From positions 99,093 through 163,092 of the forward strand of contig CANDCP010000001.1 of the NCBI GenBank assembly GCA_947383215.1: a DNA stretch of 64,000 bases, written 5' to 3'. The notes below the pieces were generated by a model. It had not been told where the DNA came from, did not search any database, and worked only from the letters and a program-made list of their open reading frames with translations. Of the stretch, positions 1 through 64,000 are shown in pieces. This DNA is from an uncultured Roseburia sp. Its GTDB lineage: Bacteria; Bacillota; Clostridia; Lachnospirales; Lachnospiraceae. Position 1 is the first letter of the stretch, and the number at the start of each line of letters is the position of its first letter. Position numbers and translations under genes: made by a program.

Positions 1-277
1 CTGCCCATGGTTCTTCTTCATTGGCTACTTTTTTTATTATAACCGCTAAATCTTGTGCAATCGCATATATCTCCCCTCTAGCTTGAGCAATATGATTTCC
101 AGTCTCTATTAATGTAGCCATTGGCAATACCAGTATTGTTTTGCCATTAATTTCCTCTGTTATTTTACTTGATACACGTTCATAATTCCACTTGTCATTA
201 ATCGGCCCCGCATCATCCATGTAAGGAACTTTTAAATAAACACATAATATGTTTGTATCAATAATAAGTACCTTCAC
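1..277 (-). CDS. PIN-like domain protein, 3' end beyond window
   Basis: The gene starts at a GTG (277-275) with AGGAGG seven bases upstream and stays open for 92 codons to the window edge, so the C-terminus is missing. The N-terminus reads VKVLIIDTNILCVYLK, the first strand of a PIN nuclease fold with its conserved early Asp (Asp7), and a second acidic residue follows in LIETGNH near residue 64. PIN proteins are metal-dependent RNases, often toxins. It begins three bases after the stop of an AAA ATPase, so the two are probably co-translated and work as a pair. The fold call is from motifs only; substrate and activity are inference. Confidence 0.6.
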   Translation of the reverse strand, partial: MKVLIIDTNILCVYLKVPYMDDAGPINDKWNYERVSSKITEEINGKTILVLPMATLIETGNHIAQARGEIYAIAQDLAVIIKKVANEEEPWA

Positions 278-279
278 GC

Positions 280-1491
280 CTATCCCTCCTTAGCAAGTGC
301 ACTCTCGATTTTCCCATTACTAGTTAAATCACCAATATTCCCTGATGCAATCAGTTTAGGCAATTCATCAATTTCTTCCAATAATGTTAATTCACTTTCT
401 CCAGCGTGCGTTCGATGAGCTACCGTAATAAATGGTATCATTGTCGTCCCAGCCTCATTTAGTAATGCGGGATTATGTGTTGTGATAATAACATCAATGT
501 TTCTTTCTGCACCTAAATCTTTTAACATTTCTAATAATATCTGCGATCTGGAAGGGTGTAAACCATTGTCCACTTCTTCAATTACAACTAGCTTATTCAT
601 TTTTGTTGTCAACATGGTTACAACAATTGCAAGGAATCGTAAAGTTCCATCCGACATACCTCGCGCATCTACAATGTTCTCTCCATTGTTCCCCCAAGAC
701 TCTTTACAGTATAGCATTGCGTCAGTATTAAACTTACCAACACTTTCCACCCATATTTCTTTAATGTCCTTTTCAGGAATATCTTTCAGATATAAAGTCA
801 ATTTGCCCTCTATCTTCTTTTGTTGTGCCTCATCCATAGCAGCCAATACACCTGCAATATTTGATGCATCCGGAAGTAATTTATCAGAAATTGTAGAATA
901 ATCTCTCATATGGTTCGGAATTGGATTAAGTACAAAAATTCCACTCAGTTCTTCCAAAATACGTATAACAACACCTATCGTTTCTTTTTTACGTAACTGT
1001 AAGTTTTTTGCTTGATATAAAATTGCTGTATTTCTATTTAAATCAAAATTCTGTCCTTTTCCTTGATTTCCTGTTGCAAAATATGTCGGAATATTTAACA
1101 AATGAGAGTCTTTTATATTTGTATAAAACATTCTTTTCGTATTTTGCATCAACTTTTCTTCCGTAATTAACGCTTTTGCTTTATCGACTTCAACAGTAAT
1201 AGAATAACTATAGTCCTGACCATCATATTCAATCTCTGTTTCAATTTTGAATTGATTTGTCCCTTGCCTACAAACCCAATCTACCCCTCCACGAATTGGA
1301 GAAATATTCTGATCTCCTTTAATTGATTGATAAACTTCTAGTCCTGATGCAATTCTGCTTAAAAAAACAAGAGCATCTAACGCATTAGATTTGCCACTAG
1401 AATTCGTACCTATAATGATAGTAAGCGGATCAATATATAATATACTATCATTATAGCTTTTCCAATTAACAAGCCGTAAACTTTTGATCAT
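280..1491 (-). CDS. AAA family ATPase (SMC/RecF-like), partner of PIN-like protein
   Basis: A protein of 403 residues. It has Walker A GTNSSGKSN at about residues 28-36, an ABC-type signature MSDGTLRFLAI in the C-terminal third, Walker B LVVIEEVDNGLHP and a switch histidine in TTHNPALLNE. This is the compact ATPase type found in OLD-like and other two-gene defence modules. An ATG lies 15 bases further upstream (1506), but GGAGGA is inside that extension and is well placed for the ATG at 1491, so I use 1491. It is followed immediately by the PIN-like gene. By analogy with ATPase-plus-nuclease pairs, the ATPase would sense or regulate and the PIN protein would cut. That role is inference. Confidence 0.8.
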   Translation of the reverse strand: MIKSLRLVNWKSYNDSILYIDPLTIIIGTNSSGKSNALDALVFLSRIASGLEVYQSIKGDQNISPIRGGVDWVCRQGTNQFKIETEIEYDGQDYSYSITVEVDKAKALITEEKLMQNTKRMFYTNIKDSHLLNIPTYFATGNQGKGQNFDLNRNTAILYQAKNLQLRKKETIGVVIRILEELSGIFVLNPIPNHMRDYSTISDKLLPDASNIAGVLAAMDEAQQKKIEGKLTLYLKDIPEKDIKEIWVESVGKFNTDAMLYCKESWGNNGENIVDARGMSDGTLRFLAIVVTMLTTKMNKLVVIEEVDNGLHPSRSQILLEMLKDLGAERNIDVIITTHNPALLNEAGTTMIPFITVAHRTHAGESELTLLEEIDELPKLIASGNIGDLTSNGKIESALAKEG

Positions 1492-2047
1492 TGTCATTTC
1501 CTCCATATCTCTTATTTTAATGCCTAATAATACATCTTAGGTCTATTCCCATTTACATTAGTATTCTAAATTCTTAATACAAAACATACTATCAAAATAT
1601 CATTTTCACGATATATTACTCTGGCAACATAATTCAGATTGACTTCAAATATATTCCACCAAATATAAATACAGCAGACAACTGGAAAGACTGTCCGCCA
1701 TATAAAATAATCTGTAATAAACTTTTCATCACTCGAACTCGGCAAATTCAGTTTATCTCATAATCTATTTTGTTTAATTTCATATATCTAATCGCCAAGT
1801 TTATACTTCAATTATGTACTATATTTAGGCTTACTGATTTTCTGTTACCAAAATGTTGCCATAAACAAATTATAACTATAAATGCCCAAAAGATCAATAT
1901 ACTAATATTTAAGAAATCCAAAAGTTAATTAACGCTAAAAGTCATTTACAGGCTAAATCAATCAAATCTTTGAGTTGGTAATTGATATTTTTCTGTTTTA
2001 TGCTCTACCCAATTCAAATACACATTATATACATATGATAGGTAATC

Positions 2048-2284
2048 TTATGGACTACCTGCCATATAAAACAAATCCCCTCCTATTAACATTCTACGAC
2101 CAAACTTCTGAAAAGAACGCTCTTTCACTCGTTGCAATCTAATATCCCGTGGAACATCAAGCAATATGACATACTGAAAAAATGAATATAACCCTTCCCC
2201 ATAATCTCTTATAACAGAAGCAAGAATAAAGTTTTGATGTGTTCGCATCTCACAAAACAAACGTTCTGCTGCATCTCCACAAAC
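2048..2284 (-). pseudogene. Fragment of a P-loop (kinase-like) NTPase
   Basis: About 79 in-frame codons bounded by stops on both sides, with no credible start. The segment QYVILLDVPRDIRLQRVKER followed by SFQKFGRRMLIGGDLF looks like the strand plus Arg-rich lid region of small P-loop kinases of the AAA/shikimate-kinase type. The Walker A half is absent upstream, and the frame ends just after GGDLF. I read it as a truncated remnant. The parent family is uncertain. Confidence 0.45.
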
Positions 2285-2362
2285 TCAATCTAAATAACTA
2301 TTCAATTCAAAGACACTTCTTCTGAGTCCTCCTCAACGGCGCCTCATTTAATCGAAACTTAC

Positions 2363-2391
2363 TTGAATTGCACATGTATCTATGCTATATT
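2363..2391 (+). promoter_or_regulatory. Sigma-A type promoter for the Cys/His-repeat protein
   Basis: The -35 box TTGAAT (2363-2368) and -10 box TATATT (2386-2391) are separated by exactly 17 bp, about 40 bp before the start codon at 2436. Confidence 0.55.
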
Positions 2392-2435
2392 GAAAACAAT
2401 AGAACCAAAAAATACGTAGAATGGAGGAAATAATA

Positions 2436-3032
2436 ATGAAAAGAAACGTTATGAAAACAGTTCTCATTTTAGTCACTGCAGTTACTGTTGCGCTGAATTC
2501 TACAGCAGCTTTGGCTCATGGGCACGGTCATGAAGGCGGGGCGCATCACAATAATTCTCAGGTATATGGTCCTTGCAGTGAAATTGGCTGCAATGAGATC
2601 GGGCAGCATACGCATGGGGAAAATTGTTATAACGGCCATTCCGGTTCTTGTGTGACTTATAGCCAGTGTACTGTATCAAATTGCAAAAAAAACGGAACGC
2701 ACGGCCACAATGGAGCGTATTATTGCGGACATTTCAACGGAAAAAATGTATACAGTCAATGTACTGTGTCCGGATGCACTAAGACGAAAAAACATAAGCA
2801 CAACGGAAAACATTATTATGGACATTCCAGTATCTGCAAAACATACAGCCAATGTACCGTGTCCGGATGCACTAAGGCGAAAAAACATAAGCACAGTGAA
2901 AAATATTATTATGGACATTTCAACGGCAAAAAAGTATACAGCCAGTGTACGGTTCCGGGATGCAAAAAAGCGAAAAAGCATAGGCACCATGGAAAATATT
3001 ATTATGGACATTCAAACATAAAGGCATACTAA
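2436..3032 (+). CDS. Secreted Cys/His-rich tandem-repeat protein
   Basis: A protein of 198 residues that starts at the ATG at 2436, which has GGAGG upstream; an in-frame ATG at 2421 overlaps that site and is less likely. The N-terminus is a signal peptide: basic start, a hydrophobic run TVLILVTAVTVALN and a likely cleavage after AALA. The mature protein opens with HGHGHEGGAHHN and then repeats a unit of about 26 residues roughly five times. The unit is Tyr-x2-Cys-x4-Cys, a Lys-rich stretch with HxH, then Tyr-Tyr-x-Gly-His. Regular Cys and His spacing suggests metal binding outside the cell. Middle copies are almost identical, showing recent repeat expansion. It has its own promoter and terminator. 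I do not recognise a named family. Confidence 0.7.
   Translation: MKRNVMKTVLILVTAVTVALNSTAALAHGHGHEGGAHHNNSQVYGPCSEIGCNEIGQHTHGENCYNGHSGSCVTYSQCTVSNCKKNGTHGHNGAYYCGHFNGKNVYSQCTVSGCTKTKKHKHNGKHYYGHSSICKTYSQCTVSGCTKAKKHKHSEKYYYGHFNGKKVYSQCTVPGCKKAKKHRHHGKYYYGHSNIKAY
2565..3017 (+). repeat. In-gene tandem repeats of about 78 bp
   Basis: Coding repeats underlying the five Cys/His units. Copies 3 to 5 share long identical stretches, for example the one encoding YSQCTVSGCTK. The first two copies are more diverged. The repeats stay in frame. Confidence 0.7.
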
Positions 3033-3113
3033 TTTAACTGGACAAAATCAAAAAAAGCTATAAATCGGCGCGCTGCCCGTCAAGCAGACAACCGAAAAAA
3101 CAAAAATTTTTTC

Positions 3114-3141
3114 TACCCGGTGTTATGCCGGGTATTTTTTT
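3114..3141 (+). terminator. Rho-independent terminator after the repeat protein
   Basis: Stem TACCCGG (3114-3120) pairs with CCGGGTA (3128-3134) across a 7-nt loop and runs into a T tract. It lies about 80 bp after the stop at 3032. The remaining 3033-3339 gap holds no further feature I can support apart from the ribosome binding site of the sigma gene. Confidence 0.85.
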
Positions 3142-3339
3142 ATCAAAGAATTTTCACACTCTGAAAAACGAATGCATCAACCTATCCGAGTTTCAAACAG
3201 AAGAAGCTTTATACCAGCAGCGTAAAAATTCTCGATTACAATAGAGCCAGATCCGCCCTTGAGGTATTTAAAAAATTATATTTTTCCTGTCACACGGCGG
3301 CCTTTCCGTTGTCTAATGAAATATAGGAGGTAAACGGCC

Positions 3340-4185
3340 ATGAAAAAAATAACGGACGAAGAACTATTGGATTTAATTGAAAAAGCGACTGCCGGAGATA
3401 AAAAGTCTCTGGAAACCGTCATTCTTGGCGTACAGGATCTAGTGTTTAACCTTTCCCTGCGTATGCTCGGCACTTTCCCTGATGCAGAAGACGCCACGCA
3501 GGATATCCTGTTAAAGATCATGACGCACCTGTCCTCTTTTAAGGGGGAAAGCGCATTTTCCACCTGGGTATTTCGCATTGCGACGAACCATCTGAAAAAT
3601 TACCAGAAGCATATGTTCGCAAAATTCCCCCTTAGTTTCGAATTCTATGGGGATGATATTAAAAACGGAAACATCGACGATGTCCCCGATCTCACGCAGA
3701 ATGTGGAGAAAACTATTCTGGCAGAAGAACTGAAACTGTCCTGCACGAACGTCATACTTCAGTGTCTTGATACGGAAAGCAGATGTATCTTTATCTTAGG
3801 GACGATGTTCAAGGTAGATAGCAGGATTGCGGGCGACATTCTGGGCGTCACCCCGGAAGCTTACCGGCAGAGGCTTTCCAGAATCCGTGCAAAAATGGCG
3901 GATTTCTTAAAGGAATACTGCGGCGAGTATGGAAACGGAACGTGCCGCTGCGCGGACAGGGTCAATTATGCCATCAAAAATCACAGGATCAGTCCTGCGC
4001 AGCTGTATTTCACTTCTGCCATCCCCCAAAGCACCGTGCTCGAAGTAAAAGAGGCTATGGAAAACATTGATGATCTTTCACAGGAATTTGCTTTTTGCAA
4101 AACCTATCAGTCGCCGGAAAGCCTGAAAGAATTTATCCAAAAATTCTTAGACGGAACCTCCTGTTCCGTTGTCATGAATGCGTAG
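3340..4185 (+). CDS. RNA polymerase sigma factor, ECF type with C-terminal extension
   Basis: A protein of 281 residues started at ATG 3340 with AGGAGG nine bases upstream. Sigma region 2 spans about residues 25-90 (LVFNLSLRMLGTFPDAEDAT, then the promoter-melting stretch FSTWVFRIATNHLKN). Region 4 with its helix-turn-helix spans about 140-190 (AGDILGVTPEAYRQRLSRIR). A further 90 residues follow that are not part of a minimal ECF factor; they begin with a Cys cluster (YCGEYGNGTCRC) and may bind metal or replace a separate anti-sigma factor. No anti-sigma gene is adjacent. The next gene is a DUF2461 protein. Target promoters cannot be read from this window. Confidence 0.85.
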   Translation: MKKITDEELLDLIEKATAGDKKSLETVILGVQDLVFNLSLRMLGTFPDAEDATQDILLKIMTHLSSFKGESAFSTWVFRIATNHLKNYQKHMFAKFPLSFEFYGDDIKNGNIDDVPDLTQNVEKTILAEELKLSCTNVILQCLDTESRCIFILGTMFKVDSRIAGDILGVTPEAYRQRLSRIRAKMADFLKEYCGEYGNGTCRCADRVNYAIKNHRISPAQLYFTSAIPQSTVLEVKEAMENIDDLSQEFAFCKTYQSPESLKEFIQKFLDGTSCSVVMNA

Positions 4186-4283
4186 GAGGAAGGCAAATGC
4201 GAAGCATTTCTGGAATGCCTTCCGACGAAATGGCAGGTGACGCAAAGCGGCGCGTGCCGCTACCAATTAGGAGGAACGAAAAA
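4186..4283 (+). promoter_or_regulatory. Structured spacer with two start sites before the DUF2461 gene
   Basis: This 98-nt spacer folds into two clear hairpins. The first is GGAAGGC (4188-4194) with GCCTTCC (4217-4223), enclosing AAATGC (4195-4200) paired with GCATTT (4204-4209). The second is AGCGGC (4246-4251) with GCCGCT (4256-4261). AGGAGG at 4184-4189 would serve an ATG at 4197 that is in frame with DUF2461 and adds 29 residues. A second AGGAGG (4269-4274) serves the usual ATG at 4284. The string GTGACGCAAAGC is shared with c-di-GMP-I riboswitches, but the rest of that fold is not evident. Confidence 0.4.
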
Positions 4284-4967
4284 ATGAATACACAGCTTAT
4301 TATGAATTACCTTTCGGATTTACGAGAGAACAATAACCGGGAGTGGTACCATGAACATAAAGCAGAAAACAAAGCGGCAAACACAGAATTTGAAGCATTG
4401 ATCGGGGCGCTGATCCTTCGGATCGGTGAATTTGATTGCAGCGTGCTGCATCATGAACCGAAAAGCCTTACCTTTAAGCTGGCGAGGGATACCAGATTCA
4501 GCCACGATAAGTCGCCTTATAATCCGGCGTTCCGTGCCCATATTTCTTCAAAGGGAAAGCTGCCGGTTCCCGTCGGCTATTATCTTATGATAAAACCCGG
4601 CGGACAGTCCTTTTTAGGCAGCGGCCTGTTTGCAGATATGTTCAAAGACGCAACGGCAATGGTTCGGGACTATATTGTCGAAAACGGCAGAGAATTTGAA
4701 AATATCATCCATGATCCGGAATTTGAGAAATATTTTTCGGTACAAGGATCGGCGCTTAAAAATGTCCCTGCCGGATATGATAAGGAACACCCGCAGGCAG
4801 AATACTTAAAATTTAAGAGCTGGTATCTGGAATATCCGCTCAAAGATGAAGAACTGCAGGACGCCGAACCATTTCTCACAAAGGCAACTGAACTTTTCCG
4901 CATTATGAAGCCGCTTAACGATTACCTGAATAAGGCCCTTGCAGGTTTTCAGATGCCCGCAAGGTGA
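4284..4967 (+). CDS. DUF2461 family protein
   Basis: A protein of 227 residues that begins MNTQLIMNYLSDLRENNNREWYHEHK, the standard opening of DUF2461 proteins (Leu-rich helix then NNNREWF/Y). Later conserved elements are RDTRFSHDKSPYNP, GYYLMIKPGGQSFLGSG and the LKFKSWYLEYP segment. The family has no established biochemical role. The start at 4284 matches family length and has its own AGGAGG. It follows the sigma factor on the same strand and may be co-transcribed with it. Confidence 0.85.
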   Translation: MNTQLIMNYLSDLRENNNREWYHEHKAENKAANTEFEALIGALILRIGEFDCSVLHHEPKSLTFKLARDTRFSHDKSPYNPAFRAHISSKGKLPVPVGYYLMIKPGGQSFLGSGLFADMFKDATAMVRDYIVENGREFENIIHDPEFEKYFSVQGSALKNVPAGYDKEHPQAEYLKFKSWYLEYPLKDEELQDAEPFLTKATELFRIMKPLNDYLNKALAGFQMPAR

Positions 4968-4972
4968 TAAAG

Positions 4973-5032
4973 CATAGTTCTAAGGTTATCACAAATAAAT
5001 GCAAGCACTTTTTGTGATAACTACGAACTATG
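4973..5032. repeat. 60-bp imperfect palindrome
   Basis: Outer arms CATAGTTC (4973-4980) and GAACTATG (5025-5032), inner arms GTTATCACAAA (4985-4995) and TTTGTGATAAC (5011-5021), 15-nt loop. There is no T tract directly after it, so it is either a weak two-way terminator or a small inserted palindromic element. It sits between DUF2461 and toxin-antitoxin relics. Confidence 0.6.
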
Positions 5033-5067
5033 TACAAATTATTTTATATTTACTTCGTAAGTGCGGT

Positions 5068-5145
5068 ATGGATTATATGACAACCAAAGAAGCCGCCCTC
5101 ATGTATCTTTTCGGGTTTGACACTGTTGTCTATGCTCAACTTTAA
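5068..5145 (+). pseudogene. N-terminal fragment of an HTH/excisionase-like protein
   Basis: The 25-codon frame opens MDYMTTKEAA, the typical start of small excisionase-like helix-turn-helix proteins of clostridia (normally continuing into a WGIS-type helix). It diverges at once and stops at 5145. It is converged upon by the Doc relic on the other strand. Confidence 0.4.
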
Positions 5146-5234
5146 TCATTACCAAACGATTGAAACGGATTATTTAACGCCAAATCCAGCATTCCTTCAT
5201 CACGAATACCGCTATCGAAATTCAGCCCGCCATC
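5142..5234 (-). pseudogene. Fragment of a Doc (death-on-curing) toxin
   Basis: A stop-bounded 30-codon frame on the minus strand contains SGIRDEGMLDLALNNPFQSF, closely matching the conserved segment of Doc/Fic-type toxins that precedes the catalytic HPFxDGNKR motif. The catalytic part is missing, and the frame ends in a stop after FGND. This is a deletion remnant of a type II toxin-antitoxin locus. Confidence 0.6.
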
Positions 5235-5254
5235 TCAAAAACCAGACTGCGGTA

Positions 5255-6130
5255 TCAGGCGCAATCACACTGCTTGAGAACCGGAAAATCCTCCCGTCCG
5301 CCGATGACGACTTCCCCTTCGGCATTCTCATCATCCATGATAACCTCCCCCACTTCCGGCGCGAAGATTTTTCCGGACAATGGATTCTTAATGCTGGCAA
5401 CCCTGGTTGTGACGGTTGCCTCCACCTGGGATTTCTCAAAAGCAAGATCCGTATCTATCATTTCACAGTTAATCAATTTCAGATTTTTACAGTAGCATAA
5501 CGGCTGCGTGCCGATAATCTTACAGTTTTCCAGCGTAAGCCCCTCGGAATACCATGCCAGGTACTCTCCGTTCACAACGCTGTTTTTTACCGTTACATTC
5601 TCGGAATGCCAAAACGCATCCTTTGTGTCAAAGGCGCAGTCCTCAAACACGGCGTTACGGATATACTGAAAAGAATATTTACCTGTAAACCGCACGTCCT
5701 CAAAACGCAGGTTTTCGGAACGCATCATAAAATACTCGCTCTGCGCCGTACTGCGGCGCATTTCAATATTTCTGACCGACCAGCCAAACTCTGGGGAGAC
5801 GATATCACAGTTCTCAATGATAACGTTACTGCACTCCCGAAGCGCCTTAATCCCATGCATCTTCGTACCTGTGATTTTAATGCGGTCGGAATACCAAATC
5901 GCCGCCCTGCAATGTTCTGTCATCTTTGAATCCCTGATTGTCAGTCCGTGGTCGTGCCAGAACGGATAGCGCAGATTAAAAAAGCATTGTTCCGTTTCTA
6001 TTTCCCGTCCTTCCTTAAACGCGCTCTCCCCGTCGGCAGGGCCGTCAAAGAAACAGTTTCTGACCGTCACACCATTGCACCCGTAAAGCGCTCTTTCCAT
6101 GTCAAACGTCTGATTTTCAATCACTTTCAT
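5255..6130 (-). CDS. DUF3737 family right-handed beta-helix protein
   Basis: A protein of 291 residues beginning MKVIENQTFDMERALYGCNG. The whole chain is built of short repeats of the type V-x-N-C-x-F/I with aromatic residues (for example VIIENCDIVSPEFGW, VFEDCAFDTKDAFWHSENV), the ladder of a parallel beta-helix as in pectate-lyase-like folds. There is no signal peptide, so it is probably cytoplasmic. The enzymatic role of DUF3737 is unknown. Its ATG overlaps the stop of a 32-codon frame (6127-6225). Confidence 0.85.
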   Translation of the reverse strand: MKVIENQTFDMERALYGCNGVTVRNCFFDGPADGESAFKEGREIETEQCFFNLRYPFWHDHGLTIRDSKMTEHCRAAIWYSDRIKITGTKMHGIKALRECSNVIIENCDIVSPEFGWSVRNIEMRRSTAQSEYFMMRSENLRFEDVRFTGKYSFQYIRNAVFEDCAFDTKDAFWHSENVTVKNSVVNGEYLAWYSEGLTLENCKIIGTQPLCYCKNLKLINCEMIDTDLAFEKSQVEATVTTRVASIKNPLSGKIFAPEVGEVIMDDENAEGEVVIGGREDFPVLKQCDCA

Positions 6131-6225
6131 TTCACGTTACCCCCGTCCTTAAATGTTCTTTCGATTTCGTCCAATCCGGAAAAAAGATCATTCCCTCTAC
6201 GTCTCTTAATCTTTGGAATTATCAT
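6127..6225 (-). CDS. Small 32-residue frame coupled to DUF3737
   Basis: It reads MIIPKIKRRRGNDLFSGLDE and ends with an ATGA overlap on the DUF3737 start, which would couple the two translationally. A GGGAG lies upstream of the ATG. It is basic at the N-terminus, has no membrane segment and no family I recognise. It could be a real microprotein or the tail of an older gene. Confidence 0.35.
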   Translation of the reverse strand: MIIPKIKRRRGNDLFSGLDEIERTFKDGGNVK

Positions 6226-6346
6226 AAATCAGATCTCCCTGTATATCAAATACTTATAATCAATGCAAATGAATAGAAAAAAACTATTCACATTTTACTC
6301 CGCAATTATGCTTTGCAGCCATGCTGAAATAAAAAGTTCCGGCGCG

Positions 6347-7114
6347 CTATCGCCATCCTAATGTACAGCTCATTTCATGCCACTCTTCACCGCCCCAGGT
6401 CGAATTCGCAATTCCGCGATCCGAAAAGCCGAACTTCTTATACATCTTCACTTTTGACTCCAGACAGGTGAGAACAACCTCTTTTCTGCCCTTCTCCCGC
6501 TCTCTTCGCAGATACTCAAACACAAGTTCTCTTCCAAGTCCCTGCCTCTGATACTCCGGCAATACATCCAGCCCCAGCAGCATGATATTTGTACCCTGCG
6601 GATTATGCAGTCTGACATCCGTAAAAAATTCATCCCTGAAACAATATTCATCCGTGGCAATCCCATTCAAAAATCCTGCTACTTTTCCCGTTTTCTTGTC
6701 CACTGCAACTAAAAAATATTCCTGCGCTGCCTCGATTCTCTCTATCATACTCTTCTTTGAACATGCCTCATTCGGCGGAAAACAAATCTGTTCTATCTCA
6801 ACCGCCTGCTTTATTTCGCTAAGTTCTATATTTCTAAATTCAAACTTCTCTAAAATATCTTTGTCAGACAAATTGTATTCCGCAAGCAATTGTCTCGCTT
6901 TTTCCTTCCCCTCTTCCGATAAATACACGCATTTATTCTTTCGGGGCTGAAACAGGAATCCCTTCTGCTCCATCTCATTTAAAGCGGCAAAATCATACCC
7001 CTTCCAACTGCTTTCTAAATACCGGCAATACTCATTATCCTCCTGAAATCTTGTAAGATATATGAGCATAAGTGATAATTCTTCAATTGCCTGTTCTCTT
7101 GTTTTCTTCTTCAT
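6347..7114 (-). CDS. DUF6429-like domain fused to GNAT N-acetyltransferase
   Basis: A protein of 255 residues. Residues 1-85 match the DUF6429 pattern, a small winged-helix-like domain (EELSLMLIYLTRF, SWKGYDFAALNEMEQKGF, VYLSEEGKEKA). Residues 90-255 are a GNAT domain with acetyl-CoA motif LGLDVLPEYQRQGLGRELV and a late KMYKKFGFSDRG strand. The acceptor is unknown. It lies 56 bases after the Wadjet-associated helicase on the same strand, so it may ride on that transcript, but no functional link is evident. Confidence 0.8.
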   Translation of the reverse strand: MKKKTREQAIEELSLMLIYLTRFQEDNEYCRYLESSWKGYDFAALNEMEQKGFLFQPRKNKCVYLSEEGKEKARQLLAEYNLSDKDILEKFEFRNIELSEIKQAVEIEQICFPPNEACSKKSMIERIEAAQEYFLVAVDKKTGKVAGFLNGIATDEYCFRDEFFTDVRLHNPQGTNIMLLGLDVLPEYQRQGLGRELVFEYLRREREKGRKEVVLTCLESKVKMYKKFGFSDRGIANSTWGGEEWHEMSCTLGWR

Positions 7115-7170
7115 ATCTATACCGCCTTTCCCTTTTATAGTCTACCGGCCGCTCCGATTAAAACCTTCGC

Positions 7171-9672
7171 CTACATAAACGCCTCGTTTTTGCAGTCTCT
7201 TTCATATCTCCTACGATAATACTCCATTGTGCGATATTCCAAAATATCTTTCATATGTCTCTTAAATGCAACATTTTTTATTACAACTTCCAAATCCTCC
7301 CTAATTGCAATCGCATAACCTTCTTTTTCAATAAAGAATCCCTTACCTGACGCCTTTAAAAATTTAATTGGCATACTTTTCGCCTTACTCAAATGTTGTC
7401 TATCTGTCATGGCTTTATAATCCGCATAAGAAATATCAGCCGCAAAATCCTTCCAGTTTGCCCCATTGTTAAAGAATTTTTTCCACGCGATCAGCACATC
7501 CTCATCTTTCACTGTCAGACGAATATCGCCGTCATTGTAAAAACTATATAGAATCGGCATTTTATATACCTTTTGCATATCCGTCGTTTCAATCAAAGTT
7601 AAAAATTCTCTGCCAATTCCTGAATATACCTCTTCCTCCTCCGCAGAGAGTTCGTCCATTTGTTTTAAAAACTCCATATATTCTCGAAATGGATTTTCCC
7701 TGGAATGTCTGACGCAATACTGATAAATATCGTCATCCATGTATGTGAACAGTTCCATCCGAGTCGGAACTTTACCATCCAGTAATTCTTTTACTCTGTA
7801 AAACTCCCGCTTAATCTGTTCCTTTACGGATAATGATTTCTTATCCATTTCATTGAATAAATCAATTAACCGCATATCAAAATCTACAATACAATCATCC
7901 GGATATTCTATCCCACTATAATCATGCATTGCCTTTTCTCCAGAAGCCTTTCCGCCGCTTAAAAGCGAGGGCGCTCTCCCTGCTTTTTCATAATTGCCGA
8001 TAAAATCCAAAACGTTTAAATACTCTTTGCCTTTGCTGATACGAAGGCCACGTCCTAATTGCTGTAGAAATACAATCGGCGACTCGGTTGGTCTTAGGAA
8101 CATAACCATATCAAGAGCTGCAATATCTACGCCTTCATTAAACATATCAACAGAAAAAATCACCTTAATCTCTTGACTTTTCAGTTTGGCAATTGCCTTG
8201 TCCCGATCTTCTGAAAACGCTCCGTCTGCATTACTGTATACCGCAACCGCCTCTATTCCTCTCTTACAAAACTCTTTTGCCGTTTCCTCAGCATGCTGTC
8301 TGGAACAGCAAAAACCAAGAGCCCTCTTCGGGCGATATTTCATATAATACTTATAAATCAAATCATATCGTTTCACATTGCCCAGATATGTTTCATTCAA
8401 TTCTTTTTCGTCATAACGACCTTTTACAAGATGCAGTGATGAGTAGTCTGTTTCATCGTAAATGCCATAATAATGAAATGGAACTAACGCGCCTTTATTG
8501 ATAGCCTCTTTCAAAGAAATTTCATAAGGAACATTATAATCGCAGATTTCATAGATATTTTTGCCATCCATTCTTTCCGGTGTGGCAGTAAGCCCTAACA
8601 AAAACTGCGGTCTAAAATAATTTACAATCCTCTGATATTGATCATTTACTGCATGATGAAACTCATCAATTATCAGATAATCAAAATAATCCGGTGTAAA
8701 GAAATCCTCTGTCAGATATTCACTTCTACCAAGCGTTGCAACAGACGCAAAAATCACAGACTTATCTGTATCTTTCTGTTTTCCAAAAAAATAACCATAA
8801 TCATCCGAGCGTCTTACATTTTTAAAGGATATTGCCGCCTGTTTTAATATTTCCTCCCTATGAGCCACAAATAATACATGTTCATATTTAGCAGAATCAA
8901 ATGCGGCCAGATAGGTCTTTCCAACCCCGGTAGCTGCCTGTACAAGTCCCTTCGTCGCACCTTCCGCCCTGCTATCCTCCAATGCATATAACGCTTCTAT
9001 CTGAACTCCTCTTGGCTGAAATAACATCTCAACTTTAGCATCTGCCTCTTCTTCCGCACTATCATATTTCGCCAAATCTTTTAAAACAGCCGGCTTATGC
9101 CAGTTCTTGGAGTATCTGTTCAGTTCCTTGTCATCAATCACAACAGAGTGCTTTTCAAACAAATCAACAAAAGTTGCATAAAACAAATGAAAATTTCTCT
9201 TATCATCAAGACTGTTAAAACGATAATTCCACTCTATGCCGGAAGTCAACGCACTCCTCGAAACATTAGAAGAGCCGATATATATTTCTCCAATATTTTC
9301 ATAATGAAATATATATGACTTCGGATGAAAAGAACGTATTTTATCATTGTAAAATCGTAAATCCACCCTGTTTCCCAACTCTTTTTTAATCAGACACAGT
9401 GCGGATGGCTGCGTAATACCAAGATAATTTCCCGTAAGAATTCTCACTTGCACACCACGGTCTAATGCCTCCCTCAAATCATTTAAAAGTATCCTAACTC
9501 CGGATTCCATGAGAAAAGAAACAATAATATCAATTTTGCTTGCTCTTAACATACTCATTTTTAGCTGATAATATAAAAAACGATTTATATTTTTATCACC
9601 AGTCATAACATCTGAAGCTTCTATTTCTAATCCGTCAACCTCTATCTTTTCCGCAAAATCAGATTGAGCCAT
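7171..9672 (-). CDS. PLD-nuclease/superfamily 2 helicase, last gene of extended Wadjet operon
   Basis: A protein of 833 residues when started at ATG 9672 (AGAGGT upstream; a longer frame opens at 9714 inside the methyltransferase gene). Residues 25-180 form a phospholipase-D-like nuclease domain with HPKSYIF at about 116 and GSSNVSRSAL at about 133. Residues 220-570 are a helicase core: Walker A AATGVGKT at 246, DEFHH at 336, LTATPER at 361, and QQLGRGLR as motif VI. The C-terminal 250 residues resemble the DUF3427 region of such helicases. Proteins of this build act in DNA repair or defence. Its start overlaps the methyltransferase by 31 bases, so it belongs to the Wadjet transcript. Confidence 0.85.
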   Translation of the reverse strand: MAQSDFAEKIEVDGLEIEASDVMTGDKNINRFLYYQLKMSMLRASKIDIIVSFLMESGVRILLNDLREALDRGVQVRILTGNYLGITQPSALCLIKKELGNRVDLRFYNDKIRSFHPKSYIFHYENIGEIYIGSSNVSRSALTSGIEWNYRFNSLDDKRNFHLFYATFVDLFEKHSVVIDDKELNRYSKNWHKPAVLKDLAKYDSAEEEADAKVEMLFQPRGVQIEALYALEDSRAEGATKGLVQAATGVGKTYLAAFDSAKYEHVLFVAHREEILKQAAISFKNVRRSDDYGYFFGKQKDTDKSVIFASVATLGRSEYLTEDFFTPDYFDYLIIDEFHHAVNDQYQRIVNYFRPQFLLGLTATPERMDGKNIYEICDYNVPYEISLKEAINKGALVPFHYYGIYDETDYSSLHLVKGRYDEKELNETYLGNVKRYDLIYKYYMKYRPKRALGFCCSRQHAEETAKEFCKRGIEAVAVYSNADGAFSEDRDKAIAKLKSQEIKVIFSVDMFNEGVDIAALDMVMFLRPTESPIVFLQQLGRGLRISKGKEYLNVLDFIGNYEKAGRAPSLLSGGKASGEKAMHDYSGIEYPDDCIVDFDMRLIDLFNEMDKKSLSVKEQIKREFYRVKELLDGKVPTRMELFTYMDDDIYQYCVRHSRENPFREYMEFLKQMDELSAEEEEVYSGIGREFLTLIETTDMQKVYKMPILYSFYNDGDIRLTVKDEDVLIAWKKFFNNGANWKDFAADISYADYKAMTDRQHLSKAKSMPIKFLKASGKGFFIEKEGYAIAIREDLEVVIKNVAFKRHMKDILEYRTMEYYRRRYERDCKNEAFM

Positions 9673-10235
9673 TGTTCTGCACCTCTTCCCGGTCGTACAT
9701 CCGAAGTTACCCATTGTTCTTCCACGTTCAAACCGTCTATTCTTCTCAGGAAATCCGCAAAAGCTTCCTCCGTCATATCTGTAAAAAATCTTCCATTTCT
9801 TTCACCTGTAAATGTTCCATATTTGAAAGATGTATAGATAACTCCATTCTCCTTTAAGGCAACTGCCATTTTTCTCATTACATTCGTTAATTCATCAATC
9901 GGCAAATGCAGTATAGAAGAGCAGGCCCAGATACCATCATACTTGTCCACTTCTGACAGCTCCTCAAAAAACATATTTTTCACTTCCGCTCCAACAAAAT
10001 CGCCGGCGAGCCTACACAACTCTTTGGAACCATCGATCGCATCTACACGATATCCTTTTTCCAGGAAATACTTTGTATCTCGTCCGGATCCGCAGCCAAA
10101 GTCAAGTATATAGGAATCCGCTTCCAGCTTCGCTAAAAAACGTTCCTGTATTGCGGTAAATTCAACCGTTACTGTGCTTTTATAAAATTCATCCGCATGG
10201 TCATCATAATAGCCAAGAGTATTTTTATATTTCAT
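9642..10235 (-). CDS. Class I SAM-dependent methyltransferase in the Wadjet operon
   Basis: A protein of 197 residues from ATG 10235 (AGAGG ten bases upstream; an ATG at 10244 is too close to that site). SAM-binding motif I is LDFGCGSGRD near residue 45, motif II has the acidic VDAIDGSKEL, and the later FTDMTEEAFADFL region is like TehB-type small-molecule methyltransferases. There is no target-recognition domain or DNA-methylase catalytic motif such as DPPY, so it is probably not a restriction-type DNA methylase. It starts 15 bases after jetD and overlaps the helicase gene. The substrate is unknown. Confidence 0.8.
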   Translation of the reverse strand: MKYKNTLGYYDDHADEFYKSTVTVEFTAIQERFLAKLEADSYILDFGCGSGRDTKYFLEKGYRVDAIDGSKELCRLAGDFVGAEVKNMFFEELSEVDKYDGIWACSSILHLPIDELTNVMRKMAVALKENGVIYTSFKYGTFTGERNGRFFTDMTEEAFADFLRRIDGLNVEEQWVTSDVRPGRGAEQWLNLILRKR

Positions 10236-10250
10236 CTTATTCATACCTCT

Positions 10251-11489
10251 TTAAGAACAGGTTCTCCTCTCGAAGCTCCTCTCCACATAATAACTCACAA
10301 TTTCCTGCTCAAGTTTCACATTCTGTTCCCGCATATACTTTAGCGCTTCGCTATACGTATCTTCCTCCATTAATGACTCCATCCTGCTCATATCATTATC
10401 CGTCAATTCTCTCAGGCAATGATGAAAACGCTTATCACATAATTGCTGTATTCCCATACAATATAACTCAAACATTTTACCTGTTTCGCGGCACAAATGC
10501 CTGTGAATTAGAAATCCGCCAATATCGATATCTCCAAAATGACGATATCTGACATCAGGATTGTCTGAAATAACTTTTTTCAAAAACTCTATCTGATGTC
10601 GACTGGCAAATCCGCCCAAATACATCATTGCAAACTCCCCGTCTTTTAATCTCTGATATGATGTCTTGTTCTCAATTGTCATTATATTTTCAGCATTCAC
10701 ACGGATATTTTTTATCCTTTGAACATCGCCGGATGTTATCGCTATACCGCCTTGAAGTTTTGATATGTCCAGGACAGATTGTTCCCATTCAATTCTCCAA
10801 TTACCCTTTATAAGTATTTCCTGTTCTGCCGGCGTAACATAAAAGAGACTTAAGATGGAATCATTCTTTTCCCCCTCCTGTCTAACTCTTCCGGTTGCAG
10901 TCCTTATAAATGTACATACCTCCTCATAGTTATTATTCTCAAACCATTTCGAATCGCCATATACCAACATCGAAACTTCTCTTACATATAAGTTTTCCCC
11001 GTTTTTCTCCAAAAAACGAAACATTTTCAAATTTTCTTCCACTCTTTTAGGAATAAGCAGGCATCTTGGATGTTCGATCCGGGCAAGAACAGTTTCACAA
11101 TATTTCTGCACAATTGCCCCTGTGCCAATATACGTCTCTACTATTTCGCGCACCCGTTTTGCAATCGTACTCTGAGGCACGAAACCATATTCATCCCTTA
11201 AATAGCCGTATAAAGCGTCTAAGTGTCCTTCTATAAGATATATCTTTTCTATATCGTCGCTAAACTTCAAATAATCCGCAGCCACAAACCCCATATCCTT
11301 TAATACAGACACAGCTTCATTCATTCCCTGCTTCTCCGATATATCTGCATTGTTTCTGGTATAATCTTTATACACTTCTGACGGTTTTAATATAATCCTT
11401 CTATTCGTAGTAATATTCTTTGCACATCGGTTATTATATTTTTTTAGTAATCCGTCAAGAATTGCCTTTTTATAATCTTTACCGCTCAT
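10251..11489 (-). CDS. jetD: Wadjet nuclease subunit JetD
   Basis: A protein of 412 residues from ATG 11489 (GGAGAG ten bases upstream; overlap of 11 bases with jetC). The C-terminal half carries a Toprim-like core: YLGGFASRHQ followed by FGDIDIGGFLIHRHL, whose DxD is the metal site of JetD. The N-terminal part is the helical DUF3322/DUF2220-type region. In characterised Wadjet systems JetD is the nuclease that cuts circular DNA after the JetABC condensin extrudes a loop and stalls. The four jet genes are present in order, which makes this call firm. Confidence 0.88.
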   Translation of the reverse strand: MSGKDYKKAILDGLLKKYNNRCAKNITTNRRIILKPSEVYKDYTRNNADISEKQGMNEAVSVLKDMGFVAADYLKFSDDIEKIYLIEGHLDALYGYLRDEYGFVPQSTIAKRVREIVETYIGTGAIVQKYCETVLARIEHPRCLLIPKRVEENLKMFRFLEKNGENLYVREVSMLVYGDSKWFENNNYEEVCTFIRTATGRVRQEGEKNDSILSLFYVTPAEQEILIKGNWRIEWEQSVLDISKLQGGIAITSGDVQRIKNIRVNAENIMTIENKTSYQRLKDGEFAMMYLGGFASRHQIEFLKKVISDNPDVRYRHFGDIDIGGFLIHRHLCRETGKMFELYCMGIQQLCDKRFHHCLRELTDNDMSRMESLMEEDTYSEALKYMREQNVKLEQEIVSYYVERSFERRTCS

Positions 11490-14400
11490 GGAATTTAATC
11501 TCTCCGATCTGCATATTATCATTACTAATCTTAAGCACGGGAATGATTACGCCACATTCGCTGCCAATAGATTCCAGCTTATTCGGCGGAGCGCAAAATA
11601 TAACCTGAAAATTTTGATTTTTAAAGAAATCCAGCATCAATTTTATATTATGATCACTCATTTTTTCAAACGGCTCATCTATGAAAATCAATCGCACGGA
11701 ATTAACTCTGACATTGTACAGCATAGACAGCGCGGCAGAAAGTATAAGCGTATACGGTATCTGCGTTCCCGCGCCGGAGTTATATCCCACCTGTTTCGAC
11801 AGCTTACCGTCTTTTACTTCATCATTATTGATAATTATCTCATAACTCATATAATTTCGATAGTCTGCAAATTTCTTAATCTCCGCAATGTCGTTATGAT
11901 CTATAATCTTGTTGATAATATCGCGGATTTCCTTCTCCCTTGCCTCAACCTCATCATTTTCGTAACCCATAAGGCTTGTCAATGTCATTTGCCCATCAGA
12001 CATATTGTTTGTCTCCTGTAAATATTCTGCGTACCGCAAAATTTTTGCATAATCCGAATGATCATTCAACATCTTAACGTCGAATTGATATTTTGTATAG
12101 AACCGGAGCTTGCGCAATTCTTTATTTATATCTGAAATATCATCTTTTGCATCTTTCGCCGTATTATAGATATTAAGAACAAACTCCCTTTTAAAGATTC
12201 GCTCGTATGTTATTGTCTGTTCTCTCAGCTTTTGCTGTATGCCTTGCAAATCATCGATCCAGATTTTCCCTCTTCTCCTCTGATAGTCAGCCTCGTACTC
12301 CAAGCCAATCGGTAATTTATCTACTTCCTGCTTTCGATTATTATATGCTTGCTGCTTACCGTTAATATCTCCCTCCAGATGGCGTACTCTGCGATCTACC
12401 CGCTCTTTTGTCGCGCGAACCATAAGACCGCCATTCTGGTTTTCCCCGGACAGATATTGGTCATATTCTTCTATGGCTTTTTCCACCGCAGAATTTCCTG
12501 TAACTCTCTCCTCATCCAACTCTGCCTGTTTTGCATTTTCCTTTACTTTAAACTCTTTCACCAATTTCTTTTTCTGTGATATAGCCGTCTCTAAAATCGT
12601 CTTTTGCTTTATGTTTTCAGCGCGCTCATCTTTCTTAACACTTAATTGCCGTCCCAGTAGAGATACCCGCTCGTTTAACGTCATAAATTCCACATTATTC
12701 TTCTGCGCTTCCAGTAACTCTTTATAATGTCCCCTTTCATTATTGAAATCAGCGGATACGGCAGCCCACTCCCTGTGACAATTCAAATTAAAGTCTTTGA
12801 AGCACATTAAACCAGCCTGCAGATAGTTTGCCTTCTCCTGCAAGCTTTTCTGCTCTAAAAGAATTTCCTTTTCTTTATTTTCCAGCTCACGCAGCTTTCT
12901 TTCTGCCGCCCTCTTATTCAGTTCTATCGCCCGGCTCCCTAAACAATAACTTCTGATTTTGCCTGTATTCATATAGGTCACAGCCATATTGCGACTCAGC
13001 TTTCCTTCCGGCGACATCGCATTATCGTAATCAGGCACATTTTCAATATTTACTGCATGAATCTTACCTAACCAAAATTTGAAATAATTTGCTGCGGTCT
13101 CATTTTGTATAGTAAGATAATGAAATACCGAATCCTTTTCACAATCCATCGGCCTTGACATTAACCGCTTCGTATTTACCAATTCAACGTGTTGATACCT
13201 GGACTTGTCCAACACGGCATTCGCAACATCAAAAGCTTCTCTCGACACTATAATTGCATAACGATGTATTCCCAAAAAAGCTTCTATTGCATTTCTCCAA
13301 TTTTCATCCTTCAACTCTATCACATATTCATAAGCCATATGCGCTTCTTCGTTCATACCATACTTTTTTAATTCGCGATTGATTTCTCTCACAAGTTCTA
13401 CCTGCGCCTGAACACCGGAAGCGTCCATTCTGTTTCTGTTGCAGCTTTCAATAATATTATTTTGCTCCACACATTCATCCTGTACAATTTCCAACTCTTT
13501 CTTTCGCAGAACGTTTTTCTCAATTAATTTATCGCGGCACTCCTGCACCGCTTCTTTCAGCAAATCGATAAATCTCTGTTTTTCAGCCGCCTCAACGCTT
13601 TTTGACGTCAGGCCTCCTAGTACATTATTATTCTGTACCGTTACCCCCATTTCTGATAATTGAATCGTCATTTCTTGCATTTTCCGCTGAAAGATTTCCA
13701 GTTTCTCTTTTTCGTCATTCAATTTCGCCAACTGCTTCTCATAGGTATCCATCAGCTGCCTGGACGCTTCTATCGCCTTCGAAACATCCAAATCAAGAAG
13801 CGCTCTTCTTGTCTCCGAATAAGTTCTGTCAATATCCTCAATTTCCTGATCTTGCTCTTCCATTCTCTTCCGTAAGGTTTCACATGTAATCCCGCTATGC
13901 CTGATAAATTCCTCCGCCTCCCCGATCTCCCTCTGGCACTGCACGAGATCCTTATACTTAATCTTTATATCATCTATTTTCAGCTGCAAAGCTTTCTTGT
14001 CATGCTCGTCGTAATCTGCCAATATCGAATCCAAATCTTGCAACTCTTGATTTATCTGTTCCAGACTGCTATTTATCTGCTCAATATTCTTTTTCGCTTC
14101 TTTTAATTTATCAAAATTCACATCATGTTCTTCTAATACAGATTCCTTTATAAACTCCTGGATTTTTGCAGCGGGATTATATGCCATTATATTTCTTAGT
14201 TTTCTCTGATATTTCGAAACTTCCTGATAAGGCAGTTTCAGACCTATCATTTGCATAAATAAAATAATGCCCTCTTTTTTTGTTTTCATCTGTATCCCAT
14301 ACTTCTTCTGAAAACCGGAAGCGTCATAAGGTTTTATAATGGAATCTTCCTCATATACAAAAGAGATATCCGCGATTGTTTTCCCGTCCACAGCGTACCA

Positions 14401-14793
14401 ATGCGTACCTCTGATATCCGTAACTGCTGTTTCTATTATTACGCCCAGCACAAACGGATTCTCATTTATCTGATCAAAATACTCCAATGCAATGTGCGTA
14501 TATACTACCGGTATCTTATCGGCGGGTCTTGCGTATATTCCGGCGCTCGCATCCACCAGACACCGCGTATAGGAAACTAAATTACGTTTTCCCACGCCGG
14601 TATTGTACCCGCTAGTAGCCTTATTGAACTGCGTGTCGCCGGTATATGCATATTTAACGGCATCTAAGATCGTTGATTTTCCGCATTCATTTTCACCCGA
14701 AATTAATGTCAGATTTTCAGAAACAGGGATTGTCCTATTTTGAAAACCATACCAGTTCACCAAATGTATATTCCGCAAAATAGTTTTATTCAT
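11479..14793 (-). CDS. jetC: Wadjet SMC-like ATPase JetC
   Basis: A protein of 1104 residues. Walker A GENECGKST lies at residues 33-41. Two long coiled-coil blocks (about 190-400 and 640-870, rich in K/E/Q heptads) flank a central hinge-like region around 440-640. The C-terminal head has a GAGTQIPYTLILSAAL signature stretch and Walker B LIFIDEPFEKM near the end. This is the MukB/SMC layout used by Wadjet motors. I chose ATG 14793, which overlaps the jetB stop by 8 bases and has GAGG at a good distance, over an in-frame GTG 12 bases upstream. Confidence 0.9.
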   Translation of the reverse strand: MNKTILRNIHLVNWYGFQNRTIPVSENLTLISGENECGKSTILDAVKYAYTGDTQFNKATSGYNTGVGKRNLVSYTRCLVDASAGIYARPADKIPVVYTHIALEYFDQINENPFVLGVIIETAVTDIRGTHWYAVDGKTIADISFVYEEDSIIKPYDASGFQKKYGIQMKTKKEGIILFMQMIGLKLPYQEVSKYQRKLRNIMAYNPAAKIQEFIKESVLEEHDVNFDKLKEAKKNIEQINSSLEQINQELQDLDSILADYDEHDKKALQLKIDDIKIKYKDLVQCQREIGEAEEFIRHSGITCETLRKRMEEQDQEIEDIDRTYSETRRALLDLDVSKAIEASRQLMDTYEKQLAKLNDEKEKLEIFQRKMQEMTIQLSEMGVTVQNNNVLGGLTSKSVEAAEKQRFIDLLKEAVQECRDKLIEKNVLRKKELEIVQDECVEQNNIIESCNRNRMDASGVQAQVELVREINRELKKYGMNEEAHMAYEYVIELKDENWRNAIEAFLGIHRYAIIVSREAFDVANAVLDKSRYQHVELVNTKRLMSRPMDCEKDSVFHYLTIQNETAANYFKFWLGKIHAVNIENVPDYDNAMSPEGKLSRNMAVTYMNTGKIRSYCLGSRAIELNKRAAERKLRELENKEKEILLEQKSLQEKANYLQAGLMCFKDFNLNCHREWAAVSADFNNERGHYKELLEAQKNNVEFMTLNERVSLLGRQLSVKKDERAENIKQKTILETAISQKKKLVKEFKVKENAKQAELDEERVTGNSAVEKAIEEYDQYLSGENQNGGLMVRATKERVDRRVRHLEGDINGKQQAYNNRKQEVDKLPIGLEYEADYQRRRGKIWIDDLQGIQQKLREQTITYERIFKREFVLNIYNTAKDAKDDISDINKELRKLRFYTKYQFDVKMLNDHSDYAKILRYAEYLQETNNMSDGQMTLTSLMGYENDEVEAREKEIRDIINKIIDHNDIAEIKKFADYRNYMSYEIIINNDEVKDGKLSKQVGYNSGAGTQIPYTLILSAALSMLYNVRVNSVRLIFIDEPFEKMSDHNIKLMLDFFKNQNFQVIFCAPPNKLESIGSECGVIIPVLKISNDNMQIGEIKFHER

Positions 14794-15424
14794 CTGTATC
14801 CTCACTTCTCAGGAATTCATCCTGCTCGGTGTCCAAGCCCTCTCCGTCCGGCGTATATTCCGCCATAACCTGCTTCAACTGCCCGATATCCATGCAAAAC
14901 TGTAATGACGGATATAACCGGACTTTTCCTTCCTCTGTCGTTATGTCGTCACTGTAATCTATCAGGCTGAACCTTTTAAATATGCGATACGAATCTTTAA
15001 AGTCTGCCGGCTTCATGTTAATTTGATAAATTTTGCATTTATCTATAATATCGCCAACCGTGATATGCACCGGATCTGCATACCCCATACGCTCCAAAAA
15101 CAAAAGCCACAGTACCATCAATAATTTTACCTGCTTTGCATCGAACCGATATAAATTTATTCTCTTTAATCCAACTGTTTCTACGTCTTCATCCGCCTGC
15201 TGCAGCATTGCGACTTTCATTCTCTCTTCAACAACCACTTTATATCCAATTGCCGCCAAATATGTATTAACATCGTATTGATTCGATTCAGACGATATGA
15301 AATCATATAATTTCTCTTCCTTATCCGCCACAATAAACGTGGTATCAAGCATCTTGCGGATACACTTTTTAAACAAATATGCATCCTCTTCATTCATTCT
15401 TTTCATAAAACTGAAATCATTCAT
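14786..15424 (-). CDS. jetB: Wadjet subunit JetB (DUF6063-like)
   Basis: A protein of 212 residues, an acidic helical protein with winged-helix character (NEEDAYLFKKCIRKMLDTTF, VKLLMVLWLLFLERMGYADP, DFKDSYRIFKRFSLIDYSDD). Its size and place between jetA and jetC fit the MukE/kite-type subunit, which in the clostridial (type II-like) Wadjet operons belongs to the DUF6063 group. It bridges JetA and the JetC heads in known complexes. The gene starts 13 bases after jetA and overlaps jetC. Confidence 0.78.
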   Translation of the reverse strand: MNDFSFMKRMNEEDAYLFKKCIRKMLDTTFIVADKEEKLYDFISSESNQYDVNTYLAAIGYKVVVEERMKVAMLQQADEDVETVGLKRINLYRFDAKQVKLLMVLWLLFLERMGYADPVHITVGDIIDKCKIYQINMKPADFKDSYRIFKRFSLIDYSDDITTEEGKVRLYPSLQFCMDIGQLKQVMAEYTPDGEGLDTEQDEFLRSEDTDE

Positions 15425-15437
15425 AAATTAACTCCCC

Positions 15438-16868
15438 CTATTTCTTAATGACCGTCACATCCGTAATATCCGCAATTTCTGTTTTTACGGTTTCTTTCGA
15501 CAGTTGAACATCATACGGAAACTCTGCGTTTTTAGCATAAAGCATCGCCGCCGCGTACATCAGGATTTCCTCTTTCGTCTGAATCGGTTTTTCTTTGATA
15601 TTCATTTCACTTTCGCTCCCCAGTTGTACGTCCAGAAAAGCGCTTACCCGATCAACAGAATACCTATTCGGGGAACTGTTAAACAGCCTTTCCGTTTGCA
15701 TCCGCTTTTCTTCTTCTGACAACTCTACGGTTACGAGCCCAATATTTTCCCCCTCGTTTTTTATACGTTTATTCTTTTCAAAAGACTTGTACCCGACGTA
15801 TTTCTGGTTCGTGATGCGCGTACAGTCCGCAACTTTTTCCATCGCGGCATTCTGTTCCTCTTCTGTCATCTTTGACACTGTATTCAAAAAATCATTTATC
15901 GCCGCTTCCAGTCTCACTCCGTTACTTGCCATCAACATAATTCTTGTATTCGCAAGATTATAATAATTATTAATTCGATTGTCTATAAGCTCCATATTAG
16001 CCTCATACTCAACGCTCAAAAAATATTGGAGTTCCGCAAAATATCGCTCAACGCGCTCCCTAGCCTCTTCATAATCCAATTGCAGCTTCTCCGCGCATTC
16101 TTTTATCATTTTCTCACACGTTTCTTCCTGTCTGAGTATCCGTAATTTCGCCTTTATAAAAGAGATCTGCGCGGGAATTAAGCCATTGTTTTTTACAAAA
16201 AAATATTCGTTGAAAAAATGATCCAGCATTTCGTCTTTCATTATAAATTGTCCAAAACTGTTTATATCCTGAAAAACAATCACTGCTTTCATGATACTCG
16301 AAATACTGTCTTTCAATTCTACCAGCTCATTTTTCAATTCTGTCTCATTGTCAATTAGCGGTACAAGAACATTCGTATAAGGTCTCTCTCTGCGCACCGA
16401 GTCTTCTTCGAATGCGGATTTTATAATTTCATACATAGAGAAAATACGATTCGACATCATTCCTTCCCCGCTCTTTTCCGTCAGCTTTCTAAGAAAATCC
16501 ATAAATCTTCTGCAGTCAATTGAAAGATTGACGACATACTCGCCATTTCTGCCTATCTCACGCGGAAGCAACCAACCGCATTCCCGAAACAACAAAAGAA
16601 TTCCGGCGGATTGCAACTCAGCGCCACTCTCCTCACCTTCTATCTCTTCCTTTGCGTCCATGCAGTCTGACAAGTTTTTCTTTGTCTCATTTATTCCGGC
16701 ATTCTTTAAATAAACAGTAATGCAATCCTTTGCATCTGCTTCGTACAATACCGGCAATTCTTTCGTTTTATCGATTAATATCTGAATGCAATCGTAATAT
16801 ATTCTTCTGTGTTTCAGCGTTAACGGTTTAAAAAAAGCGTCATTTTTTATATAATCAAAAAAATTCAC
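15438..16868 (-). CDS. jetA: Wadjet subunit JetA
   Basis: A protein of 476 residues started at GTG 16868, which has GGAGGTG five bases upstream; the longer frame from ATG 16898 has no site. The N-terminus, VNFFDYIKNDAFFKPLTLKH, and the helical body match JetA of type II-like Wadjet operons, the kleisin-like (MukF-like) subunit. The conserved middle has RERVERYFAELQYFLSVEYE and NNYYNLANTRIMLM, and a linker precedes the C-terminal winged helix (EILMYAAAMLYAK). It is the first gene of the operon. Confidence 0.82.
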   Translation of the reverse strand: MNFFDYIKNDAFFKPLTLKHRRIYYDCIQILIDKTKELPVLYEADAKDCITVYLKNAGINETKKNLSDCMDAKEEIEGEESGAELQSAGILLLFRECGWLLPREIGRNGEYVVNLSIDCRRFMDFLRKLTEKSGEGMMSNRIFSMYEIIKSAFEEDSVRRERPYTNVLVPLIDNETELKNELVELKDSISSIMKAVIVFQDINSFGQFIMKDEMLDHFFNEYFFVKNNGLIPAQISFIKAKLRILRQEETCEKMIKECAEKLQLDYEEARERVERYFAELQYFLSVEYEANMELIDNRINNYYNLANTRIMLMASNGVRLEAAINDFLNTVSKMTEEEQNAAMEKVADCTRITNQKYVGYKSFEKNKRIKNEGENIGLVTVELSEEEKRMQTERLFNSSPNRYSVDRVSAFLDVQLGSESEMNIKEKPIQTKEEILMYAAAMLYAKNAEFPYDVQLSKETVKTEIADITDVTVIKK

Positions 16869-17099
16869 TATTTCACCTCCACATCTATGCGAAAACATTC
16901 ACTCTTGTCCGTTTCAAAATCTTACTCATCAAATGAAACCACCCCCCCAATATACATATCTATGTAATAATATATATTTTCGCCTATTGCTCCCCATATT
17001 TGTTAATAAATCTGTAACCAAGACGCCTGTTATCTCTGAAAGGGCTCTTTTAAATATTGACAACGAATCTTCTCCCCTGCCACTATACAAGGCGTTTTT

Positions 17100-17128
17100 A
17101 GTATAATCCCAAAAATATAACGTGTCAA
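17100..17128 (-). promoter_or_regulatory. Promoter and long leader of the Wadjet operon
   Basis: On the minus strand the -35 box is TTGACA (17128-17123) and the -10 box TATACT (17105-17100), with 17 bp between them. Transcription would start near 17093, leaving a leader of about 225 nt before jetA at 16868. The leader (16869-17093) is AT-rich, with a G7 run near 16940-16950, and holds no gene or named riboswitch that I can identify. The rest of this gap, up to 17243, is also empty. Confidence 0.6.
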
Positions 17129-17243
17129 TATTTATTATTAACTTAATCTATATATAATGAAAGCAGAAGCGATGCAGCACATACTGCGTTATCTTCTGCG
17201 AATGGAAAAAACTATAAACAAGATATCAAAAAACAGCTTCAGC

Positions 17244-17277
17244 GAAAAAGAAAAGCGGCGCCTACAATGCAGGCGCC
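17244..17277 (-). terminator. Terminator overlapping the stop codon of the ABC permease gene
   Basis: On the minus strand AGGCGCC pairs with GGCGCCT (forward 17271-17277 and 17257-17263) and runs into CTTTTCTTTTT. The TAG stop (17264-17262) lies in the distal arm and loop, so a translating ribosome would cover the hairpin until release. Confidence 0.85.
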
Positions 17278-19550
17278 ATGCCCGTCCATCCGTACAACGG
17301 ATAGAGAGAAAACCATTTCGCAATCTCAAAGCCGAGCAAATTTAAAACCATCGGAACGACCAGAATCAGCAGCGCAAAAAATATGGTCTGCGCCTGATCC
17401 TTCCTCCAAACCGACAATGCCATTGTAGACAGCGCAGTCAGTACGGCCGCTAACAGCTGCGCGAGTACAAAAGCCAAAAGAAACCATCCGAGCGGTACGG
17501 AAGCGAAAAATCCCGTAATCGGATAAACATTCCAGATATCCGCGCCAAACACACGCATCGGATAAACAGAAGAAATGCGGTACGCGCGGCATAAAACCGG
17601 TATCAGCGCAAGCATAGCCGCTGCAATCCCGCAAACAAAAACCTTGCGAAACAGGATCTTTTGCCTCCCCGCCTTCGTCGCGCAGAGCAAAAAGAGCGAA
17701 CCGCTCTGATACTCCATAGGCGCCGCCCCGCTTGCGGCGAGTATAATTCCAACCGATAAAATTAAAAAGTCAACCGGAAACGCATCCTCCAGAATACCGA
17801 ACAGATAACGGTATCCGGTATCGTAGATAAAGTTTCCCCCATACGCTTTGATATGTTCATATTGCTGCCTGACCCGGCAAAAAGACGGATAAAAAGCGAG
17901 CGTCAAATTTGCCTGCGCTTTCAATGAATCGGCCGCGTCATCGCTCAGATCTCCGGCAGCTGCCATCGCGTCAATCCGCTCAATCTGCCTAAACGCTTCC
18001 TCGTACCTGGCCTGTTCAGACAAAATAAGCTTCTCCTTTTCTTCGGTAATTCCCCCTTCCAGTTCTGTCATAAGATCTCCATAATACTGTTCGAACGTTG
18101 ACGGCGCGTAGGTACGGTCCAGACTTCTGTACGCAAGCAGCGCCGCAAACAGAAGGAGAAGGAAACCCGCGCGGTTTGTAACCAGAATTTTATACGCTTC
18201 ATGCCGCAAGATATTTGTATGCGGACAAAACGGTACAAAAAACGGCAGCTGCAGCTTTCTCAGCTCAAAATTTTTCATCCGGCAGAATAACGGAAGACTG
18301 ACGCCAACACCGGCGGCACCGATCAGCAGGATAAGCAAAAGGGATAAATGCAAGCGGGACACCGGATAGCCAAACAAATTGAAATTCAGATATCCGCCAT
18401 ATAGATTTTCCGTTTTCATCAATCCCACAGGATTCATATATTGAAAAATGGCGAACACCGAGCCGGAAGGAATCAGATAATACAGCAGCGCGCTCCCTCC
18501 CGCGATTCCCGCCCCGACCAAAAACGGCAGCGCCGCAATCCGGAACAAAATGCAAAAAACCGTGAGCCAGGCGCCAATCCCAAATAAGAGAAACGCCTTT
18601 GTCAGCACAGAAAGCACAAGATACCCCAGAATACTGACCGAAAGACTGCTCTCCATATAGACTGCCGCCGACTGCAAACCGGCGGTCAAATCAAACCCCC
18701 CCGTACTTTGACCGAAAAACACAAGACTTGCCAGATAAAACAAAACGGTTAAAAGCACGCAGTGAATCAGCAGCGCCGCCAACTTAGACGCCATGCTGTG
18801 AACCATGCCGTACTTTGTGCTTCGGGTAATAAAAAACAGCCGCTTTTCCTTTTCTTCCGTAATCAGGCTTCCAACGAACAGCATTGTGCCGAGAAACAAA
18901 AACAGATCGATCCAGACGCTTTCCATCGCCAGGGTAAGTCCCTTTGACGGGACAAAGCGTATCTGGCGATCGGACAGACGCTCGTAATCGGCCGCGCTCT
19001 TTTCAAGATTGCGCGAGCTGTAAGTATCCCCGGTCTGCCCGCCGAAAATAGAAACCGCTCCGAGCGTATTCTTATTTTCCTGCACAAGGCGCAGATACTC
19101 CCCGTACCCCGCAACCTTTTGCCACTCCTCGTATATCTCGTCGACGAACGCTCTTTCCTGCTCGATTGAATCCGTAAACTTCAGGTAACCGCCCGACTCG
19201 TACAACCCGTAATAGCGTTCAAACACGCCCGGATTATCGCGCATCTCCTGCTCTGCCAACGCGTTCCCCATCTCATTTTCAAAGCTCTGCATAGCGAGGA
19301 TATCCTGTACCAGGCAGACGCCGTCTATCGTTTCCTTATACTTTGCAATCCGTTTTCCCTTTTCTTCCTCGCTCTTACCCGACAGCTCCGCCTGCAATTC
19401 TTTATAGGCGACAAGCGGCGGCGTCCACTCATCGGGCAGGGAATGGTACCACATCAGAAACAGATGGAGCGAAAGCAGTACGCAGACTGACAGGGCAAAA
19501 CTGCGCTTTCTCCATATCTTACTCAATTCAAACGGAATCAGACGCGCCAT
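17262..19550 (-). CDS. ABC-2 type transporter, large duplicated permease
   Basis: A protein of 762 residues from ATG 19550, preceded by GGAGGAGGAAAGCT; the frame extends further up into the ATPase gene, but that part is a by-product. Two similar halves each have an N-terminal helix (LSVCVLLSLHLFLMW; GFLLLLFAALLAYRSL), a large soluble extracytoplasmic region and five or so membrane helices, as in exporters whose permease is two ABC-2 units joined. Its start overlaps the ATPase gene by 23 bases, so they are one transporter. Substrate is unknown; the two-component system upstream suggests a stress- or antibiotic-induced exporter. Confidence 0.8.
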   Translation of the reverse strand: MARLIPFELSKIWRKRSFALSVCVLLSLHLFLMWYHSLPDEWTPPLVAYKELQAELSGKSEEEKGKRIAKYKETIDGVCLVQDILAMQSFENEMGNALAEQEMRDNPGVFERYYGLYESGGYLKFTDSIEQERAFVDEIYEEWQKVAGYGEYLRLVQENKNTLGAVSIFGGQTGDTYSSRNLEKSAADYERLSDRQIRFVPSKGLTLAMESVWIDLFLFLGTMLFVGSLITEEKEKRLFFITRSTKYGMVHSMASKLAALLIHCVLLTVLFYLASLVFFGQSTGGFDLTAGLQSAAVYMESSLSVSILGYLVLSVLTKAFLLFGIGAWLTVFCILFRIAALPFLVGAGIAGGSALLYYLIPSGSVFAIFQYMNPVGLMKTENLYGGYLNFNLFGYPVSRLHLSLLLILLIGAAGVGVSLPLFCRMKNFELRKLQLPFFVPFCPHTNILRHEAYKILVTNRAGFLLLLFAALLAYRSLDRTYAPSTFEQYYGDLMTELEGGITEEKEKLILSEQARYEEAFRQIERIDAMAAAGDLSDDAADSLKAQANLTLAFYPSFCRVRQQYEHIKAYGGNFIYDTGYRYLFGILEDAFPVDFLILSVGIILAASGAAPMEYQSGSLFLLCATKAGRQKILFRKVFVCGIAAAMLALIPVLCRAYRISSVYPMRVFGADIWNVYPITGFFASVPLGWFLLAFVLAQLLAAVLTALSTMALSVWRKDQAQTIFFALLILVVPMVLNLLGFEIAKWFSLYPLYGWTGMAPAL

Positions 19551-20271
19551 AGCTTTCCTCCTCCCCGAAAATATGCATATACACTTCCTCCAAATCTTTG
19601 CTGTCCCCGTATTTTCGGCAAAGATTTTCCACCGTATCTCTGTCAATTATACTCCCCTCTCGAATCAGCAGAATTTCCTTTGCAATCGGCGCGATATCGG
19701 AAACCACATGCGTAGACACGAGAATGATTTTATCCCCGGCCAGCGCTTTGATCTGTTCCCTGACGCGTACCCGCTCCTTCGGATCAAGTCCCGCGGTCGG
19801 CTCGTCGAGCACAATCAGCTTCGGATCTCCAAGAATCGCCTGCGCAATTAAAATCCTCTGTTTCATTCCTCCGGAATAGCCGCCGATTGCCCGATCCGCC
19901 GCCTCCCGCATATTAACATAGGCAAGAACCCTCTCGATTTCCTCGCGCACCTCTTTCCTGTCCATCCCTTTGAGCGCCGCCATATAAGAGAGGAACCGCC
20001 GGCCGGAAAAACTGTTGTAAAGCCCCTGCTGCTGCGGCGCATAGCCGATCAGACAGCGGAATCGCTCGCCCAACGCGCAAATGTCCTCGCCGTCCCAGCA
20101 AACCGTGCCGCCGTTCGGCCTGATATTTCCGGTAATAATATTCATCAGCGTCGATTTCCCCGCGCCGTTCGGACCGAGCAGGCCGTAAATTCCGCAGTCC
20201 AGCTCTAAGGAAACCTCCCGGAGAGCCGTCTTATCTTTGTACTTCTTTGTAATCTTTTCTAACGTCAACAT
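19528..20271 (-). CDS. ABC transporter ATP-binding protein
   Basis: A protein of 247 residues: Walker A GLLGPNGAGKSTLMN near residue 31, Q-loop APQQQGLY, signature GYSGGMKQR, Walker B LIVLDEPTAGLD and switch VSTHVVSD. It starts 18 bases after the lipoprotein gene and overlaps the permease gene, forming the energising subunit of that exporter. Confidence 0.9.
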   Translation of the reverse strand: MLTLEKITKKYKDKTALREVSLELDCGIYGLLGPNGAGKSTLMNIITGNIRPNGGTVCWDGEDICALGERFRCLIGYAPQQQGLYNSFSGRRFLSYMAALKGMDRKEVREEIERVLAYVNMREAADRAIGGYSGGMKQRILIAQAILGDPKLIVLDEPTAGLDPKERVRVREQIKALAGDKIILVSTHVVSDIAPIAKEILLIREGSIIDRDTVENLCRKYGDSKDLEEVYMHIFGEEESYGASDSV

Positions 20272-20289
20272 AACCGAAATTCTCCTTCC

Positions 20290-21711
20290 CTATTGTCCCG
20301 GTCCGATCATCTCAATTTCACGATAATTTTCCCGCCCCGCAAATAAATCTTCCTTTGCAATGAGTGCATACTTACATTGGTGAATCTCATACGAATCGTC
20401 TTCGCCCTTCGTCGCGTCATAGTCATAGATAAACAGCATATCCGACGCTGTCTGCGCGCGAAATTCGACCGACCAGCCGTTGCACCGGATGACAAGCGGA
20501 GAACGCGTGATTTCTCCGGTTTTTACATTGACAAAGTAAAACGCCGGATCGTCCGAGAGCGCCCAGTCGCGGCAAAACAGCGTATCTCCAACCGCGTCCA
20601 TTATCAAATTCTGCTTAAGGGAGCACAGCGTCTTTCTTTCCCCTGTTCCCATATCGACCGCCTCTATATTCTGATTTTCCGTGGATGACAAATACAGACT
20701 TTCGTCAAGAACCCACGCCGAATTTTCAAATTGATTCTGCTGTCTGCAGATTTCTTTTAAGGTTCCTTCGCTCAGATCCAAAAGCGCGTAAACCTCAGCG
20801 GAATTGCGATACAGTTCCTTATACGCATCTTCATCCCAGTATTCCTCGCGCGAAAACTCTCTGCCATAATCCGTACCGCTCAGCACAAAAGAATTTTGAT
20901 AACACCCAATCGCTTTCCATGTGACGGAATCGTCAAAGGTCATCGGACAGATTTCTTTCATGTCAAGCGTGTCAAGATTCAGATACACGATTTTGCGTTC
21001 CGAAGACGTCGTGTAAGACGCGCTTTTGTCCTTGTCGACAGAAAGCTTTTTTGTGATCAGATAAATCCCGTGTTCGTCTCCAATCACAACATCTTCAAGC
21101 GTCAGCCCGGCGTCAAACGCATACGCCTCCCGGCGCCCGGTACCGTCAAGATTCGCGCGGTACAAAACGGCCGGCCGGCTTTCCACCTCATTGCCGCTCC
21201 CCCCGTCAAAATAAGTCTGATCCGCCGACATGGTGCCGTCGTCATCATACTCGCGGCTTAAAATATACAGATTATCCTGAAAGACAAACAGCTTCGTAGT
21301 TGACATCGGAAAATCGTCATACAGAAATACCGCCGGGCAATCCGGGGAATCGTGCTTACATCCCGCCGTACTGCAAAGGTAAATCTCGCGGCCGGCTGCA
21401 TAATCCATATACATAAGATGCATTCCGTAATTTCCGTCCCGCAATTCGGATATATCCCCGGTCAGATAGTAATAACCGTTTTCGGAGCCGCAGGCGCTCT
21501 CTCCGTAAGGGCTGCAAAGAATCCGCAGGCCGCCGCCACGCGAAACATCCCCGCCCTCCAAAGCGCCGCTATCCTCAGAAACATCCTGCCAATCTTGCGT
21601 ATTTTGTTCGCCTTCAGCGTTTTGTCCGTCCGTTTTCACGTTGTTTTCACACGCGCAAAGCGACATACAGCCAACGGCCAATATCATAAAAAGAGCAACT
21701 GTTTTTTTCAT
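20290..21711 (-). CDS. Lipoprotein with probable beta-propeller fold
   Basis: A protein of 473 residues. The signal sequence MKKTVALFMILAVGCMSLCACENN ends in a lipobox before Cys (SLCAC). The body has repeated blade-like segments with Asp-rich turns (KHDSPDCPAVFLYDDFP, VLYRANLDGTGRREAYAFDA, ADQTYFDGGSG) similar to DUF5050-like propellers. It lies between the histidine kinase and the ABC ATPase in one operon and may be a surface sensor or an accessory to the exporter. Function is inference. Confidence 0.7.
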   Translation of the reverse strand: MKKTVALFMILAVGCMSLCACENNVKTDGQNAEGEQNTQDWQDVSEDSGALEGGDVSRGGGLRILCSPYGESACGSENGYYYLTGDISELRDGNYGMHLMYMDYAAGREIYLCSTAGCKHDSPDCPAVFLYDDFPMSTTKLFVFQDNLYILSREYDDDGTMSADQTYFDGGSGNEVESRPAVLYRANLDGTGRREAYAFDAGLTLEDVVIGDEHGIYLITKKLSVDKDKSASYTTSSERKIVYLNLDTLDMKEICPMTFDDSVTWKAIGCYQNSFVLSGTDYGREFSREEYWDEDAYKELYRNSAEVYALLDLSEGTLKEICRQQNQFENSAWVLDESLYLSSTENQNIEAVDMGTGERKTLCSLKQNLIMDAVGDTLFCRDWALSDDPAFYFVNVKTGEITRSPLVIRCNGWSVEFRAQTASDMLFIYDYDATKGEDDSYEIHQCKYALIAKEDLFAGRENYREIEMIGPGQ

Positions 21712-21771
21712 AAAAAAAGACCTCCTTGTTTTTCTTCAAGAAGATCTTAACGGATAAAAGTCAAAAATCGG

Positions 21772-23058
21772 TCAAACCGAGAGAAATATTTTAACGCAGG
21801 CGCCGCGGGACGTATTCGACACTTCGAGCCCTCCCCCGTGTTTCTGGCAAAAAAGCCGGCTGACAGAAAGACCGATTCCCATATGCCCCTTTTCACCGGA
21901 AACCGGCAGCGATTCGCCTTTTTTATTCAGGATTTCAGGGGAGAAACCGTCCCCGTCGTCGGTCACAACAGCCGATAGCATCCCATTTTTCAGCGAAAAA
22001 TCGAGACATATCTCCGATTTCGCATACCGCAGCGCATTGCCGACAATATTTTCCAGAACACGGCAGAACAGGACGGAATCAATCAGTATGTCCTTATCCG
22101 GCAAATTTTTTGTAACGCGCAGCGCAATTTTATCTTTCTCTGCCAACAGAGACAAGTCTTCCGCAATGCCCTCCGTCAGCTTCCGGGCCGATATAGATTT
22201 TCGGCTCGGCTGTATTTCTTCCGACTGATTCAAAAGCCTGACAGACTCCGTATACTGCTCCATCCTTTTCGCCGCCACAGCAAGGTTTTTCACAATACGG
22301 CCCAGCTTTTCCGGGCTTATATCACCGCCCTTAAGATTCGCTTCCAGATACTCGGTATATCCCTCGATAATCGCAATCGGGTTTCGCAGATCGTGCGCCA
22401 CCGAAGCCTGCATCAGCTTACGCTCCTCCACCATATTCCACATGGCCTTTTTATTTTCATAGAGCGCCAAGCGCATATTCTCAAAGGATCTGCACAAATC
22501 GCCCATTTCGTCGCGGCAGTTGTAAACAATTTCAAAATCCAGATTTTGATCCGCAATCTGCCCTGTCGCGTCCGCCAACAGCTCAAACGGTTTTTTTAAC
22601 TTGCGCCGGTAAAAAAACATACTGCAAAAAACAATCGCAACAAAAGCCAATATCGCAGGCGCGGCAAACATAACGACGCCGCAGGCCTCATAGGCAAGCC
22701 TCCTCTTCGGCGTAAGCGAGTCTACGCTGCTCTCAATTTTTTGGATGGAATATCTCGTCTGCGCCACTTCGTCGGAAACCGCTGTGCCGTCATACTCGAT
22801 ACGTAAAGACGGCAGCTGCGACAAATCGTCCCCAAAATTTAACAAATACGTCCCCTCAAGGACCTCTCCGTTCTCCAAAGTCTCTTCCATCGTAAGATAT
22901 ACCGCGTTCGGATCTGGCAGAAGCCAATGCCGGAAAGCGCCGCACACGCCGATCACCAGCGCGGATAAAAGAACTACGATACCTGCGGCAAACAATACCG
23001 TCAACACAAAAAAACGCCGCAGCGGCAAATTTTCCCATTTCCTTTTCAACGCTTCCAT
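21772..23058 (-). CDS. Sensor histidine kinase
   Basis: A protein of 428 residues. TM1 at about 15-38 (FFVLTVLFAAGIVVLLSALVI), an extracytoplasmic loop of about 90 residues, TM2 at about 128-150, HAMP linker (FELLADATGQIADQNLDFEI), phospho-acceptor H-box SVAHDLRNPIAIIEGYTEYL, then N box (ENIVGNALRYA) and G boxes (DDGDGFSPE, GIGLSVSRLF). It overlaps the response regulator gene by 13 bases. Its ligand is unknown; the linked lipoprotein and ABC exporter suggest an envelope or antimicrobial signal. Confidence 0.92.
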   Translation of the reverse strand: MEALKRKWENLPLRRFFVLTVLFAAGIVVLLSALVIGVCGAFRHWLLPDPNAVYLTMEETLENGEVLEGTYLLNFGDDLSQLPSLRIEYDGTAVSDEVAQTRYSIQKIESSVDSLTPKRRLAYEACGVVMFAAPAILAFVAIVFCSMFFYRRKLKKPFELLADATGQIADQNLDFEIVYNCRDEMGDLCRSFENMRLALYENKKAMWNMVEERKLMQASVAHDLRNPIAIIEGYTEYLEANLKGGDISPEKLGRIVKNLAVAAKRMEQYTESVRLLNQSEEIQPSRKSISARKLTEGIAEDLSLLAEKDKIALRVTKNLPDKDILIDSVLFCRVLENIVGNALRYAKSEICLDFSLKNGMLSAVVTDDGDGFSPEILNKKGESLPVSGEKGHMGIGLSVSRLFCQKHGGGLEVSNTSRGACVKIFLSV

Positions 23059-23720
23059 TTATATCCCACACCCCAGACTGTCTCAATATATTCCTCTCCG
23101 GCCGCCTCGCAAAGCTTTGCGCGGATCTTTCGAATATGCTCTTTAATCACATCCGCGTTTCCGTCGGCGTCGCAGCCCCAAATCCGCTCATAGATCCGCT
23201 CTCTGTCAAAGACCTGCCCCGCGTTTGACAGGAGAAACTCGATCAGATCAAACTCCCTTCTCGAGACGTCAATTTCTTTGTCTCTGTAAAAAACGCGGCG
23301 CTGCGAAAGATTCACCAAAAGCTCGCCCGACGTCAGCACAGGCGCGCCCCCGCGGGAACGCTCATCCCGGCGCAGATGGGCGGCAACCCTTGCCGAAAGC
23401 TCTTTTAAGCTAAACGGCTTAGTGATGTAATCGTCTCCGCCATACTGCAGGCCATTTATCTTATCCTGCTCGCTGATTCTTGCCGTCAGAAAAAGAATCG
23501 GACACCATACATGCTCCCGTATATTTTTGCAAAATTCAAGGCCGTCCGTTTCCGGCATATTGATATCCAGAATAATCAAATCCGGATTTTCAGACAGCAA
23601 TTCCAGCGCGCGGGCGGCGCTGTTTGCGATATAGACCTCATAACCCTCGTCCCCCAAATGATCCAAAAGCAATTCGGTGATCATCACCTCGTCATCCACA
23701 ACCAAAATTTTACGCTTCAT
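23046..23720 (-). CDS. OmpR/PhoB-family response regulator
   Basis: A protein of 224 residues beginning MKRKILVVDDEVMITELL; the frame runs 50 codons further upstream through a terminator hairpin, which is not credible coding. The receiver domain has DD near residue 9, phospho-acceptor Asp in LIILDINMPETDG and Lys in YITKPFSLKEL. The DNA-binding winged helix is in the last 95 residues (SRREFDLIEFLLSNAGQVF, VWGVGYKWKR). It is the first gene of the operon with the kinase, lipoprotein and ABC exporter. Confidence 0.93.
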   Translation of the reverse strand: MKRKILVVDDEVMITELLLDHLGDEGYEVYIANSAARALELLSENPDLIILDINMPETDGLEFCKNIREHVWCPILFLTARISEQDKINGLQYGGDDYITKPFSLKELSARVAAHLRRDERSRGGAPVLTSGELLVNLSQRRVFYRDKEIDVSRREFDLIEFLLSNAGQVFDRERIYERIWGCDADGNADVIKEHIRKIRAKLCEAAGEEYIETVWGVGYKWKR

Positions 23721-23736
23721 AAATCTCTTCTCCGAT

Positions 23737-23766
23737 AAAACAAAGAATCCGGCAAAACCGGATTCT
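23737..23766 (-). terminator. Terminator after the soluble chemoreceptor gene
   Basis: Stem AGAATCCGG and CCGGATTCT (forward 23744-23752 and 23758-23766) with a 5-nt loop, followed on the minus strand by TTTGTTTT. It separates the FprA/FIST/chemoreceptor transcript from the two-component operon. Confidence 0.85.
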
Positions 23767-23802
23767 CCCCCTGCGCCTGGCAGACCCCTGCCCGCCGCAC
23801 CT

Positions 23803-24750
23803 CTAATTATTTTGATCCTGTTCCTGGATAATAGGCGGAATCTGCGACAACATATTATCCATGTCCTCAAACATCGCGCTTTTCATCGTGCCAAGACTGC
23901 TCGTACGGTCAATGTGTTTTACTACCTCCTGGTACTGAAGCTTAATTTCGTCAAAAAACTGACAGATATCCTGCAGCTCCCTGCGGGACTGCTCGATCAC
24001 GCCGGAGATCTGCGCCTGCACGGACGCCGCACCCTCGGCGGTCTTTGTAATCTTGTTGAAAGACTCAAAAGTATGATTGACGGTTTCAATATTTTGGCCA
24101 AGGGCCTGCTGGGATGCCTGGATACTGTTATTGAGCTGGTCCGCGCCGCATTTTACATCGTGGACGCCGGTATCCACCTCATTTGCAAGCTCCTTTATCT
24201 CTCCCGCCAGCTCCCTTACCTTTGTCGCGACTACCGCGAACCCTTTGCCTTCCGCGCCGGCATGCGCCGCCTCAATGGACGCGTTAATCGCAAGAATATT
24301 CGTCTGATCGACGATAGAAACAATTTTCCCCATACAATGCTGAATCCCTTTTACTGCATCCTGCAGCTGACCGAAAGTGCGCTCCATATCGCCGTAAGAT
24401 CGTTCCACCAGCACAGACGTATCCTTCAAATCTTCCATTCGATTCTGCGTCTCCGATACCGTCTGTGTAATCGCTCCCCTTACCTGTGCAAACTCTCCCG
24501 CGGCCTGGTTGATGTTCGAAAAAGACTCCTCAAATTCCTGAAGCTGCGCATGAAAATGATCCGCTTTTTCCATGACCCCCGAAAAGGAACTGCCGACCAT
24601 GCTCAATTCCCCAAGCGACTCTACCTCTTTGCCGGCCAGCTCCTTTTGATACTCCTTCAAGCTGTCCGCCACATGCAGAACCGGATAAAGATTTTCTTCG
24701 CCATGCCGCGCCCGAGGGGATTTCTGCCGATCTTTTTTTGAAAACAACAT
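23803..24750 (-). CDS. Soluble methyl-accepting chemotaxis-type signalling protein
   Basis: A protein of 315 residues. The conserved hairpin tip of chemoreceptors is present (NILAINASIEAAHAGAEGKG, FAVVATKVRELAGE) inside long heptad helices. There is no membrane segment, HAMP or ligand domain; the first 60 residues are a short polar region. It probably receives its signal from a partner, most simply the FIST protein encoded 12 bases upstream. The C-terminus lacks an obvious pentapeptide for methyltransferase docking. No chemotaxis genes lie in the window, so the output is unknown. Confidence 0.85.
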   Translation of the reverse strand: MLFSKKDRQKSPRARHGEENLYPVLHVADSLKEYQKELAGKEVESLGELSMVGSSFSGVMEKADHFHAQLQEFEESFSNINQAAGEFAQVRGAITQTVSETQNRMEDLKDTSVLVERSYGDMERTFGQLQDAVKGIQHCMGKIVSIVDQTNILAINASIEAAHAGAEGKGFAVVATKVRELAGEIKELANEVDTGVHDVKCGADQLNNSIQASQQALGQNIETVNHTFESFNKITKTAEGAASVQAQISGVIEQSRRELQDICQFFDEIKLQYQEVVKHIDRTSSLGTMKSAMFEDMDNMLSQIPPIIQEQDQNN

Positions 24751-24762
24751 TTTATACCTCCC

Positions 24763-25818
24763 TTACTCAAAAACCACACAAGTCATCGACTGGTTTACAA
24801 AACGATTATTATAATGCTCTCCATATCCGACCAGGCCCGCATGGCTGCCAAGCGCCGCCATCTCCTGCAAATATTCTTCCATATAGCCTTGCTCGCAAAA
24901 CAATTTATACCGAAACAGGCAGTTTACCGAAAAAACAGCCGAGCGCGTCGGGAAATCCCGGCAGATATCCTGAATCGTCTTCCTTGCAATGGCCCTGTAA
25001 TCGCCAAGCTCCAGCAAAATCAAGACGTCGGAATCATTGACCTGGCGAAAACACGCAAGCGCGTTGCCCGCAACCTCTTTGATCGAAATAATACAGATAT
25101 CGTCGCCGTTGATTTTGCCGAACGGATTTTGAAATGTCTGCGTCAGTATCTGCTGATCCGTCACATGAAGAATCTCTTGATATACCTGCTTCGCCGGTTT
25201 TCCGTTTAACGAACCGATTATGTATTTCGCCCTGTCGGTATTTGACGCAATAAACCGGTAATCTCCGAGCGGATGATAAATATTCTCTTTATACGTCTTG
25301 ACTCTTCCGTTATGATTGCGAACCAGCGCATAGGCAACCGCGTCCCGATATACTTTGCCGTTCACAGAAACCCTTCCCGCATCGCCGGTCCCGCCGACAA
25401 GCGAAATACCGCGGCGCTTGAGCACGGTATTAATCGTAGTCAAAACGCAGGCGTCGTTTCCCGCGCAAAAATCTATACATACCGTATCCTGCTGCGATCC
25501 GCCTACCTGTTCCATATCCTTCTCAAGCCGGCTGATATACTTTACCGGCATGGTGGATACCTGTTCCAATACATTTGCCGCCGCGCTGACGCCGTCTAAG
25601 AACGCAATCACCCCGACGCCGTTTTCCGCTATCCCAACGTCATAGCTCATCCCGATACAGCCGATACTCGCAACGTTAGGGAAAAGCTTCTCCAGTCTCT
25701 TTACATGCGCTTCAAACTGCACGTCGTTCGATAGCAGCATGATAAACTGCGGATTTTTTAGTCCGGAAACCGCCTCCGCCAAATTGCCGCTTTGGCTTAT
25801 ACCACAAAACTGTCTCAT
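24763..25818 (-). CDS. FIST domain sensory protein
   Basis: A protein of 351 residues with the FIST N and C domain layout: an N-terminal region (FIMLLSNDVQFEAHVKRLEK, VASIGCIGMSYDVG), the GGTGDAGRV glycine loop near the middle, and the C-terminal FIST domain (VYQEILHVTDQQILTQTF, NDSDVLILLELGDYRAIA, AVFSVNCLFRYKLF). FIST proteins are cytoplasmic sensors, suggested to bind small ligands such as amino acids, and are often paired with chemoreceptors or kinases. Here the partner is the soluble chemoreceptor directly downstream, and fprA lies 23 bases upstream. Confidence 0.85.
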   Translation of the reverse strand: MRQFCGISQSGNLAEAVSGLKNPQFIMLLSNDVQFEAHVKRLEKLFPNVASIGCIGMSYDVGIAENGVGVIAFLDGVSAAANVLEQVSTMPVKYISRLEKDMEQVGGSQQDTVCIDFCAGNDACVLTTINTVLKRRGISLVGGTGDAGRVSVNGKVYRDAVAYALVRNHNGRVKTYKENIYHPLGDYRFIASNTDRAKYIIGSLNGKPAKQVYQEILHVTDQQILTQTFQNPFGKINGDDICIISIKEVAGNALACFRQVNDSDVLILLELGDYRAIARKTIQDICRDFPTRSAVFSVNCLFRYKLFCEQGYMEEYLQEMAALGSHAGLVGYGEHYNNRFVNQSMTCVVFE

Positions 25819-25841
25819 ATGAATCCCACTCCATCCATCTT

Positions 25842-27044
25842 TTATCTCATAGAATCAACAATCTCACCGCACAGCGCGTCCAAATTTTCTTCCTGACTTT
25901 TCTTTAAAGCAGATTTAACGGTCACCGGAGATCCAAGAATTTCCATATCCTTCAACTCCTCTATCTTCGCCTGCATCTGTTTTACCGATGTCGGCGCCCA
26001 CGTTCCATTCTCTAAAAATGCGACCGTTCGCTTTTGCACGTTCAGCGCTTTCATATCGTTTAAAAGGTTCTCCATAATCGGATACAGCCCGCCATTGTAA
26101 GTCGGCGACGCCAGCACAAGATGGCTGCAGCGGAATATCTCCGCGATCAGCTCCGAAACATGCGTATTGGAAATATCATATACCGCTATCTTGCGAACCC
26201 CGGCGTCGGCAAGCTTTCCGGCGAGCACATTTGCCGCGTTCTCCGTGTTGCCGTACATGGAGGCATACATAATGACAACCGCTTTATCCTCCGGCTCATA
26301 GCTGCTCCATTTATGATACTTGTCCAAAATATACGGCAGATCGCTGCGCCAGACGGGACCGTGAAGCGGACAGATCATCTCAATTTCAAGGCCCGCAGCC
26401 TTTTTTAAGACCGCCTGCACGGACGGGCCGTACTTTCCGACAATATTTGTATAATACCGTCTCGCGTCGGCAAGCCACTCTCCGTCAAAATCCAGCTCAT
26501 CATTAAAGATATTTCCCGGAAGCGCGCCGAAAGAGCCGAAGCCGTCCGCCGAAAACAAGATTTTGTCCGCATCGTCATAAGTCATCATTGTCTCCGGCCA
26601 GTGTACCATAGGCGCCATCACAAAATGAAGCGTATGCCTCCCGCATTCGAGCGTATCGCCCTCCTTGACGACAACCGTTTTTCCCTCCAGGTCGAAATCA
26701 AAAAACTGTCCCATCATCTGAAACGTTTTTGCGTTCCCGACAATTTTCACATTCGGCCGCCGTCTGAGCAATTCCCCGATCAGCGCGCAATGATCCGGCT
26801 CCATATGGTTTACCACAAGATAATCAAGCTCGCGCCCCGCCAGAACGTGCTCCACGTTTTCAAAAAACTGATCGCCAACCGCGCGGTCCGCCGTATCGCA
26901 AAGCACCGTCTTCTCATCCAGCAAAAGATAGGAATTATAAGAAACGCCTCTTGCAATCGGAAAAATATTCTCAAACAAAGCAAGTCTTCTGTCGTTTCCT
27001 CCTACCCAGAAAATGTCCTCTGTCACTTTTCGTACACAATGCAT
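25842..27044 (-). CDS. fprA: FprA-type flavodiiron protein
   Basis: A protein of 400 residues. The N-terminal metallo-beta-lactamase-like domain has the diiron ligands in NHMEPDHCALI (about residues 79-89) and further His/Asp residues (MVHWPETM; ILFSADGFGSFG; CPLHGPVW). The C-terminal flavodoxin domain starts at about 255 with the FMN loop MYASMYGNTENAA. Such enzymes reduce O2 to water or NO to N2O using rubredoxin or similar donors, and protect anaerobes. It is the first gene of a probable transcript with the FIST and chemoreceptor genes. Confidence 0.93.
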   Translation of the reverse strand: MHCVRKVTEDIFWVGGNDRRLALFENIFPIARGVSYNSYLLLDEKTVLCDTADRAVGDQFFENVEHVLAGRELDYLVVNHMEPDHCALIGELLRRRPNVKIVGNAKTFQMMGQFFDFDLEGKTVVVKEGDTLECGRHTLHFVMAPMVHWPETMMTYDDADKILFSADGFGSFGALPGNIFNDELDFDGEWLADARRYYTNIVGKYGPSVQAVLKKAAGLEIEMICPLHGPVWRSDLPYILDKYHKWSSYEPEDKAVVIMYASMYGNTENAANVLAGKLADAGVRKIAVYDISNTHVSELIAEIFRCSHLVLASPTYNGGLYPIMENLLNDMKALNVQKRTVAFLENGTWAPTSVKQMQAKIEELKDMEILGSPVTVKSALKKSQEENLDALCGEIVDSMR

Positions 27045-27092
27045 AATCTTATCTTTCTCCTTTCCAAAAGCCCTCTACTTTTTTATGCCCCA

Positions 27093-27122
27093 ATTATATG
27101 AAATTCATGTATTTTTCTACAA
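27093..27122 (-). promoter_or_regulatory. Probable promoter of fprA
   Basis: On the minus strand a perfect -10 TATAAT (27098-27093) follows a weak -35 TTGTAG (27122-27117) at 18 bp. It is about 45 bp before the fprA ATG. Confidence 0.45.
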
Positions 27123-27129
27123 ACTCCGA

Positions 27130-27154
27130 ACACCAGCCAAAGCATGACTGGTGT
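27130..27154. terminator. Hairpin between secA and fprA
   Basis: ACACCAG (27130-27136) pairs with CTGGTGT (27148-27154). A T-rich tract follows on the plus side, and the secA stop lies 10 bases away, so it most likely marks the end of the secA transcript despite a weak T tract in that direction. Confidence 0.5.
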
Positions 27155-27163
27155 CCGTTATTT

Positions 27164-29731
27164 TTATTTTCTTCCGCAACACTGCTTATATTTTTTCCCG
27201 CTTCCGCAAGGGCACGGATCATTCGGATAAATCTTCGCGCTTTCGCGTTTTTTTGGCGCATTTGCTGCGCTCTCATCCTTATTGGTTCCGGTTACCTTTG
27301 CAACCTCTTCTCTCTCAACCTTCTGCTCCACACGGACATGGAACAAAAGACGCACCGTATCCTCCTGTATGGAAGTGATCATAGCGTCAAACATATCAAA
27401 CCCGCTCATCTTATACTCTACAAGCGGATCTCTCTGTCCGTATGCCTGAAGACCGATTCCCTGGCGAAGCTGGTCCATATCGTCAATATGATCCATCCAC
27501 TTTCTGTCAATTACCTTCAGGAGAATGACACGCTCCAGCTCCCTGACAGCCTCCGGCTCCGGAAACTCCGCTTCCTTCTCCTCATACAGCTTCACAGCCT
27601 GTTCTTTTAGACTGTGCTTTAACTCCTTGTTGTTTCTAAGCGGCTCGATCTTTTCCTTCGTCAACGGCTCCAGAGGAATTGTCGGAAGCAGCAGCTGATT
27701 CAGCTCTTTTAAATCCCACTCTTCCTGCGGCAGATCCTGCGACACACACGTATCCACCGTATTCTCCACACGGTCGGTAATCATCTTATAGATCACGTCG
27801 CGCATACTCTCGCCGTTCAAAACGCGCAGCCGCTCCGCATAGATAATCTCACGCTGATCGTTCATGACCTGATCATATTCCAACAAATTTTTACGAATCC
27901 CAAAGTTGTTGGCCTCGATCTTCTTCTGCGCCTTCTCAATCGCGTCGGAAAGCATCTTATGCTGAATCTGCTCCCCTTCCGGAATGCCGAGCGCATTAAA
28001 CATATTCAAAAGCTTCTCGGAGCCGAACAGGCGCATCAAATCGTCCTCTAAGGAAATATAGAACTGAGACTCTCCCGGATCTCCCTGACGTCCGGAACGT
28101 CCGCGCAGCTGATTATCAATACGCCTCGACTCGTGACGCTCCGTGCCGATAATCTTAAGGCCGCCGGCCTCCTTGGCCTCGTCGTCGAGCTTGATATCCG
28201 TACCACGGCCGGCCATATTGGTCGCAATCGTCACAGATCCGTGAATACCGGCCTGAGCTACAATCTCGGCCTCGAGCTCATGAAACTTGGCATTTAAAAC
28301 CTTGTGCGGGATTCCGCGCTTATTCAAAAGCTTGCTGACAAGCTCGGAAGTCTCAATCGTAATCGTACCTACCAGCACCGGCTGCCCCTTTGCGTGCGCT
28401 TCCTCCACAGCGTCCGCAACGGCTTTAAATTTCTCCTTCTTCGTCTTATATACCGCGTCATGGTGGTCCTGGCGCACAACCGGGCGGTTCGTAGGAATCT
28501 CGATAACGTCCATTCCGTATATATCGCGGAACTCCTTCTCCTCTGTCAGCGCCGTACCGGTCATACCCGCTTTCTTCTCATATTTATTGAAAAAATTCTG
28601 GAACGTAATCGTCGCGAGCGTCTTGCTCTCGCGCTTCACCTTCACGTGCTCCTTCGCCTCAATCGCCTGGTGCAATCCGTCGGAATAGCGGCGTCCCGGC
28701 ATGATACGTCCGGTAAACTCATCTACAATCAGAACCTCGTCGTCCTTTACAACGTAATCCTGATCCCGGAACATCAGGTTATGCGCCCGGAGCGCAAGAA
28801 TAATATTGTGCTGAATCTCCAGATTTTCCGCATCCGCAAGATTTTCAATATGGAAAAACTGCTCCACCTTATGCACGCCGTCCTGCGTCAGGTTCACGAC
28901 CTTATCTTTCTCATTTACAATGAAATCGCCGTTCTCCTCCACCTCAACTCCCATGATGGCGTCCATCTTTGTATACTCTTTTACATCCTCGCCCCGGACC
29001 ATCTGACGAGCCAGAATATCGCACGCCTCGTAGAGACGCGTGGATTTGCCGCTCTGTCCGGAAATAATCAGAGGCGTTCTCGCCTCATCGATCAATACGG
29101 AGTCTACCTCATCTATAATCGCATAGCGCAGCCCTCTCTGCACCAGCTGCTCTTTATAGATTACCATGTTATCTCTCAGGTAATCAAATCCAAGCTCATT
29201 GTTCGTCACATAGGTAATATCACAGGCGTACGCCGCCTGGCGCTCTTCGTTATCCATGCTGTTTAGGATAACCCCGACAGTCAGACCCAAAAACTGGTGA
29301 ACCTGCCCCATCCACTCGGCATCACGCTTCGCAAGATAATCATTAACCGTTACAATATGCACGCCCTTCTCCTCAAGCGCATTCAGATAAGCGGGAAGCG
29401 TGGACACCAATGTCTTTCCTTCGCCTGTCTTCATCTCAGCAATACGCCCCTGGTGAAGAATCACACCGCCAATCAGCTGTACGCGGTAATGCTCCATGCC
29501 GAGCACGCGCCTTGCCGCCTCGCGAACCGTCGCATACGCCTCCGGAAGGATATCGTCCAACGTCTCTCCCTCGTCCAGCCTTTTCTTAAATTCTCTCGTC
29601 TTATCTTTCAGCTGATCATCTTTCAGCTCCATCATCGCCGAGCGATAAGACTCGATCTTGTCCACGATTGGATATACCCGCTTCAGCTCACGTTCGCTAT
29701 GGGTTCCAAAGATTCTTTCTATTGCCTTCAT
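27164..29731 (-). CDS. secA: Preprotein translocase ATPase SecA
   Basis: A protein of 855 residues, the usual length. Walker A is in [20 protein letters not shown] near residue 100, the DEVD-type Walker B in [15 protein letters not shown], the preprotein cross-linking domain lies between, and motif VI is in [18 protein letters not shown]. The helical scaffold and a zinc-binding SEC-C tail ([18 protein letters not shown]) finish the protein. It drives export through SecYEG at the membrane. ATG 29731 has AGGAG upstream. Single-gene transcript with its own promoter. Confidence 0.98.
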
Positions 29732-29793
29732 ATGATACTCCTATTCCTTTTTTTGCCCGGTTCTATGATGCCGCCGAACTACGCACACCCCAT

Positions 29794-29822
29794 ATTGTAC
29801 CACTAACATGTCCGTGAAACAA
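29794..29822 (-). promoter_or_regulatory. Promoter of secA
   Basis: On the minus strand -35 TTGTTT (29822-29817) and -10 TACAAT (29799-29794) are 17 bp apart, about 60 bp before the secA ATG. Confidence 0.5.
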
Positions 29823-29886
29823 TACACAATCTCGTAAACGAATTATGAACTTTTTATTAATTAGGATTCGAATGCCAAATGCCCGC

Positions 29887-29914
29887 TTGCAAACGCCGTC
29901 CTATGTGATATACT
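29887..29914 (+). promoter_or_regulatory. Probable promoter of the TSCPD gene
   Basis: -35 TTGCAA (29887-29892) and -10 TATACT (29909-29914) with 16 bp between them, about 37 bp before the ATG. Confidence 0.4.
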
Positions 29915-29950
29915 GACAATACTACAATGAAAAGAAAGGGAGAATGAACC

Positions 29951-30205
29951 ATGACATATTCTTACAAAACCTCCGGAACCTGTTCCACCCGAATTGATTT
30001 TGAAATTGAAAACGACATCCTGAAAAAGGTCTCCTTTACAGGCGGCTGTAACGGCAACCTTCAGGCCGTCTCCAGGCTTGTAGAGGGTCTGCCCGTGACG
30101 GAGGTTATCGAAAAGCTGGGCGGCATTTCCTGCAACGGACGTCCAACCTCCTGCGGCGATCAGCTTGCAAGAGCCTGCCAGGCCGCGCTTAAAAACACAC
30201 AGTAG
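29951..30205 (+). CDS. TSCPD domain protein (TIGR03905 type)
   Basis: A protein of 84 residues: MTYSYKTSGTCSTRIDFEIE, then FTGGCNGNLQAVSRLVEG, then SCNGRPTSCGDQLARA. This matches the small stand-alone TSCPD proteins of clostridia with their conserved Cys residues (TSGTCS, GGCNGN, TSCGDQ). The TSCPD domain also occurs at the end of some ribonucleotide reductases, where it may bind metal. The role of the stand-alone form is not established. GGGAG lies upstream of the ATG. Confidence 0.9.
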   Translation: MTYSYKTSGTCSTRIDFEIENDILKKVSFTGGCNGNLQAVSRLVEGLPVTEVIEKLGGISCNGRPTSCGDQLARACQAALKNTQ

Positions 30206-30320
30206 GCTCCTCTTATTTTGTGATTTTCTCAAATTATTTGTATTTTTCTGAATATTTATATTGTTTATGTATTTTAGTTTGTGATTTTAAAAACTTTTTT
30301 ATTTTTTTCTAATTTTATGC

Positions 30321-30349
30321 TTGACTTTTTGTCTCATGTCAGATATAAT
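30321..30349 (+). promoter_or_regulatory. Strong promoter of the putative large non-coding RNA
   Basis: -35 TTGACT (30321-30326) and perfect -10 TATAAT (30344-30349) are separated by exactly 17 bp and are preceded by an AT-rich stretch. It is among the best sigma-A promoters in the window, yet no open reading frame with a sound start follows. Confidence 0.75.
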
Positions 30350-30355
30350 CAAATC

Positions 30356-30934
30356 ATCAAAAGAAAGCAAGAACAAAATAAAAAAGAAAAGAGGGTGATT
30401 CCACCGAAAACGTAAACCTAACATCATAATCTAAGAAAGAGAGGTACGGTCCACCAGAAACTTAATTACTCATTCAGATGAATGAAAAAGGAAAAACGGT
30501 TGTCTTGATGAAAGGATGTATGAACAGGCGTCATCCGCAGGACACAGGGATATCTCAAGAAAAGGAAGGTACAGTCCATTGTGCAGATAATTCAACAGAG
30601 ATGATATTATATCATCTTAAGAGGGTCGGTAAAGTAATATAAGCACTCAAAGATGTGCAGATATCCGAAAAGAACAAAGAATCTATTCAGATTCAGTTCG
30701 GGAATTCAGAATCGAAAAATGAAACCATGAGGCAGAAGACAAAGGAAAAGGGATGGAGAATCAGCCAAGTACCTAATATATGGTTCCAATCCAAGAGAAC
30801 TCATTCGGAAGACATACAATCGAGAAGCAGAGTTCACGAGCCGAAGATGAAAACTTATAAAAAGGAAGGTACAGTCCCATGGACAGCATAGTTTAAAGGG
30901 CATCATCAATGAATATAAATTCTTGATGGTGCCC
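30356..30934 (+). ncRNA. Putative large structured non-coding RNA, about 580 nt
   Basis: This gene-free block runs from a near-consensus promoter to a 12-bp hairpin. It is markedly purine-rich on the plus strand. A motif of the form AAGGAAGGTACAGTCC occurs exactly at 30563-30578 and again at 30862-30877, with diverged copies at 30391-30404 (GGTGATTCCACC) and 30442-30454 (GGTACGGTCCACC). Perfect local hairpins include CATTC/GAATG (30471-30484) and AGATGATA/TATCATCT (30599-30617). It has no long frame with a ribosome binding site; a 78-codon frame at 30655-30891 is Lys/Ser-rich and lacks one. It does not look like RNase P RNA, tmRNA, 6S or SRP RNA. Its size is in the range of OLE, GOLLD and ROOL RNAs, but I cannot assign it. 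Confidence 0.55.
30898..30934. terminator. Hairpin ending the RNA block, facing the protease gene end
   Basis: GGGCATCATCAA (30898-30909) pairs with TTGATGGTGCCC (30923-30934) over 12 bp with one G-T pair and a 13-nt loop. The T tract is short on both sides. It can serve both the plus-strand RNA and the minus-strand protease gene, which ends at 30948. Confidence 0.6.
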
Positions 30935-30947
30935 TTGTCGTTGCCGC

Positions 30948-33023
30948 TTAATATTTTATTTTCTTTCCCGTTCCGGCCGCAATCAGCATCGCAAACATCA
31001 CAATTAATATCCAGGCCTCGGGGTTACTCTCATCTCCCGTCAGCGGCTTCTGGCTCGCCCGCACGGTCTTCTCGCTATCCGTTTTTATTTCCGCCTTATC
31101 CGGCTGTCTGCCAAGCTGCGGCTGCTCATTTAACGTTTCTTCCTCCGTCTCCGAATCGCTCTCGCTCCCATGCTCCGTGCTCTCATTCGGTTTTGCCCCG
31201 CTTTTTTTTCTGCGGACCACCTTCACGGTACACGTATCGAAAACATCGGGGGCCGCCGCGCACTTTGCCATAATAACCGCGTTCCCGGCCCTTATCCCCC
31301 TCACAACTCCCTCTTCGCTCACCTCCACCGCCGAAGCGTCAGAAGAGTTCCACAGGATTTGCGTGTACGACGTCCCCTCCGGCAGCACAGACGCCGTAAG
31401 CTGTACGCTCTCCCCGACGTCTATCTCAAGCGCGTTTTGCGAGAGCGATACGTGTTCCGCCGGCAGCACATAATCACTCGTAAACGCCTTTACACGCGCG
31501 GTCACGCCGTCCTCCGCCAGATCCCGCCAAACGCCGTCCTCTGACATAAAACTCTCCCCGGCCGAAATCTGATTTACAAAGGATATCCAGTTTCCGTTCG
31601 TGTACGTCTTATCCACAAAGAAACTGATCTCCTGCCCGCTTTCTTTGGAGAGCTGAATAACGACGCTAAACGTATCGCCGGCCGTAAGCAGCAGCTTCTC
31701 CGGCAGCGGCACCGTATAATACCCGACATAAGAGGTCCGCCCCTCCGCCGGCCCGGCCAAAAGCGGAACGCCGTCCGAGGGGTTTGAGCTGTCCACAGGA
31801 TTTTTGTAGATCTGTATACTGTAATCCACATTGACGTCAAAAAGAGCAAATGAAACCGCCTCGAGCGTCTGATAACGCGTTTTGATGCCGGAGGGAACCG
31901 TAAACACGTTTGCGATCGCATCCCGGCTTTTCACCCTGCTCCCGGTATCCTTAGTTTCACCATCCATATACGCGCCTGCGCTCCCGTCATATTGATAAAT
32001 GTGATCATAGTTTCCGGCGTCTTCAAACGCGAACACAAAGGCCTTGGCGCTGCTGCTTTTGAGCGCCGCATCCTCGTAGGATATCCAGAAATACCCTCCG
32101 TCCCCAAACGTAGTTCCAAAGCTGTTCTTTACCAGCCAGGCGCCGTCTCCCTTTGGCGTTCTCCCAAAGTTTTCTCTGCCGTAATTATCGTCCCATCCCA
32201 CAACAGCCACCGCATGGTTGACCAGCGTAACGCCCGGATTATAATACGACGCCTGATTCAGATAGGCGCCGGAGTAATATATGGATATGGCAGCCGAGCC
32301 GTGCTCCAATATCATGCGCTTTACCTCGTCGGAATCCTCACATAAATTAATCCAATACGCGTTTTGCAGATGGACGTCATTCGGGAAATCCGAAAAATTC
32401 AAATCCTCCCTCTCCCAATCCGCTTTGACTCCCTCCCCCGCAAGTCCCACCCAGTTCGCAAGTCCAAACGTTGTGAATATATGGTTCCCTCCTGCGAGCA
32501 GATAATCCGTCAGCGCAATATTTTTGTCCCCCTCGGTGTTTCCCATCTCATCCTGCGGGGTGTGATAGAAAAAATATGCCAAATGATCTTCGGATAAATC
32601 AAGACTGCCGTCTATCTGCGCTCCGCCTCCAACCGCGACATTCCTTGCAAGCAGATCCGATTCCGCCACGCTTACCGCGCTGTATGTCCAGCAGGTGTTG
32701 TCATTCTGCTCCTTCACCGGCGTCACAAATCCGGCTTCCCTCGCATCAAAATTAGACGGCAGCCCGCTCCCGTCTAATGGCGTTTCACTTTTTATCCCGC
32801 GCCGGACCTTCCTCACGTCCATCCCCCCGGAACTTGTCACGTCTGCCTGCGCGGCGTCTATCTCCGAATGGATGGAAGGCACCTCGATCTCATCCGCAAT
32901 GACGCCCGAAACGATTTGCTCCGCGTCAATTTCACCGGCGCAGACAAAAGCCCCCGCCGCAAACAGCGCTACGGCAGACAGCCGCCGCAGCTTTTTTAAA
33001 ATACGTTTCTCCGATAACCTCAT
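30948..33023 (-). CDS. Secreted papain-like (C1A) cysteine protease with lectin-like and Big2 domains
   Basis: A protein of 691 residues. Signal peptide at the N-terminus (LRRLSAVALFAAGAFVCAGE). Peptidase C1A core at about 95-345 with catalytic Cys in VKEQNDNTCWTYSAVSVAES, His in LVNHAVAVVGWDDNYG and Asn in WLVKNSFGTTFGDGGYFWIS. A lectin-like beta domain follows at about 350-530, then a Big2 Ig-like domain at about 535-610 (LEIDVGESVQLTASVLPEGT), a Ser/Glu-rich linker and a C-terminal membrane segment (ILIVMFAMLIAAG) with a basic end. It is therefore anchored at the cell surface. It is the last gene of the LytTR operon. Confidence 0.88.
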   Translation of the reverse strand: MRLSEKRILKKLRRLSAVALFAAGAFVCAGEIDAEQIVSGVIADEIEVPSIHSEIDAAQADVTSSGGMDVRKVRRGIKSETPLDGSGLPSNFDAREAGFVTPVKEQNDNTCWTYSAVSVAESDLLARNVAVGGGAQIDGSLDLSEDHLAYFFYHTPQDEMGNTEGDKNIALTDYLLAGGNHIFTTFGLANWVGLAGEGVKADWEREDLNFSDFPNDVHLQNAYWINLCEDSDEVKRMILEHGSAAISIYYSGAYLNQASYYNPGVTLVNHAVAVVGWDDNYGRENFGRTPKGDGAWLVKNSFGTTFGDGGYFWISYEDAALKSSSAKAFVFAFEDAGNYDHIYQYDGSAGAYMDGETKDTGSRVKSRDAIANVFTVPSGIKTRYQTLEAVSFALFDVNVDYSIQIYKNPVDSSNPSDGVPLLAGPAEGRTSYVGYYTVPLPEKLLLTAGDTFSVVIQLSKESGQEISFFVDKTYTNGNWISFVNQISAGESFMSEDGVWRDLAEDGVTARVKAFTSDYVLPAEHVSLSQNALEIDVGESVQLTASVLPEGTSYTQILWNSSDASAVEVSEEGVVRGIRAGNAVIMAKCAAAPDVFDTCTVKVVRRKKSGAKPNESTEHGSESDSETEEETLNEQPQLGRQPDKAEIKTDSEKTVRASQKPLTGDESNPEAWILIVMFAMLIAAGTGKKIKY

Positions 33024-33029
33024 CTGATT

Positions 33030-33506
33030 TTATTCTTTCTGTTTTTCCTCTTCTCCCGCGTTCACCTCTGATACCGCAATCTCTCTGGCGGTGATTGCAA
33101 TATTCTTTGAGCCGTCCCGGTACATTCCAAGCAGGGTATCCCACAGCGCGTGCACTTTATCGATCAGCGCCGCCGAAGCTTCAACCGCATATGGGGACAA
33201 CTCTCCGAGATGAAAAATCCGCACGCCTAACGGCGGAAGAAATACCATATTGATACTTCTCACCGCCTCGCCCGATTTCTCTATATTTTCATACGTTATC
33301 ATCGAAAACTCATTGCTGCGGAACTCACAGGAATACGCTACATAACATTCGTCTACGGTCCAGATTTTTCCGTCCGCCTCTACCGTCGGTTTTTCGTTTT
33401 CATCACGGTACTCGGATGTCGCCGTCTCAAGACGCCATTTCAAATGCCCCTGCTTTGTCTCCTTTAACATATCCGTCAACATCACACACAAATTCTCTGC
33501 CGTCAT
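33030..33506 (-). CDS. Protein of unknown function in the LytTR operon
   Basis: A protein of 158 residues with no signal peptide or membrane helix. The chain is mixed alpha/beta with aromatic strands (GKIWTVDECYVAYSCEFRSN, INMVFLPPLGVRIFHLG) and an acidic Lys/Glu tail. I do not recognise the family. It lies 14 bases after the LiaF-like gene and 6 bases before the protease gene, so it is co-expressed with them. Confidence 0.7.
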   Translation of the reverse strand: MTAENLCVMLTDMLKETKQGHLKWRLETATSEYRDENEKPTVEADGKIWTVDECYVAYSCEFRSNEFSMITYENIEKSGEAVRSINMVFLPPLGVRIFHLGELSPYAVEASAALIDKVHALWDTLLGMYRDGSKNIAITAREIAVSEVNAGEEEKQKE

Positions 33507-33520
33507 ATTTCAGCCCCCTT

Positions 33521-34234
33521 TTAGATATAAATAATCTCTACGCCGCCAAAGCTTACGCTTCCGGTCAGCATTAACACCGGCGCTCCCGTCGTCTTGGAGC
33601 GGTTTTTCTCATCCACGGCTCCAAAGGTCGCCGAGGCATGGTTCACAACCTGCCATTCCTTCGGAACGTAAAGCTCCATCCCCGCAAAGGATACATGGAG
33701 ATCCACCGTCGCGCTCCCGCTCTGAATTATCGCGTTATCAAAATATACCTTCATCGCGCCGAAACTGCACGCCAGATCCGCCTGTCTGAAATCGTCGGTA
33801 TTAACGTATTTGATACTTGAGCCAAAGCTTGTTCCGTAACAAATACGGCTCTCATCCTCCACATCTACCGTCTTACAGTCCCCGCCGGCAAACGGATCGC
33901 GCTTCGAATATGCGCACAGACGACGGCGTCTGCCGTGAAATAAAATATGAAACCCAATGCTGCCAAACAGCGCCGCAAGCAAAACAGGGCCCGGGGTCAA
34001 TGCCGTGATCCCCAACTCCTCGTCAAACAAAATCGCAAAAAATGCCAGCGAAAAGAAAATCCCCGTATATTCCATGTGAATCAGGCTTTTGATAAAACAC
34101 GCCGCAAGCAGCACTGCAAGCAAAAGCGTAAGCACGCCGACCCCCTGCAGATATCCAAGCCTGCCAACCAAAATAAACACCGCGCCAAGAACAAAAAACA
34201 ATCCCCAGAATATCTTTTCTCCGTTTCTCTTCAT
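33521..34234 (-). CDS. LiaF-like membrane protein
   Basis: A protein of 237 residues. Four membrane helices occupy about residues 8-100 (IFWGLFFVLGAVFILVGRLG; VGVLTLLLAVLLAACFI; GIFFSLAFFAILF; GPVLLAALFGSIGFHILF). A C-terminal beta-rich domain follows (SFGAMKVYFDNAIIQSGSAT, FAGMELYVPKEW, ASATFGAVDEKN), typical of LiaF/DUF2154-type proteins that modulate envelope-stress signalling. It is adjacent to a LytTR regulator rather than a LiaRS pair and may act as its membrane partner. Confidence 0.8.
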   Translation of the reverse strand: MKRNGEKIFWGLFFVLGAVFILVGRLGYLQGVGVLTLLLAVLLAACFIKSLIHMEYTGIFFSLAFFAILFDEELGITALTPGPVLLAALFGSIGFHILFHGRRRRLCAYSKRDPFAGGDCKTVDVEDESRICYGTSFGSSIKYVNTDDFRQADLACSFGAMKVYFDNAIIQSGSATVDLHVSFAGMELYVPKEWQVVNHASATFGAVDEKNRSKTTGAPVLMLTGSVSFGGVEIIYI

Positions 34235-34237
34235 TCC

Positions 34238-34690
34238 TTAACCTCTCTCTTCCAATCTGTCTTTTAATGGTTTATAATAGCGCCTCGACACATAGACCTG
34301 CTTATGCGTCCCCTGAAAGGATACGACGCTGGCAGACGATAGATTCCGGTCTATCGCAAAAATCTTTTTTGTGTTTAAGATTGCGGATTTGGATATCCTT
34401 ATAAAATATCCGGGAAGGCGCTCCTCGAGTTCATAGAGACGGTATTTTATCCTGTAAATATCATTCCTGGTATGCGCGCTGATCCCATTCGTGTCCGTCT
34501 CAAAAAAGAGCACTTCCCTCAGAGGGAAATAATACTCCACATCTCCCTTATAAAACACAAGCGGACTTTTCACCCCTGCGTTTTCCGTTATCGCTTTTTC
34601 AATCTCCGCAATAGTATCATTCCATTGTCTGCACCGGATAATGACTTCGTCACTCTCCAATGTCTGATCAATTTCGACGTGTATCCTCAT
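34238..34690 (-). CDS. LytTR family DNA-binding regulator
   Basis: A protein of 150 residues from ATG 34690 (GGAGGG seven bases upstream; an in-frame ATG at 34708 overlaps that site). The first 50 residues form a short alpha/beta part (MRIHVEIDQTLESDEVIIRC). The LytTR domain follows: DVEYYFPLREVLFFETDTNG, YRLYELEERLPGYFIRISKS, LNTKKIFAIDRNL, YVSRRYYKPLKDRL. There is no receiver domain, so control would come from a partner or from dosage; the LiaF-like gene three bases downstream is the obvious candidate. Confidence 0.9.
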   Translation of the reverse strand: MRIHVEIDQTLESDEVIIRCRQWNDTIAEIEKAITENAGVKSPLVFYKGDVEYYFPLREVLFFETDTNGISAHTRNDIYRIKYRLYELEERLPGYFIRISKSAILNTKKIFAIDRNLSSASVVSFQGTHKQVYVSRRYYKPLKDRLEERG

Positions 34691-34712
34691 CCGCTTTCCC
34701 TCCGGCATCTCT

Positions 34713-34741
34713 ATTATTGCGGATTCAAAACAGATTGTAAA
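34713..34741 (-). promoter_or_regulatory. Promoter of the LytTR operon
   Basis: On the minus strand -35 TTTACA (34741-34736) and -10 AATAAT (34718-34713) with a 17-bp spacer, about 25 bp before the ATG at 34690. Confidence 0.45.
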
Positions 34742-34751
34742 TAAATTTTAG

Positions 34752-36641
34752 CTAAGCGGTTGTTTTTTGAAGGTAAGCGGTTTCTTTTAGCAGCCATTCT
34801 CTCTCTTCCGCTTCAAGATACGGAGAAATCGTCTCATAGACGCGCCTGTGGTACGCGTTTAAAAGCGCAAGCTCCCTGTCGCTCATTTTCTCCGGCAAAA
34901 TAGACGCGCGGTCAAACGGAACCAGCGTCAACGTCCTGAATTCCATAAACTGTCCGTATTCGGTCTTTTTCCCTCTTTTGCAAAGCAGGAGATTCTCCAG
35001 GCGAATGCCAAATTCCCCTTCAAGATAAACCCCCGGTTCATTGGAGGTAATCATCCCCTCCTCAAACACCGTGCCGACCTTATCGTTCGCCTCCTTTAGA
35101 CGAAAGGCGTTCGGACCCTCGTGCACATTGAGCAGATATCCGACCCCGTGGCCGGTCCCGTGCCTGTAATCCAGTCCCATCTCCCACAACGGCGCCCTTG
35201 CAAGATAATCAAAGTTCGCTCCCGTACAGCCATACCGGAATTTCACGGCCGCAAGATTTAAATTACCGCGAAGAACCGCCGTGTAGCACTCTTTTTTCCA
35301 CCGGTCTACCTCGCCGCAGGAAATCGTGCGGGTAATATCGGTCGTCCCCTCCAGATACTGCCCGCCGGTATCCAACAGCAGAAATCCGTTGTCCGCAAGC
35401 GGAATACTGGTCTTTTCCGTCGGCTCATAATGCACGATCGCCCCGTGCGCCCCAAACGCCGCGATCGGAGCAAAGCTTGGGCCAAGATAATGCTCCCCCG
35501 CACGGCGGTATTCCTCCAGTTTTTCACAGACGGAAAGCTCTGTCACCCCCGCCCACTCCGGCGTGCCATAAATTTTTTTCAGCCAGTAAATGAATTTTGT
35601 CACCGCCACGGCGTCTTTGCGATGGGCAATCTGCATGTTCTCCATCTCGGTCGGATTCTTTACCGCTTTATAGTCCGTTGTGAGATTCCTTCTGTTTATC
35701 ACGTTTACGCCCGCGCAGACCGCCTCGCGCAGCGCCGTATTTACGGTGCTCTCGTCGATTATAACGGCAGTCCCCTTTTTCAGGCAAGCCACGTCCTGAT
35801 AAACGGCAAGATACGGGCGGATTATGATGTGATCCTTGGCAAGCGCGGCCGTAAGCTCCTCGTCCGCCGCGCCGCTTCCGATATAGAGCACGGCGTCTTT
35901 TTCGCTCACAATCGTATAGGCAAGCGCGACCGGATTATATGCAATATCGTTTCCGCGAATATTATACAGCCACGCGATATCATCCAGCGACGACAGGAGA
36001 AACGCGTCTGCCTTCTCCTCTCTCATCGCCCCGCGAAGCCTTTTTAATTTTGCGCCCCGCGACTCGCCCGCATACTCCTCCCCGAGCAGCCACGCCGGCT
36101 CCGCCTTCATTCTGGGACGATCCTCCCAGATCAGCCCTACGAGGTCGAGCGTCTCTTCGAACTTGATTTTCTTTCCCTTTAGGCATTCCTTGAGCGCCGC
36201 GCTATAACCCGCGCGCACTGTTTTCGCATCGTAGCCGAGACACTGCCCCACCCTCAAAACCGACTGAAGATACTGCAAAATCGTCGGCACACCCTCCTCG
36301 CCAATCTCACGGAGTGTGATTCCTGTGCCCGAAAGCTGCTCTCTCGCCTGTATAAAATACCTGCCGTCCGTCCACAGCCCGGCCTCCCGCTCCGTTATCA
36401 CAAGCGTTCCCGCAGAACCGTCGAATCCGGATATATATTCCCTGCACTTAAAATACTCGCCGACATACTCTGACGCATGGTAATCATCCGACACGATCAG
36501 ATACGCGTCTATCCCATATTTTTTCATCTGTTCACGCAGGCGCGCAAGACGCCGGCACGCCGCTTTTTCCTTTATTCGCCGCGCCTCTTTTCCGTCCTCC
36601 CTGTTTTTCGACGCATTACCGTCCGCTTTATAATCCGTCAT
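34752..36641 (-). CDS. Aminopeptidase P family protein (M24B)
   Basis: A protein of 629 residues. Two N-terminal creatinase-like domains (MKKYGIDAYLIVSDDYHASE; ADAFLLSSLDDIAWLYNIRG) precede the pita-bread catalytic domain. Metal ligands are visible as Asp in LLLDTGGQYLEGTTDITRT, His in DYRHGTGHGVGYLLNVHEGP and Glu residues in TSNEPGVY and GIRLENLLL. It removes an N-terminal residue before proline in peptides, in the cytoplasm. The N-terminal 25 residues are charged and may be extra. It stands alone between two operons. Confidence 0.93.
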   Translation of the reverse strand: MTDYKADGNASKNREDGKEARRIKEKAACRRLARLREQMKKYGIDAYLIVSDDYHASEYVGEYFKCREYISGFDGSAGTLVITEREAGLWTDGRYFIQAREQLSGTGITLREIGEEGVPTILQYLQSVLRVGQCLGYDAKTVRAGYSAALKECLKGKKIKFEETLDLVGLIWEDRPRMKAEPAWLLGEEYAGESRGAKLKRLRGAMREEKADAFLLSSLDDIAWLYNIRGNDIAYNPVALAYTIVSEKDAVLYIGSGAADEELTAALAKDHIIIRPYLAVYQDVACLKKGTAVIIDESTVNTALREAVCAGVNVINRRNLTTDYKAVKNPTEMENMQIAHRKDAVAVTKFIYWLKKIYGTPEWAGVTELSVCEKLEEYRRAGEHYLGPSFAPIAAFGAHGAIVHYEPTEKTSIPLADNGFLLLDTGGQYLEGTTDITRTISCGEVDRWKKECYTAVLRGNLNLAAVKFRYGCTGANFDYLARAPLWEMGLDYRHGTGHGVGYLLNVHEGPNAFRLKEANDKVGTVFEEGMITSNEPGVYLEGEFGIRLENLLLCKRGKKTEYGQFMEFRTLTLVPFDRASILPEKMSDRELALLNAYHRRVYETISPYLEAEEREWLLKETAYLQKTTA

Positions 36642-36714
36642 TGTGCTGTTATACCTTTCCGTTTTTATGTTCCTATCTTAGCACAATCCGGCGTCACTTT
36701 CCATCCGATTATTC

Positions 36715-37335
36715 TCAAAAATCTTTCTTTTTATAAAAATGCAGCGATACCGCATAAGATATCAAAAGCAGAATCAGCAGCAAAACCGGACAAAACCACG
36801 CAAGCGTATACAGCTGTCTTCTATCCGGCATCGAAACCTGCATTTCCGAAATGCCGTATCCGGTGATAAACACGACGACATAGATCAGAAACATAATAAT
36901 CCGCGCGCGCTCCGTGCCAAATTCTACAAGCACCGGTATCATGATAAGCAAAAAGAAAACGGCCGCCACAAATATACCGTAATTCATCAGCAATTCCTGC
37001 TGCGGCGCATATGCTTTTATCTGCGCATCCGCCAGGATCACCAAATGATTGAATACAAAAACCGCGCAGACCGCAGCAAGCCCCAGCAGATAATGCACGC
37101 CCACAATCTGCCCTTTGCTGACCGGCATCGTATTGACATACAGATCCCAGTTTGACTTTTCAATTACACTGAAACTGTTTACGACAAGCATACTCGCAAG
37201 TAAAAGAAAGACTCCCGCAAATGCGGCGACATTTCCGTTTATCTGCCCGAGCAAAAGATAAACCGCAATTGCCACAAGATACAATTTGATCACCTTTTTC
37301 ATACTATATAATTGATTCCACACAAGTCCCGCCAT
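36715..37335 (-). CDS. ABC-2 type permease
   Basis: A protein of 206 residues from ATG 37335 (GGAGAG upstream); the frame extends into the ATPase gene, which is not meaningful. Six hydrophobic helices, starting VIKLYLVAIAVYLLLGQ and ending LLLILLLISYAVSLHFY. It starts one base after the ATPase stop. With the ATPase and the GntR regulator it forms a YtrA-type regulated exporter. Substrate unknown. Confidence 0.85.
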   Translation of the reverse strand: MAGLVWNQLYSMKKVIKLYLVAIAVYLLLGQINGNVAAFAGVFLLLASMLVVNSFSVIEKSNWDLYVNTMPVSKGQIVGVHYLLGLAAVCAVFVFNHLVILADAQIKAYAPQQELLMNYGIFVAAVFFLLIMIPVLVEFGTERARIIMFLIYVVVFITGYGISEMQVSMPDRRQLYTLAWFCPVLLLILLLISYAVSLHFYKKKDF

Positions 37336-37336
37336 T

Positions 37337-38176
37337 TTATCTTCTCTCCTTTCCATAAAACAACATAATATCCTCGATCCCCGCCGCGTCGCTCGCAATC
37401 CCGTCCGGCGCCTGCGCGGAAGGGACAAGCGCCTGCGCGCCAAATGCGTTTTCCGACAGACCGATTACCGATTCAAGCTCCTCTAACTGCGCTCTCGGCC
37501 CTTTTACGATTCTGTATTTCTCTATCAGCTCATCTTTATTTTCCGAAAACAAAATCCTTCCGTCCTGAATAAATGTGATATAATCGCACACCTTCTCAAG
37601 ATCGCTTAAAATATGCGAAGAAAGCCAGATGGCATGCTCCTCATCCTGAATAAAATCCAAAAAAGTGTCGAGCAGAGAATCTCTTACAACCGGATCCAAA
37701 CCGCTTGTCGCCTCATCAAGCACCAAAAGCTTTGAATCATGGGACAGCGCCACAACCAGAGACAGCTTCATTTTCATCCCCCTGGAATACTCCCGGATCC
37801 TTTTCTTCTCGTCTATTTTGTATTCCTTCAAAAGCCCTTTATATCTCTTTTTGTCCCAGGTGCGATACACCCGTCTCATCACATTTCCGATTTCCACCGC
37901 ATTTAACTCTTCCGGAAAACAGGAGCTGTCCGTCACCACTCCGAGACGCTCTTTTATCCCGCGCTCCTCGCCCGTAAATCTTTTTCCGTCCACATAGACC
38001 TCCCCGCCGTCCGGATGAATTAACCCCAGCATCGCTTTCATTGTCGTGCTCTTCCCCGCGCCGTTTTCCCCGATAAACCCCATAATGCTCCCCTTCGGAA
38101 TTACCAGGTTCACATCATGCAGCGTAAATGTCTCATATTTTTTACTGATATGTTCCAGTCTCAATGCCTCGTTCAT
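37337..38176 (-). CDS. ABC transporter ATP-binding protein
   Basis: A protein of 279 residues: Walker A GFIGENGAGKSTTMKA near residue 33, signature EYSRGMKMKL, Walker B KLLVLDEATSGLD and switch WLSSHILSDLE. The last 60 residues are a variable regulatory tail. It lies three bases after the GntR gene. Confidence 0.9.
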   Translation of the reverse strand: MNEALRLEHISKKYETFTLHDVNLVIPKGSIMGFIGENGAGKSTTMKAMLGLIHPDGGEVYVDGKRFTGEERGIKERLGVVTDSSCFPEELNAVEIGNVMRRVYRTWDKKRYKGLLKEYKIDEKKRIREYSRGMKMKLSLVVALSHDSKLLVLDEATSGLDPVVRDSLLDTFLDFIQDEEHAIWLSSHILSDLEKVCDYITFIQDGRILFSENKDELIEKYRIVKGPRAQLEELESVIGLSENAFGAQALVPSAQAPDGIASDAAGIEDIMLFYGKERR

Positions 38177-38179
38177 TTT

Positions 38180-38554
38180 CTATTCTCCTTCATACAGAAT
38201 GCGCAACATATCCGCCAGCTCCCCGCACCCGATATCCAGACTCTTCGCCTTGTCAACCGCCTGCTGTAAATGCTCTTCAATCTCCTTTTGCTTTTGCTCC
38301 CGAAGAACATCCAGGTTCTGACTCGCAACGAAGCTGCCTTTTCCGGTGAAGGAGACAAGAAATCCTTCCCGTTCCAGCTCCTCATATGCGCGCTTTGTCG
38401 TTATAACGCTGATCTTCAGTTCCTTTGCCAGAAGGCGCATAGACGGAAGGGCGTCCCCCTCCTTCAGCGCTCCCGTTAAAATCAGATTCTTAATCTGCGA
38501 TGTAATCTGATCGTAAATCGGCTGGCCGCTAGAATTTGTTATTATAATATTCAT
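38180..38554 (-). CDS. GntR family regulator (YtrA type)
   Basis: A protein of 124 residues: winged helix at 10-80 (PIYDQITSQIKNLILTGAL, LPSMRLLAKELKISVITTKR, LEREGFLVSFTGKGSFVA), then a short helical dimerisation tail of about 40 residues, the build of YtrA repressors. It heads the ABC exporter operon, and a perfect palindrome covers its promoter, so it very probably represses itself and the exporter until a ligand releases it. Confidence 0.92.
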   Translation of the reverse strand: MNIIITNSSGQPIYDQITSQIKNLILTGALKEGDALPSMRLLAKELKISVITTKRAYEELEREGFLVSFTGKGSFVASQNLDVLREQKQKEIEEHLQQAVDKAKSLDIGCGELADMLRILYEGE

Positions 38555-38610
38555 GATTGTCTCCGTTTCATCATAGGCCTACAAGAAATGTACATTGTAT
38601 ATGCGCAGAT

Positions 38611-38654
38611 ATATTGTATATATTTAATATATACAATATGTGCGCGATTGTCAA
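38611..38654 (-). promoter_or_regulatory. Promoter with perfect palindromic operator of the GntR/ABC operon
   Basis: On the minus strand -35 TTGACA (38654-38649) and -10 TATATT (38631-38626) are 17 bp apart. A perfect palindrome covers the -10 box and most of the spacer: 13-bp arms ATATTGTATATAT (38611-38623) and its complement (38627-38639) around a 3-nt centre. Binding there would block polymerase. Confidence 0.8.
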
Positions 38655-38734
38655 CCTATTTTTGATATCCAATTTTCAGGGCAGCAAAAAGCCGCCGCAA
38701 ATTCCGTTAAAATTTACAGCGGCTTAAATCATTT

Positions 38735-39964
38735 TTATACGCTCGTATTGACTCCGTTTACATTGACATGTTCATCCTCGGCCATCGGAATTACCAGGCA
38801 TCTCTGACCGTTAATTGTCTCTGATTTTATCTGATTTACCTTCTCCGGTTTTACACGCAAAATCACATCGTACGTCTTTGCGGTCTCGCTTTCCTCCTCT
38901 GTTATCAGCTCTTTCTCCTGAAGCCGCTGCGAAAGCGTCTCTACCTGCCGTTTTAGTTCCTGCTCTTCTCTCTTTTTTTCATTTGCCTCCAGCGCTTTTT
39001 GATCGATCAAATTTTCCGCCGCCGGCGGCTCCTGTGAAAACTCTTCCGTATAAGCGCGCTCTATCTGCTCCGCCTGATCTCTCGGCACGCCGCTGTCAGC
39101 GAGCAATTTTGTCACCGTTTCCTGACTTAAAAGAAACGGCTCCCCCTCATCCCCGTGCTCTTCCACCATCTCATTTAAATTCTCCTGAATCCCAAGCAAA
39201 ATTTCTTCGGATTCCTTAGAATCCTCCCCGCACGCGCGCTTAATAATGCCGTGAAACGCGTTTTTTTGCTCTGTCGCAGTCTTTTTTGAGACGCAGCCCA
39301 GTCCTCCCTCCACAAATTCTACATGCGGTTCTTTCGCATTCCTCGTGTAAAACAGCAGGGAGTGAATATCGGCGCTTCTGTCATTGAAAGCCGGAAATAA
39401 AAATCCGCTGTCAGGCGCTCCGACGACCCAGTCGCGGATTCTAGGCCCGATCCGGTTCTCCTCCTCCCGGTATCCGAGTCCCGGCTTCGAGAGCGCGACC
39501 GGACAAATCGCGCAGAGCAGATATTCAAAAACCTCCTCCGACTCGTCCAGATTGTTATTATCCGACGTTCTTGTCATCACATCATAGGCATCATGGAAGA
39601 TAAGAATCAGATAATTTCCGACATAGCCGTAATTTTCGATTACCATTTCATAGAAACGCTCCAGCAGGCTGTCGTTCTTTAGCTTACTGTCGCGAAGCCC
39701 CATTAAAAACTGCTGTCTCCCCCCCATTTCTTCTTCTGTCGGAAAATCCAGCTGCAGCAGATTATTTCCCAGTTTACCGGACAACGTTTTCTTTGCTATT
39801 TCCAGATATTTATGAAACTCCTCGTCCTCCAAATTCAGGAAGGTTTCTTTCAAATCTGTCACTTTATGTTTCTCGGCGTCTACATAACAGCCGCACATCC
39901 TTGTAAAAGTGCAGGCCTCCTTCTTAAAACGACGCTTTAATTCCAGTACCTCTTTATTAATCAT
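38735..39964 (-). CDS. DUF4317 family protein
   Basis: A protein of 409 residues beginning MINKEVLELKRRFKKEACTF, the conserved opening of DUF4317, with MCGCYVDAEK just after. The frame runs upstream into a terminator and a tRNA gene, which excludes the longer start; GGGAGAG precedes ATG 39964. The body is soluble and mixed, with Glu/Gln-rich coiled-coil near 330-370 (EANEKKREEQELKRQVETLS) and a C-terminal beta segment. The family is common in clostridia and has no known function. Confidence 0.88.
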   Translation of the reverse strand: MINKEVLELKRRFKKEACTFTRMCGCYVDAEKHKVTDLKETFLNLEDEEFHKYLEIAKKTLSGKLGNNLLQLDFPTEEEMGGRQQFLMGLRDSKLKNDSLLERFYEMVIENYGYVGNYLILIFHDAYDVMTRTSDNNNLDESEEVFEYLLCAICPVALSKPGLGYREEENRIGPRIRDWVVGAPDSGFLFPAFNDRSADIHSLLFYTRNAKEPHVEFVEGGLGCVSKKTATEQKNAFHGIIKRACGEDSKESEEILLGIQENLNEMVEEHGDEGEPFLLSQETVTKLLADSGVPRDQAEQIERAYTEEFSQEPPAAENLIDQKALEANEKKREEQELKRQVETLSQRLQEKELITEEESETAKTYDVILRVKPEKVNQIKSETINGQRCLVIPMAEDEHVNVNGVNTSV

Positions 39965-39981
39965 CTGACTCTCCCTTTCCC

Positions 39982-40003
39982 AGCGCAATGGCGCCATTGC
40001 GCT
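39982..40003. promoter_or_regulatory. 22-bp perfect palindrome before DUF4317
   Basis: Both 11-bp halves (AGCGCAATGGC and its complement) are perfect with no spacer. It sits between the tRNA operon terminator and the DUF4317 ribosome binding site, so it is either an operator or a leader hairpin that could hide the start region. Confidence 0.5.
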
Positions 40004-40010
40004 ATGATAT

Positions 40011-40044
40011 AAAAAAAGAACTCCCAGATTTTCTGGAAGTCTTA
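40011..40044 (-). terminator. Terminator of the tRNA Phe-Gly-Gly operon
   Basis: On the minus strand a stem with ACTTCCAGA pairing with TCTGGGAGT runs into seven T. It lies 13 bp after the tRNA-Gly(GCC) gene. Confidence 0.75.
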
Positions 40045-40056
40045 TCTTTATTTGAG

Positions 40057-40129
40057 AGCGATAGACGGGGCTCGAACCCGCGGTCTCGACCTTGGCAAGG
40101 TCGCACGTTACCAACTACGCCACTATCGC
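40057..40129 (-). tRNA. tRNA-Gly(GCC)
   Basis: Acceptor GCGATAG pairs with CTATCGC. Anticodon loop TTGCCAA gives GCC. T-loop TTCGAGC. 73 nt with discriminator T and no encoded CCA. Last of three tRNAs in one transcript. Confidence 0.95.
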
Positions 40130-40132
40130 ATA

Positions 40133-40203
40133 AGCGGGTGATGGGAATCGAACCCACGTATCCAGCTTGGAAGGCTGGTGTTCTACCATTGAACTACACC
40201 CGC
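40133..40203 (-). tRNA. tRNA-Gly(TCC)
   Basis: Acceptor GCGGGTG pairs with CACCCGC. Anticodon TCC in CTTCCAA. T-loop TTCGATT. 71 nt, discriminator T, no encoded CCA. Confidence 0.95.
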
Positions 40204-40207
40204 AAAG

Positions 40208-40280
<73 letters not shown>

Positions 40281-40314
40281 ATTTTTGTTTGCACTGTCCG
40301 CCACAGCAAAATTT

Positions 40315-40343
40315 ATTTTACACGAACCGGAAGTATATGTCAA
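40315..40343 (-). promoter_or_regulatory. Promoter of the tRNA Phe-Gly-Gly operon
   Basis: On the minus strand -35 TTGACA (40343-40338) and -10 TAAAAT (40320-40315), 17 bp apart, 35 bp before tRNA-Phe. Confidence 0.8.
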
Positions 40344-40397
40344 GTTTTTTTACAAATTTTTCTATCGCGACCGGTGTCTTTGCAATAATCGGAAACA

Positions 40398-41753
40398 TTA
40401 CGCCTTCTTTTCCACAACGGACTTCCCTCTCCACTTTCCGCTTCTCCATCGGTGCATGACAATAAAGCCGCGGATACACTCGTCCGCCGCGGTTCCCATA
40501 AAAACGCCCGCAACTCCAAGGCCGCCCACGATTCCAAACAGATAACCTCCCGTCGCCCCGAGCGCCCACATCGTCAAAAGTCCCACAAGCAGAGGAAATA
40601 CGTAATCCCCCGCCGCTTTCAGGCTGGATACAAACGTCATATTCATGCAGCGCCCGATCTCAAGCACTATGTCCACCAACATGACGTAAAACGCAATCTC
40701 AATAATGTGCTCATTGTCGGTAAACAGCCGCAGCGTGTACGGCGACAAAATCCAGTTCACACCCGCAAGCGCCACTGTAATCGGAAGCGACATTTTCAGG
40801 GAATCCATGACCCGCTTATACGCGCCGTCCTCATTGTCGGCGCCCACAAGATGCCCAGTCACAATCTGCGTCGCCATTGCGACCGAATTAGAAAATACAT
40901 TCGCAAAGGCGATCAGCGAGTTACAGTAAATCCTCGCGTTTACCGCATCATTTCCCATACTGTTCACAAAGGAGAGCAGTACAAGCTGATACAGGTTGTA
41001 TGACATGCTCTCGCCCGCCGACGGCAGTCCGATCCTTATCATCTTAAGCAGCATCTTCCCCGGAAACGGAATTAAAAGTTTTATCGAAAACCGCCCGATG
41101 CCCGACCGGTAAAATACGATAATTGCAATAAGAAGCGCGATTGCCCTTGCCGTTACCGTCGACACCGCAACTCCCGTCACTCCTAACTTCAGATACTTCA
41201 GGGGGCCGTACAGAAAAATATAGTTTCCGACAATATTAATCAGATTCATCACAAGCGATATGTACATGCCGACCTTGGTATGCCCGTTGCAGCGCAATAT
41301 CTGGTTCATTACATTATAACACGCCTGCAAAAACAAAAATCCGCCCACCAGATTGATATACGAGAGCGCGTCCGGCATCATCTCCCCCGACACCCGAAGC
41401 AGCCCCATACACGGCCGTTTCGCCAGCACCAAAAGCATGCTCAGCGCAAATCCGAACACGAAATTTACAATCAGTACCAGGGTATAGATCATATTCATCT
41501 TTTCGTAGCGCTTCGCGCCCAGATACTGCGCAACAACGACCGCCGTCGCGGTTGATATAATCCCGAACATCAGAATTAGAAGGTTCATTACCTGATTGGC
41601 ATTTCCGACCGCTCCTACCGCATTCTCCGAATAGCGGCTTAACATCAGCGTGTCTACGTTGTTCAGCAGAATATTTAGAAACATTTCCAAAAACATCGGT
41701 CCCGCCAACAAAAACAGCGACGTTTTTTCCGTGATTACCTTATTCTGTTCCAT
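40398..41753 (-). CDS. MATE family efflux transporter
   Basis: A protein of 451 residues from ATG 41753 (AGGAGG eleven bases upstream). Twelve hydrophobic helices in two six-helix halves. The N-terminal half opens LFLLAGPMFLEMFLNILLNN with DTLMLSRYSENAVGAVGNA, the usual MATE pattern, and the second half repeats it (KMIRIGLPSAGESMSYNLYQ). It exports organic cations or drugs against Na+ or H+. It lies alone between tRNA-Tyr and the tRNA Phe-Gly-Gly operon. Confidence 0.92.
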   Translation of the reverse strand: MEQNKVITEKTSLFLLAGPMFLEMFLNILLNNVDTLMLSRYSENAVGAVGNANQVMNLLILMFGIISTATAVVVAQYLGAKRYEKMNMIYTLVLIVNFVFGFALSMLLVLAKRPCMGLLRVSGEMMPDALSYINLVGGFLFLQACYNVMNQILRCNGHTKVGMYISLVMNLINIVGNYIFLYGPLKYLKLGVTGVAVSTVTARAIALLIAIIVFYRSGIGRFSIKLLIPFPGKMLLKMIRIGLPSAGESMSYNLYQLVLLSFVNSMGNDAVNARIYCNSLIAFANVFSNSVAMATQIVTGHLVGADNEDGAYKRVMDSLKMSLPITVALAGVNWILSPYTLRLFTDNEHIIEIAFYVMLVDIVLEIGRCMNMTFVSSLKAAGDYVFPLLVGLLTMWALGATGGYLFGIVGGLGVAGVFMGTAADECIRGFIVMHRWRSGKWRGKSVVEKKA

Positions 41754-41778
41754 CTTCGGTATGGCCTCCTTCTTTTCT

Positions 41779-41880
41779 AATAATAGAACAAAGTGGGCAG
41801 GCACACTTCAACTCCTCTGCCCCTCAATCTCGAAAGGACTGCGCACTTTGGTGCGACATGGTCTTTCCGAAAGATAAAAA
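41779..41880. repeat. Dispersed palindromic repeat, copy 1
   Basis: It shares two 17-bp blocks exactly with copy 2 at 52541-52617: AATAATAGAACAAAGTG (41779-41795) and TTTCCGAAAGATAAAAA (41864-41880). The palindrome between them is degraded here. In both places the element directly abuts the T tract of a minus-strand terminator. Confidence 0.65.
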
Positions 41881-41903
41881 AAGAACCCGGCCTTGCCGGA
41901 TTC
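41875..41903 (-). terminator. Terminator of tRNA-Tyr
   Basis: On the minus strand GAATCCGGC pairs with GCCGGGTTC (forward 41883-41903) with one G-T pair and runs into seven T, about 40 bp after the tRNA. Confidence 0.85.
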
Positions 41904-41944
41904 TCCGCCTACGACGGTTGAGATAAAAAAGATGATTTATAAAA

Positions 41945-42026
41945 TGGATGGAGGTGGATTCGAACCACCGAAGCAATTTGCAGCAGATTTACAGTCTGTC
42001 CCCTTTGGCCACTCGGGAATCCATCC
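41945..42026 (-). tRNA. tRNA-Tyr(GTA)
   Basis: Acceptor GGATGGA pairs with TCCATCC. Anticodon loop CTGTAAA gives GTA. Long variable arm as in class II tRNAs. 82 nt, discriminator A, no encoded CCA. Confidence 0.95.
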
Positions 42027-42064
42027 ATACACAGGAAGAATACATTCTTCCCTGACAATTAGTG

Positions 42065-42093
42065 ATTATAACATAATGCGCCAAAATGTGCAA
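42065..42093 (-). promoter_or_regulatory. Promoter of tRNA-Tyr
   Basis: On the minus strand -35 TTGCAC (42093-42088) and perfect -10 TATAAT (42070-42065) with 17 bp between them, 38 bp before the tRNA. Confidence 0.75.
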
Positions 42094-42104
42094 GAGTTTT
42101 TGCG

Positions 42105-44285
42105 TTATTCCTGTCTGTTTTTCCAGTTGGCAAGACTCCTGCCAAACAGCGTCCGCGGCGCATTATAAACGCCCACAGAAACAGACGGCCGCTTTACAAC
42201 GCTTTGCAGTATCACCGCCGATGTCTTCGGCATTGTAATATCAATCCTTCCGCTGTTGACTTTATATTCTTTCGGCTCCATAGAATAACCGTCTTCTCCG
42301 GTAAACAAAATACTCTCTAAATATCCGTCTCTCGGCACGCCCGCGGCCCACACGGACAAGTCGATCCGGCGCGGCTGCGTATCATTATTTACAATCACCA
42401 CAAAACTCTGCTGCCGGTTAAACCTTCCATAACAGAGCAGATTGTCTTCCCCGTTTAAAAACTTAACGGAACCGGTTCGAAGCGCCGGATTTTCTTTATG
42501 GATTTTTATGATATCGCGATGGAACCTTAATAACTCCTGGTCCTCTCTGCCCCAGGGATACGTCCGTCTGTTGTCCGGATCCGTAAATCCGCAGAGCCCG
42601 GCCTCGTCGCCGTAATAAACAGTCGGCGCGCCCGGCCATGTCATCTGAATCACAACCGCCTCGCGCATTACCGCCGGCTGCACTCCCTCGCTTGCGGCGC
42701 CTACGCCGAGCTGCTCCGCTCTACCCACCTTGTGATTCGTCCTCGTCAAAAATCTGGAATGGTCGTGATTTGACAGTTCATTCATCGCGCACTGGAGAGA
42801 AGGCGTCAAAAAACTTGCCATATAATGCTCCATGGCGCCCTGAAAATTCTGAATCTTCCCCTGATTCTCCGGCTTGAACTCGTCACTGTGCTTTTCCATT
42901 CCGGTCAAAAACCATGTCACCGGCTCCATAAACGCATCATAATTCATAACCGTATCCCACTGGTTTCCTCTAAGCCATTCCCGCGGGTCCCCGTAATGCT
43001 CCGCCAGTATAATCGCATCCGGATTCGCCTCCTTTACCACCCGCCGAAAATCCTTCCAGAACCTGTGGTTCATTTCCGGGGTATGCCCGAGATCCGCCGC
43101 CACGTCAAGACGCCATCCATCCGCGTTATATGGTGGGGAAACCCACTTTTTTGCCACCTCAAGGATATAGGAATAGAGCTTATCCGAGCCCTCATAATTC
43201 AGCTTCGGCAGCGTATCATGCCCCCACCAGCCGTCATACGTCGTATTCTTCGGCCAGGCTTTCTCATCATGAAACGCAAAGAAATCGTGATACGGACTGT
43301 TTTCCTCCACGTAAGCCCCGGCTTCGTAACCGTTTTCCGTATTATAAATCTCCTCGCGGTCCAGCCACTTATTAAACGAACCGCAATGGTTAAACACGCC
43401 GTCCAGAATCACGCGAATCCCGCGCGCATGCGCCTCCTCGACAAGCCGAATAAACAGCTCGTTGCTCGCCTCAAGATTTCTCTTATCCGTCACACGCCTG
43501 ATATAGCGCGTCGCCTTGCGGTTATCCGTCTCCTGCGCCGAAAGAAGTTCCCCGTCGTCCACAACAATCCTGCCGTAATGCGGGTCAATATAATCGTAAT
43601 CCTGTATATCGTATTTATGGTTCGACGGCGAGACAAACAGCGGATTAAAATAGACCGCCTCAATGCCAAGCTCCTGCAAATAGTCCAGCTTCTGCATAAC
43701 GCCCGACAAATCTCCGCCGTAGAACTCCGCCACGGAAAAATTTTCCGGACACTTTTCCCAATCCTCTACCCGGCGGGTAGGCGTACGTATATAAAAATAC
43801 TCGTTGTCCAGCACGTCATTGCTTTTATCGCCGTTATAAAAACGGTCTACCAAAATCTGATACATAACGGCGCCCTTCGCCCATTCAGGCGTCTTAAATC
43901 CCGGCATAATACAGAAATGGTACTGCGGGCGGATATCCCGCGTTACCCCGTAACGGTCAAAGTAGCACTCAAGCATTCCCGTCATCACTTCAAAATAATA
44001 ATAATACGCTTCCTCGCCGAGCTGTACGGTCACCGAGTAATATTCAAATTCTCCCTCTGTCTCGCAAAGCTCCATCTCGTATTTTTCGCCGCCGTGACAG
44101 AGCCATACAACGTCTACATTATCTTTCGCCGTACGAAATTTAATCGTAACTTTTGAATTTTTCTCCGGTTCCGCCGGCTGTCTATAATCGGCTGTTCCAT
44201 CCGAAAATAACGCCCGTTTTCTAAGAATCGGCCGCATTTGCATAATATAATTCTGGGTCTGGTATAAATCATATTTTGACTTCAT
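42105..44285 (-). CDS. Glycoside hydrolase family 13 enzyme (neopullulanase/cyclomaltodextrinase-like)
   Basis: A protein of 726 residues. An N-terminal beta domain (about 1-135, CBM34-like: VTIKFRTAKDNVDVVWLCHG) precedes the TIM barrel. Conserved GH13 regions are visible: DGVFNHCG, nucleophile Asp in DGWRLDVAADLGH, acid/base Glu in IILAEHYGDP and Asp in NELSNHDHSRF. There is no signal peptide, so it is cytoplasmic and probably cuts imported malto-oligosaccharides. Exact specificity cannot be read. Single gene; a two-way terminator lies upstream of it, between it and ftsH. Confidence 0.92.
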   Translation of the reverse strand: MKSKYDLYQTQNYIMQMRPILRKRALFSDGTADYRQPAEPEKNSKVTIKFRTAKDNVDVVWLCHGGEKYEMELCETEGEFEYYSVTVQLGEEAYYYYFEVMTGMLECYFDRYGVTRDIRPQYHFCIMPGFKTPEWAKGAVMYQILVDRFYNGDKSNDVLDNEYFYIRTPTRRVEDWEKCPENFSVAEFYGGDLSGVMQKLDYLQELGIEAVYFNPLFVSPSNHKYDIQDYDYIDPHYGRIVVDDGELLSAQETDNRKATRYIRRVTDKRNLEASNELFIRLVEEAHARGIRVILDGVFNHCGSFNKWLDREEIYNTENGYEAGAYVEENSPYHDFFAFHDEKAWPKNTTYDGWWGHDTLPKLNYEGSDKLYSYILEVAKKWVSPPYNADGWRLDVAADLGHTPEMNHRFWKDFRRVVKEANPDAIILAEHYGDPREWLRGNQWDTVMNYDAFMEPVTWFLTGMEKHSDEFKPENQGKIQNFQGAMEHYMASFLTPSLQCAMNELSNHDHSRFLTRTNHKVGRAEQLGVGAASEGVQPAVMREAVVIQMTWPGAPTVYYGDEAGLCGFTDPDNRRTYPWGREDQELLRFHRDIIKIHKENPALRTGSVKFLNGEDNLLCYGRFNRQQSFVVIVNNDTQPRRIDLSVWAAGVPRDGYLESILFTGEDGYSMEPKEYKVNSGRIDITMPKTSAVILQSVVKRPSVSVGVYNAPRTLFGRSLANWKNRQE

Positions 44286-44343
44286 TGAAACTTCCCCTTT
44301 ATATTTATTCAGTATTTTATATTAGAATCCTATGATAGCAATG

Positions 44344-44375
44344 AAAAAAGGCAGCTTCCAAATTGCTGCCTTTTT
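44344..44375. terminator. Two-way terminator-like hairpin
   Basis: AAAAAGGCAGC and GCTGCCTTTTT (44345-44355 and 44365-44375) form a stem flanked by A and T tracts. It would work in either direction. On the minus strand it would stop transcripts that read through from ftsH. Confidence 0.8.
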
Positions 44376-44594
44376 AGGAGAAGGTATTTTTACTATGGGG
44401 TGTAGCAAAAACTATATAATGTATTGGGGGGTTTTTACGTTTGTTATTGTATCATCTGTCTACAAATAAGTGTGCACAAACTTCACAAAAACAGCATTTC
44501 ATTTTTGTGCACTTTGTATATGACTGATTTTTGTTTTAAAAACCAAAAGAAAAAGCTGCACAACACAAACACACTTTTCTTCCCTCGAATCCCT
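44376..44594. other. Intergenic stretch with a long dyad downstream of ftsH
   Basis: No gene found. AAGTGTGCACAAA (44468-44480) pairs with TTTGTGCACTTTG (44504-44515), a probable ftsH transcript end. To its left lies an unusual block with TATAAT at 44416-44421 and a run of G then T; it may be a promoter or small RNA but has no partner gene on the plus strand. Confidence 0.4.
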
Positions 44595-46466
44595 CTACAC
44601 TCCCGGCTCAACCACTACTCCTTGCCCGCTTTCCGGTTCTTTCGGCAACGCTCTTTCTCCAAACAGCTCCTCAAATTCTTCCCGGCCAATCTTCTCCTTT
44701 TCCAGCAGAAGCTTTGCGCAGTCATGAAGAATCTTTTCATTCTCCGAAATAATATGCTTTGCTCTCGCATAGCATTCGTCAATTATTCGTTTTACTTCTT
44801 CGTCGATGCGCGTCGCCACATTCTCTCCATATCCCCTCGCATGTGCAAGATCGCGCCCGATAAATACCTCTTCGTCGTCATTGGCATAATTGATCAGTCC
44901 CACATTCTCAGACATTCCGTAACGCGTCACCATCGCTTTTGCAAGCTCCGTGGCCTGCTTGATATCCTGAGACGCACCCGTCGTAATATCGTCAAAAATT
45001 AACTCTTCGGCCACCCGGCCACCCAGGTCTACTACAATCTCCTGAAGCATCCTGCCCTTCGTATTAAACATCTCGTCGCGCTCCGGCAACGGCATGGTAT
45101 AACCGGCCGCACCCGCGCCGGTAGGAATAATCGACACGGAATATACAGGCCCTACGTCCGGCAGAAGATGAAACAAAATCGCGTGTCCGGACTCATGATA
45201 CGCAGTAATTCTCTTTTCCTTCTCCGTGATAATGCGGCTCTTCTTCTCGGCTCCGATTCCCACCTTTACAAAGGATTGACGGATATCGTTTTGCACAATA
45301 TAGCTCCTGTTCTCACGTGCGGCCACAATTGCCGCCTCATTCAGCAGATTCTCAAGATCCGCCCCCGTAAATCCCGCTGTGGTCTGCGCCACCTGTTTTA
45401 AATCCACGTCGTCGCCCAGCGGTTTGTTTTTCGCGTGTACAAAAAGAATTTCCTCTCTTCCGCCCACATCCGGACGTCCGACATGCACCTTTCGGTCAAA
45501 ACGTCCCGGACGCATAATGGCCGGGTCCAAAATATCGACGCGGTTCGTCGCCGCCATCACGATAATTCCCTCGTTCACGCCAAATCCATCCATCTCCACA
45601 AGGAGCTGATTCAATGTCTGCTCCCTCTCGTCATGTCCGCCGCCCATACCGGTGCCACGCCGCCTCGCAACCGCGTCGATCTCGTCGATAAACACAATAC
45701 ACGGTGAATTTTTCTTTGCATCTTCGAACAAATCCCTCACGCGGGAAGCGCCCACACCGACAAACATCTCTACAAAATCCGAACCGGAAATGCTAAAAAA
45801 CGGCACCCCGGCTTCTCCGGCAATCGCTTTGGCCAGCAGCGTTTTTCCCGTTCCCGGAGGGCCTACAAGCAGCACGCCTTTCGGAATTCTCGCCCCCAGC
45901 TTCGTATACTTTTTGGGCTCCTTTAAAAAGTCCACAATCTCTTCCAGCTCTTCTTTCTCTTCGCGCAAACCCGCGACATTCTTAAAGGTTACATTCTTAT
46001 TTTCATCCGTCGTCATTTTGGCGCGGCTCTTTCCAAAGTTCATCATCTTGCTGCCGCCCCCTCCGCCTGCCGCCTGATTATTCATGATCACAAACAGGAT
46101 AAACATTGCGCCGAATACCAACAGCAGCGGCAGAAGCACGAGTAGCCAGTTAAATGCCGGCACATCGTCCACACGGTACTTCGAAAACCCGTACTGATTC
46201 ATCAGATTGACTATCGCATTCACGTCCAGAGCATTTAATTTCTCTTTTTCGGAATCGCTTTTTATAATTTCCACGATACCCGTTGGGATCTCCCGATTCG
46301 GATGCACTTCGACGGAAACAATATTATTATTTTCCAGATCCCTCTCGAACTGTGTTACATTATACGTATTATTTGCATCCTGCTGGTGATCCATAAAAAG
46401 CCAGACAAATACGACAATCAGTATTAATGCAATATAAAATCCAAATCCTTTATAATTTTTTTTCAC
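44595..46466 (-). CDS. ftsH: ATP-dependent zinc metalloprotease FtsH
   Basis: A protein of 623 residues. TM1 at about 7-25 and TM2 at about 107-128 enclose the extracytoplasmic domain. AAA domain: Walker [14 protein letters not shown], Walker [11 protein letters not shown] and second region of homology [20 protein letters not shown]. The protease has HESGH as the zinc site and a later Asp in the [15 protein letters not shown] region. It degrades membrane and regulatory proteins. It is 12 bases after hpt, in the order tilS-hpt-ftsH conserved in Firmicutes. Confidence 0.98.
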
Positions 46467-46478
46467 GTAGTCTCCTTC

Positions 46479-47003
46479 CTATGCCATTTCCAGTATTCCT
46501 ATATACGGCAAATTGCGATAACGCTGACTGTAATCCAGTCCGTATCCCACCACAAATTCGTCCGGCACCTCAAAGCCCACATAGTCGGGCCTGACATCCA
46601 CAACACGCCTCTGCGGCTTATCGAGCATCGTACAAAGCTTTATGCTCTTTGGACCGCGCCCCCGCAGCTCTTCAAACAAATATTTTAATGTCCTTCCGGT
46701 ATCTATGATATCTTCAACAACAATTACATTCTTATTTTCAATGGATTCCTCCAGATCCCTCTTCATCTCGATGACGCCGCTGGATACGGTTGAAGCGCCA
46801 TAGCTGGACACCGACATAAATTCAAGGTTTACCGGAAGAGTAATCCGTTTTGACAATTCACAGGCAAAAAACGCCGCGCCCTTCAAAATGCAAATCAGAC
46901 ACACCTGCTCTCCCTCATAATCACGGCTAATCTGCGCGCCTATCTCCGCAATTCGCCGATTCAGCTCCTCCTCCCCGATCAATACCCGAATCTTTTCACT
47001 CAT
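46479..47003 (-). CDS. hpt: Hypoxanthine phosphoribosyltransferase
   Basis: A protein of 174 residues from ATG 47003 (GGAGG upstream; overlaps the tilS stop by 8 bases). It has CLICILKGAAFFACELSKRI and the PRPP-binding loop VIVVEDIIDTGRTLKYL. It salvages hypoxanthine and guanine to IMP and GMP. In Bacillus the protein also interacts with FtsH and TilS; the same gene order here fits that link. Confidence 0.96.
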   Translation of the reverse strand: MSEKIRVLIGEEELNRRIAEIGAQISRDYEGEQVCLICILKGAAFFACELSKRITLPVNLEFMSVSSYGASTVSSGVIEMKRDLEESIENKNVIVVEDIIDTGRTLKYLFEELRGRGPKSIKLCTMLDKPQRRVVDVRPDYVGFEVPDEFVVGYGLDYSQRYRNLPYIGILEMA

Positions 47004-48378
47004 CCTCTCTTCCTCCATTGTACTTTACACATAAAATCCGTTTCGTATTCTCCGTAATCTTATAGCCGGCGCTGATACGATACCCCACAATCCAAACGAT
47101 ATGGGACGCATCGGCAATTAAAATCATCTTATCTCTCTGTTCCTGCGGTATCTTTTCATCTATAAAATACTGCTTCAGTTTCTTGGCGTGCCCGCCTTCG
47201 TTTAAATAAAAAAAGTCGCCCGGGCGTCTGCCCCTTACGCACAGCTTATCTTTTATCTTATCATAATCCAGCCATTTCGTATACTTTTTTTTCGGAAATT
47301 CCTTCCATATCTCCGGCATATCAAAAACACGGCACGTAAAATCCGCGCGCTCCATAAGCGGAACTTCCTCCCAAGGCCCCTGCGCATGAACGGCTTCCCC
47401 GCTCCCGCTCTTTTTCTGCAATAAAATCCCTTCATAATTGCGCCTCGCCAAGAGGCCGTACGGCAGCGCGACGCTCCTCCCCACCTGCATATCGAGCAAG
47501 CCGCAGAGCGCCTCCACATGCACGGAAGAAAGATCCCTCCTGCTTCCCGCAAAGGCGGCAACCGTCTCATACAAAAGCAGACGCTTCATCACCAGAGGCT
47601 GTACGGCAATTTTTTCTCCTAAAATCTGTACGCCGTTTTGCCCACAGATCACAGCCTTCTCTTCCAGCTTCTTCTCTTCAAAAATCATATACTCCTGCAT
47701 CTGACGGACAATTTCCGCCGTCTTTGCCATATGGTCGACGGCCTGCGGATTTATCTGCTGCAAAACGGGCAGCACGCGGTGACGGATCACATTCCTTGTA
47801 TATACCGTTTCAAAATTAGTCGCATCCGTCCGGTAATCCTGGCCCTGCTTTGCCAGCCACGCCTCAATCTCCGCCCTGTCCGCGCACAAAAGCGGACGGA
47901 TCACAATGCCTCTTACCGGAGCAATCCCCGCGATTCCCGCAGCCCCGCTCCCTCTCGCCAGATTGTGAAGCATCGTCTCCGCATTGTCGTTCTTGTTGTG
48001 CGCCACCGCAATCTTCGCCCGGGCATATTTTTGCGCTTCCGCCTCAAACGCCTCATAACGCAGCTGTCTGCCCGCCTCCTCCACAGATATCCGCCTTTCC
48101 GTGGCAATTTTCGGAACATCATAACTGAGGCATACAAACGGCACGCCGTAACCGGCGCAAAGATTTTCCACAAACAGAGCGTCTTCCCGTCCCGCGTCTT
48201 TCCGCACGCCATGCTCGATATGAACCACCCGCACCTCAAACCGCGTCTCTTCCCGCATCCAAAGAAGCAGCCGCAGAAGACAGACGGAATCCGCGCCGCC
48301 CGAAACCCCGGCGATCACCGTATCGCCCTCTGCAATCATGTGATGCTTCTTTACGTACGCTTTTATCTTCTCTGTCAT
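46996..48378 (-). CDS. tilS: tRNA(Ile)-lysidine synthase TilS
   Basis: A protein of 460 residues. The N-terminal PP-loop is SGGADSVCLLRLL near residue 26. HNKNDNAETMLHNLARGSG is the conserved TilS segment, and the C-terminal substrate domain has RPGDFFYLNEGGHAKKLKQY. It modifies C34 of tRNA-Ile(CAU) to lysidine and is essential for AUA decoding. It starts one base after spoIIE. Confidence 0.96.
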   Translation of the reverse strand: MTEKIKAYVKKHHMIAEGDTVIAGVSGGADSVCLLRLLLWMREETRFEVRVVHIEHGVRKDAGREDALFVENLCAGYGVPFVCLSYDVPKIATERRISVEEAGRQLRYEAFEAEAQKYARAKIAVAHNKNDNAETMLHNLARGSGAAGIAGIAPVRGIVIRPLLCADRAEIEAWLAKQGQDYRTDATNFETVYTRNVIRHRVLPVLQQINPQAVDHMAKTAEIVRQMQEYMIFEEKKLEEKAVICGQNGVQILGEKIAVQPLVMKRLLLYETVAAFAGSRRDLSSVHVEALCGLLDMQVGRSVALPYGLLARRNYEGILLQKKSGSGEAVHAQGPWEEVPLMERADFTCRVFDMPEIWKEFPKKKYTKWLDYDKIKDKLCVRGRRPGDFFYLNEGGHAKKLKQYFIDEKIPQEQRDKMILIADASHIVWIVGYRISAGYKITENTKRILCVKYNGGREDE

Positions 48379-48379
48379 T

Positions 48380-50218
48380 TTATTTCTCCCAAATGCCGGA
48401 TACCAGCACCGTCATGTCATCGGCAACCTTTCCGCCGGTAAATAAGAGCGCCCTCTCAAGAATTTTCTTCGCCAGCGTACCCGGATTATTCGTGTCTATA
48501 CTTTCTATAATCTCCTGCATCGTCTCCTCCGGATGAGGAACATGTAAGTATTCTAGCACACCATCCGTTACCATGACAAGGAATTCTCCGTCCGCAAGCT
48601 GCTTTCTGATCTTCTCAATCTCAAGCTTATGGTACACGCCTACCGGAAGACTTGTGGATAAAAGACACTCCACCTCATTCTTATGCTTTATAAAGGTTGC
48701 GGATGCACCGATTTTATAGATTTCGCAGTTCCCGCTGTACAGGTCGATCACACTCATATCCACGGTTGAGAACAAATCGTCCTCTCCCTTGATGACCATC
48801 GCCGAATTCATCATGCGAATTGCGGTTTCCACTCCGAATCCGGCCTCTAAAAACTTTTCGATCAGCTCTACAACCATCTCGCTTTCTTTGCAGGCCTTGC
48901 TGCCGCTCCCCATACCGTCGGACAGGCTTAGAATCACCTGCCCGTTTTCACGCTCCAAAAAGGAAAAATTGTCGCCCGATATGGCCGCGCCGTCCTTAAC
49001 CAGTCTTGCCACCCCCTGAATACTTTTATAAACCGTATCCTCCTCGTAAATAAGTTCCGTCTCTTCCTTTCCGATAATCGCCTTAACATCCCTGTGCGGC
49101 ATCATCGGCCTCTCCATCGCAAGATTTACCGCCTTACTCATCTCCCGCAGCGACACGCACCCCCGTCTTGCCGAAGCCTTCAGGACGAGACGCTGCCTCC
49201 CGTCTCCCTTCTGATATATTTTCACGTCATTTAACAAAATCCCCCTCTCTTTCGCACGATATGTAAGATCGAGAATATTTTTCCGCTTTTCTCTGCTGAC
49301 ATCCTCGTCCTCCCTCGCGCAATCCTCCATGATATAAGCCATCGCATCCAGCTGCTCTGCAATCACTTCCCTGTTTTCCACAAGCCTGTTGTACCACGCC
49401 ATATTTAGTCTCGCCCGCTCAAATACCGCAACCGCCTCCTCCACCATATCGGTGGTATACGGACAATACTCCTGTATCTTTTGCCGCGCCTCGCAGTCCG
49501 CCTGCCCTACGGAACGGATCGAGTCAATGAGCTGCGACAAATATCCGTACATGGGGGAAGTCGGGGAATCCCAGCACAGAGCGCAGGAATCACACGAAGC
49601 GCACATTTTTCCGGTAATCTCATTTTGGATTCTTCCCATATCCTCCGGAGAAAATTCCCCTCTCCCGTTATCCATTTTATCAAACACGGCGGACAGCCCC
49701 TGAAAAGACCTCGCATAATTTAACAGCCGCTCCTCCCTCGAACCCTGCGGCAGCGGCTCCTCCTTTACCGGAAGCACACGCCAGCCCATAAACATATGCA
49801 GCGCCCGCCCGATTAACATAGACGCCCCGAAGACAAACACCCCCTCCAAAATACCCACGAGCGCGGGCGTTCTTGTCTTAAAATCCATAAGTCCCCCGAA
49901 AATTCCCACAAGCGTGCTCGACGCTCCCGCCGCAAGCGCTCCCACCCAGGCAAAGCATCCCTTATTCGCCCACTCTGCAAGTCTGATTACAAGCGCCGTC
50001 ACGATAAGAATCATCAGGTATTTTGCCATCTCCGTTATCGGAAGAAACACTGCCATACCAAGCATCATCATCGTGCTGAACATGGCCCGGTTCCCGCCTT
50101 CCAAAAATCCGGCCGAAAAGTATGCGGGGATCAGCGGATAACACCCCGCGAAGGTTACCCTGCATGCCGCCAGTCCCAATAGTGACATCACCGCCTGTTT
50201 TGTTGTCTGTCTTTTCAT
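48380..50218 (-). CDS. spoIIE: Stage II sporulation protein E (PP2C phosphatase), short form
   Basis: A protein of 612 residues from ATG 50218; AGGAGG is 12 bases upstream, slightly far, and no better start is seen. The N-terminal membrane part is short (about 150 residues, perhaps 4-5 helices, against 10 in Bacillus). A middle region with a Cys cluster (CASCDSCALCWDS) follows, then the PP2C domain with LSLSDGMGSGSKACKESE and VMVTDGVLEYL. It dephosphorylates SpoIIAA to activate sigma F in the forespore. Its promoter has the 21-bp Spo0A-type spacing. Confidence 0.94.
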   Translation of the reverse strand: MKRQTTKQAVMSLLGLAACRVTFAGCYPLIPAYFSAGFLEGGNRAMFSTMMMLGMAVFLPITEMAKYLMILIVTALVIRLAEWANKGCFAWVGALAAGASSTLVGIFGGLMDFKTRTPALVGILEGVFVFGASMLIGRALHMFMGWRVLPVKEEPLPQGSREERLLNYARSFQGLSAVFDKMDNGRGEFSPEDMGRIQNEITGKMCASCDSCALCWDSPTSPMYGYLSQLIDSIRSVGQADCEARQKIQEYCPYTTDMVEEAVAVFERARLNMAWYNRLVENREVIAEQLDAMAYIMEDCAREDEDVSREKRKNILDLTYRAKERGILLNDVKIYQKGDGRQRLVLKASARRGCVSLREMSKAVNLAMERPMMPHRDVKAIIGKEETELIYEEDTVYKSIQGVARLVKDGAAISGDNFSFLERENGQVILSLSDGMGSGSKACKESEMVVELIEKFLEAGFGVETAIRMMNSAMVIKGEDDLFSTVDMSVIDLYSGNCEIYKIGASATFIKHKNEVECLLSTSLPVGVYHKLEIEKIRKQLADGEFLVMVTDGVLEYLHVPHPEETMQEIIESIDTNNPGTLAKKILERALLFTGGKVADDMTVLVSGIWEK

Positions 50219-50270
50219 ATCATCCAATTTCCTCCTCTTTCCCTGCCGCATCTGTGCAGCAGCAGAGGCT

Positions 50271-50303
50271 ATTATACGGACAATCCCCCAAAATGTTTGT
50301 CAA
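50271..50303 (-). promoter_or_regulatory. spoIIE promoter with 21-bp spacer (Spo0A-activated type)
   Basis: On the minus strand perfect -35 TTGACA (50303-50298) and perfect -10 TATAAT (50276-50271) are separated by 21 bp. In Bacillus subtilis, spoIIE and spoIIG promoters have this abnormal 21-22 bp gap and need Spo0A bound near -35. On the plus strand TGTCAAA overlaps the -35 box and matches the 0A box TGTCGAA at six of seven positions. Confidence 0.8.
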
Positions 50304-50410
50304 ACGGTCGCACGGTAAAAAAAAAGTTTTCGTCAAAAGCTCCGTTCAAATGGCGATTCTACGGACTTTTATGCCCTTAAGAAATTTGAAGCGGCTCTTG
50401 ATGAAAACCT

Positions 50411-50462
50411 TAAAAATTCCGGTCTGCCCTTTAAGAGAAATCCTTAAAGCACAGACCGGAAT
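50411..50462 (-). terminator. Terminator of the metal ATPase gene
   Basis: ATTCCGGTCTG (50416-50426) and CAGACCGGAAT (50452-50462) form an 11-bp stem; an inner CTTTAAG/CTTAAAG stem extends it. A short T tract follows on the minus strand. Confidence 0.85.
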
Positions 50463-50468
50463 GTATGA

Positions 50469-52421
50469 TTATTTCTTACTATACAGAAGACGGACGGAAT
50501 TTAAAACACAGATCATCGCTACGCCCGTATCTGCAAACACGGCCCACCACATATTGGCGAACCCAAGCAGGCCGAGTATCATGATAACCGCCTTGACCAC
50601 AAGCGCAAAAATAACATTCTCTCTGGCGACGCCTCCCGTCTTTACGGCAAGCGATACGGCCTGTTCAATCGCCTGCACGTTTGAGTTCATAAACACTACG
50701 TCCGCCGCCTCAACCGCCGCGTCGGCTCCGCTTCCCATCGCGGCTCCCACGTCGGCGCCCGCAAGCACCGGAGCGTCGTTTATTCCGTCTCCGACAAACA
50801 TCACCCTGCCGTTCGCCCGGCGAATCTCATTTAAACACTCCAGCTTATTTTCCGGCAGGAGCTTTGCGTACACCAGATCGATCTCAAGCTCGTTTGCCAC
50901 ATGCGAGGCGCTTTCCCTGGTATCCCCGGTCAGCATTGCCGTTTTCTTTCCCCGGCGCTTTAAAGCTTTAAGCGCAGCCTTCGCATCTTCCTTTATCGTA
51001 TCCGCTATCAGAATGAATCCCGCACAGACGCCGTCCACCGCCACCCACACTTTTGTCCCGTAGGCGTCGGTCAAAAACCCGGAAACGTTCACGTTATATT
51101 CCTCCATCAGCGCAAGGTTTCCGCAGAGGACTTCCTTTCCTTCAACCATAACGCGCAGCCCCTTCCCCGCGATTTCCTCCGCTTCGCCTGACGGCGTTAA
51201 CGCAATCCCCTGTTCCCTGGCCGCGCTCACAATACTCACCGCAATCGGATGCGTAGAATTTTGTTCGGCCTGCGCGCATATTCCAAGCAGCTCCCGTTTC
51301 GACATATCCCCCGACGCGACGCACTCTCTGACGGTAAAATCACCCTTGGTAAGGGTACCCGTTTTGTCCATAACAATCGTATTCACCTTTCCGAGCGCTT
51401 CAATCGCCGAGCCGCCTTTAAATAGTATTCCAAGCTTTGAACCGGCCCCGATTGCCGAAAAAAACGACAACGGTACGCTCAGTACAAGCGCGCACGGGCA
51501 GCTTATTACCAAAAAGGTTAACGCCGTATAAATCCACTGATACCATTCCCCGGTAAGCAGCGACGGAATTACCGCCGTCCCGAACGCCAGAACCACGACA
51601 AACGGCGTGTAAAAGCGCGCGAACCTCGTAATAAATTTTTCCATAACAGGTTTGTTGTCCGCGGCATGTTCTACCGTTTCCATAATCTTTGTCACCATAG
51701 AGGTCTGAATCGAATTTGTAATTTCTATTTTCAGCAGACCGCTGACATTCACGCAGCCGGACAAAACCTTCGTCCCTTTCCCTACGCCGACCGGAACGGG
51801 TTCTCCCGTCACCGGGGATGTGTCAATCCGGCTCTCCCCTTCCGCCACGACGCCGTCTAAAGGAATTCGCTCTCCCGGACGCACGCACATAAGCTCTCCA
51901 ATCCGGGCGTCCTTTGGCGCAACGTCCCTCTCCCCGTTTTCCCTTATCACGTGGACGACTTCCGGACGCATATCGACAGCCTCCATAATCTGGCTGCGGC
52001 TCCTCTCCACCGCTTTATCCTCAAACCACTCCCCGACGCGATAGAACAGCATGACTCCGACCGCCTCCGGATACTCCCGGATCACAAACGCCCCGATTGT
52101 CGCTATGCTCATCAAAAAATTCTCGTCAAACACATCGCCGCGCATAATTCCCCTGACAGATTTTATGACAATTTCTCCGCCCAATATCAGATAAGCGAGC
52201 ACGTACAGGATGAGCGACGCCGTCCCCGCATAAAACGCATGCTCCGCGATGAGTCCCGCCGCAAAAAAGGCCGCGCCGACTAAAATCAACGGCAGCTCAT
52301 TTCCCTCTTCCTCCTCATGGGCGTGGGCAAGATTCTCCCCGCAATGGCAGCCGGAATGTCCGCAGCCGTCATGGTGATGGTCATGTTCATGGTGATGATG
52401 TTTCCTCTCCTGATTTCCCAT
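50469..52421 (-). CDS. Heavy-metal P1B-type ATPase (Zn/Cd/Co type likely)
   Basis: A protein of 650 residues. The N-terminus is an extended His-rich metal-binding tail (HHHHEHDHHHDG, then CGHSGCHCG) in place of a GMTCxxC HMA domain. Core motifs: TGEPVPV, transmembrane metal site SCPCALVLS, phosphorylation site DKTGTLTKG, THPIAVSI with the SEHP-loop role, GDGINDAPVLAGAD. CPC plus the His tail and a TM8-type Lys/Asp-containing end favour Zn2+/Cd2+/Co2+ export. It stands between divIC and spoIIE, where Bacillus has no such gene. Confidence 0.9.
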   Translation of the reverse strand: MGNQERKHHHHEHDHHHDGCGHSGCHCGENLAHAHEEEEGNELPLILVGAAFFAAGLIAEHAFYAGTASLILYVLAYLILGGEIVIKSVRGIMRGDVFDENFLMSIATIGAFVIREYPEAVGVMLFYRVGEWFEDKAVERSRSQIMEAVDMRPEVVHVIRENGERDVAPKDARIGELMCVRPGERIPLDGVVAEGESRIDTSPVTGEPVPVGVGKGTKVLSGCVNVSGLLKIEITNSIQTSMVTKIMETVEHAADNKPVMEKFITRFARFYTPFVVVLAFGTAVIPSLLTGEWYQWIYTALTFLVISCPCALVLSVPLSFFSAIGAGSKLGILFKGGSAIEALGKVNTIVMDKTGTLTKGDFTVRECVASGDMSKRELLGICAQAEQNSTHPIAVSIVSAAREQGIALTPSGEAEEIAGKGLRVMVEGKEVLCGNLALMEEYNVNVSGFLTDAYGTKVWVAVDGVCAGFILIADTIKEDAKAALKALKRRGKKTAMLTGDTRESASHVANELEIDLVYAKLLPENKLECLNEIRRANGRVMFVGDGINDAPVLAGADVGAAMGSGADAAVEAADVVFMNSNVQAIEQAVSLAVKTGGVARENVIFALVVKAVIMILGLLGFANMWWAVFADTGVAMICVLNSVRLLYSKK

Positions 52422-52456
52422 ATCCTAACCTCCTGATTTAATACATGAATACATCT

Positions 52457-52495
52457 TCATATGAATATATAATCATATATTGTGGCATCTGTCAA
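52457..52495 (-). promoter_or_regulatory. Promoter with ArsR/SmtB-like dyad before the metal ATPase
   Basis: On the minus strand -35 is TTGACA (52495-52490), with AT-rich -10 candidates about 17 bp on. The dyad ATATGA/TCATAT (52459-52464 and 52473-52478, 8-bp spacer) overlaps that -10 region and resembles ArsR/SmtB family operators. TTCATATGAA (52457-52466) is itself a perfect 10-bp palindrome. No ArsR gene is in the window. Confidence 0.5.
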
Positions 52496-52526
52496 CAGGA
52501 AATCTCTAAATTTTCACGCTTTACGC

Positions 52527-52617
52527 GGCAAATATTTCCGAATAATAGAACAAAGTGTGCCTGCACACTTTGATGCGCCGAGCACAATTGCAAGGCAATA
52601 TTTCCGAAAGATAAAAA
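52527..52617. repeat. Dispersed palindromic repeat, copy 2
   Basis: A perfect palindrome CAAAGTGTGC-CT-GCACACTTTG (52551-52572) lies between two near-identical direct repeats, GGCAAATATTTCCGAA (52527-52542) and GGCAATATTTCCGAA (52594-52608). The direct repeats look like a target duplication or internal amplification. It shares two exact 17-bp blocks with copy 1 at 41779-41880. Confidence 0.65.
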
Positions 52618-52640
52618 CGACAGAGCGCGCGCCCTGTCGT
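52613..52640 (-). terminator. Terminator of the yabP-yabQ-divIC transcript
   Basis: ACGACAG and CTGTCGT (52617-52623 and 52634-52640) with a GC-rich loop that can pair further; T tract on the minus strand. It lies 14 bp after divIC. Confidence 0.8.
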
Positions 52641-52653
52641 CCATATATAACTT

Positions 52654-52959
52654 CTATTTTTTGTTTTCCTTAAATACAATCTCATTCTTATACACAAGCC
52701 CCAGCTTACTCCTCGCGACATCTTCTATGTAATCGCGGGAATTCACATATTGTTCCCGTTCTTTTAAGGCTTCCTGCCTCTCGGTCTCCGCCTCGAGCTG
52801 CTTGTTCAAACTCTCCTCCTGCGCAATATAAGTTTGATTTTTATGATAAATTTTTACAATCTGAACGGACATCACCGCCAACATCATCAATACAATCAGC
52901 GTGATGCAGATTTTTCCGCTTCGATTATCATATTTATTTCCTCTGCGTCTTCTACTCAT
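52654..52959 (-). CDS. divIC: Septum formation initiator, DivIC/FtsB family
   Basis: A protein of 101 residues from ATG 52959 (GAGAGGG upstream). Basic cytoplasmic N-terminus (MSRRRRGNKYDNRSGK), one membrane helix (ITLIVLMMLAVMSVQIV), then an external coiled coil (QEESLNKQLEAETERQEALK) ending YIEDVARSKLGLVYKNE, the family signature. Part of the divisome. Position after yabQ is as in Bacillus. Confidence 0.92.
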   Translation of the reverse strand: MSRRRRGNKYDNRSGKICITLIVLMMLAVMSVQIVKIYHKNQTYIAQEESLNKQLEAETERQEALKEREQYVNSRDYIEDVARSKLGLVYKNEIVFKENKK

Positions 52960-53016
52960 GTCCGTTCCCTCTCCAGACACATCTGAAAATTTATTCCTGC
53001 GATTTTCAGACGCACT

Positions 53017-53493
53017 TTAATGTTTATATAAAATGATTTTACCCGCTTTATGAATTTTTTTCAATAGCTTTTTAACTTTTTTAACTCCCCGCGCTCCTTT
53101 TCTGCCGACAAAAGCCGCGGGCCGCCTCAATATTTTTTTTAACAGGCGCAGCGGAAATGAAAACAGCCGGATCATCTTTTTCACCAGCCAGACGACGCCC
53201 TTTACGACCCGCGGGCTAATGAAATGATTATAAAACAACATGCCGATCACAATCCCGCCGATCGCAAAACCGCGTATCAGACCGTCATTTTTCCGATAAA
53301 GCATCGCAAATATCAGAAGGGCGGATATCATCCAGTATACGATATCCTCCAGAGCAATCCACAGCGTTCCGTGCTTTGTAAGCCTCCGAAACACGCGCAG
53401 CACATCATAGAGAAAAACCATCAGACAACCGGAAATGACAGACACCGCAAAAAAATCCGCCTCCTGAAAAATGCTTTCGCTGACGCTCATCAT
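53017..53493 (-). CDS. yabQ: Spore cortex biosynthesis protein YabQ
   Basis: A protein of 158 residues with three membrane helices in the first 90 residues (FFAVSVISGCLMVFLYDVLR; DIVYWMISALLIFAMLY; GFAIGGIVIGMLFY) and a very basic tail (KKMIRLFSFPLRLLKKIL). The RVFRR and ALEDIVYW segments fit YabQ. It acts in the mother-cell membrane for cortex formation. Overlaps yabP by 4 bases. Confidence 0.9.
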   Translation of the reverse strand: MMSVSESIFQEADFFAVSVISGCLMVFLYDVLRVFRRLTKHGTLWIALEDIVYWMISALLIFAMLYRKNDGLIRGFAIGGIVIGMLFYNHFISPRVVKGVVWLVKKMIRLFSFPLRLLKKILRRPAAFVGRKGARGVKKVKKLLKKIHKAGKIILYKH

Positions 53494-53774
53494 TTAAACA
53501 GCCTTCCCAAAAACGATTCCGCCGATTTCGTATAATTCTTAACCTCAGAATAGGCCAGACTGTCGATCCTTCCCGCTATATCAATTTCTCCCTGCTCCAG
53601 ACTCAGCCTGTTGACATGAAGGTCGTTCCCCTTGATCAGCAGCATCCCCTGTTCCGTCTCCAGCAAAATCTCCCCCACGTCAAAAGAGAGTACATCTATT
53701 ACCCCGCTGAAATTTCCCGTCTTGCGGTTTGACAAAAGCACTTTGTGCGCTTTTACCGGCTTATTTTCCTCCAT
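53490..53774 (-). CDS. yabP: Sporulation protein YabP
   Basis: A protein of 94 residues: HKVLLSNRKTGNFSGVIDVL, VGEILLETEQGMLLIKGNDL, HVNRLSLEQGEIDIAGRIDS, the YabP/YqfC small beta-rich fold. Expressed from sigma E in Bacillus. Here GCATAAA then TATACT lie upstream on the minus strand (about 53854 to 53825), which is only a partial sigma E-like match. Confidence 0.92.
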   Translation of the reverse strand: MEENKPVKAHKVLLSNRKTGNFSGVIDVLSFDVGEILLETEQGMLLIKGNDLHVNRLSLEQGEIDIAGRIDSLAYSEVKNYTKSAESFLGRLFK

Positions 53775-53893
53775 AACAAAAGCCTCCTAATCCCTTTAAT
53801 AGTAACGTTCGTCCTTCTTAAAGTATATTAGGGGGCTCTTGCGTTTATGCCAAAAGTTACCGACCGCGCCCTGCCGTCAGGCAGCGGCGGCGT

Positions 53894-54133
53894 TTACAGA
53901 TAACGGAACAGCTCCTTCGCCTCTTCCTTTTTCGTCGTATCCTGCAAATCCAGGACTTCAACCTTTACCGTCCTGGTTCCAAACATAATCTCGATCACAT
54001 CGCCGACCTTTACATTTAAGGATGCCTTTGCCGGCTTGCCGTTTACCGTGACGCGTCCCGCATCGCACGCCTCGTTCGCGACGGTACGCCGTTTTATCAG
54101 TCTGGAAACCTTTAAAAATTTATCTAACCTCAT
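53894..54133 (-). CDS. rqcP: S4-domain RNA-binding protein RqcP (YabO)
   Basis: A protein of 79 residues: MRLDKFLKVSRLIKRRTVAN, EACDAGRVTVNGKPAKASLN, VKVGDVIEIMFG. It is a minimal S4 domain of the Hsp15/RqcP group. In Bacillus it binds obstructed 50S subunits and helps RqcH extend C-terminal tails on stalled chains. It follows the HU gene, a common clostridial arrangement. Confidence 0.93.
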   Translation of the reverse strand: MRLDKFLKVSRLIKRRTVANEACDAGRVTVNGKPAKASLNVKVGDVIEIMFGTRTVKVEVLDLQDTTKKEEAKELFRYL

Positions 54134-54287
54134 CTATTTCCTCCCAGAGTGAATGAACAAAATGAATTTCCTGTGATACAAAAAGGGGGCAGCAATAACA
54201 GAACCGACGTCTCTGTCCTCACCGCACCCCAAATTTCACATGAACTATGAGAAATATGCCTCGCCCTTCCTCATTTACCCGCGTAGA

Positions 54288-54563
54288 CTACGCGTTAATC
54301 ATATCCTTTAAAGCCTTACCAGCCTTGAACTTTGGAGCTTTGGACGCTGCGATTGTCATCTCTGCGCCTGTCTGAGGATTTCTTCCCGTTCTCGCAGCTC
54401 TCTCAGATACCTCAAATGTACCAAATCCGACTAACTGGATCTTCTCGCCTTTTTTAAGCTCTTCCGCAACAACATCCGTAAACGCCTTCAAAGCTGCCTC
54501 CGCGTCTTTTTTCGATAATTCTGTCTTCTCAGCCATCGCTGATACTAATTCTGCTTTGTTCAT
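54288..54563 (-). CDS. hup: HU family DNA-binding protein
   Basis: A protein of 91 residues: [40 protein letters not shown], the HU signature, and [13 protein letters not shown]. It is a nucleoid-associated dimer that bends DNA. It has a strong promoter, 54641-54669. Confidence 0.97.
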
Positions 54564-54640
54564 GTTAAAATTCCTCCTCTGGATATTTATAGCTTATGTC
54601 TTCTTGTGAACCACACTCGCCAAGATTACCTACGAATATA

Positions 54641-54669
54641 TTTATACTTGTTTTTGCTTTGTTTGTCAA
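54641..54669 (-). promoter_or_regulatory. Promoter of the HU gene
   Basis: On the minus strand perfect -35 TTGACA (54669-54664) and -10 TATAAA (54646-54641), 17 bp apart, about 78 bp before the ATG. Confidence 0.8.
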
Positions 54670-54738
54670 GAAATTTTGGCAAAATCAAGCATTTCCGGGA
54701 TCAAACAGGCATCCTGATCGTTCTCGTTTCTTAAAACG

Positions 54739-56472
54739 TCAGATCATCGCATGAATTTTATCCAGCACGGCTTTCCCAAGCGCTTCATACTTCCGGTCCG
54801 CATCCTCCATCGATTCGCCCTTCACGCCGATATAAAATTTCACTTTCGGCTCTGTACCGGACGGTCTGACGCAGACCCACGCCTCGTCGGTCAACTCATA
54901 ATAGAGTACATTGGAATTCGGAAGCCCCGTCGGCGTTACGCTGCCGGTTGCAAGCTCCGTAACCGTATCGTTTGCATAATCGCGCACCCGAAGAACCTGA
55001 TATCCGCCGATCTGCGTCAGCGTCTCTTTTCTGAGCGTCTCCATAATCTCTTTGATCTTTGCAAGTCCCTCAATCCCCTTGAGCGTTATGGATTCCACAT
55101 GATCCTTGTAGTAGCCGTATTTCTCATACATTGCAAGCATTGCGTCCCACAGGGTCATATTTTTCGTCTTATAGTATGCGGCCGCCTCGCAGAGCGCCAT
55201 AGACGCCACGATCGCATCTTTGTCTCTCGCGTATGTTCCGGTCAGGCAGCCGTAACTTTCCTCCATGCCAAACAGATACGTTCCCTTTTTGGTGTTCTCA
55301 AACTCAAGAATTTTCTGTCCGATAAATTTAAAGCCCGTCAAAACTTCGATCAGTTCAATACCGTAGTACTTTGCGATCGCGTCGGCCATGTTCGTGGAAA
55401 CAATCGACTTTATAAACGCGCCGTCGTCCGGAAGGCCCTCTTTTTCCTTTTTCTGTCCGATAATATAATCGCCGATCAGACACCCCGACATATTTCCCGT
55501 GAGCGAATGGTAATCGCCGGTCTTCGAATCTTTTACATACACGCCAAGACGATCGGCGTCCGGATCTGTCGCCAGAATCAAATCCGCATCGACCTGTCTG
55601 CCGAGCGCAAGACCGAGCTCAAACGCCTCCTTCGCTTCCGGATTCGGATAGCTGACCGTCGGGAAATCGCCGTCCGGCAGCTCCTGCTGCGGTACCACGT
55701 ATACATTCGAAAATCCAAGCTCCGAGAGAACGCGGCGCACCGGAATATTTCCGGTTCCGTGTAACGGCGTATATACAATTTTTATTTCGCCTCCGACCGC
55801 ATCAATCGCATCCTGATGTACGACCAGTTTCTTTAATTCTTCGATATAAGAATCGTCGATTCCCGCCCCGATCGTCTCGTACAGGCCGGCCGCCTTTGCC
55901 TCGTCGAGCGCCATCGTCTTAAGCGTATTGTAATCGGTTACACGCTTAACCTCATCCATTATCCCGCGATCATGCGGCGGCGTAATCTGCGCGCCGTCCT
56001 CCCAGTATACCTTGTATCCGTTATATTCCGGCGGGTTATGGCTTGCCGTAATATTAATTCCCGCAATACAGTTTAAGGTTCTCACCGCATAGGACAGCTC
56101 CGGAGTCGGACGAAGGCTTTCAAACACGTATGCCTTTATGCCGTTTGCCGCCAGACAAAGCGCCGCCTCATCCGCAAACTCCGGCGACATATGTCTGGAA
56201 TCGTACGCGATCGCAACGCCTCTTTGCGCTCCGCCGACTTTTAAAATATAATTCGCAAGCCCCTGCGTTGCTTTTCTTACCGTGTATATATTCATACGAT
56301 TCGTTCCGGCGCCGATCACGCCGCGAAGCCCGGCCGTACCAAACTCAAGTTCCTGATAAAAGCGGTCTTCAATTTCTTTTTCATTTCCTGCAATTGCTTT
56401 TAACTCTGCCTTCGTCTCCTCGTCAAAATAATCGTTCGCAAGCCAGGCTTCATACATCTGTTTGTAATCCAT
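54739..56472 (-). CDS. Phospho-sugar mutase (alpha-phosphoglucomutase type)
   Basis: A protein of 577 residues. Catalytic phosphoserine in TASHNPPEYNGYKVYW near residue 146, metal loop DPDADRLG near 304, sugar loop GMEESYG near 408, and phosphate-binding RPSGTEPKVKFYIG near the end. It interconverts hexose 1- and 6-phosphates, resembling PgcA of Bacillus, which feeds UDP-glucose for glycolipid synthesis. Glucose against mannose preference cannot be fixed from sequence alone. Confidence 0.94.
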   Translation of the reverse strand: MDYKQMYEAWLANDYFDEETKAELKAIAGNEKEIEDRFYQELEFGTAGLRGVIGAGTNRMNIYTVRKATQGLANYILKVGGAQRGVAIAYDSRHMSPEFADEAALCLAANGIKAYVFESLRPTPELSYAVRTLNCIAGINITASHNPPEYNGYKVYWEDGAQITPPHDRGIMDEVKRVTDYNTLKTMALDEAKAAGLYETIGAGIDDSYIEELKKLVVHQDAIDAVGGEIKIVYTPLHGTGNIPVRRVLSELGFSNVYVVPQQELPDGDFPTVSYPNPEAKEAFELGLALGRQVDADLILATDPDADRLGVYVKDSKTGDYHSLTGNMSGCLIGDYIIGQKKEKEGLPDDGAFIKSIVSTNMADAIAKYYGIELIEVLTGFKFIGQKILEFENTKKGTYLFGMEESYGCLTGTYARDKDAIVASMALCEAAAYYKTKNMTLWDAMLAMYEKYGYYKDHVESITLKGIEGLAKIKEIMETLRKETLTQIGGYQVLRVRDYANDTVTELATGSVTPTGLPNSNVLYYELTDEAWVCVRPSGTEPKVKFYIGVKGESMEDADRKYEALGKAVLDKIHAMI

Positions 56473-56519
56473 ATCGTTTCCTCCTAATATAATATTTATG
56501 CAAATCGTTTCAGGCCCGC

Positions 56520-57929
56520 TTATTTCGAGCCGGATGAACTGCCTGTTAAAGTATCTATAATCTCTGATAACGTTTTCAGATAATCCCGCGTCGATTTGCT
56601 GTCGCTTTTCTCCGAGGATTTCTCGGTATTCTTCTCCGTACTTTTTTCCGTGCCGGACGATTCTGTCGATTTATTGCCGGAATTCCTTTTGCTTCCGGCC
56701 TTCGAGCCCGCCAGGGTTCCGGCCTTCGAGCCTGCGTTTTTGCCGCTTTGCCCGTCCTCCTTCTGCTCCGTACTCTTTGTGTCTTTCGAGTCCTTGGCGT
56801 CCTTCGAATCCTTGGAATCCTTCGTCTCCGAGGACTGCTCTGTATTGTCCTTTTCCGTCGCCGCCGAAGCGTCCGAAGTCATTGCCACCTGTATGGTCGC
56901 TTCCTCGGAATTAACATACAGCCGCTTGGACCATGTCTCATATCCCTCCGCGACAATCTCCAGCCTGTGAATTCCATACCGGATCTGCTGCGGCTGCGTG
57001 TAATCTATCACCTGTCCGTCCAGCGTCATGACGGCGTTTTCTACGCCGACCTCAAATGTAACGGTACAAAACTTCGGCCCCTCGCCCTTTAACTCGTCCA
57101 AATCAACAACCGTGGTCTCGCCTCTTTTTACCGTGATCTCCTTTGTATCGCCGTATCCGTCGTTTGCAACGGATAAAAGATAGGTCCCCTCGGCAGCCTC
57201 GATCTGCATGTCCTTTGTGACTTTAAGATAAGTCTTTGCGCTGAGGCTTAACCAGCCGCCCTCGAATAATTCCGTATTTGCAAGCTGTATCAGGCCGTGT
57301 CCCGTCGTTATGGAAATCGTCAGAATCTGTTTTCCAATTCCCTGCACGCGAAGAATATCGTTCTCGCCGATATCCGAAAGCCTTACCATGTCCTCTTCCG
57401 AAAATACGTGTAAATCGTCTTCATAATAATATTTTGTATCGGCAATCGTAAAAATTTTTTCATCCTCCTGTATGGAAAAACGTTTTACGCCGTCATACTC
57501 CCACGCCTCATCCGATATCTGTACCGTCGAGAGCTCCCCCGTCTTCCTTGACGTCTCTAAGTTCACAATCCGCCCGGGAAGCATCTGGGAGGCCGAAATA
57601 TAATTCCCGTATTTATCCAGAAAATACGTGGCGTCATTGTATGTATAATCCTCCTGACGCCCCTTTTTTATATCAAAAACGCGCAAAATAGAACCGTTTG
57701 TCTTCATACAGATCACCATATACAGTTCTGTCTGCTCCGTCTGTACACGCTCCGTCGCTCTCTCTTCCTCCACGATCTCGTCCGCCTCCGTGCCGACTTC
57801 AGACACACTCGGAAGATCTCCGCCTCTTACAATCCGTCCCCCGGAAGCATGCTGGTCGCCGCATGACGCAAAAGAAATCAGCATGAAAATCGCGAGCGCG
57901 GACAAAATAATATTCTTTTGTTTCTTCAT
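56520..57929 (-). CDS. PEGA-domain lipoprotein
   Basis: A protein of 469 residues. Signal and lipobox: ILSALAIFMLISFASCGDQ, with Cys at 23. Beta-rich middle, then a PEGA domain at about 285-355 (MTLDGQVIDYTQPQQIRYGI, HRLEIVAEGYETWSKRLYVN). The last 110 residues are low-complexity Ser/Lys/Asp/Glu, including DSKDSKDAKDSKDTK, which may be a wall-spanning or disordered tail. PEGA domains are found in surface proteins. No enzyme motif is visible. Confidence 0.83.
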   Translation of the reverse strand: MKKQKNIILSALAIFMLISFASCGDQHASGGRIVRGGDLPSVSEVGTEADEIVEEERATERVQTEQTELYMVICMKTNGSILRVFDIKKGRQEDYTYNDATYFLDKYGNYISASQMLPGRIVNLETSRKTGELSTVQISDEAWEYDGVKRFSIQEDEKIFTIADTKYYYEDDLHVFSEEDMVRLSDIGENDILRVQGIGKQILTISITTGHGLIQLANTELFEGGWLSLSAKTYLKVTKDMQIEAAEGTYLLSVANDGYGDTKEITVKRGETTVVDLDELKGEGPKFCTVTFEVGVENAVMTLDGQVIDYTQPQQIRYGIHRLEIVAEGYETWSKRLYVNSEEATIQVAMTSDASAATEKDNTEQSSETKDSKDSKDAKDSKDTKSTEQKEDGQSGKNAGSKAGTLAGSKAGSKRNSGNKSTESSGTEKSTEKNTEKSSEKSDSKSTRDYLKTLSEIIDTLTGSSSGSK

Positions 57930-58000
57930 TTTACACCTCTGCTCTACTAATCCACATCAGACGCCTGATGATAACCTGCGTGCAGTTTTTACGCTTTCTT

Positions 58001-58029
58001 ATTATATCATAACCTGTTCTATTTTACAA
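58001..58029 (-). promoter_or_regulatory. Promoter of the PEGA lipoprotein gene
   Basis: On the minus strand -35 TTGTAA (58029-58024) lies in the last codons of the CotS-like gene, and perfect -10 TATAAT (58006-58001) follows after 17 bp. Confidence 0.5.
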
Positions 58030-59014
58030 AATAAAATAGCATATTTAAAAATTGCGCCCTCTGCTCCTCCTGCACAATCACCTTGTTCAGTTTTTCTATA
58101 TTTCTTCCCGAGACCCAGGCTTTATTCGAATTATAATAATGGTTTGCGATTTTCCAGAATTTCTCCGGATAAGAAAGACGGATATAAAGCTGCTCGCGCT
58201 CCGCGTCGCTTAACTTTCTCTCTTTTTCGTACGCGTTAATCATATCGGTCGCCAGAGCAATATTCCAATTGTACTTTTCCATAATTTTGCGCAGAAAATT
58301 TGCCACGTCGCGCACCATCACATCATAAACGGCCGCTTCAAAATTCGTTATCCACGCTTTTCCTTTTGCGAACACAATATTGTGCTGATTAAAATCTCCA
58401 TGGCAGACTCCCTCCAGCTTCGCCTGCTCTTCCCCCGAAAGACTCTGCATCTGTTCATGGAGCAGCCCCGTCGCTTCCTCCGCCTTTTCCAAAAATCCCT
58501 CGTAGCTCTTCATAAAAATCATTTCAAATTCATTTTTACTTTTTTTATTCCTCACATAATTGCGGACTTTCTTTAATTCCCGGTTATGTTTCTCGTACTC
58601 CAGCACAAGCATATCCGGTGAAATACGCATTCCCTCAGGTACTTCCCTCTCATAGCGAGACATACACGCATGAAAACGCGCAATTGCACGCATCGCCGTC
58701 ATAAGGTCTTCCCTGTTTTTGGTCTCGCATTCCCGTCCCTCTATGTACTCTCTCGCATAATACATGGTTCCGTCCACATCAGCCGCAAGCACCGTATCGT
58801 TTTTTGTCCGGCAGATGATGTCCGCCGGCAGGCCGCATTTTCTTGCTTCTTCAAGGAAAAGGTATACTGCCTCCGCTCTTACTTCCGAAGCATCATAAGC
58901 CTTTATAATCTTTTTTCCGTTCTCCGTTATGCAAATATAGGCTCCGCGCCCTTTTTGGATATCCGATACTTCAAATTCATACTGCTCCAAGAGCTGTCCC
59001 GACAAATTATACAC
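58019..59014 (-). CDS. CotS-like spore coat kinase-fold protein
   Basis: A protein of 331 residues with the aminoglycoside-phosphotransferase-like fold of CotS/CotI/YutH proteins. The N-lobe is at 1-95 (GRGAYICITENGKKIIKAYD), a hinge with MYYAREYIEGREC follows, and the catalytic loop is GVCHGDFNQHNIVF with the later metal position changed to TNFEAAVYDVMVRD, where Asn replaces the usual Asp of an IDFE motif. It ends LRKIMEKYNWNIAL and related helices, typical of CotS. Catalytic activity may therefore be reduced or lost. It is expected on the spore coat or in the mother cell. Confidence 0.85.
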   Translation of the reverse strand: MYNLSGQLLEQYEFEVSDIQKGRGAYICITENGKKIIKAYDASEVRAEAVYLFLEEARKCGLPADIICRTKNDTVLAADVDGTMYYAREYIEGRECETKNREDLMTAMRAIARFHACMSRYEREVPEGMRISPDMLVLEYEKHNRELKKVRNYVRNKKSKNEFEMIFMKSYEGFLEKAEEATGLLHEQMQSLSGEEQAKLEGVCHGDFNQHNIVFAKGKAWITNFEAAVYDVMVRDVANFLRKIMEKYNWNIALATDMINAYEKERKLSDAEREQLYIRLSYPEKFWKIANHYYNSNKAWVSGRNIEKLNKVIVQEEQRAQFLNMLFYFVK

Positions 59015-59062
59015 AAAAACCCCTCCATATGAATCATTCGCCCTAATTCCTGCGTCCTTCTA

Positions 59063-60397
59063 TCATATGAAGAGGTTTTCTAAAGTATACCGCATCAAAT
59101 ATTCTTTTGTGTTCTTTTCCGGCTCTTCTATCACAATCTCTAAAAGAGCATGAAGCGCCCGCCCAATCTCGGGTCCCGGCTTTATTCCGGCCGCAATGAA
59201 ATCGCTCCCGCTTACTGCAAGCTCCTTTAGGGAAAGACATTCCTTCCTATCCATAATTTCACCGTAAAGTCTGCGGTAACAATCTAACGCTTCCAGCTTC
59301 TCTAAGCGTTTATAATCGCTCTGCGCTAAAATATCCGCCCTCTTTACGTCAAACAACGCAGGAAAACAATCCTGCCCTATCCGGTATACGGCCCGCCGCA
59401 CCCCCCCGGCCGTCAGCACGGGATTGCTGTCATGGTATCTTACCAGCCTGCACACCGCGTCCGTCGTGGCATTGTCCAGCTTCAGACGACGCAAAATTCT
59501 TTTTGCAATCTTCTCCCCTTCTTCCGGGTGCCCGTAAAAATGACAAATCCCCGCTTCGTCCACGCTGCAACACTGCGGCTTTGCCACATCATGAAGCAGC
59601 ATCGTATAGCGCAGTATCTTATCCGCCGGAACCTCCATTAGCGCACGAATCGTATGCCCTCCCACGGTATCACAGTGATGCGGATTGTTCTGCCGCGTCT
59701 CCATCATCACGTCAAATTCCGGCAGTACCACGGCTGAAAGCCCCAGCTCATAGAGCAGCCGCAGCTTCTGCGGATGCGGCGACATTAAAAGCTTTGTCAG
59801 CTCCATCTGTATCCGCTCGGCGCTGATCTTCCGGAGATTTTCCGCCAGACAGCAAATCGCCTCCGCCGTCTCGTTTTCTATCTCAAAATCAAGCTGCGCC
59901 GCAAACCGTACGGCGCGGAACATCCGAAGCGCGTCCTCCGCGAACCGCTCCGACGCGTTTCCCACACAGCGGATAACTCCTCTTTTCAGATCCGAGACGC
60001 CGCCGAATTCGTCTACCAGCCCCGACCGCTCGTTATAGGCCATCGCGTTTATCGTAAAATCCCTGCGCATTAAATCTCTGCGCACATCCGTCGTATAGAC
60101 GACCTCTTTCGGATGCCTCGCGTCCTCGTACTCTCCGTCAATCCTGTATGTCGTCACCTCATAGCCGACATGATTCTGCAATACCGTTACGGTTCCATGC
60201 CGGATTCCGGTATCAATCGTTCTCTCAAATATTTCTTTTACCTGTTCGGGCCTGGCAGATGTCGTGATATCCCAATCTTTGGGCTCTTTGCAAAGAATCG
60301 AATCCCTGACGCAGCCTCCGACTGCATACGCCTCGTATCCGTGCCCCTGTAATTCCCCTATAATCCATCTGACTGCCTCCGGCAACTTGATTCGCAT
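59063..60397 (-). CDS. cca: CCA tRNA nucleotidyltransferase with HD domain
   Basis: A protein of 444 residues from ATG 60397 (GAGG upstream). Head domain: YAVGGCVRDSILCKEPKDWD with the DxD, then RDFTINAMAYNE and an RFAEDALRMFRAVRFAAQ neck. An HD phosphohydrolase domain is at about 240-340 (CDTVGGHTIRALMEVP, LLHDVAKPQC). It adds CCA to tRNA 3' ends. The four tRNA genes in this window lack an encoded CCA, so this enzyme is needed for them. It follows proS by 11 bases. Confidence 0.92.
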   Translation of the reverse strand: MRIKLPEAVRWIIGELQGHGYEAYAVGGCVRDSILCKEPKDWDITTSARPEQVKEIFERTIDTGIRHGTVTVLQNHVGYEVTTYRIDGEYEDARHPKEVVYTTDVRRDLMRRDFTINAMAYNERSGLVDEFGGVSDLKRGVIRCVGNASERFAEDALRMFRAVRFAAQLDFEIENETAEAICCLAENLRKISAERIQMELTKLLMSPHPQKLRLLYELGLSAVVLPEFDVMMETRQNNPHHCDTVGGHTIRALMEVPADKILRYTMLLHDVAKPQCCSVDEAGICHFYGHPEEGEKIAKRILRRLKLDNATTDAVCRLVRYHDSNPVLTAGGVRRAVYRIGQDCFPALFDVKRADILAQSDYKRLEKLEALDCYRRLYGEIMDRKECLSLKELAVSGSDFIAAGIKPGPEIGRALHALLEIVIEEPEKNTKEYLMRYTLENLFI

Positions 60398-60408
60398 AGC
60401 CCTCGCCT

Positions 60409-61845
60409 CTAATATGCTTTGCCCCAGTAGACTAACTTCGCGGCCGGACGCCCGCAGCATACGCATACGTCGGATATCCGCTCCTGCTCAAACGGCATAC
60501 ATCTTGAGGTCGCCGTCGTGTCCTCCTTGATTTTATCCTCGCATTCCTGCCCGCCGCACCACATTGCACGAATAAAGCCGGGCTTACTCGATACCGCCGT
60601 CTGAAACTCTTCATATGTCACGGCGTCGCTGATATGATCCGCAAGGAATTTTTTTGCCCGTGCAAGCATATCCGCCTGCATGGTGTCGAGCACTTCGGCA
60701 AGCTTCGTTTCCGCCTCAGCCAGCGGCACAAGCACTTTTTCTCTGGTGTCTCGCCGCACAATCACGCACTGGCCGGCCTCAATATCCTTTGGCCCAAGCT
60801 CGATGCGCACCGGTATGCCGCGCATCTCCTGCTCCGCGAATTTCCATCCCGGACTTTTCTCCGTATCGTCCAGCTTCGTGCGAAATTCTTTTTCCAGACG
60901 GGCTTTCAGCGCGTTCGCTTTCTCCAGGACGCCTTCCTTCTGCTGCTGAATCGGGATCACCATCACCTGCGTCGGCGCAACCTTCGGCGGCAGCACAAGC
61001 CCCGAATCATCGCCGTGCACCATTATAAGAGCTCCGATCAGACGCGTCGACACACCCCACGACGTCTGATGCACATACTGCAGCTTATTCTCTTTATCGG
61101 TATACTGAATATCAAACGCCCTCGCAAAGCCGTCCCCAAAGTTGTGGCTCGTCCCCGACTGCAGCGCCTTGCCGTCGTGCATCAGAGCCTCAATTGTGTA
61201 AGTCGCTTCCGCCCCGGCAAATTTTTCTTTATCCGTCTTGCGCCCCTTGACCATCGGAATTGCGAGCACCTCCTCGCAAAAATCCGCGTAAACATTCAGC
61301 ATCTGTATCGTGCGCTCCTCGGCCTCCTCGGCCGTCGCGTGCGCCGTATGTCCCTCCTGCCATAAAAATTCGGAAGAACGCAAAAACGGACGCGTCGTCT
61401 TCTCCCACCTCACAACGGAACACCACTGATTATACAGTTTCGGCAAATCTCGATAAGACTGCACAATGTTCGAATACAGATCGCAGAACAATGTTTCTGA
61501 CGTCGGTCTGACACAGAGCCGTTCCTGCAGCGTCTCAAGGCCTCCCTGCGTCACCCACGCCACCTCCGGCGCAAATCCCTCCACATGGTCTTTTTCTTTT
61601 TCCAAAAGGCTTTCCGGTATAAACATCGGCATATACACGTTCTCCACGCCCGTCTCCTTAAACCTTGCGTCCATCTGCTTTTGAATATTTTCCCAGATCG
61701 CATAGCCGTTCGGTTTAAAGATCATACAGCCTTTTACAGAAGAATAATCCATCAATTCTGCCTTTTTCACAACGTCCGTATACCACTGTGTAAAATCTTC
61801 CTCCATAGACGTAATCGCCTCTACAAGTTTCTTATCCTTTGCCAT
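60409..61845 (-). CDS. proS: Prolyl-tRNA synthetase, short archaeal/eukaryote-like type
   Basis: A protein of 478 residues, shorter than the 560-570 of the usual bacterial enzyme and without its editing insertion. Class II motifs: [58 protein letters not shown], and [20 protein letters not shown]. The anticodon domain and a C-terminal zinc-like tail follow (Cys in CMPFEQ and VCVCCGRPA). It lacks a T-box leader: the predicted 5' leader is only about 45 nt. Confidence 0.95.
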
Positions 61846-61899
61846 AATTATCTCCTTTATTTCACACCCATTTCTTTTTTATCTCTTTTTAGCTTATTA

Positions 61900-61929
61900 A
61901 GTGTAATGCATGGTTTATGCGCTTGTCAA
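61900..61929 (-). promoter_or_regulatory. Promoter of the proS-cca operon
   Basis: On the minus strand perfect -35 TTGACA (61929-61924) and -10 TACACT (61905-61900) with an 18-bp spacer, 55 bp before the proS ATG. Confidence 0.6.
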
Positions 61930-62023
61930 GGTTTGGGATAAAATTATAAAGAAGAAATCTGTCCGCATTATTCTTCCGGCGTATCATTGCGAAATTTACT
62001 GTCTCCTGGCATTCTCCCCGCCC

Positions 62024-62935
62024 TCACCAATATCGTTTCTTCTTAAAAATCAACAAGCCAAGGACGACAATCAACGCGCTGATCCCAATAACCGCAGGAT
62101 ACGCATATCTCATCGTTAGTTCCGGCATATATACAAAGTTCATTCCATACCAGCCGGCTATTAAAGTCAGCGGAAGAAAGATTGTCGTTACTACCGTCAG
62201 CATCTTCATCACGTCGTTCTGACGAATCCCGATCTCCGACTGATAAACCTCCTGCACCTGCACGGTATAATCCCGAAGCACCTGCGTCTCTCCCGCCAGG
62301 CGCAGCGCACGGTCCCGAAACCTGTCAAAACGTCTCAGACTTTCTTTTTCCAAAAATCCTATCTCATTGTCGCACAGCGCCTGTCCGATATCGCTAAGCT
62401 GCATATAATAGCGGTAAAACTTTGATATCTTCTTTTTAAGCCCCAACACCTTTATGTTAAAATTCGGACAACATCCCCTCAGTACCTGCTCTTCAATTTT
62501 CGCAATTTCCCTCTCCAGCTCCTGCAAAAACAGCAAGTCATTTTCCAGCAGTCCCACAAAAAAATCATAGAGAAAATGTCCCGGCGTATAGCCGCCCTCT
62601 AATTTTTTGTTTGAAATGCTTTCCGTCTGTTCGCGCACGGTATCCGCATTGTCCACAAAAATCAGGAAATCCTTACACACATAAAACCGGAACGATTTAC
62701 TGCTTTCATTTTCCTGCTTGGGCGGAATCTTCCACGTTGCATATAAATATCCGGCATGGTTTTCCAGTTTACAAAAATGCACCAGGCTCTTGTCATACGA
62801 GAGGGCAAATCGTTCGCGCACCGCGCCAAGCGTCTCCCACTGCCGCTCACTCAAAATGCAAATCCCGTTTTGCCGTTCCCAAAACGTTTCCTCCTCCGCC
62901 TGCACAATCCCGCCGCCGGTTATTACTGCATACAT
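62024..62935 (-). CDS. corA: CorA family divalent cation transporter
   Basis: A protein of 303 residues. Long cytoplasmic domain, then two C-terminal helices (MLTVVTTIFLPLTLIAGWYG; AYPAVIGISALIVVLGLLIF) with the GMN motif in YGMNFVYMPE. It is a Mg2+/Co2+ channel at the membrane. The end is basic (KKKRYW), as usual. It follows the aldo/keto reductase by 16 bases. Confidence 0.93.
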   Translation of the reverse strand: MYAVITGGGIVQAEEETFWERQNGICILSERQWETLGAVRERFALSYDKSLVHFCKLENHAGYLYATWKIPPKQENESSKSFRFYVCKDFLIFVDNADTVREQTESISNKKLEGGYTPGHFLYDFFVGLLENDLLFLQELEREIAKIEEQVLRGCCPNFNIKVLGLKKKISKFYRYYMQLSDIGQALCDNEIGFLEKESLRRFDRFRDRALRLAGETQVLRDYTVQVQEVYQSEIGIRQNDVMKMLTVVTTIFLPLTLIAGWYGMNFVYMPELTMRYAYPAVIGISALIVVLGLLIFKKKRYW

Positions 62936-62951
62936 ACTTCTGTCTCCTTCG

Positions 62952-63944
62952 TCAACTTAAACTGATCTCATCTATCTTCCTTAATTCCTCCTCGCTAAAA
63001 GGAGCCGATGCGATTACCTTTAAATTATCAAGAATCTGCTCCGCCTTCGAAGCTCCAATCAGCACGCTCGTCACAACGCCATCCCTGATTACCCATTTTA
63101 ACGCCATCTGGGCAAGGCTCTCCCCGCGCTCCTGCGCGATGTCGTTTAACGCGCGGATCCGCGCGAGCGTCTTCTCGTCAAGCTGCCCGGCATTTAAGAA
63201 ACGGCCGTCTGTCATCACCCTGCTGTCTTTTGGAATTCCGTTCAGATAGCGGTTTGTCAACATTCCCTGCGCCAGCGGACTAAACGAGATGATTCCCTTC
63301 CCCTCTTTCCTTGACATCTCTTTTAAACCGTTTTCCTCAATCGTACGGTTAAAGATATTATAAGAATTCTGGTTAATGATAAACGGGCACCTCAAGTCTT
63401 CCAGAATACGGCACGCCTTCTCCATCGTCTCTCCGTCATAATTAGACAGTCCTACATACAAGGCCTTACCGCTTGACACCGCCTGCGCGAGCGCTCCCAT
63501 CGTCTCTTCCAGCGGAGTCTTTGGGTCCATCCGATGATGATAAAAAATATCCACATACTCAAGTCCAAGGCGCCTTAAACTCTGATCCAGGCTCGCGAGT
63601 AAATATTTGCGGCTCCCCCAGTCACCGTAAGGTCCTTCCCACATCCCATAGCCCGCCTTCGTACTGATCAGCAGCTCGTCCCGATAACTTCCAAATTCCT
63701 CCCGCAAAATCTTCCCAAGATTGCTCTCCGCGCTCCCCGCCTCCGGTCCATAATTGTTCGCGAGGTCAAAGTGCGTAATTCCGTTGTCGAATGCGGTAAA
63801 ACAAAGCTTTTTCATATTTTCGTATACCGCCGTGTCCCCAAAGTTATGCCAAAATCCCAGTGAAACCTCCGGCAGCATAAGCCCGCTCGCTCCGCAGCGG
63901 TTGTAAGTCATGTCTTCGTAGCGTTTTTCATTTGCCTGATACAT
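62952..63944 (-). CDS. Aldo/keto reductase (YghZ/GAP-reductase-like)
   Basis: A protein of 330 residues. TIM-barrel AKR with catalytic Asp and Tyr in THFDLANNYGPEAG, Lys in LISTKAGYGM and His in DIFYHHRMDPKTPLEE. The NADPH-binding end has SVLIGASKAEQILDNL. The YGPEAGSAESNLGK segment resembles YghZ-like enzymes, which reduce L-glyceraldehyde 3-phosphate and methylglyoxal. The true substrate is not fixed by sequence. Confidence 0.92.
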   Translation of the reverse strand: MYQANEKRYEDMTYNRCGASGLMLPEVSLGFWHNFGDTAVYENMKKLCFTAFDNGITHFDLANNYGPEAGSAESNLGKILREEFGSYRDELLISTKAGYGMWEGPYGDWGSRKYLLASLDQSLRRLGLEYVDIFYHHRMDPKTPLEETMGALAQAVSSGKALYVGLSNYDGETMEKACRILEDLRCPFIINQNSYNIFNRTIEENGLKEMSRKEGKGIISFSPLAQGMLTNRYLNGIPKDSRVMTDGRFLNAGQLDEKTLARIRALNDIAQERGESLAQMALKWVIRDGVVTSVLIGASKAEQILDNLKVIASAPFSEEELRKIDEISLS

Positions 63945-64000
63945 AATTTTCTCCTAGTATAATAATGGTGTAGTCAATAAGACAGACTACCTGGTTAATA

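Follow-up and report, generated by a model that had tools for sequence, protein, structure and literature searches.

A free-standing RNA family of Lachnospiraceae-type bacteria with candidate ribosome-binding modules and a five-codon ORF at its 3′ end

The RNA locus and its search against known families

The locus lies on the plus strand between a gene for a TSCPD protein upstream and a convergent gene for a papain-like protein downstream, and holds a predicted RNA with its own promoter and a terminator-type hairpin (Table 1; all coordinates are positions in the window, the whole stretch of 64,000 nt that was analysed). The downstream gene (30951-33023, minus strand) encodes a papain-like protease with lectin-like and Ig-like domains. 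An earlier sequence-only reading had proposed a near-consensus promoter, a purine-rich block of about 580 nt and a closing hairpin at 30898-30934, and all three were confirmed. The 583-nt RNA contains 12 GGA, and the minimum free energy of 30355-30940 is -129.6 kcal/mol (z = -3.55), with none of 100 shuffles equally low. No U-tract is present 3′ of the hairpin stem in the window copy; among relatives, the hairpin covaries in a 38-sequence alignment that was fitted to the model. A promoter scoring at least 10 of 12 was found within 1100 nt upstream of 101 of 109 homologous modules, as against 11 of 109 shuffled segments; these shuffles, like those for the stop-at-stem and inner-module counts below, preserve base composition only.

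Table 1. Features predicted at the RNA locus
Feature	Position	Strand	Remarks
Sigma-70-type promoter, TTGACT-17-TATAAT	30321..30349	+	11/12 consensus; predicted start near 30356
Whole predicted RNA	about 30356..30938	+	~583 nt; 63.6% purine
Start-less ribosome-site module 1, AAGAAAAGAGGGTGATTCCACCGAAAACGTAA	30384..30415	+	
Start-less ribosome-site module 2, AAGAAAGAGAGGTACGGTCCACCAGAAACTTAA	30433..30465	+	
Module 3, ribosome site and 3-codon ORF	30560..30590	+	ORF TTG TGC AGA TAA at 30579-30590
Conserved 3′ structural domain	30689..30940	+	covariation
3′-domain helices	30690-30694/30709-30713; 30727-30731/30800-30805; 30751-30762/30782-30792; 30819-30823/30841-30845	+	
Terminal ribosome-binding module, AAAAGGAAGGTACAGTCCC	30860..30878	+	
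Five-codon ORF, ATG GAC AGC ATA GTT TAA	30879..30896	+	M-D-S-I-V-stop
3′ hairpin, terminator-type	30896..30936	+	arms 30896-30909/30923-30936; starts at the stop codon of the five-codon ORF

The earlier statement that the block lacks a credible coding frame is correct as far as long ORFs are concerned. Frames of 54 and 78 aa were rejected as genes because gaps of 1-2 nt break them in an alignment of the two closest genomes. The minus-strand ORFs that cross the RNA in many loci were also dismissed, since a pyrimidine-rich strand is expected to yield such ORFs. What that statement overlooked are the conserved five-codon ORF and the three-codon TTG ORF listed in Table 1.

When the window was searched with Rfam 15 at the gathering threshold, no match was obtained at the RNA locus. 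At E ≤ 10 the only hit to the RNA region was to a snoRNA on the opposite strand (E 4.5), attributed to chance, and a search of 19 relatives at E ≤ 1 gave tRNA alone. The earlier reading had seen no feature assigning the RNA to OLE, GOLLD or ROOL, and the comparison with Rfam, raiA included, likewise gave no family match. ARAGORN predicted four tRNAs and no tmRNA in the window, and Rfam also had no tmRNA match at the locus. A divergent 6S RNA was considered and rejected, because 6S sits elsewhere in the same genome. Farther away in the window, a GA-cis RNA (RF02987, 45.1 bits, above the cut-off) occupies 4181-4268 of the plus strand, between an ORF that looks sigma-factor-like by eye and a frame near 4284.

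Distribution and the 3′ structural domain

The RNA is present in all eight genomes of the genus that were searched, its own genome included. Members include one in Roseburia inulinivorans DSM 16841 (L059). Of 397 family genomes, 67 matched a 3′-domain model (R1) at E ≤ 0.001, some of the weak ones through the terminator alone. With a 26-position pattern for the terminal module, 29 contigs were found in a collection with one genome per species; the contig titles name Roseburia, Agathobacter, Acetatifactor, Lachnospiraceae, Eubacteriaceae, Clostridiales or Clostridia. Model R2, which covers the last module in 92 positions, matched 157 of the 397 family genomes at E ≤ 0.001 and 112 at E ≤ 1e-5. 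It also matched 12 of 146 genomes in a sample of the order (8 outside the family, best E 3.9e-5) and 7 of 196 in a sample of the class (6 outside the family, best E 1.5e-5). Nine of these order and class alignments were inspected: L166 belongs to the same family, L169 is a real member from another family of the order, and seven appear to be bare terminators, so that chance matches are many and real ones few where E lies between 1e-5 and 1e-3. Among 19 genomes of the second family, matches were found in 2 (members L169 and L181). The former has three mini-ORFs, all starting M-D (MDSE, MDREAIF and MDNR), and the latter has MYNE followed by MDDR as the last one. For a possible phage origin, viral contigs were searched with two exact patterns (terminal ORF and inner motif) and none carried them; the sole viral contig with the 16-mer gave no R2 match. 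On this comparative evidence, the RNA is a real family, widespread in Lachnospiraceae-type bacteria.

The proposal that the RNA is structured, for which covariation among homologues had been named as the check, was borne out in the 3′ domain. In the eight sequences of the genus, the 43 proposed pairs are 95.2% paired and nine of them are changed on both sides. The covariation score of 0.252 exceeds that of all 500 shuffles and drops to at most 0.076 when the partners are slid, although two of the five covariation measures are weaker ("change on both sides", 11/500 shuffles; "further pair types", 423/500). In an alignment of 38 sequences, which was fitted to the model structure and leans towards it, double changes are seen in 36 of the 43 pairs, and pairing reaches 98.2% and 94.6% in the two central helices. 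The fourth is weak, with 72.5% and 71.2% of its cells paired.

This genuine covariation speaks for a structural scaffold, similar in kind to OLE or raiA, in which the mini-ORF would be an accessory, for example by means of a bound ribosome that protects the 3′ end. In PMC8708949, it is reported that a ribosome at a strong Shine-Dalgarno (SD) site before a six-codon mini-ORF protects the transcript. We regard a scaffold as unlikely in view of the lengths of the RNAs. In a set of 101 RNAs, the lengths of which depend on the best predicted promoter, 13 measure about 125-205 nt; the folded middle domain cannot fit into them and the modules stay (their promoter, ribosome site, terminal ORF and terminator being present by selection of the set). 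L109 and L122 are among the short members. The folded middle would thus be dispensable, and it resembles an accessory of some clades, with ribosome engagement as the core. Within the genus, the seven RNAs that are uncut by a contig end measure about 374-585 nt, and they differ chiefly in the 5′ half, where entire modules are present or absent; the promoter, the motifs and the 3′ domain are retained. A long version with a shared middle near GCATCCGACCTTGTATTTTCGGAATGGAGA was observed in L048, L053, L054, L057, L064, L065 and L075 (one base differs in L075) and is missing from the window RNA.

Ribosome-site modules and the terminal ORF

The exact 18-mer AAAAGGAAGGTACAGTCC is repeated at 30560-30577 and 30860-30877. 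It had been described as a 16-base repeat at 30563-30578 and 30862-30877; the recurrence is real and the first coordinate was off by one base. Two diverged relatives that had been noticed near 30391 and 30442 were also found, and correspond to modules 1 and 2 of Table 1. The repeated motif, with the consensus AAGAAAGGAGGUACGGWCC, is a putative ribosome-binding module. Elsewhere in the genus, the ORF of module 3 reads ATG CAC ACA TAA, TTG CAC ACA TAA, ATG CAG AGC TGA or ATG CAG AAG TAA.

Across the 101 RNAs, 131 copies of the inner modules were found in 92; RNAs without an inner module number 9 by one count and 14 by another. The start position is occupied by CCN in 88 of the 131 copies, and the third triplet after it is a stop in 69 of these 88, compared with 7 and 0 for the two alternative frames at that place. 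ATG (16), AAG (10) and ATC (8) occur at the start position of the other 43. Start-less modules with a near stop number 164, as against 18 after shuffling. Inner NTG minigenes of 2-6 codons, among them ATG TAC TAG and ATG AAA ACT TAA, number 22 in 18 of the 101 RNAs and 0 after shuffling; they were counted only, and the selection test was applied to the terminal ORF.

The median duplex energy with the 16S tail is -11.1 for inner modules and -9.2 for terminal ones, compared with -2.9 over all 17-nt segments. As an SD, the terminal site is of ordinary strength, the ORFs of the window giving -9.0 as the best among candidate starts, and its predicted accessibility is middling (median unpaired 0.49). 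Complementarity between motif and 16S extending beyond the SD was considered and abandoned, the gain over shuffles being merely 1-2 kcal/mol. The start-less modules keep the letters CCACC..UAA, which a plain SD site does not need, and their UAA persists where no start is apparent, so that some other binder may recognize them. We infer that ribosomes, rather than another protein, bind the start-less modules.

Sponge RNAs of the CsrB/RsmZ type are stand-alone, purine-rich and carry repeated GGA-containing motifs. The present RNA shares these traits, and its GGA motifs might titrate CsrA. The sequence-only reading had offered structural modules or sites for a GGA-binding regulator, of which the repeated modules stand and CsrA is at most optional. 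The window genome encodes csrA, and the association of the RNA with csrA is weakly positive (odds ratio 1.6, p 0.03 at E ≤ 1e-5; 2.0, p 0.01 at E ≤ 1e-8; 1.3, p 0.26 at E ≤ 1e-3). A sponge is nonetheless improbable in our view. As many as 43 of 112 RNA-bearing genomes, some with incomplete assemblies, have no match to CsrA (PF02599), and CsrA does not seem to be required; host-encoded CsrA is found in the window genome and not throughout the family. Moreover, in the motif an SD core precedes a constant CCA, and the last copy also has a reading frame behind it.

The terminal module consists of the SD, about 9 nt closing with UCC and one base, NTG GAY ... stop and then the terminator, and its typical mini-ORF is M-D-S/E-I-V-stop. 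The 129 matches of at least 34 bits were used and near-identical ones removed, leaving 109, collected with a model that itself includes the consensus start. Left out were L105, which duplicates the match of L039, and a match in L049 (38.9 bits, without a terminator) that reads ATG GAC AAG ATA GTT TAA. From among the matches listed, 60 R2 matches were examined and six were dropped by eye (L148, L151, L154, L155, L158 and L161); four of these resemble bare terminators, and L151 and L155 read ATG-GAA-...-stop without the UCC anchor.

The start codon is ATG in 79 of the 109 modules, TTG in 29 and GTG in 1, and all 109 have an in-frame stop (TAG 49, TAA 48, TGA 12). Five codons are found in 89 ORFs, six in 14 and 7-12 in 6; the commonest peptides are MDSIV (23) and MDEIV (20). 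Among the 89 five-codon ORFs, single-base codon differences are synonymous in 57% of cases in frame, compared with 16% and 25% in the other frames, as pairwise counts that are mutually non-independent. Measured from the terminator stem, the end of the stop falls between -6 and +8 nt in 106 of 109 modules and in 57 of 60 modules held out of model building, which are the fairer test, compared with 31% of shuffled ORF bodies. The corresponding numbers are 63/109 (21/60 held out) in the +1 frame, where they are numerous because the common ATAGTT contains TAG, and 11/109 (11/60) in the +2 frame. An earlier score based on folding was low (36/109) because the fold pulled the stem into the ORF, and a stem search was used instead. 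The terminal ORF is very probably translated, and the description of the RNA as being without a coding gene is not supported at this point, since the last copy of the module opens a conserved ORF. A hairpin GUCC-NAU-GGAC was considered as the cause of the constant GAY codon and set aside, as the association is weak (p 0.04; outer pair in 88/109 vs 83.0 when shuffled, with 69 of 2000 shuffles equally high) and UCC is also retained in inner ATG modules without GGA.

Residue 2 of the terminal peptide is acidic in 101 of 109 cases (Asp 92, Glu 9), the last residue is Val in 70/109, and Lys, Arg or His is found in just 13/109. The peptide itself may matter, because residue 2 is so constant, and five-residue peptides acting on their own ribosome are known in the macrolide E-peptides. 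A formylated M-D-S/E-I-V pentapeptide could accordingly be the product, acting on the ribosome or as a signal, with the RNA as its mRNA. We hold this to be unlikely, given that the inner minigenes encode unrelated peptides (MKT, MHT, MGS, MY), that the terminal peptides vary in length (5-12) and at residues 3-5, and that the start-less modules would be left without explanation.

A short ORF directly ahead of an intrinsic-type terminator is also the layout of leader-peptide attenuators, so the mini-ORF might be the leader peptide of a transcription attenuator controlling the downstream gene. The gene order makes this very improbable. The next gene is convergent in the window and in 33 of the 48 loci with more than 700 nt downstream, which argues against an attenuator in most loci; in the other 15 it is on the same strand, at least 111 nt beyond the stop. 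Neighbours also differ among clades: no common neighbour gene was found among 123 neighbour proteins, in which the largest clusters, on either side of the RNA, have 7 (aspartokinase by eye) and 5 members (TSCPD). The RNA is free-standing.

Engagement of ribosomes as a candidate function

By comparison, the RNA is conserved, structured in part of the family, free-standing and under selection for translation of its terminal ORF. Its start-less SD modules, minigenes and terminal ORF count for ribosome engagement, which is probably the core function. For the whole, the best explanation is a free-standing Lachnospiraceae-type RNA for engaging ribosomes, acting as a translation brake or buffer, to which we give a little less than an even chance. 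The narrower claim of a sink or brake for translation capacity is somewhat less secure, and is the first mechanism on which to bet. Still more tentatively, the RNA might represent a new class, a "ribosome sink", in which an array of start-less and minigene sites, closed by a mini-ORF next to the terminator, would keep ribosomes bound or cycling and thereby set the capacity for translation in Lachnospiraceae.

According to this mechanism, a strong promoter would produce the RNA and, in most members, at least one module with strong SD complementarity would dock 30S subunits. Most docking modules would be start-less and some would open minigenes of 2-6 codons. The last module would start a mini-ORF, usually of five codons (typically fM-D-S/E-I-V), finishing at the 3′ hairpin, and on this ORF and the inner minigenes ribosomes would start and terminate within a few codons. 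The outcome may be an altered supply of free ribosomes or local re-initiation cycling; we infer a translation brake or buffer rather than a peptide signal.

Bar-type minigenes, known from a phage, combine an SD with an ORF of a few codons and lead to peptidyl-tRNA drop-off. The present copies share the strong SD and the very short ORF with a stop, and the terminal ORF appears to be under selection for translation; they differ in that the RNA carrying them is conserved and stand-alone, and also bears start-less copies and, at its terminator, a conserved last mini-ORF. CsrB/RsmZ sponges are likewise stand-alone with GGA repeats, whereas the present motif is a ribosome site; attenuators likewise have a short ORF abutting a terminator, whereas the present RNA has no same-strand next gene in 33 of 48 loci. 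The RNAs raiA, GOLLD, ROOL, 6S and tmRNA are alike in size or stand-alone layout but gave no Rfam match. To our knowledge no family has such an anatomy, and in this respect the class is new. According to PMC8708949, minigenes may be toxic or stabilize the transcript, and a strong SD permits ribosomes to re-initiate without dissociating. OLE, a ~600-nt RNA of Bacillota, is, as proposed for the present RNA, physically tied to translation; by the passages of PMC12054373, which mention no ORF in it, OLE binds bS21 and contains a mimic of the anti-SD. It differs in having an anti-SD, where the present RNA has SD-like sites and no Rfam match to OLE.

No description of the RNA was found in the literature searched, which did not extend to supplements and subscription papers; the main text of PMC8040213 has no mention of Roseburia or Lachnospir-, and its supplement may hold an unnamed candidate. 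Such an RNA, being no normal protein gene and yet not purely non-coding, would escape ordinary gene finding. If the explanation is correct, a widespread RNA class absent from Rfam exists in common gut bacteria (112/397 sampled family genomes at E ≤ 1e-5). It would offer a clean system for the behaviour of ribosomes on start-less SD sites and five-codon ORFs, and would allow one to ask whether cells deploy minigenes deliberately for tuning translation.

The array can be followed in a relative of about 1.4 kb (L026, 409-1812), for which 12 modules are listed before the terminal one. Eight of the 12 open ATG ORFs of 3-6 codons, two further ATG modules read on without a near stop, and neighbouring modules are spaced by 61-81 nt in eight of 11 cases. 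In L021, L050, L073 and L049, the RNA or its last module was observed in tandem, the second copy being short in L021 and L050.
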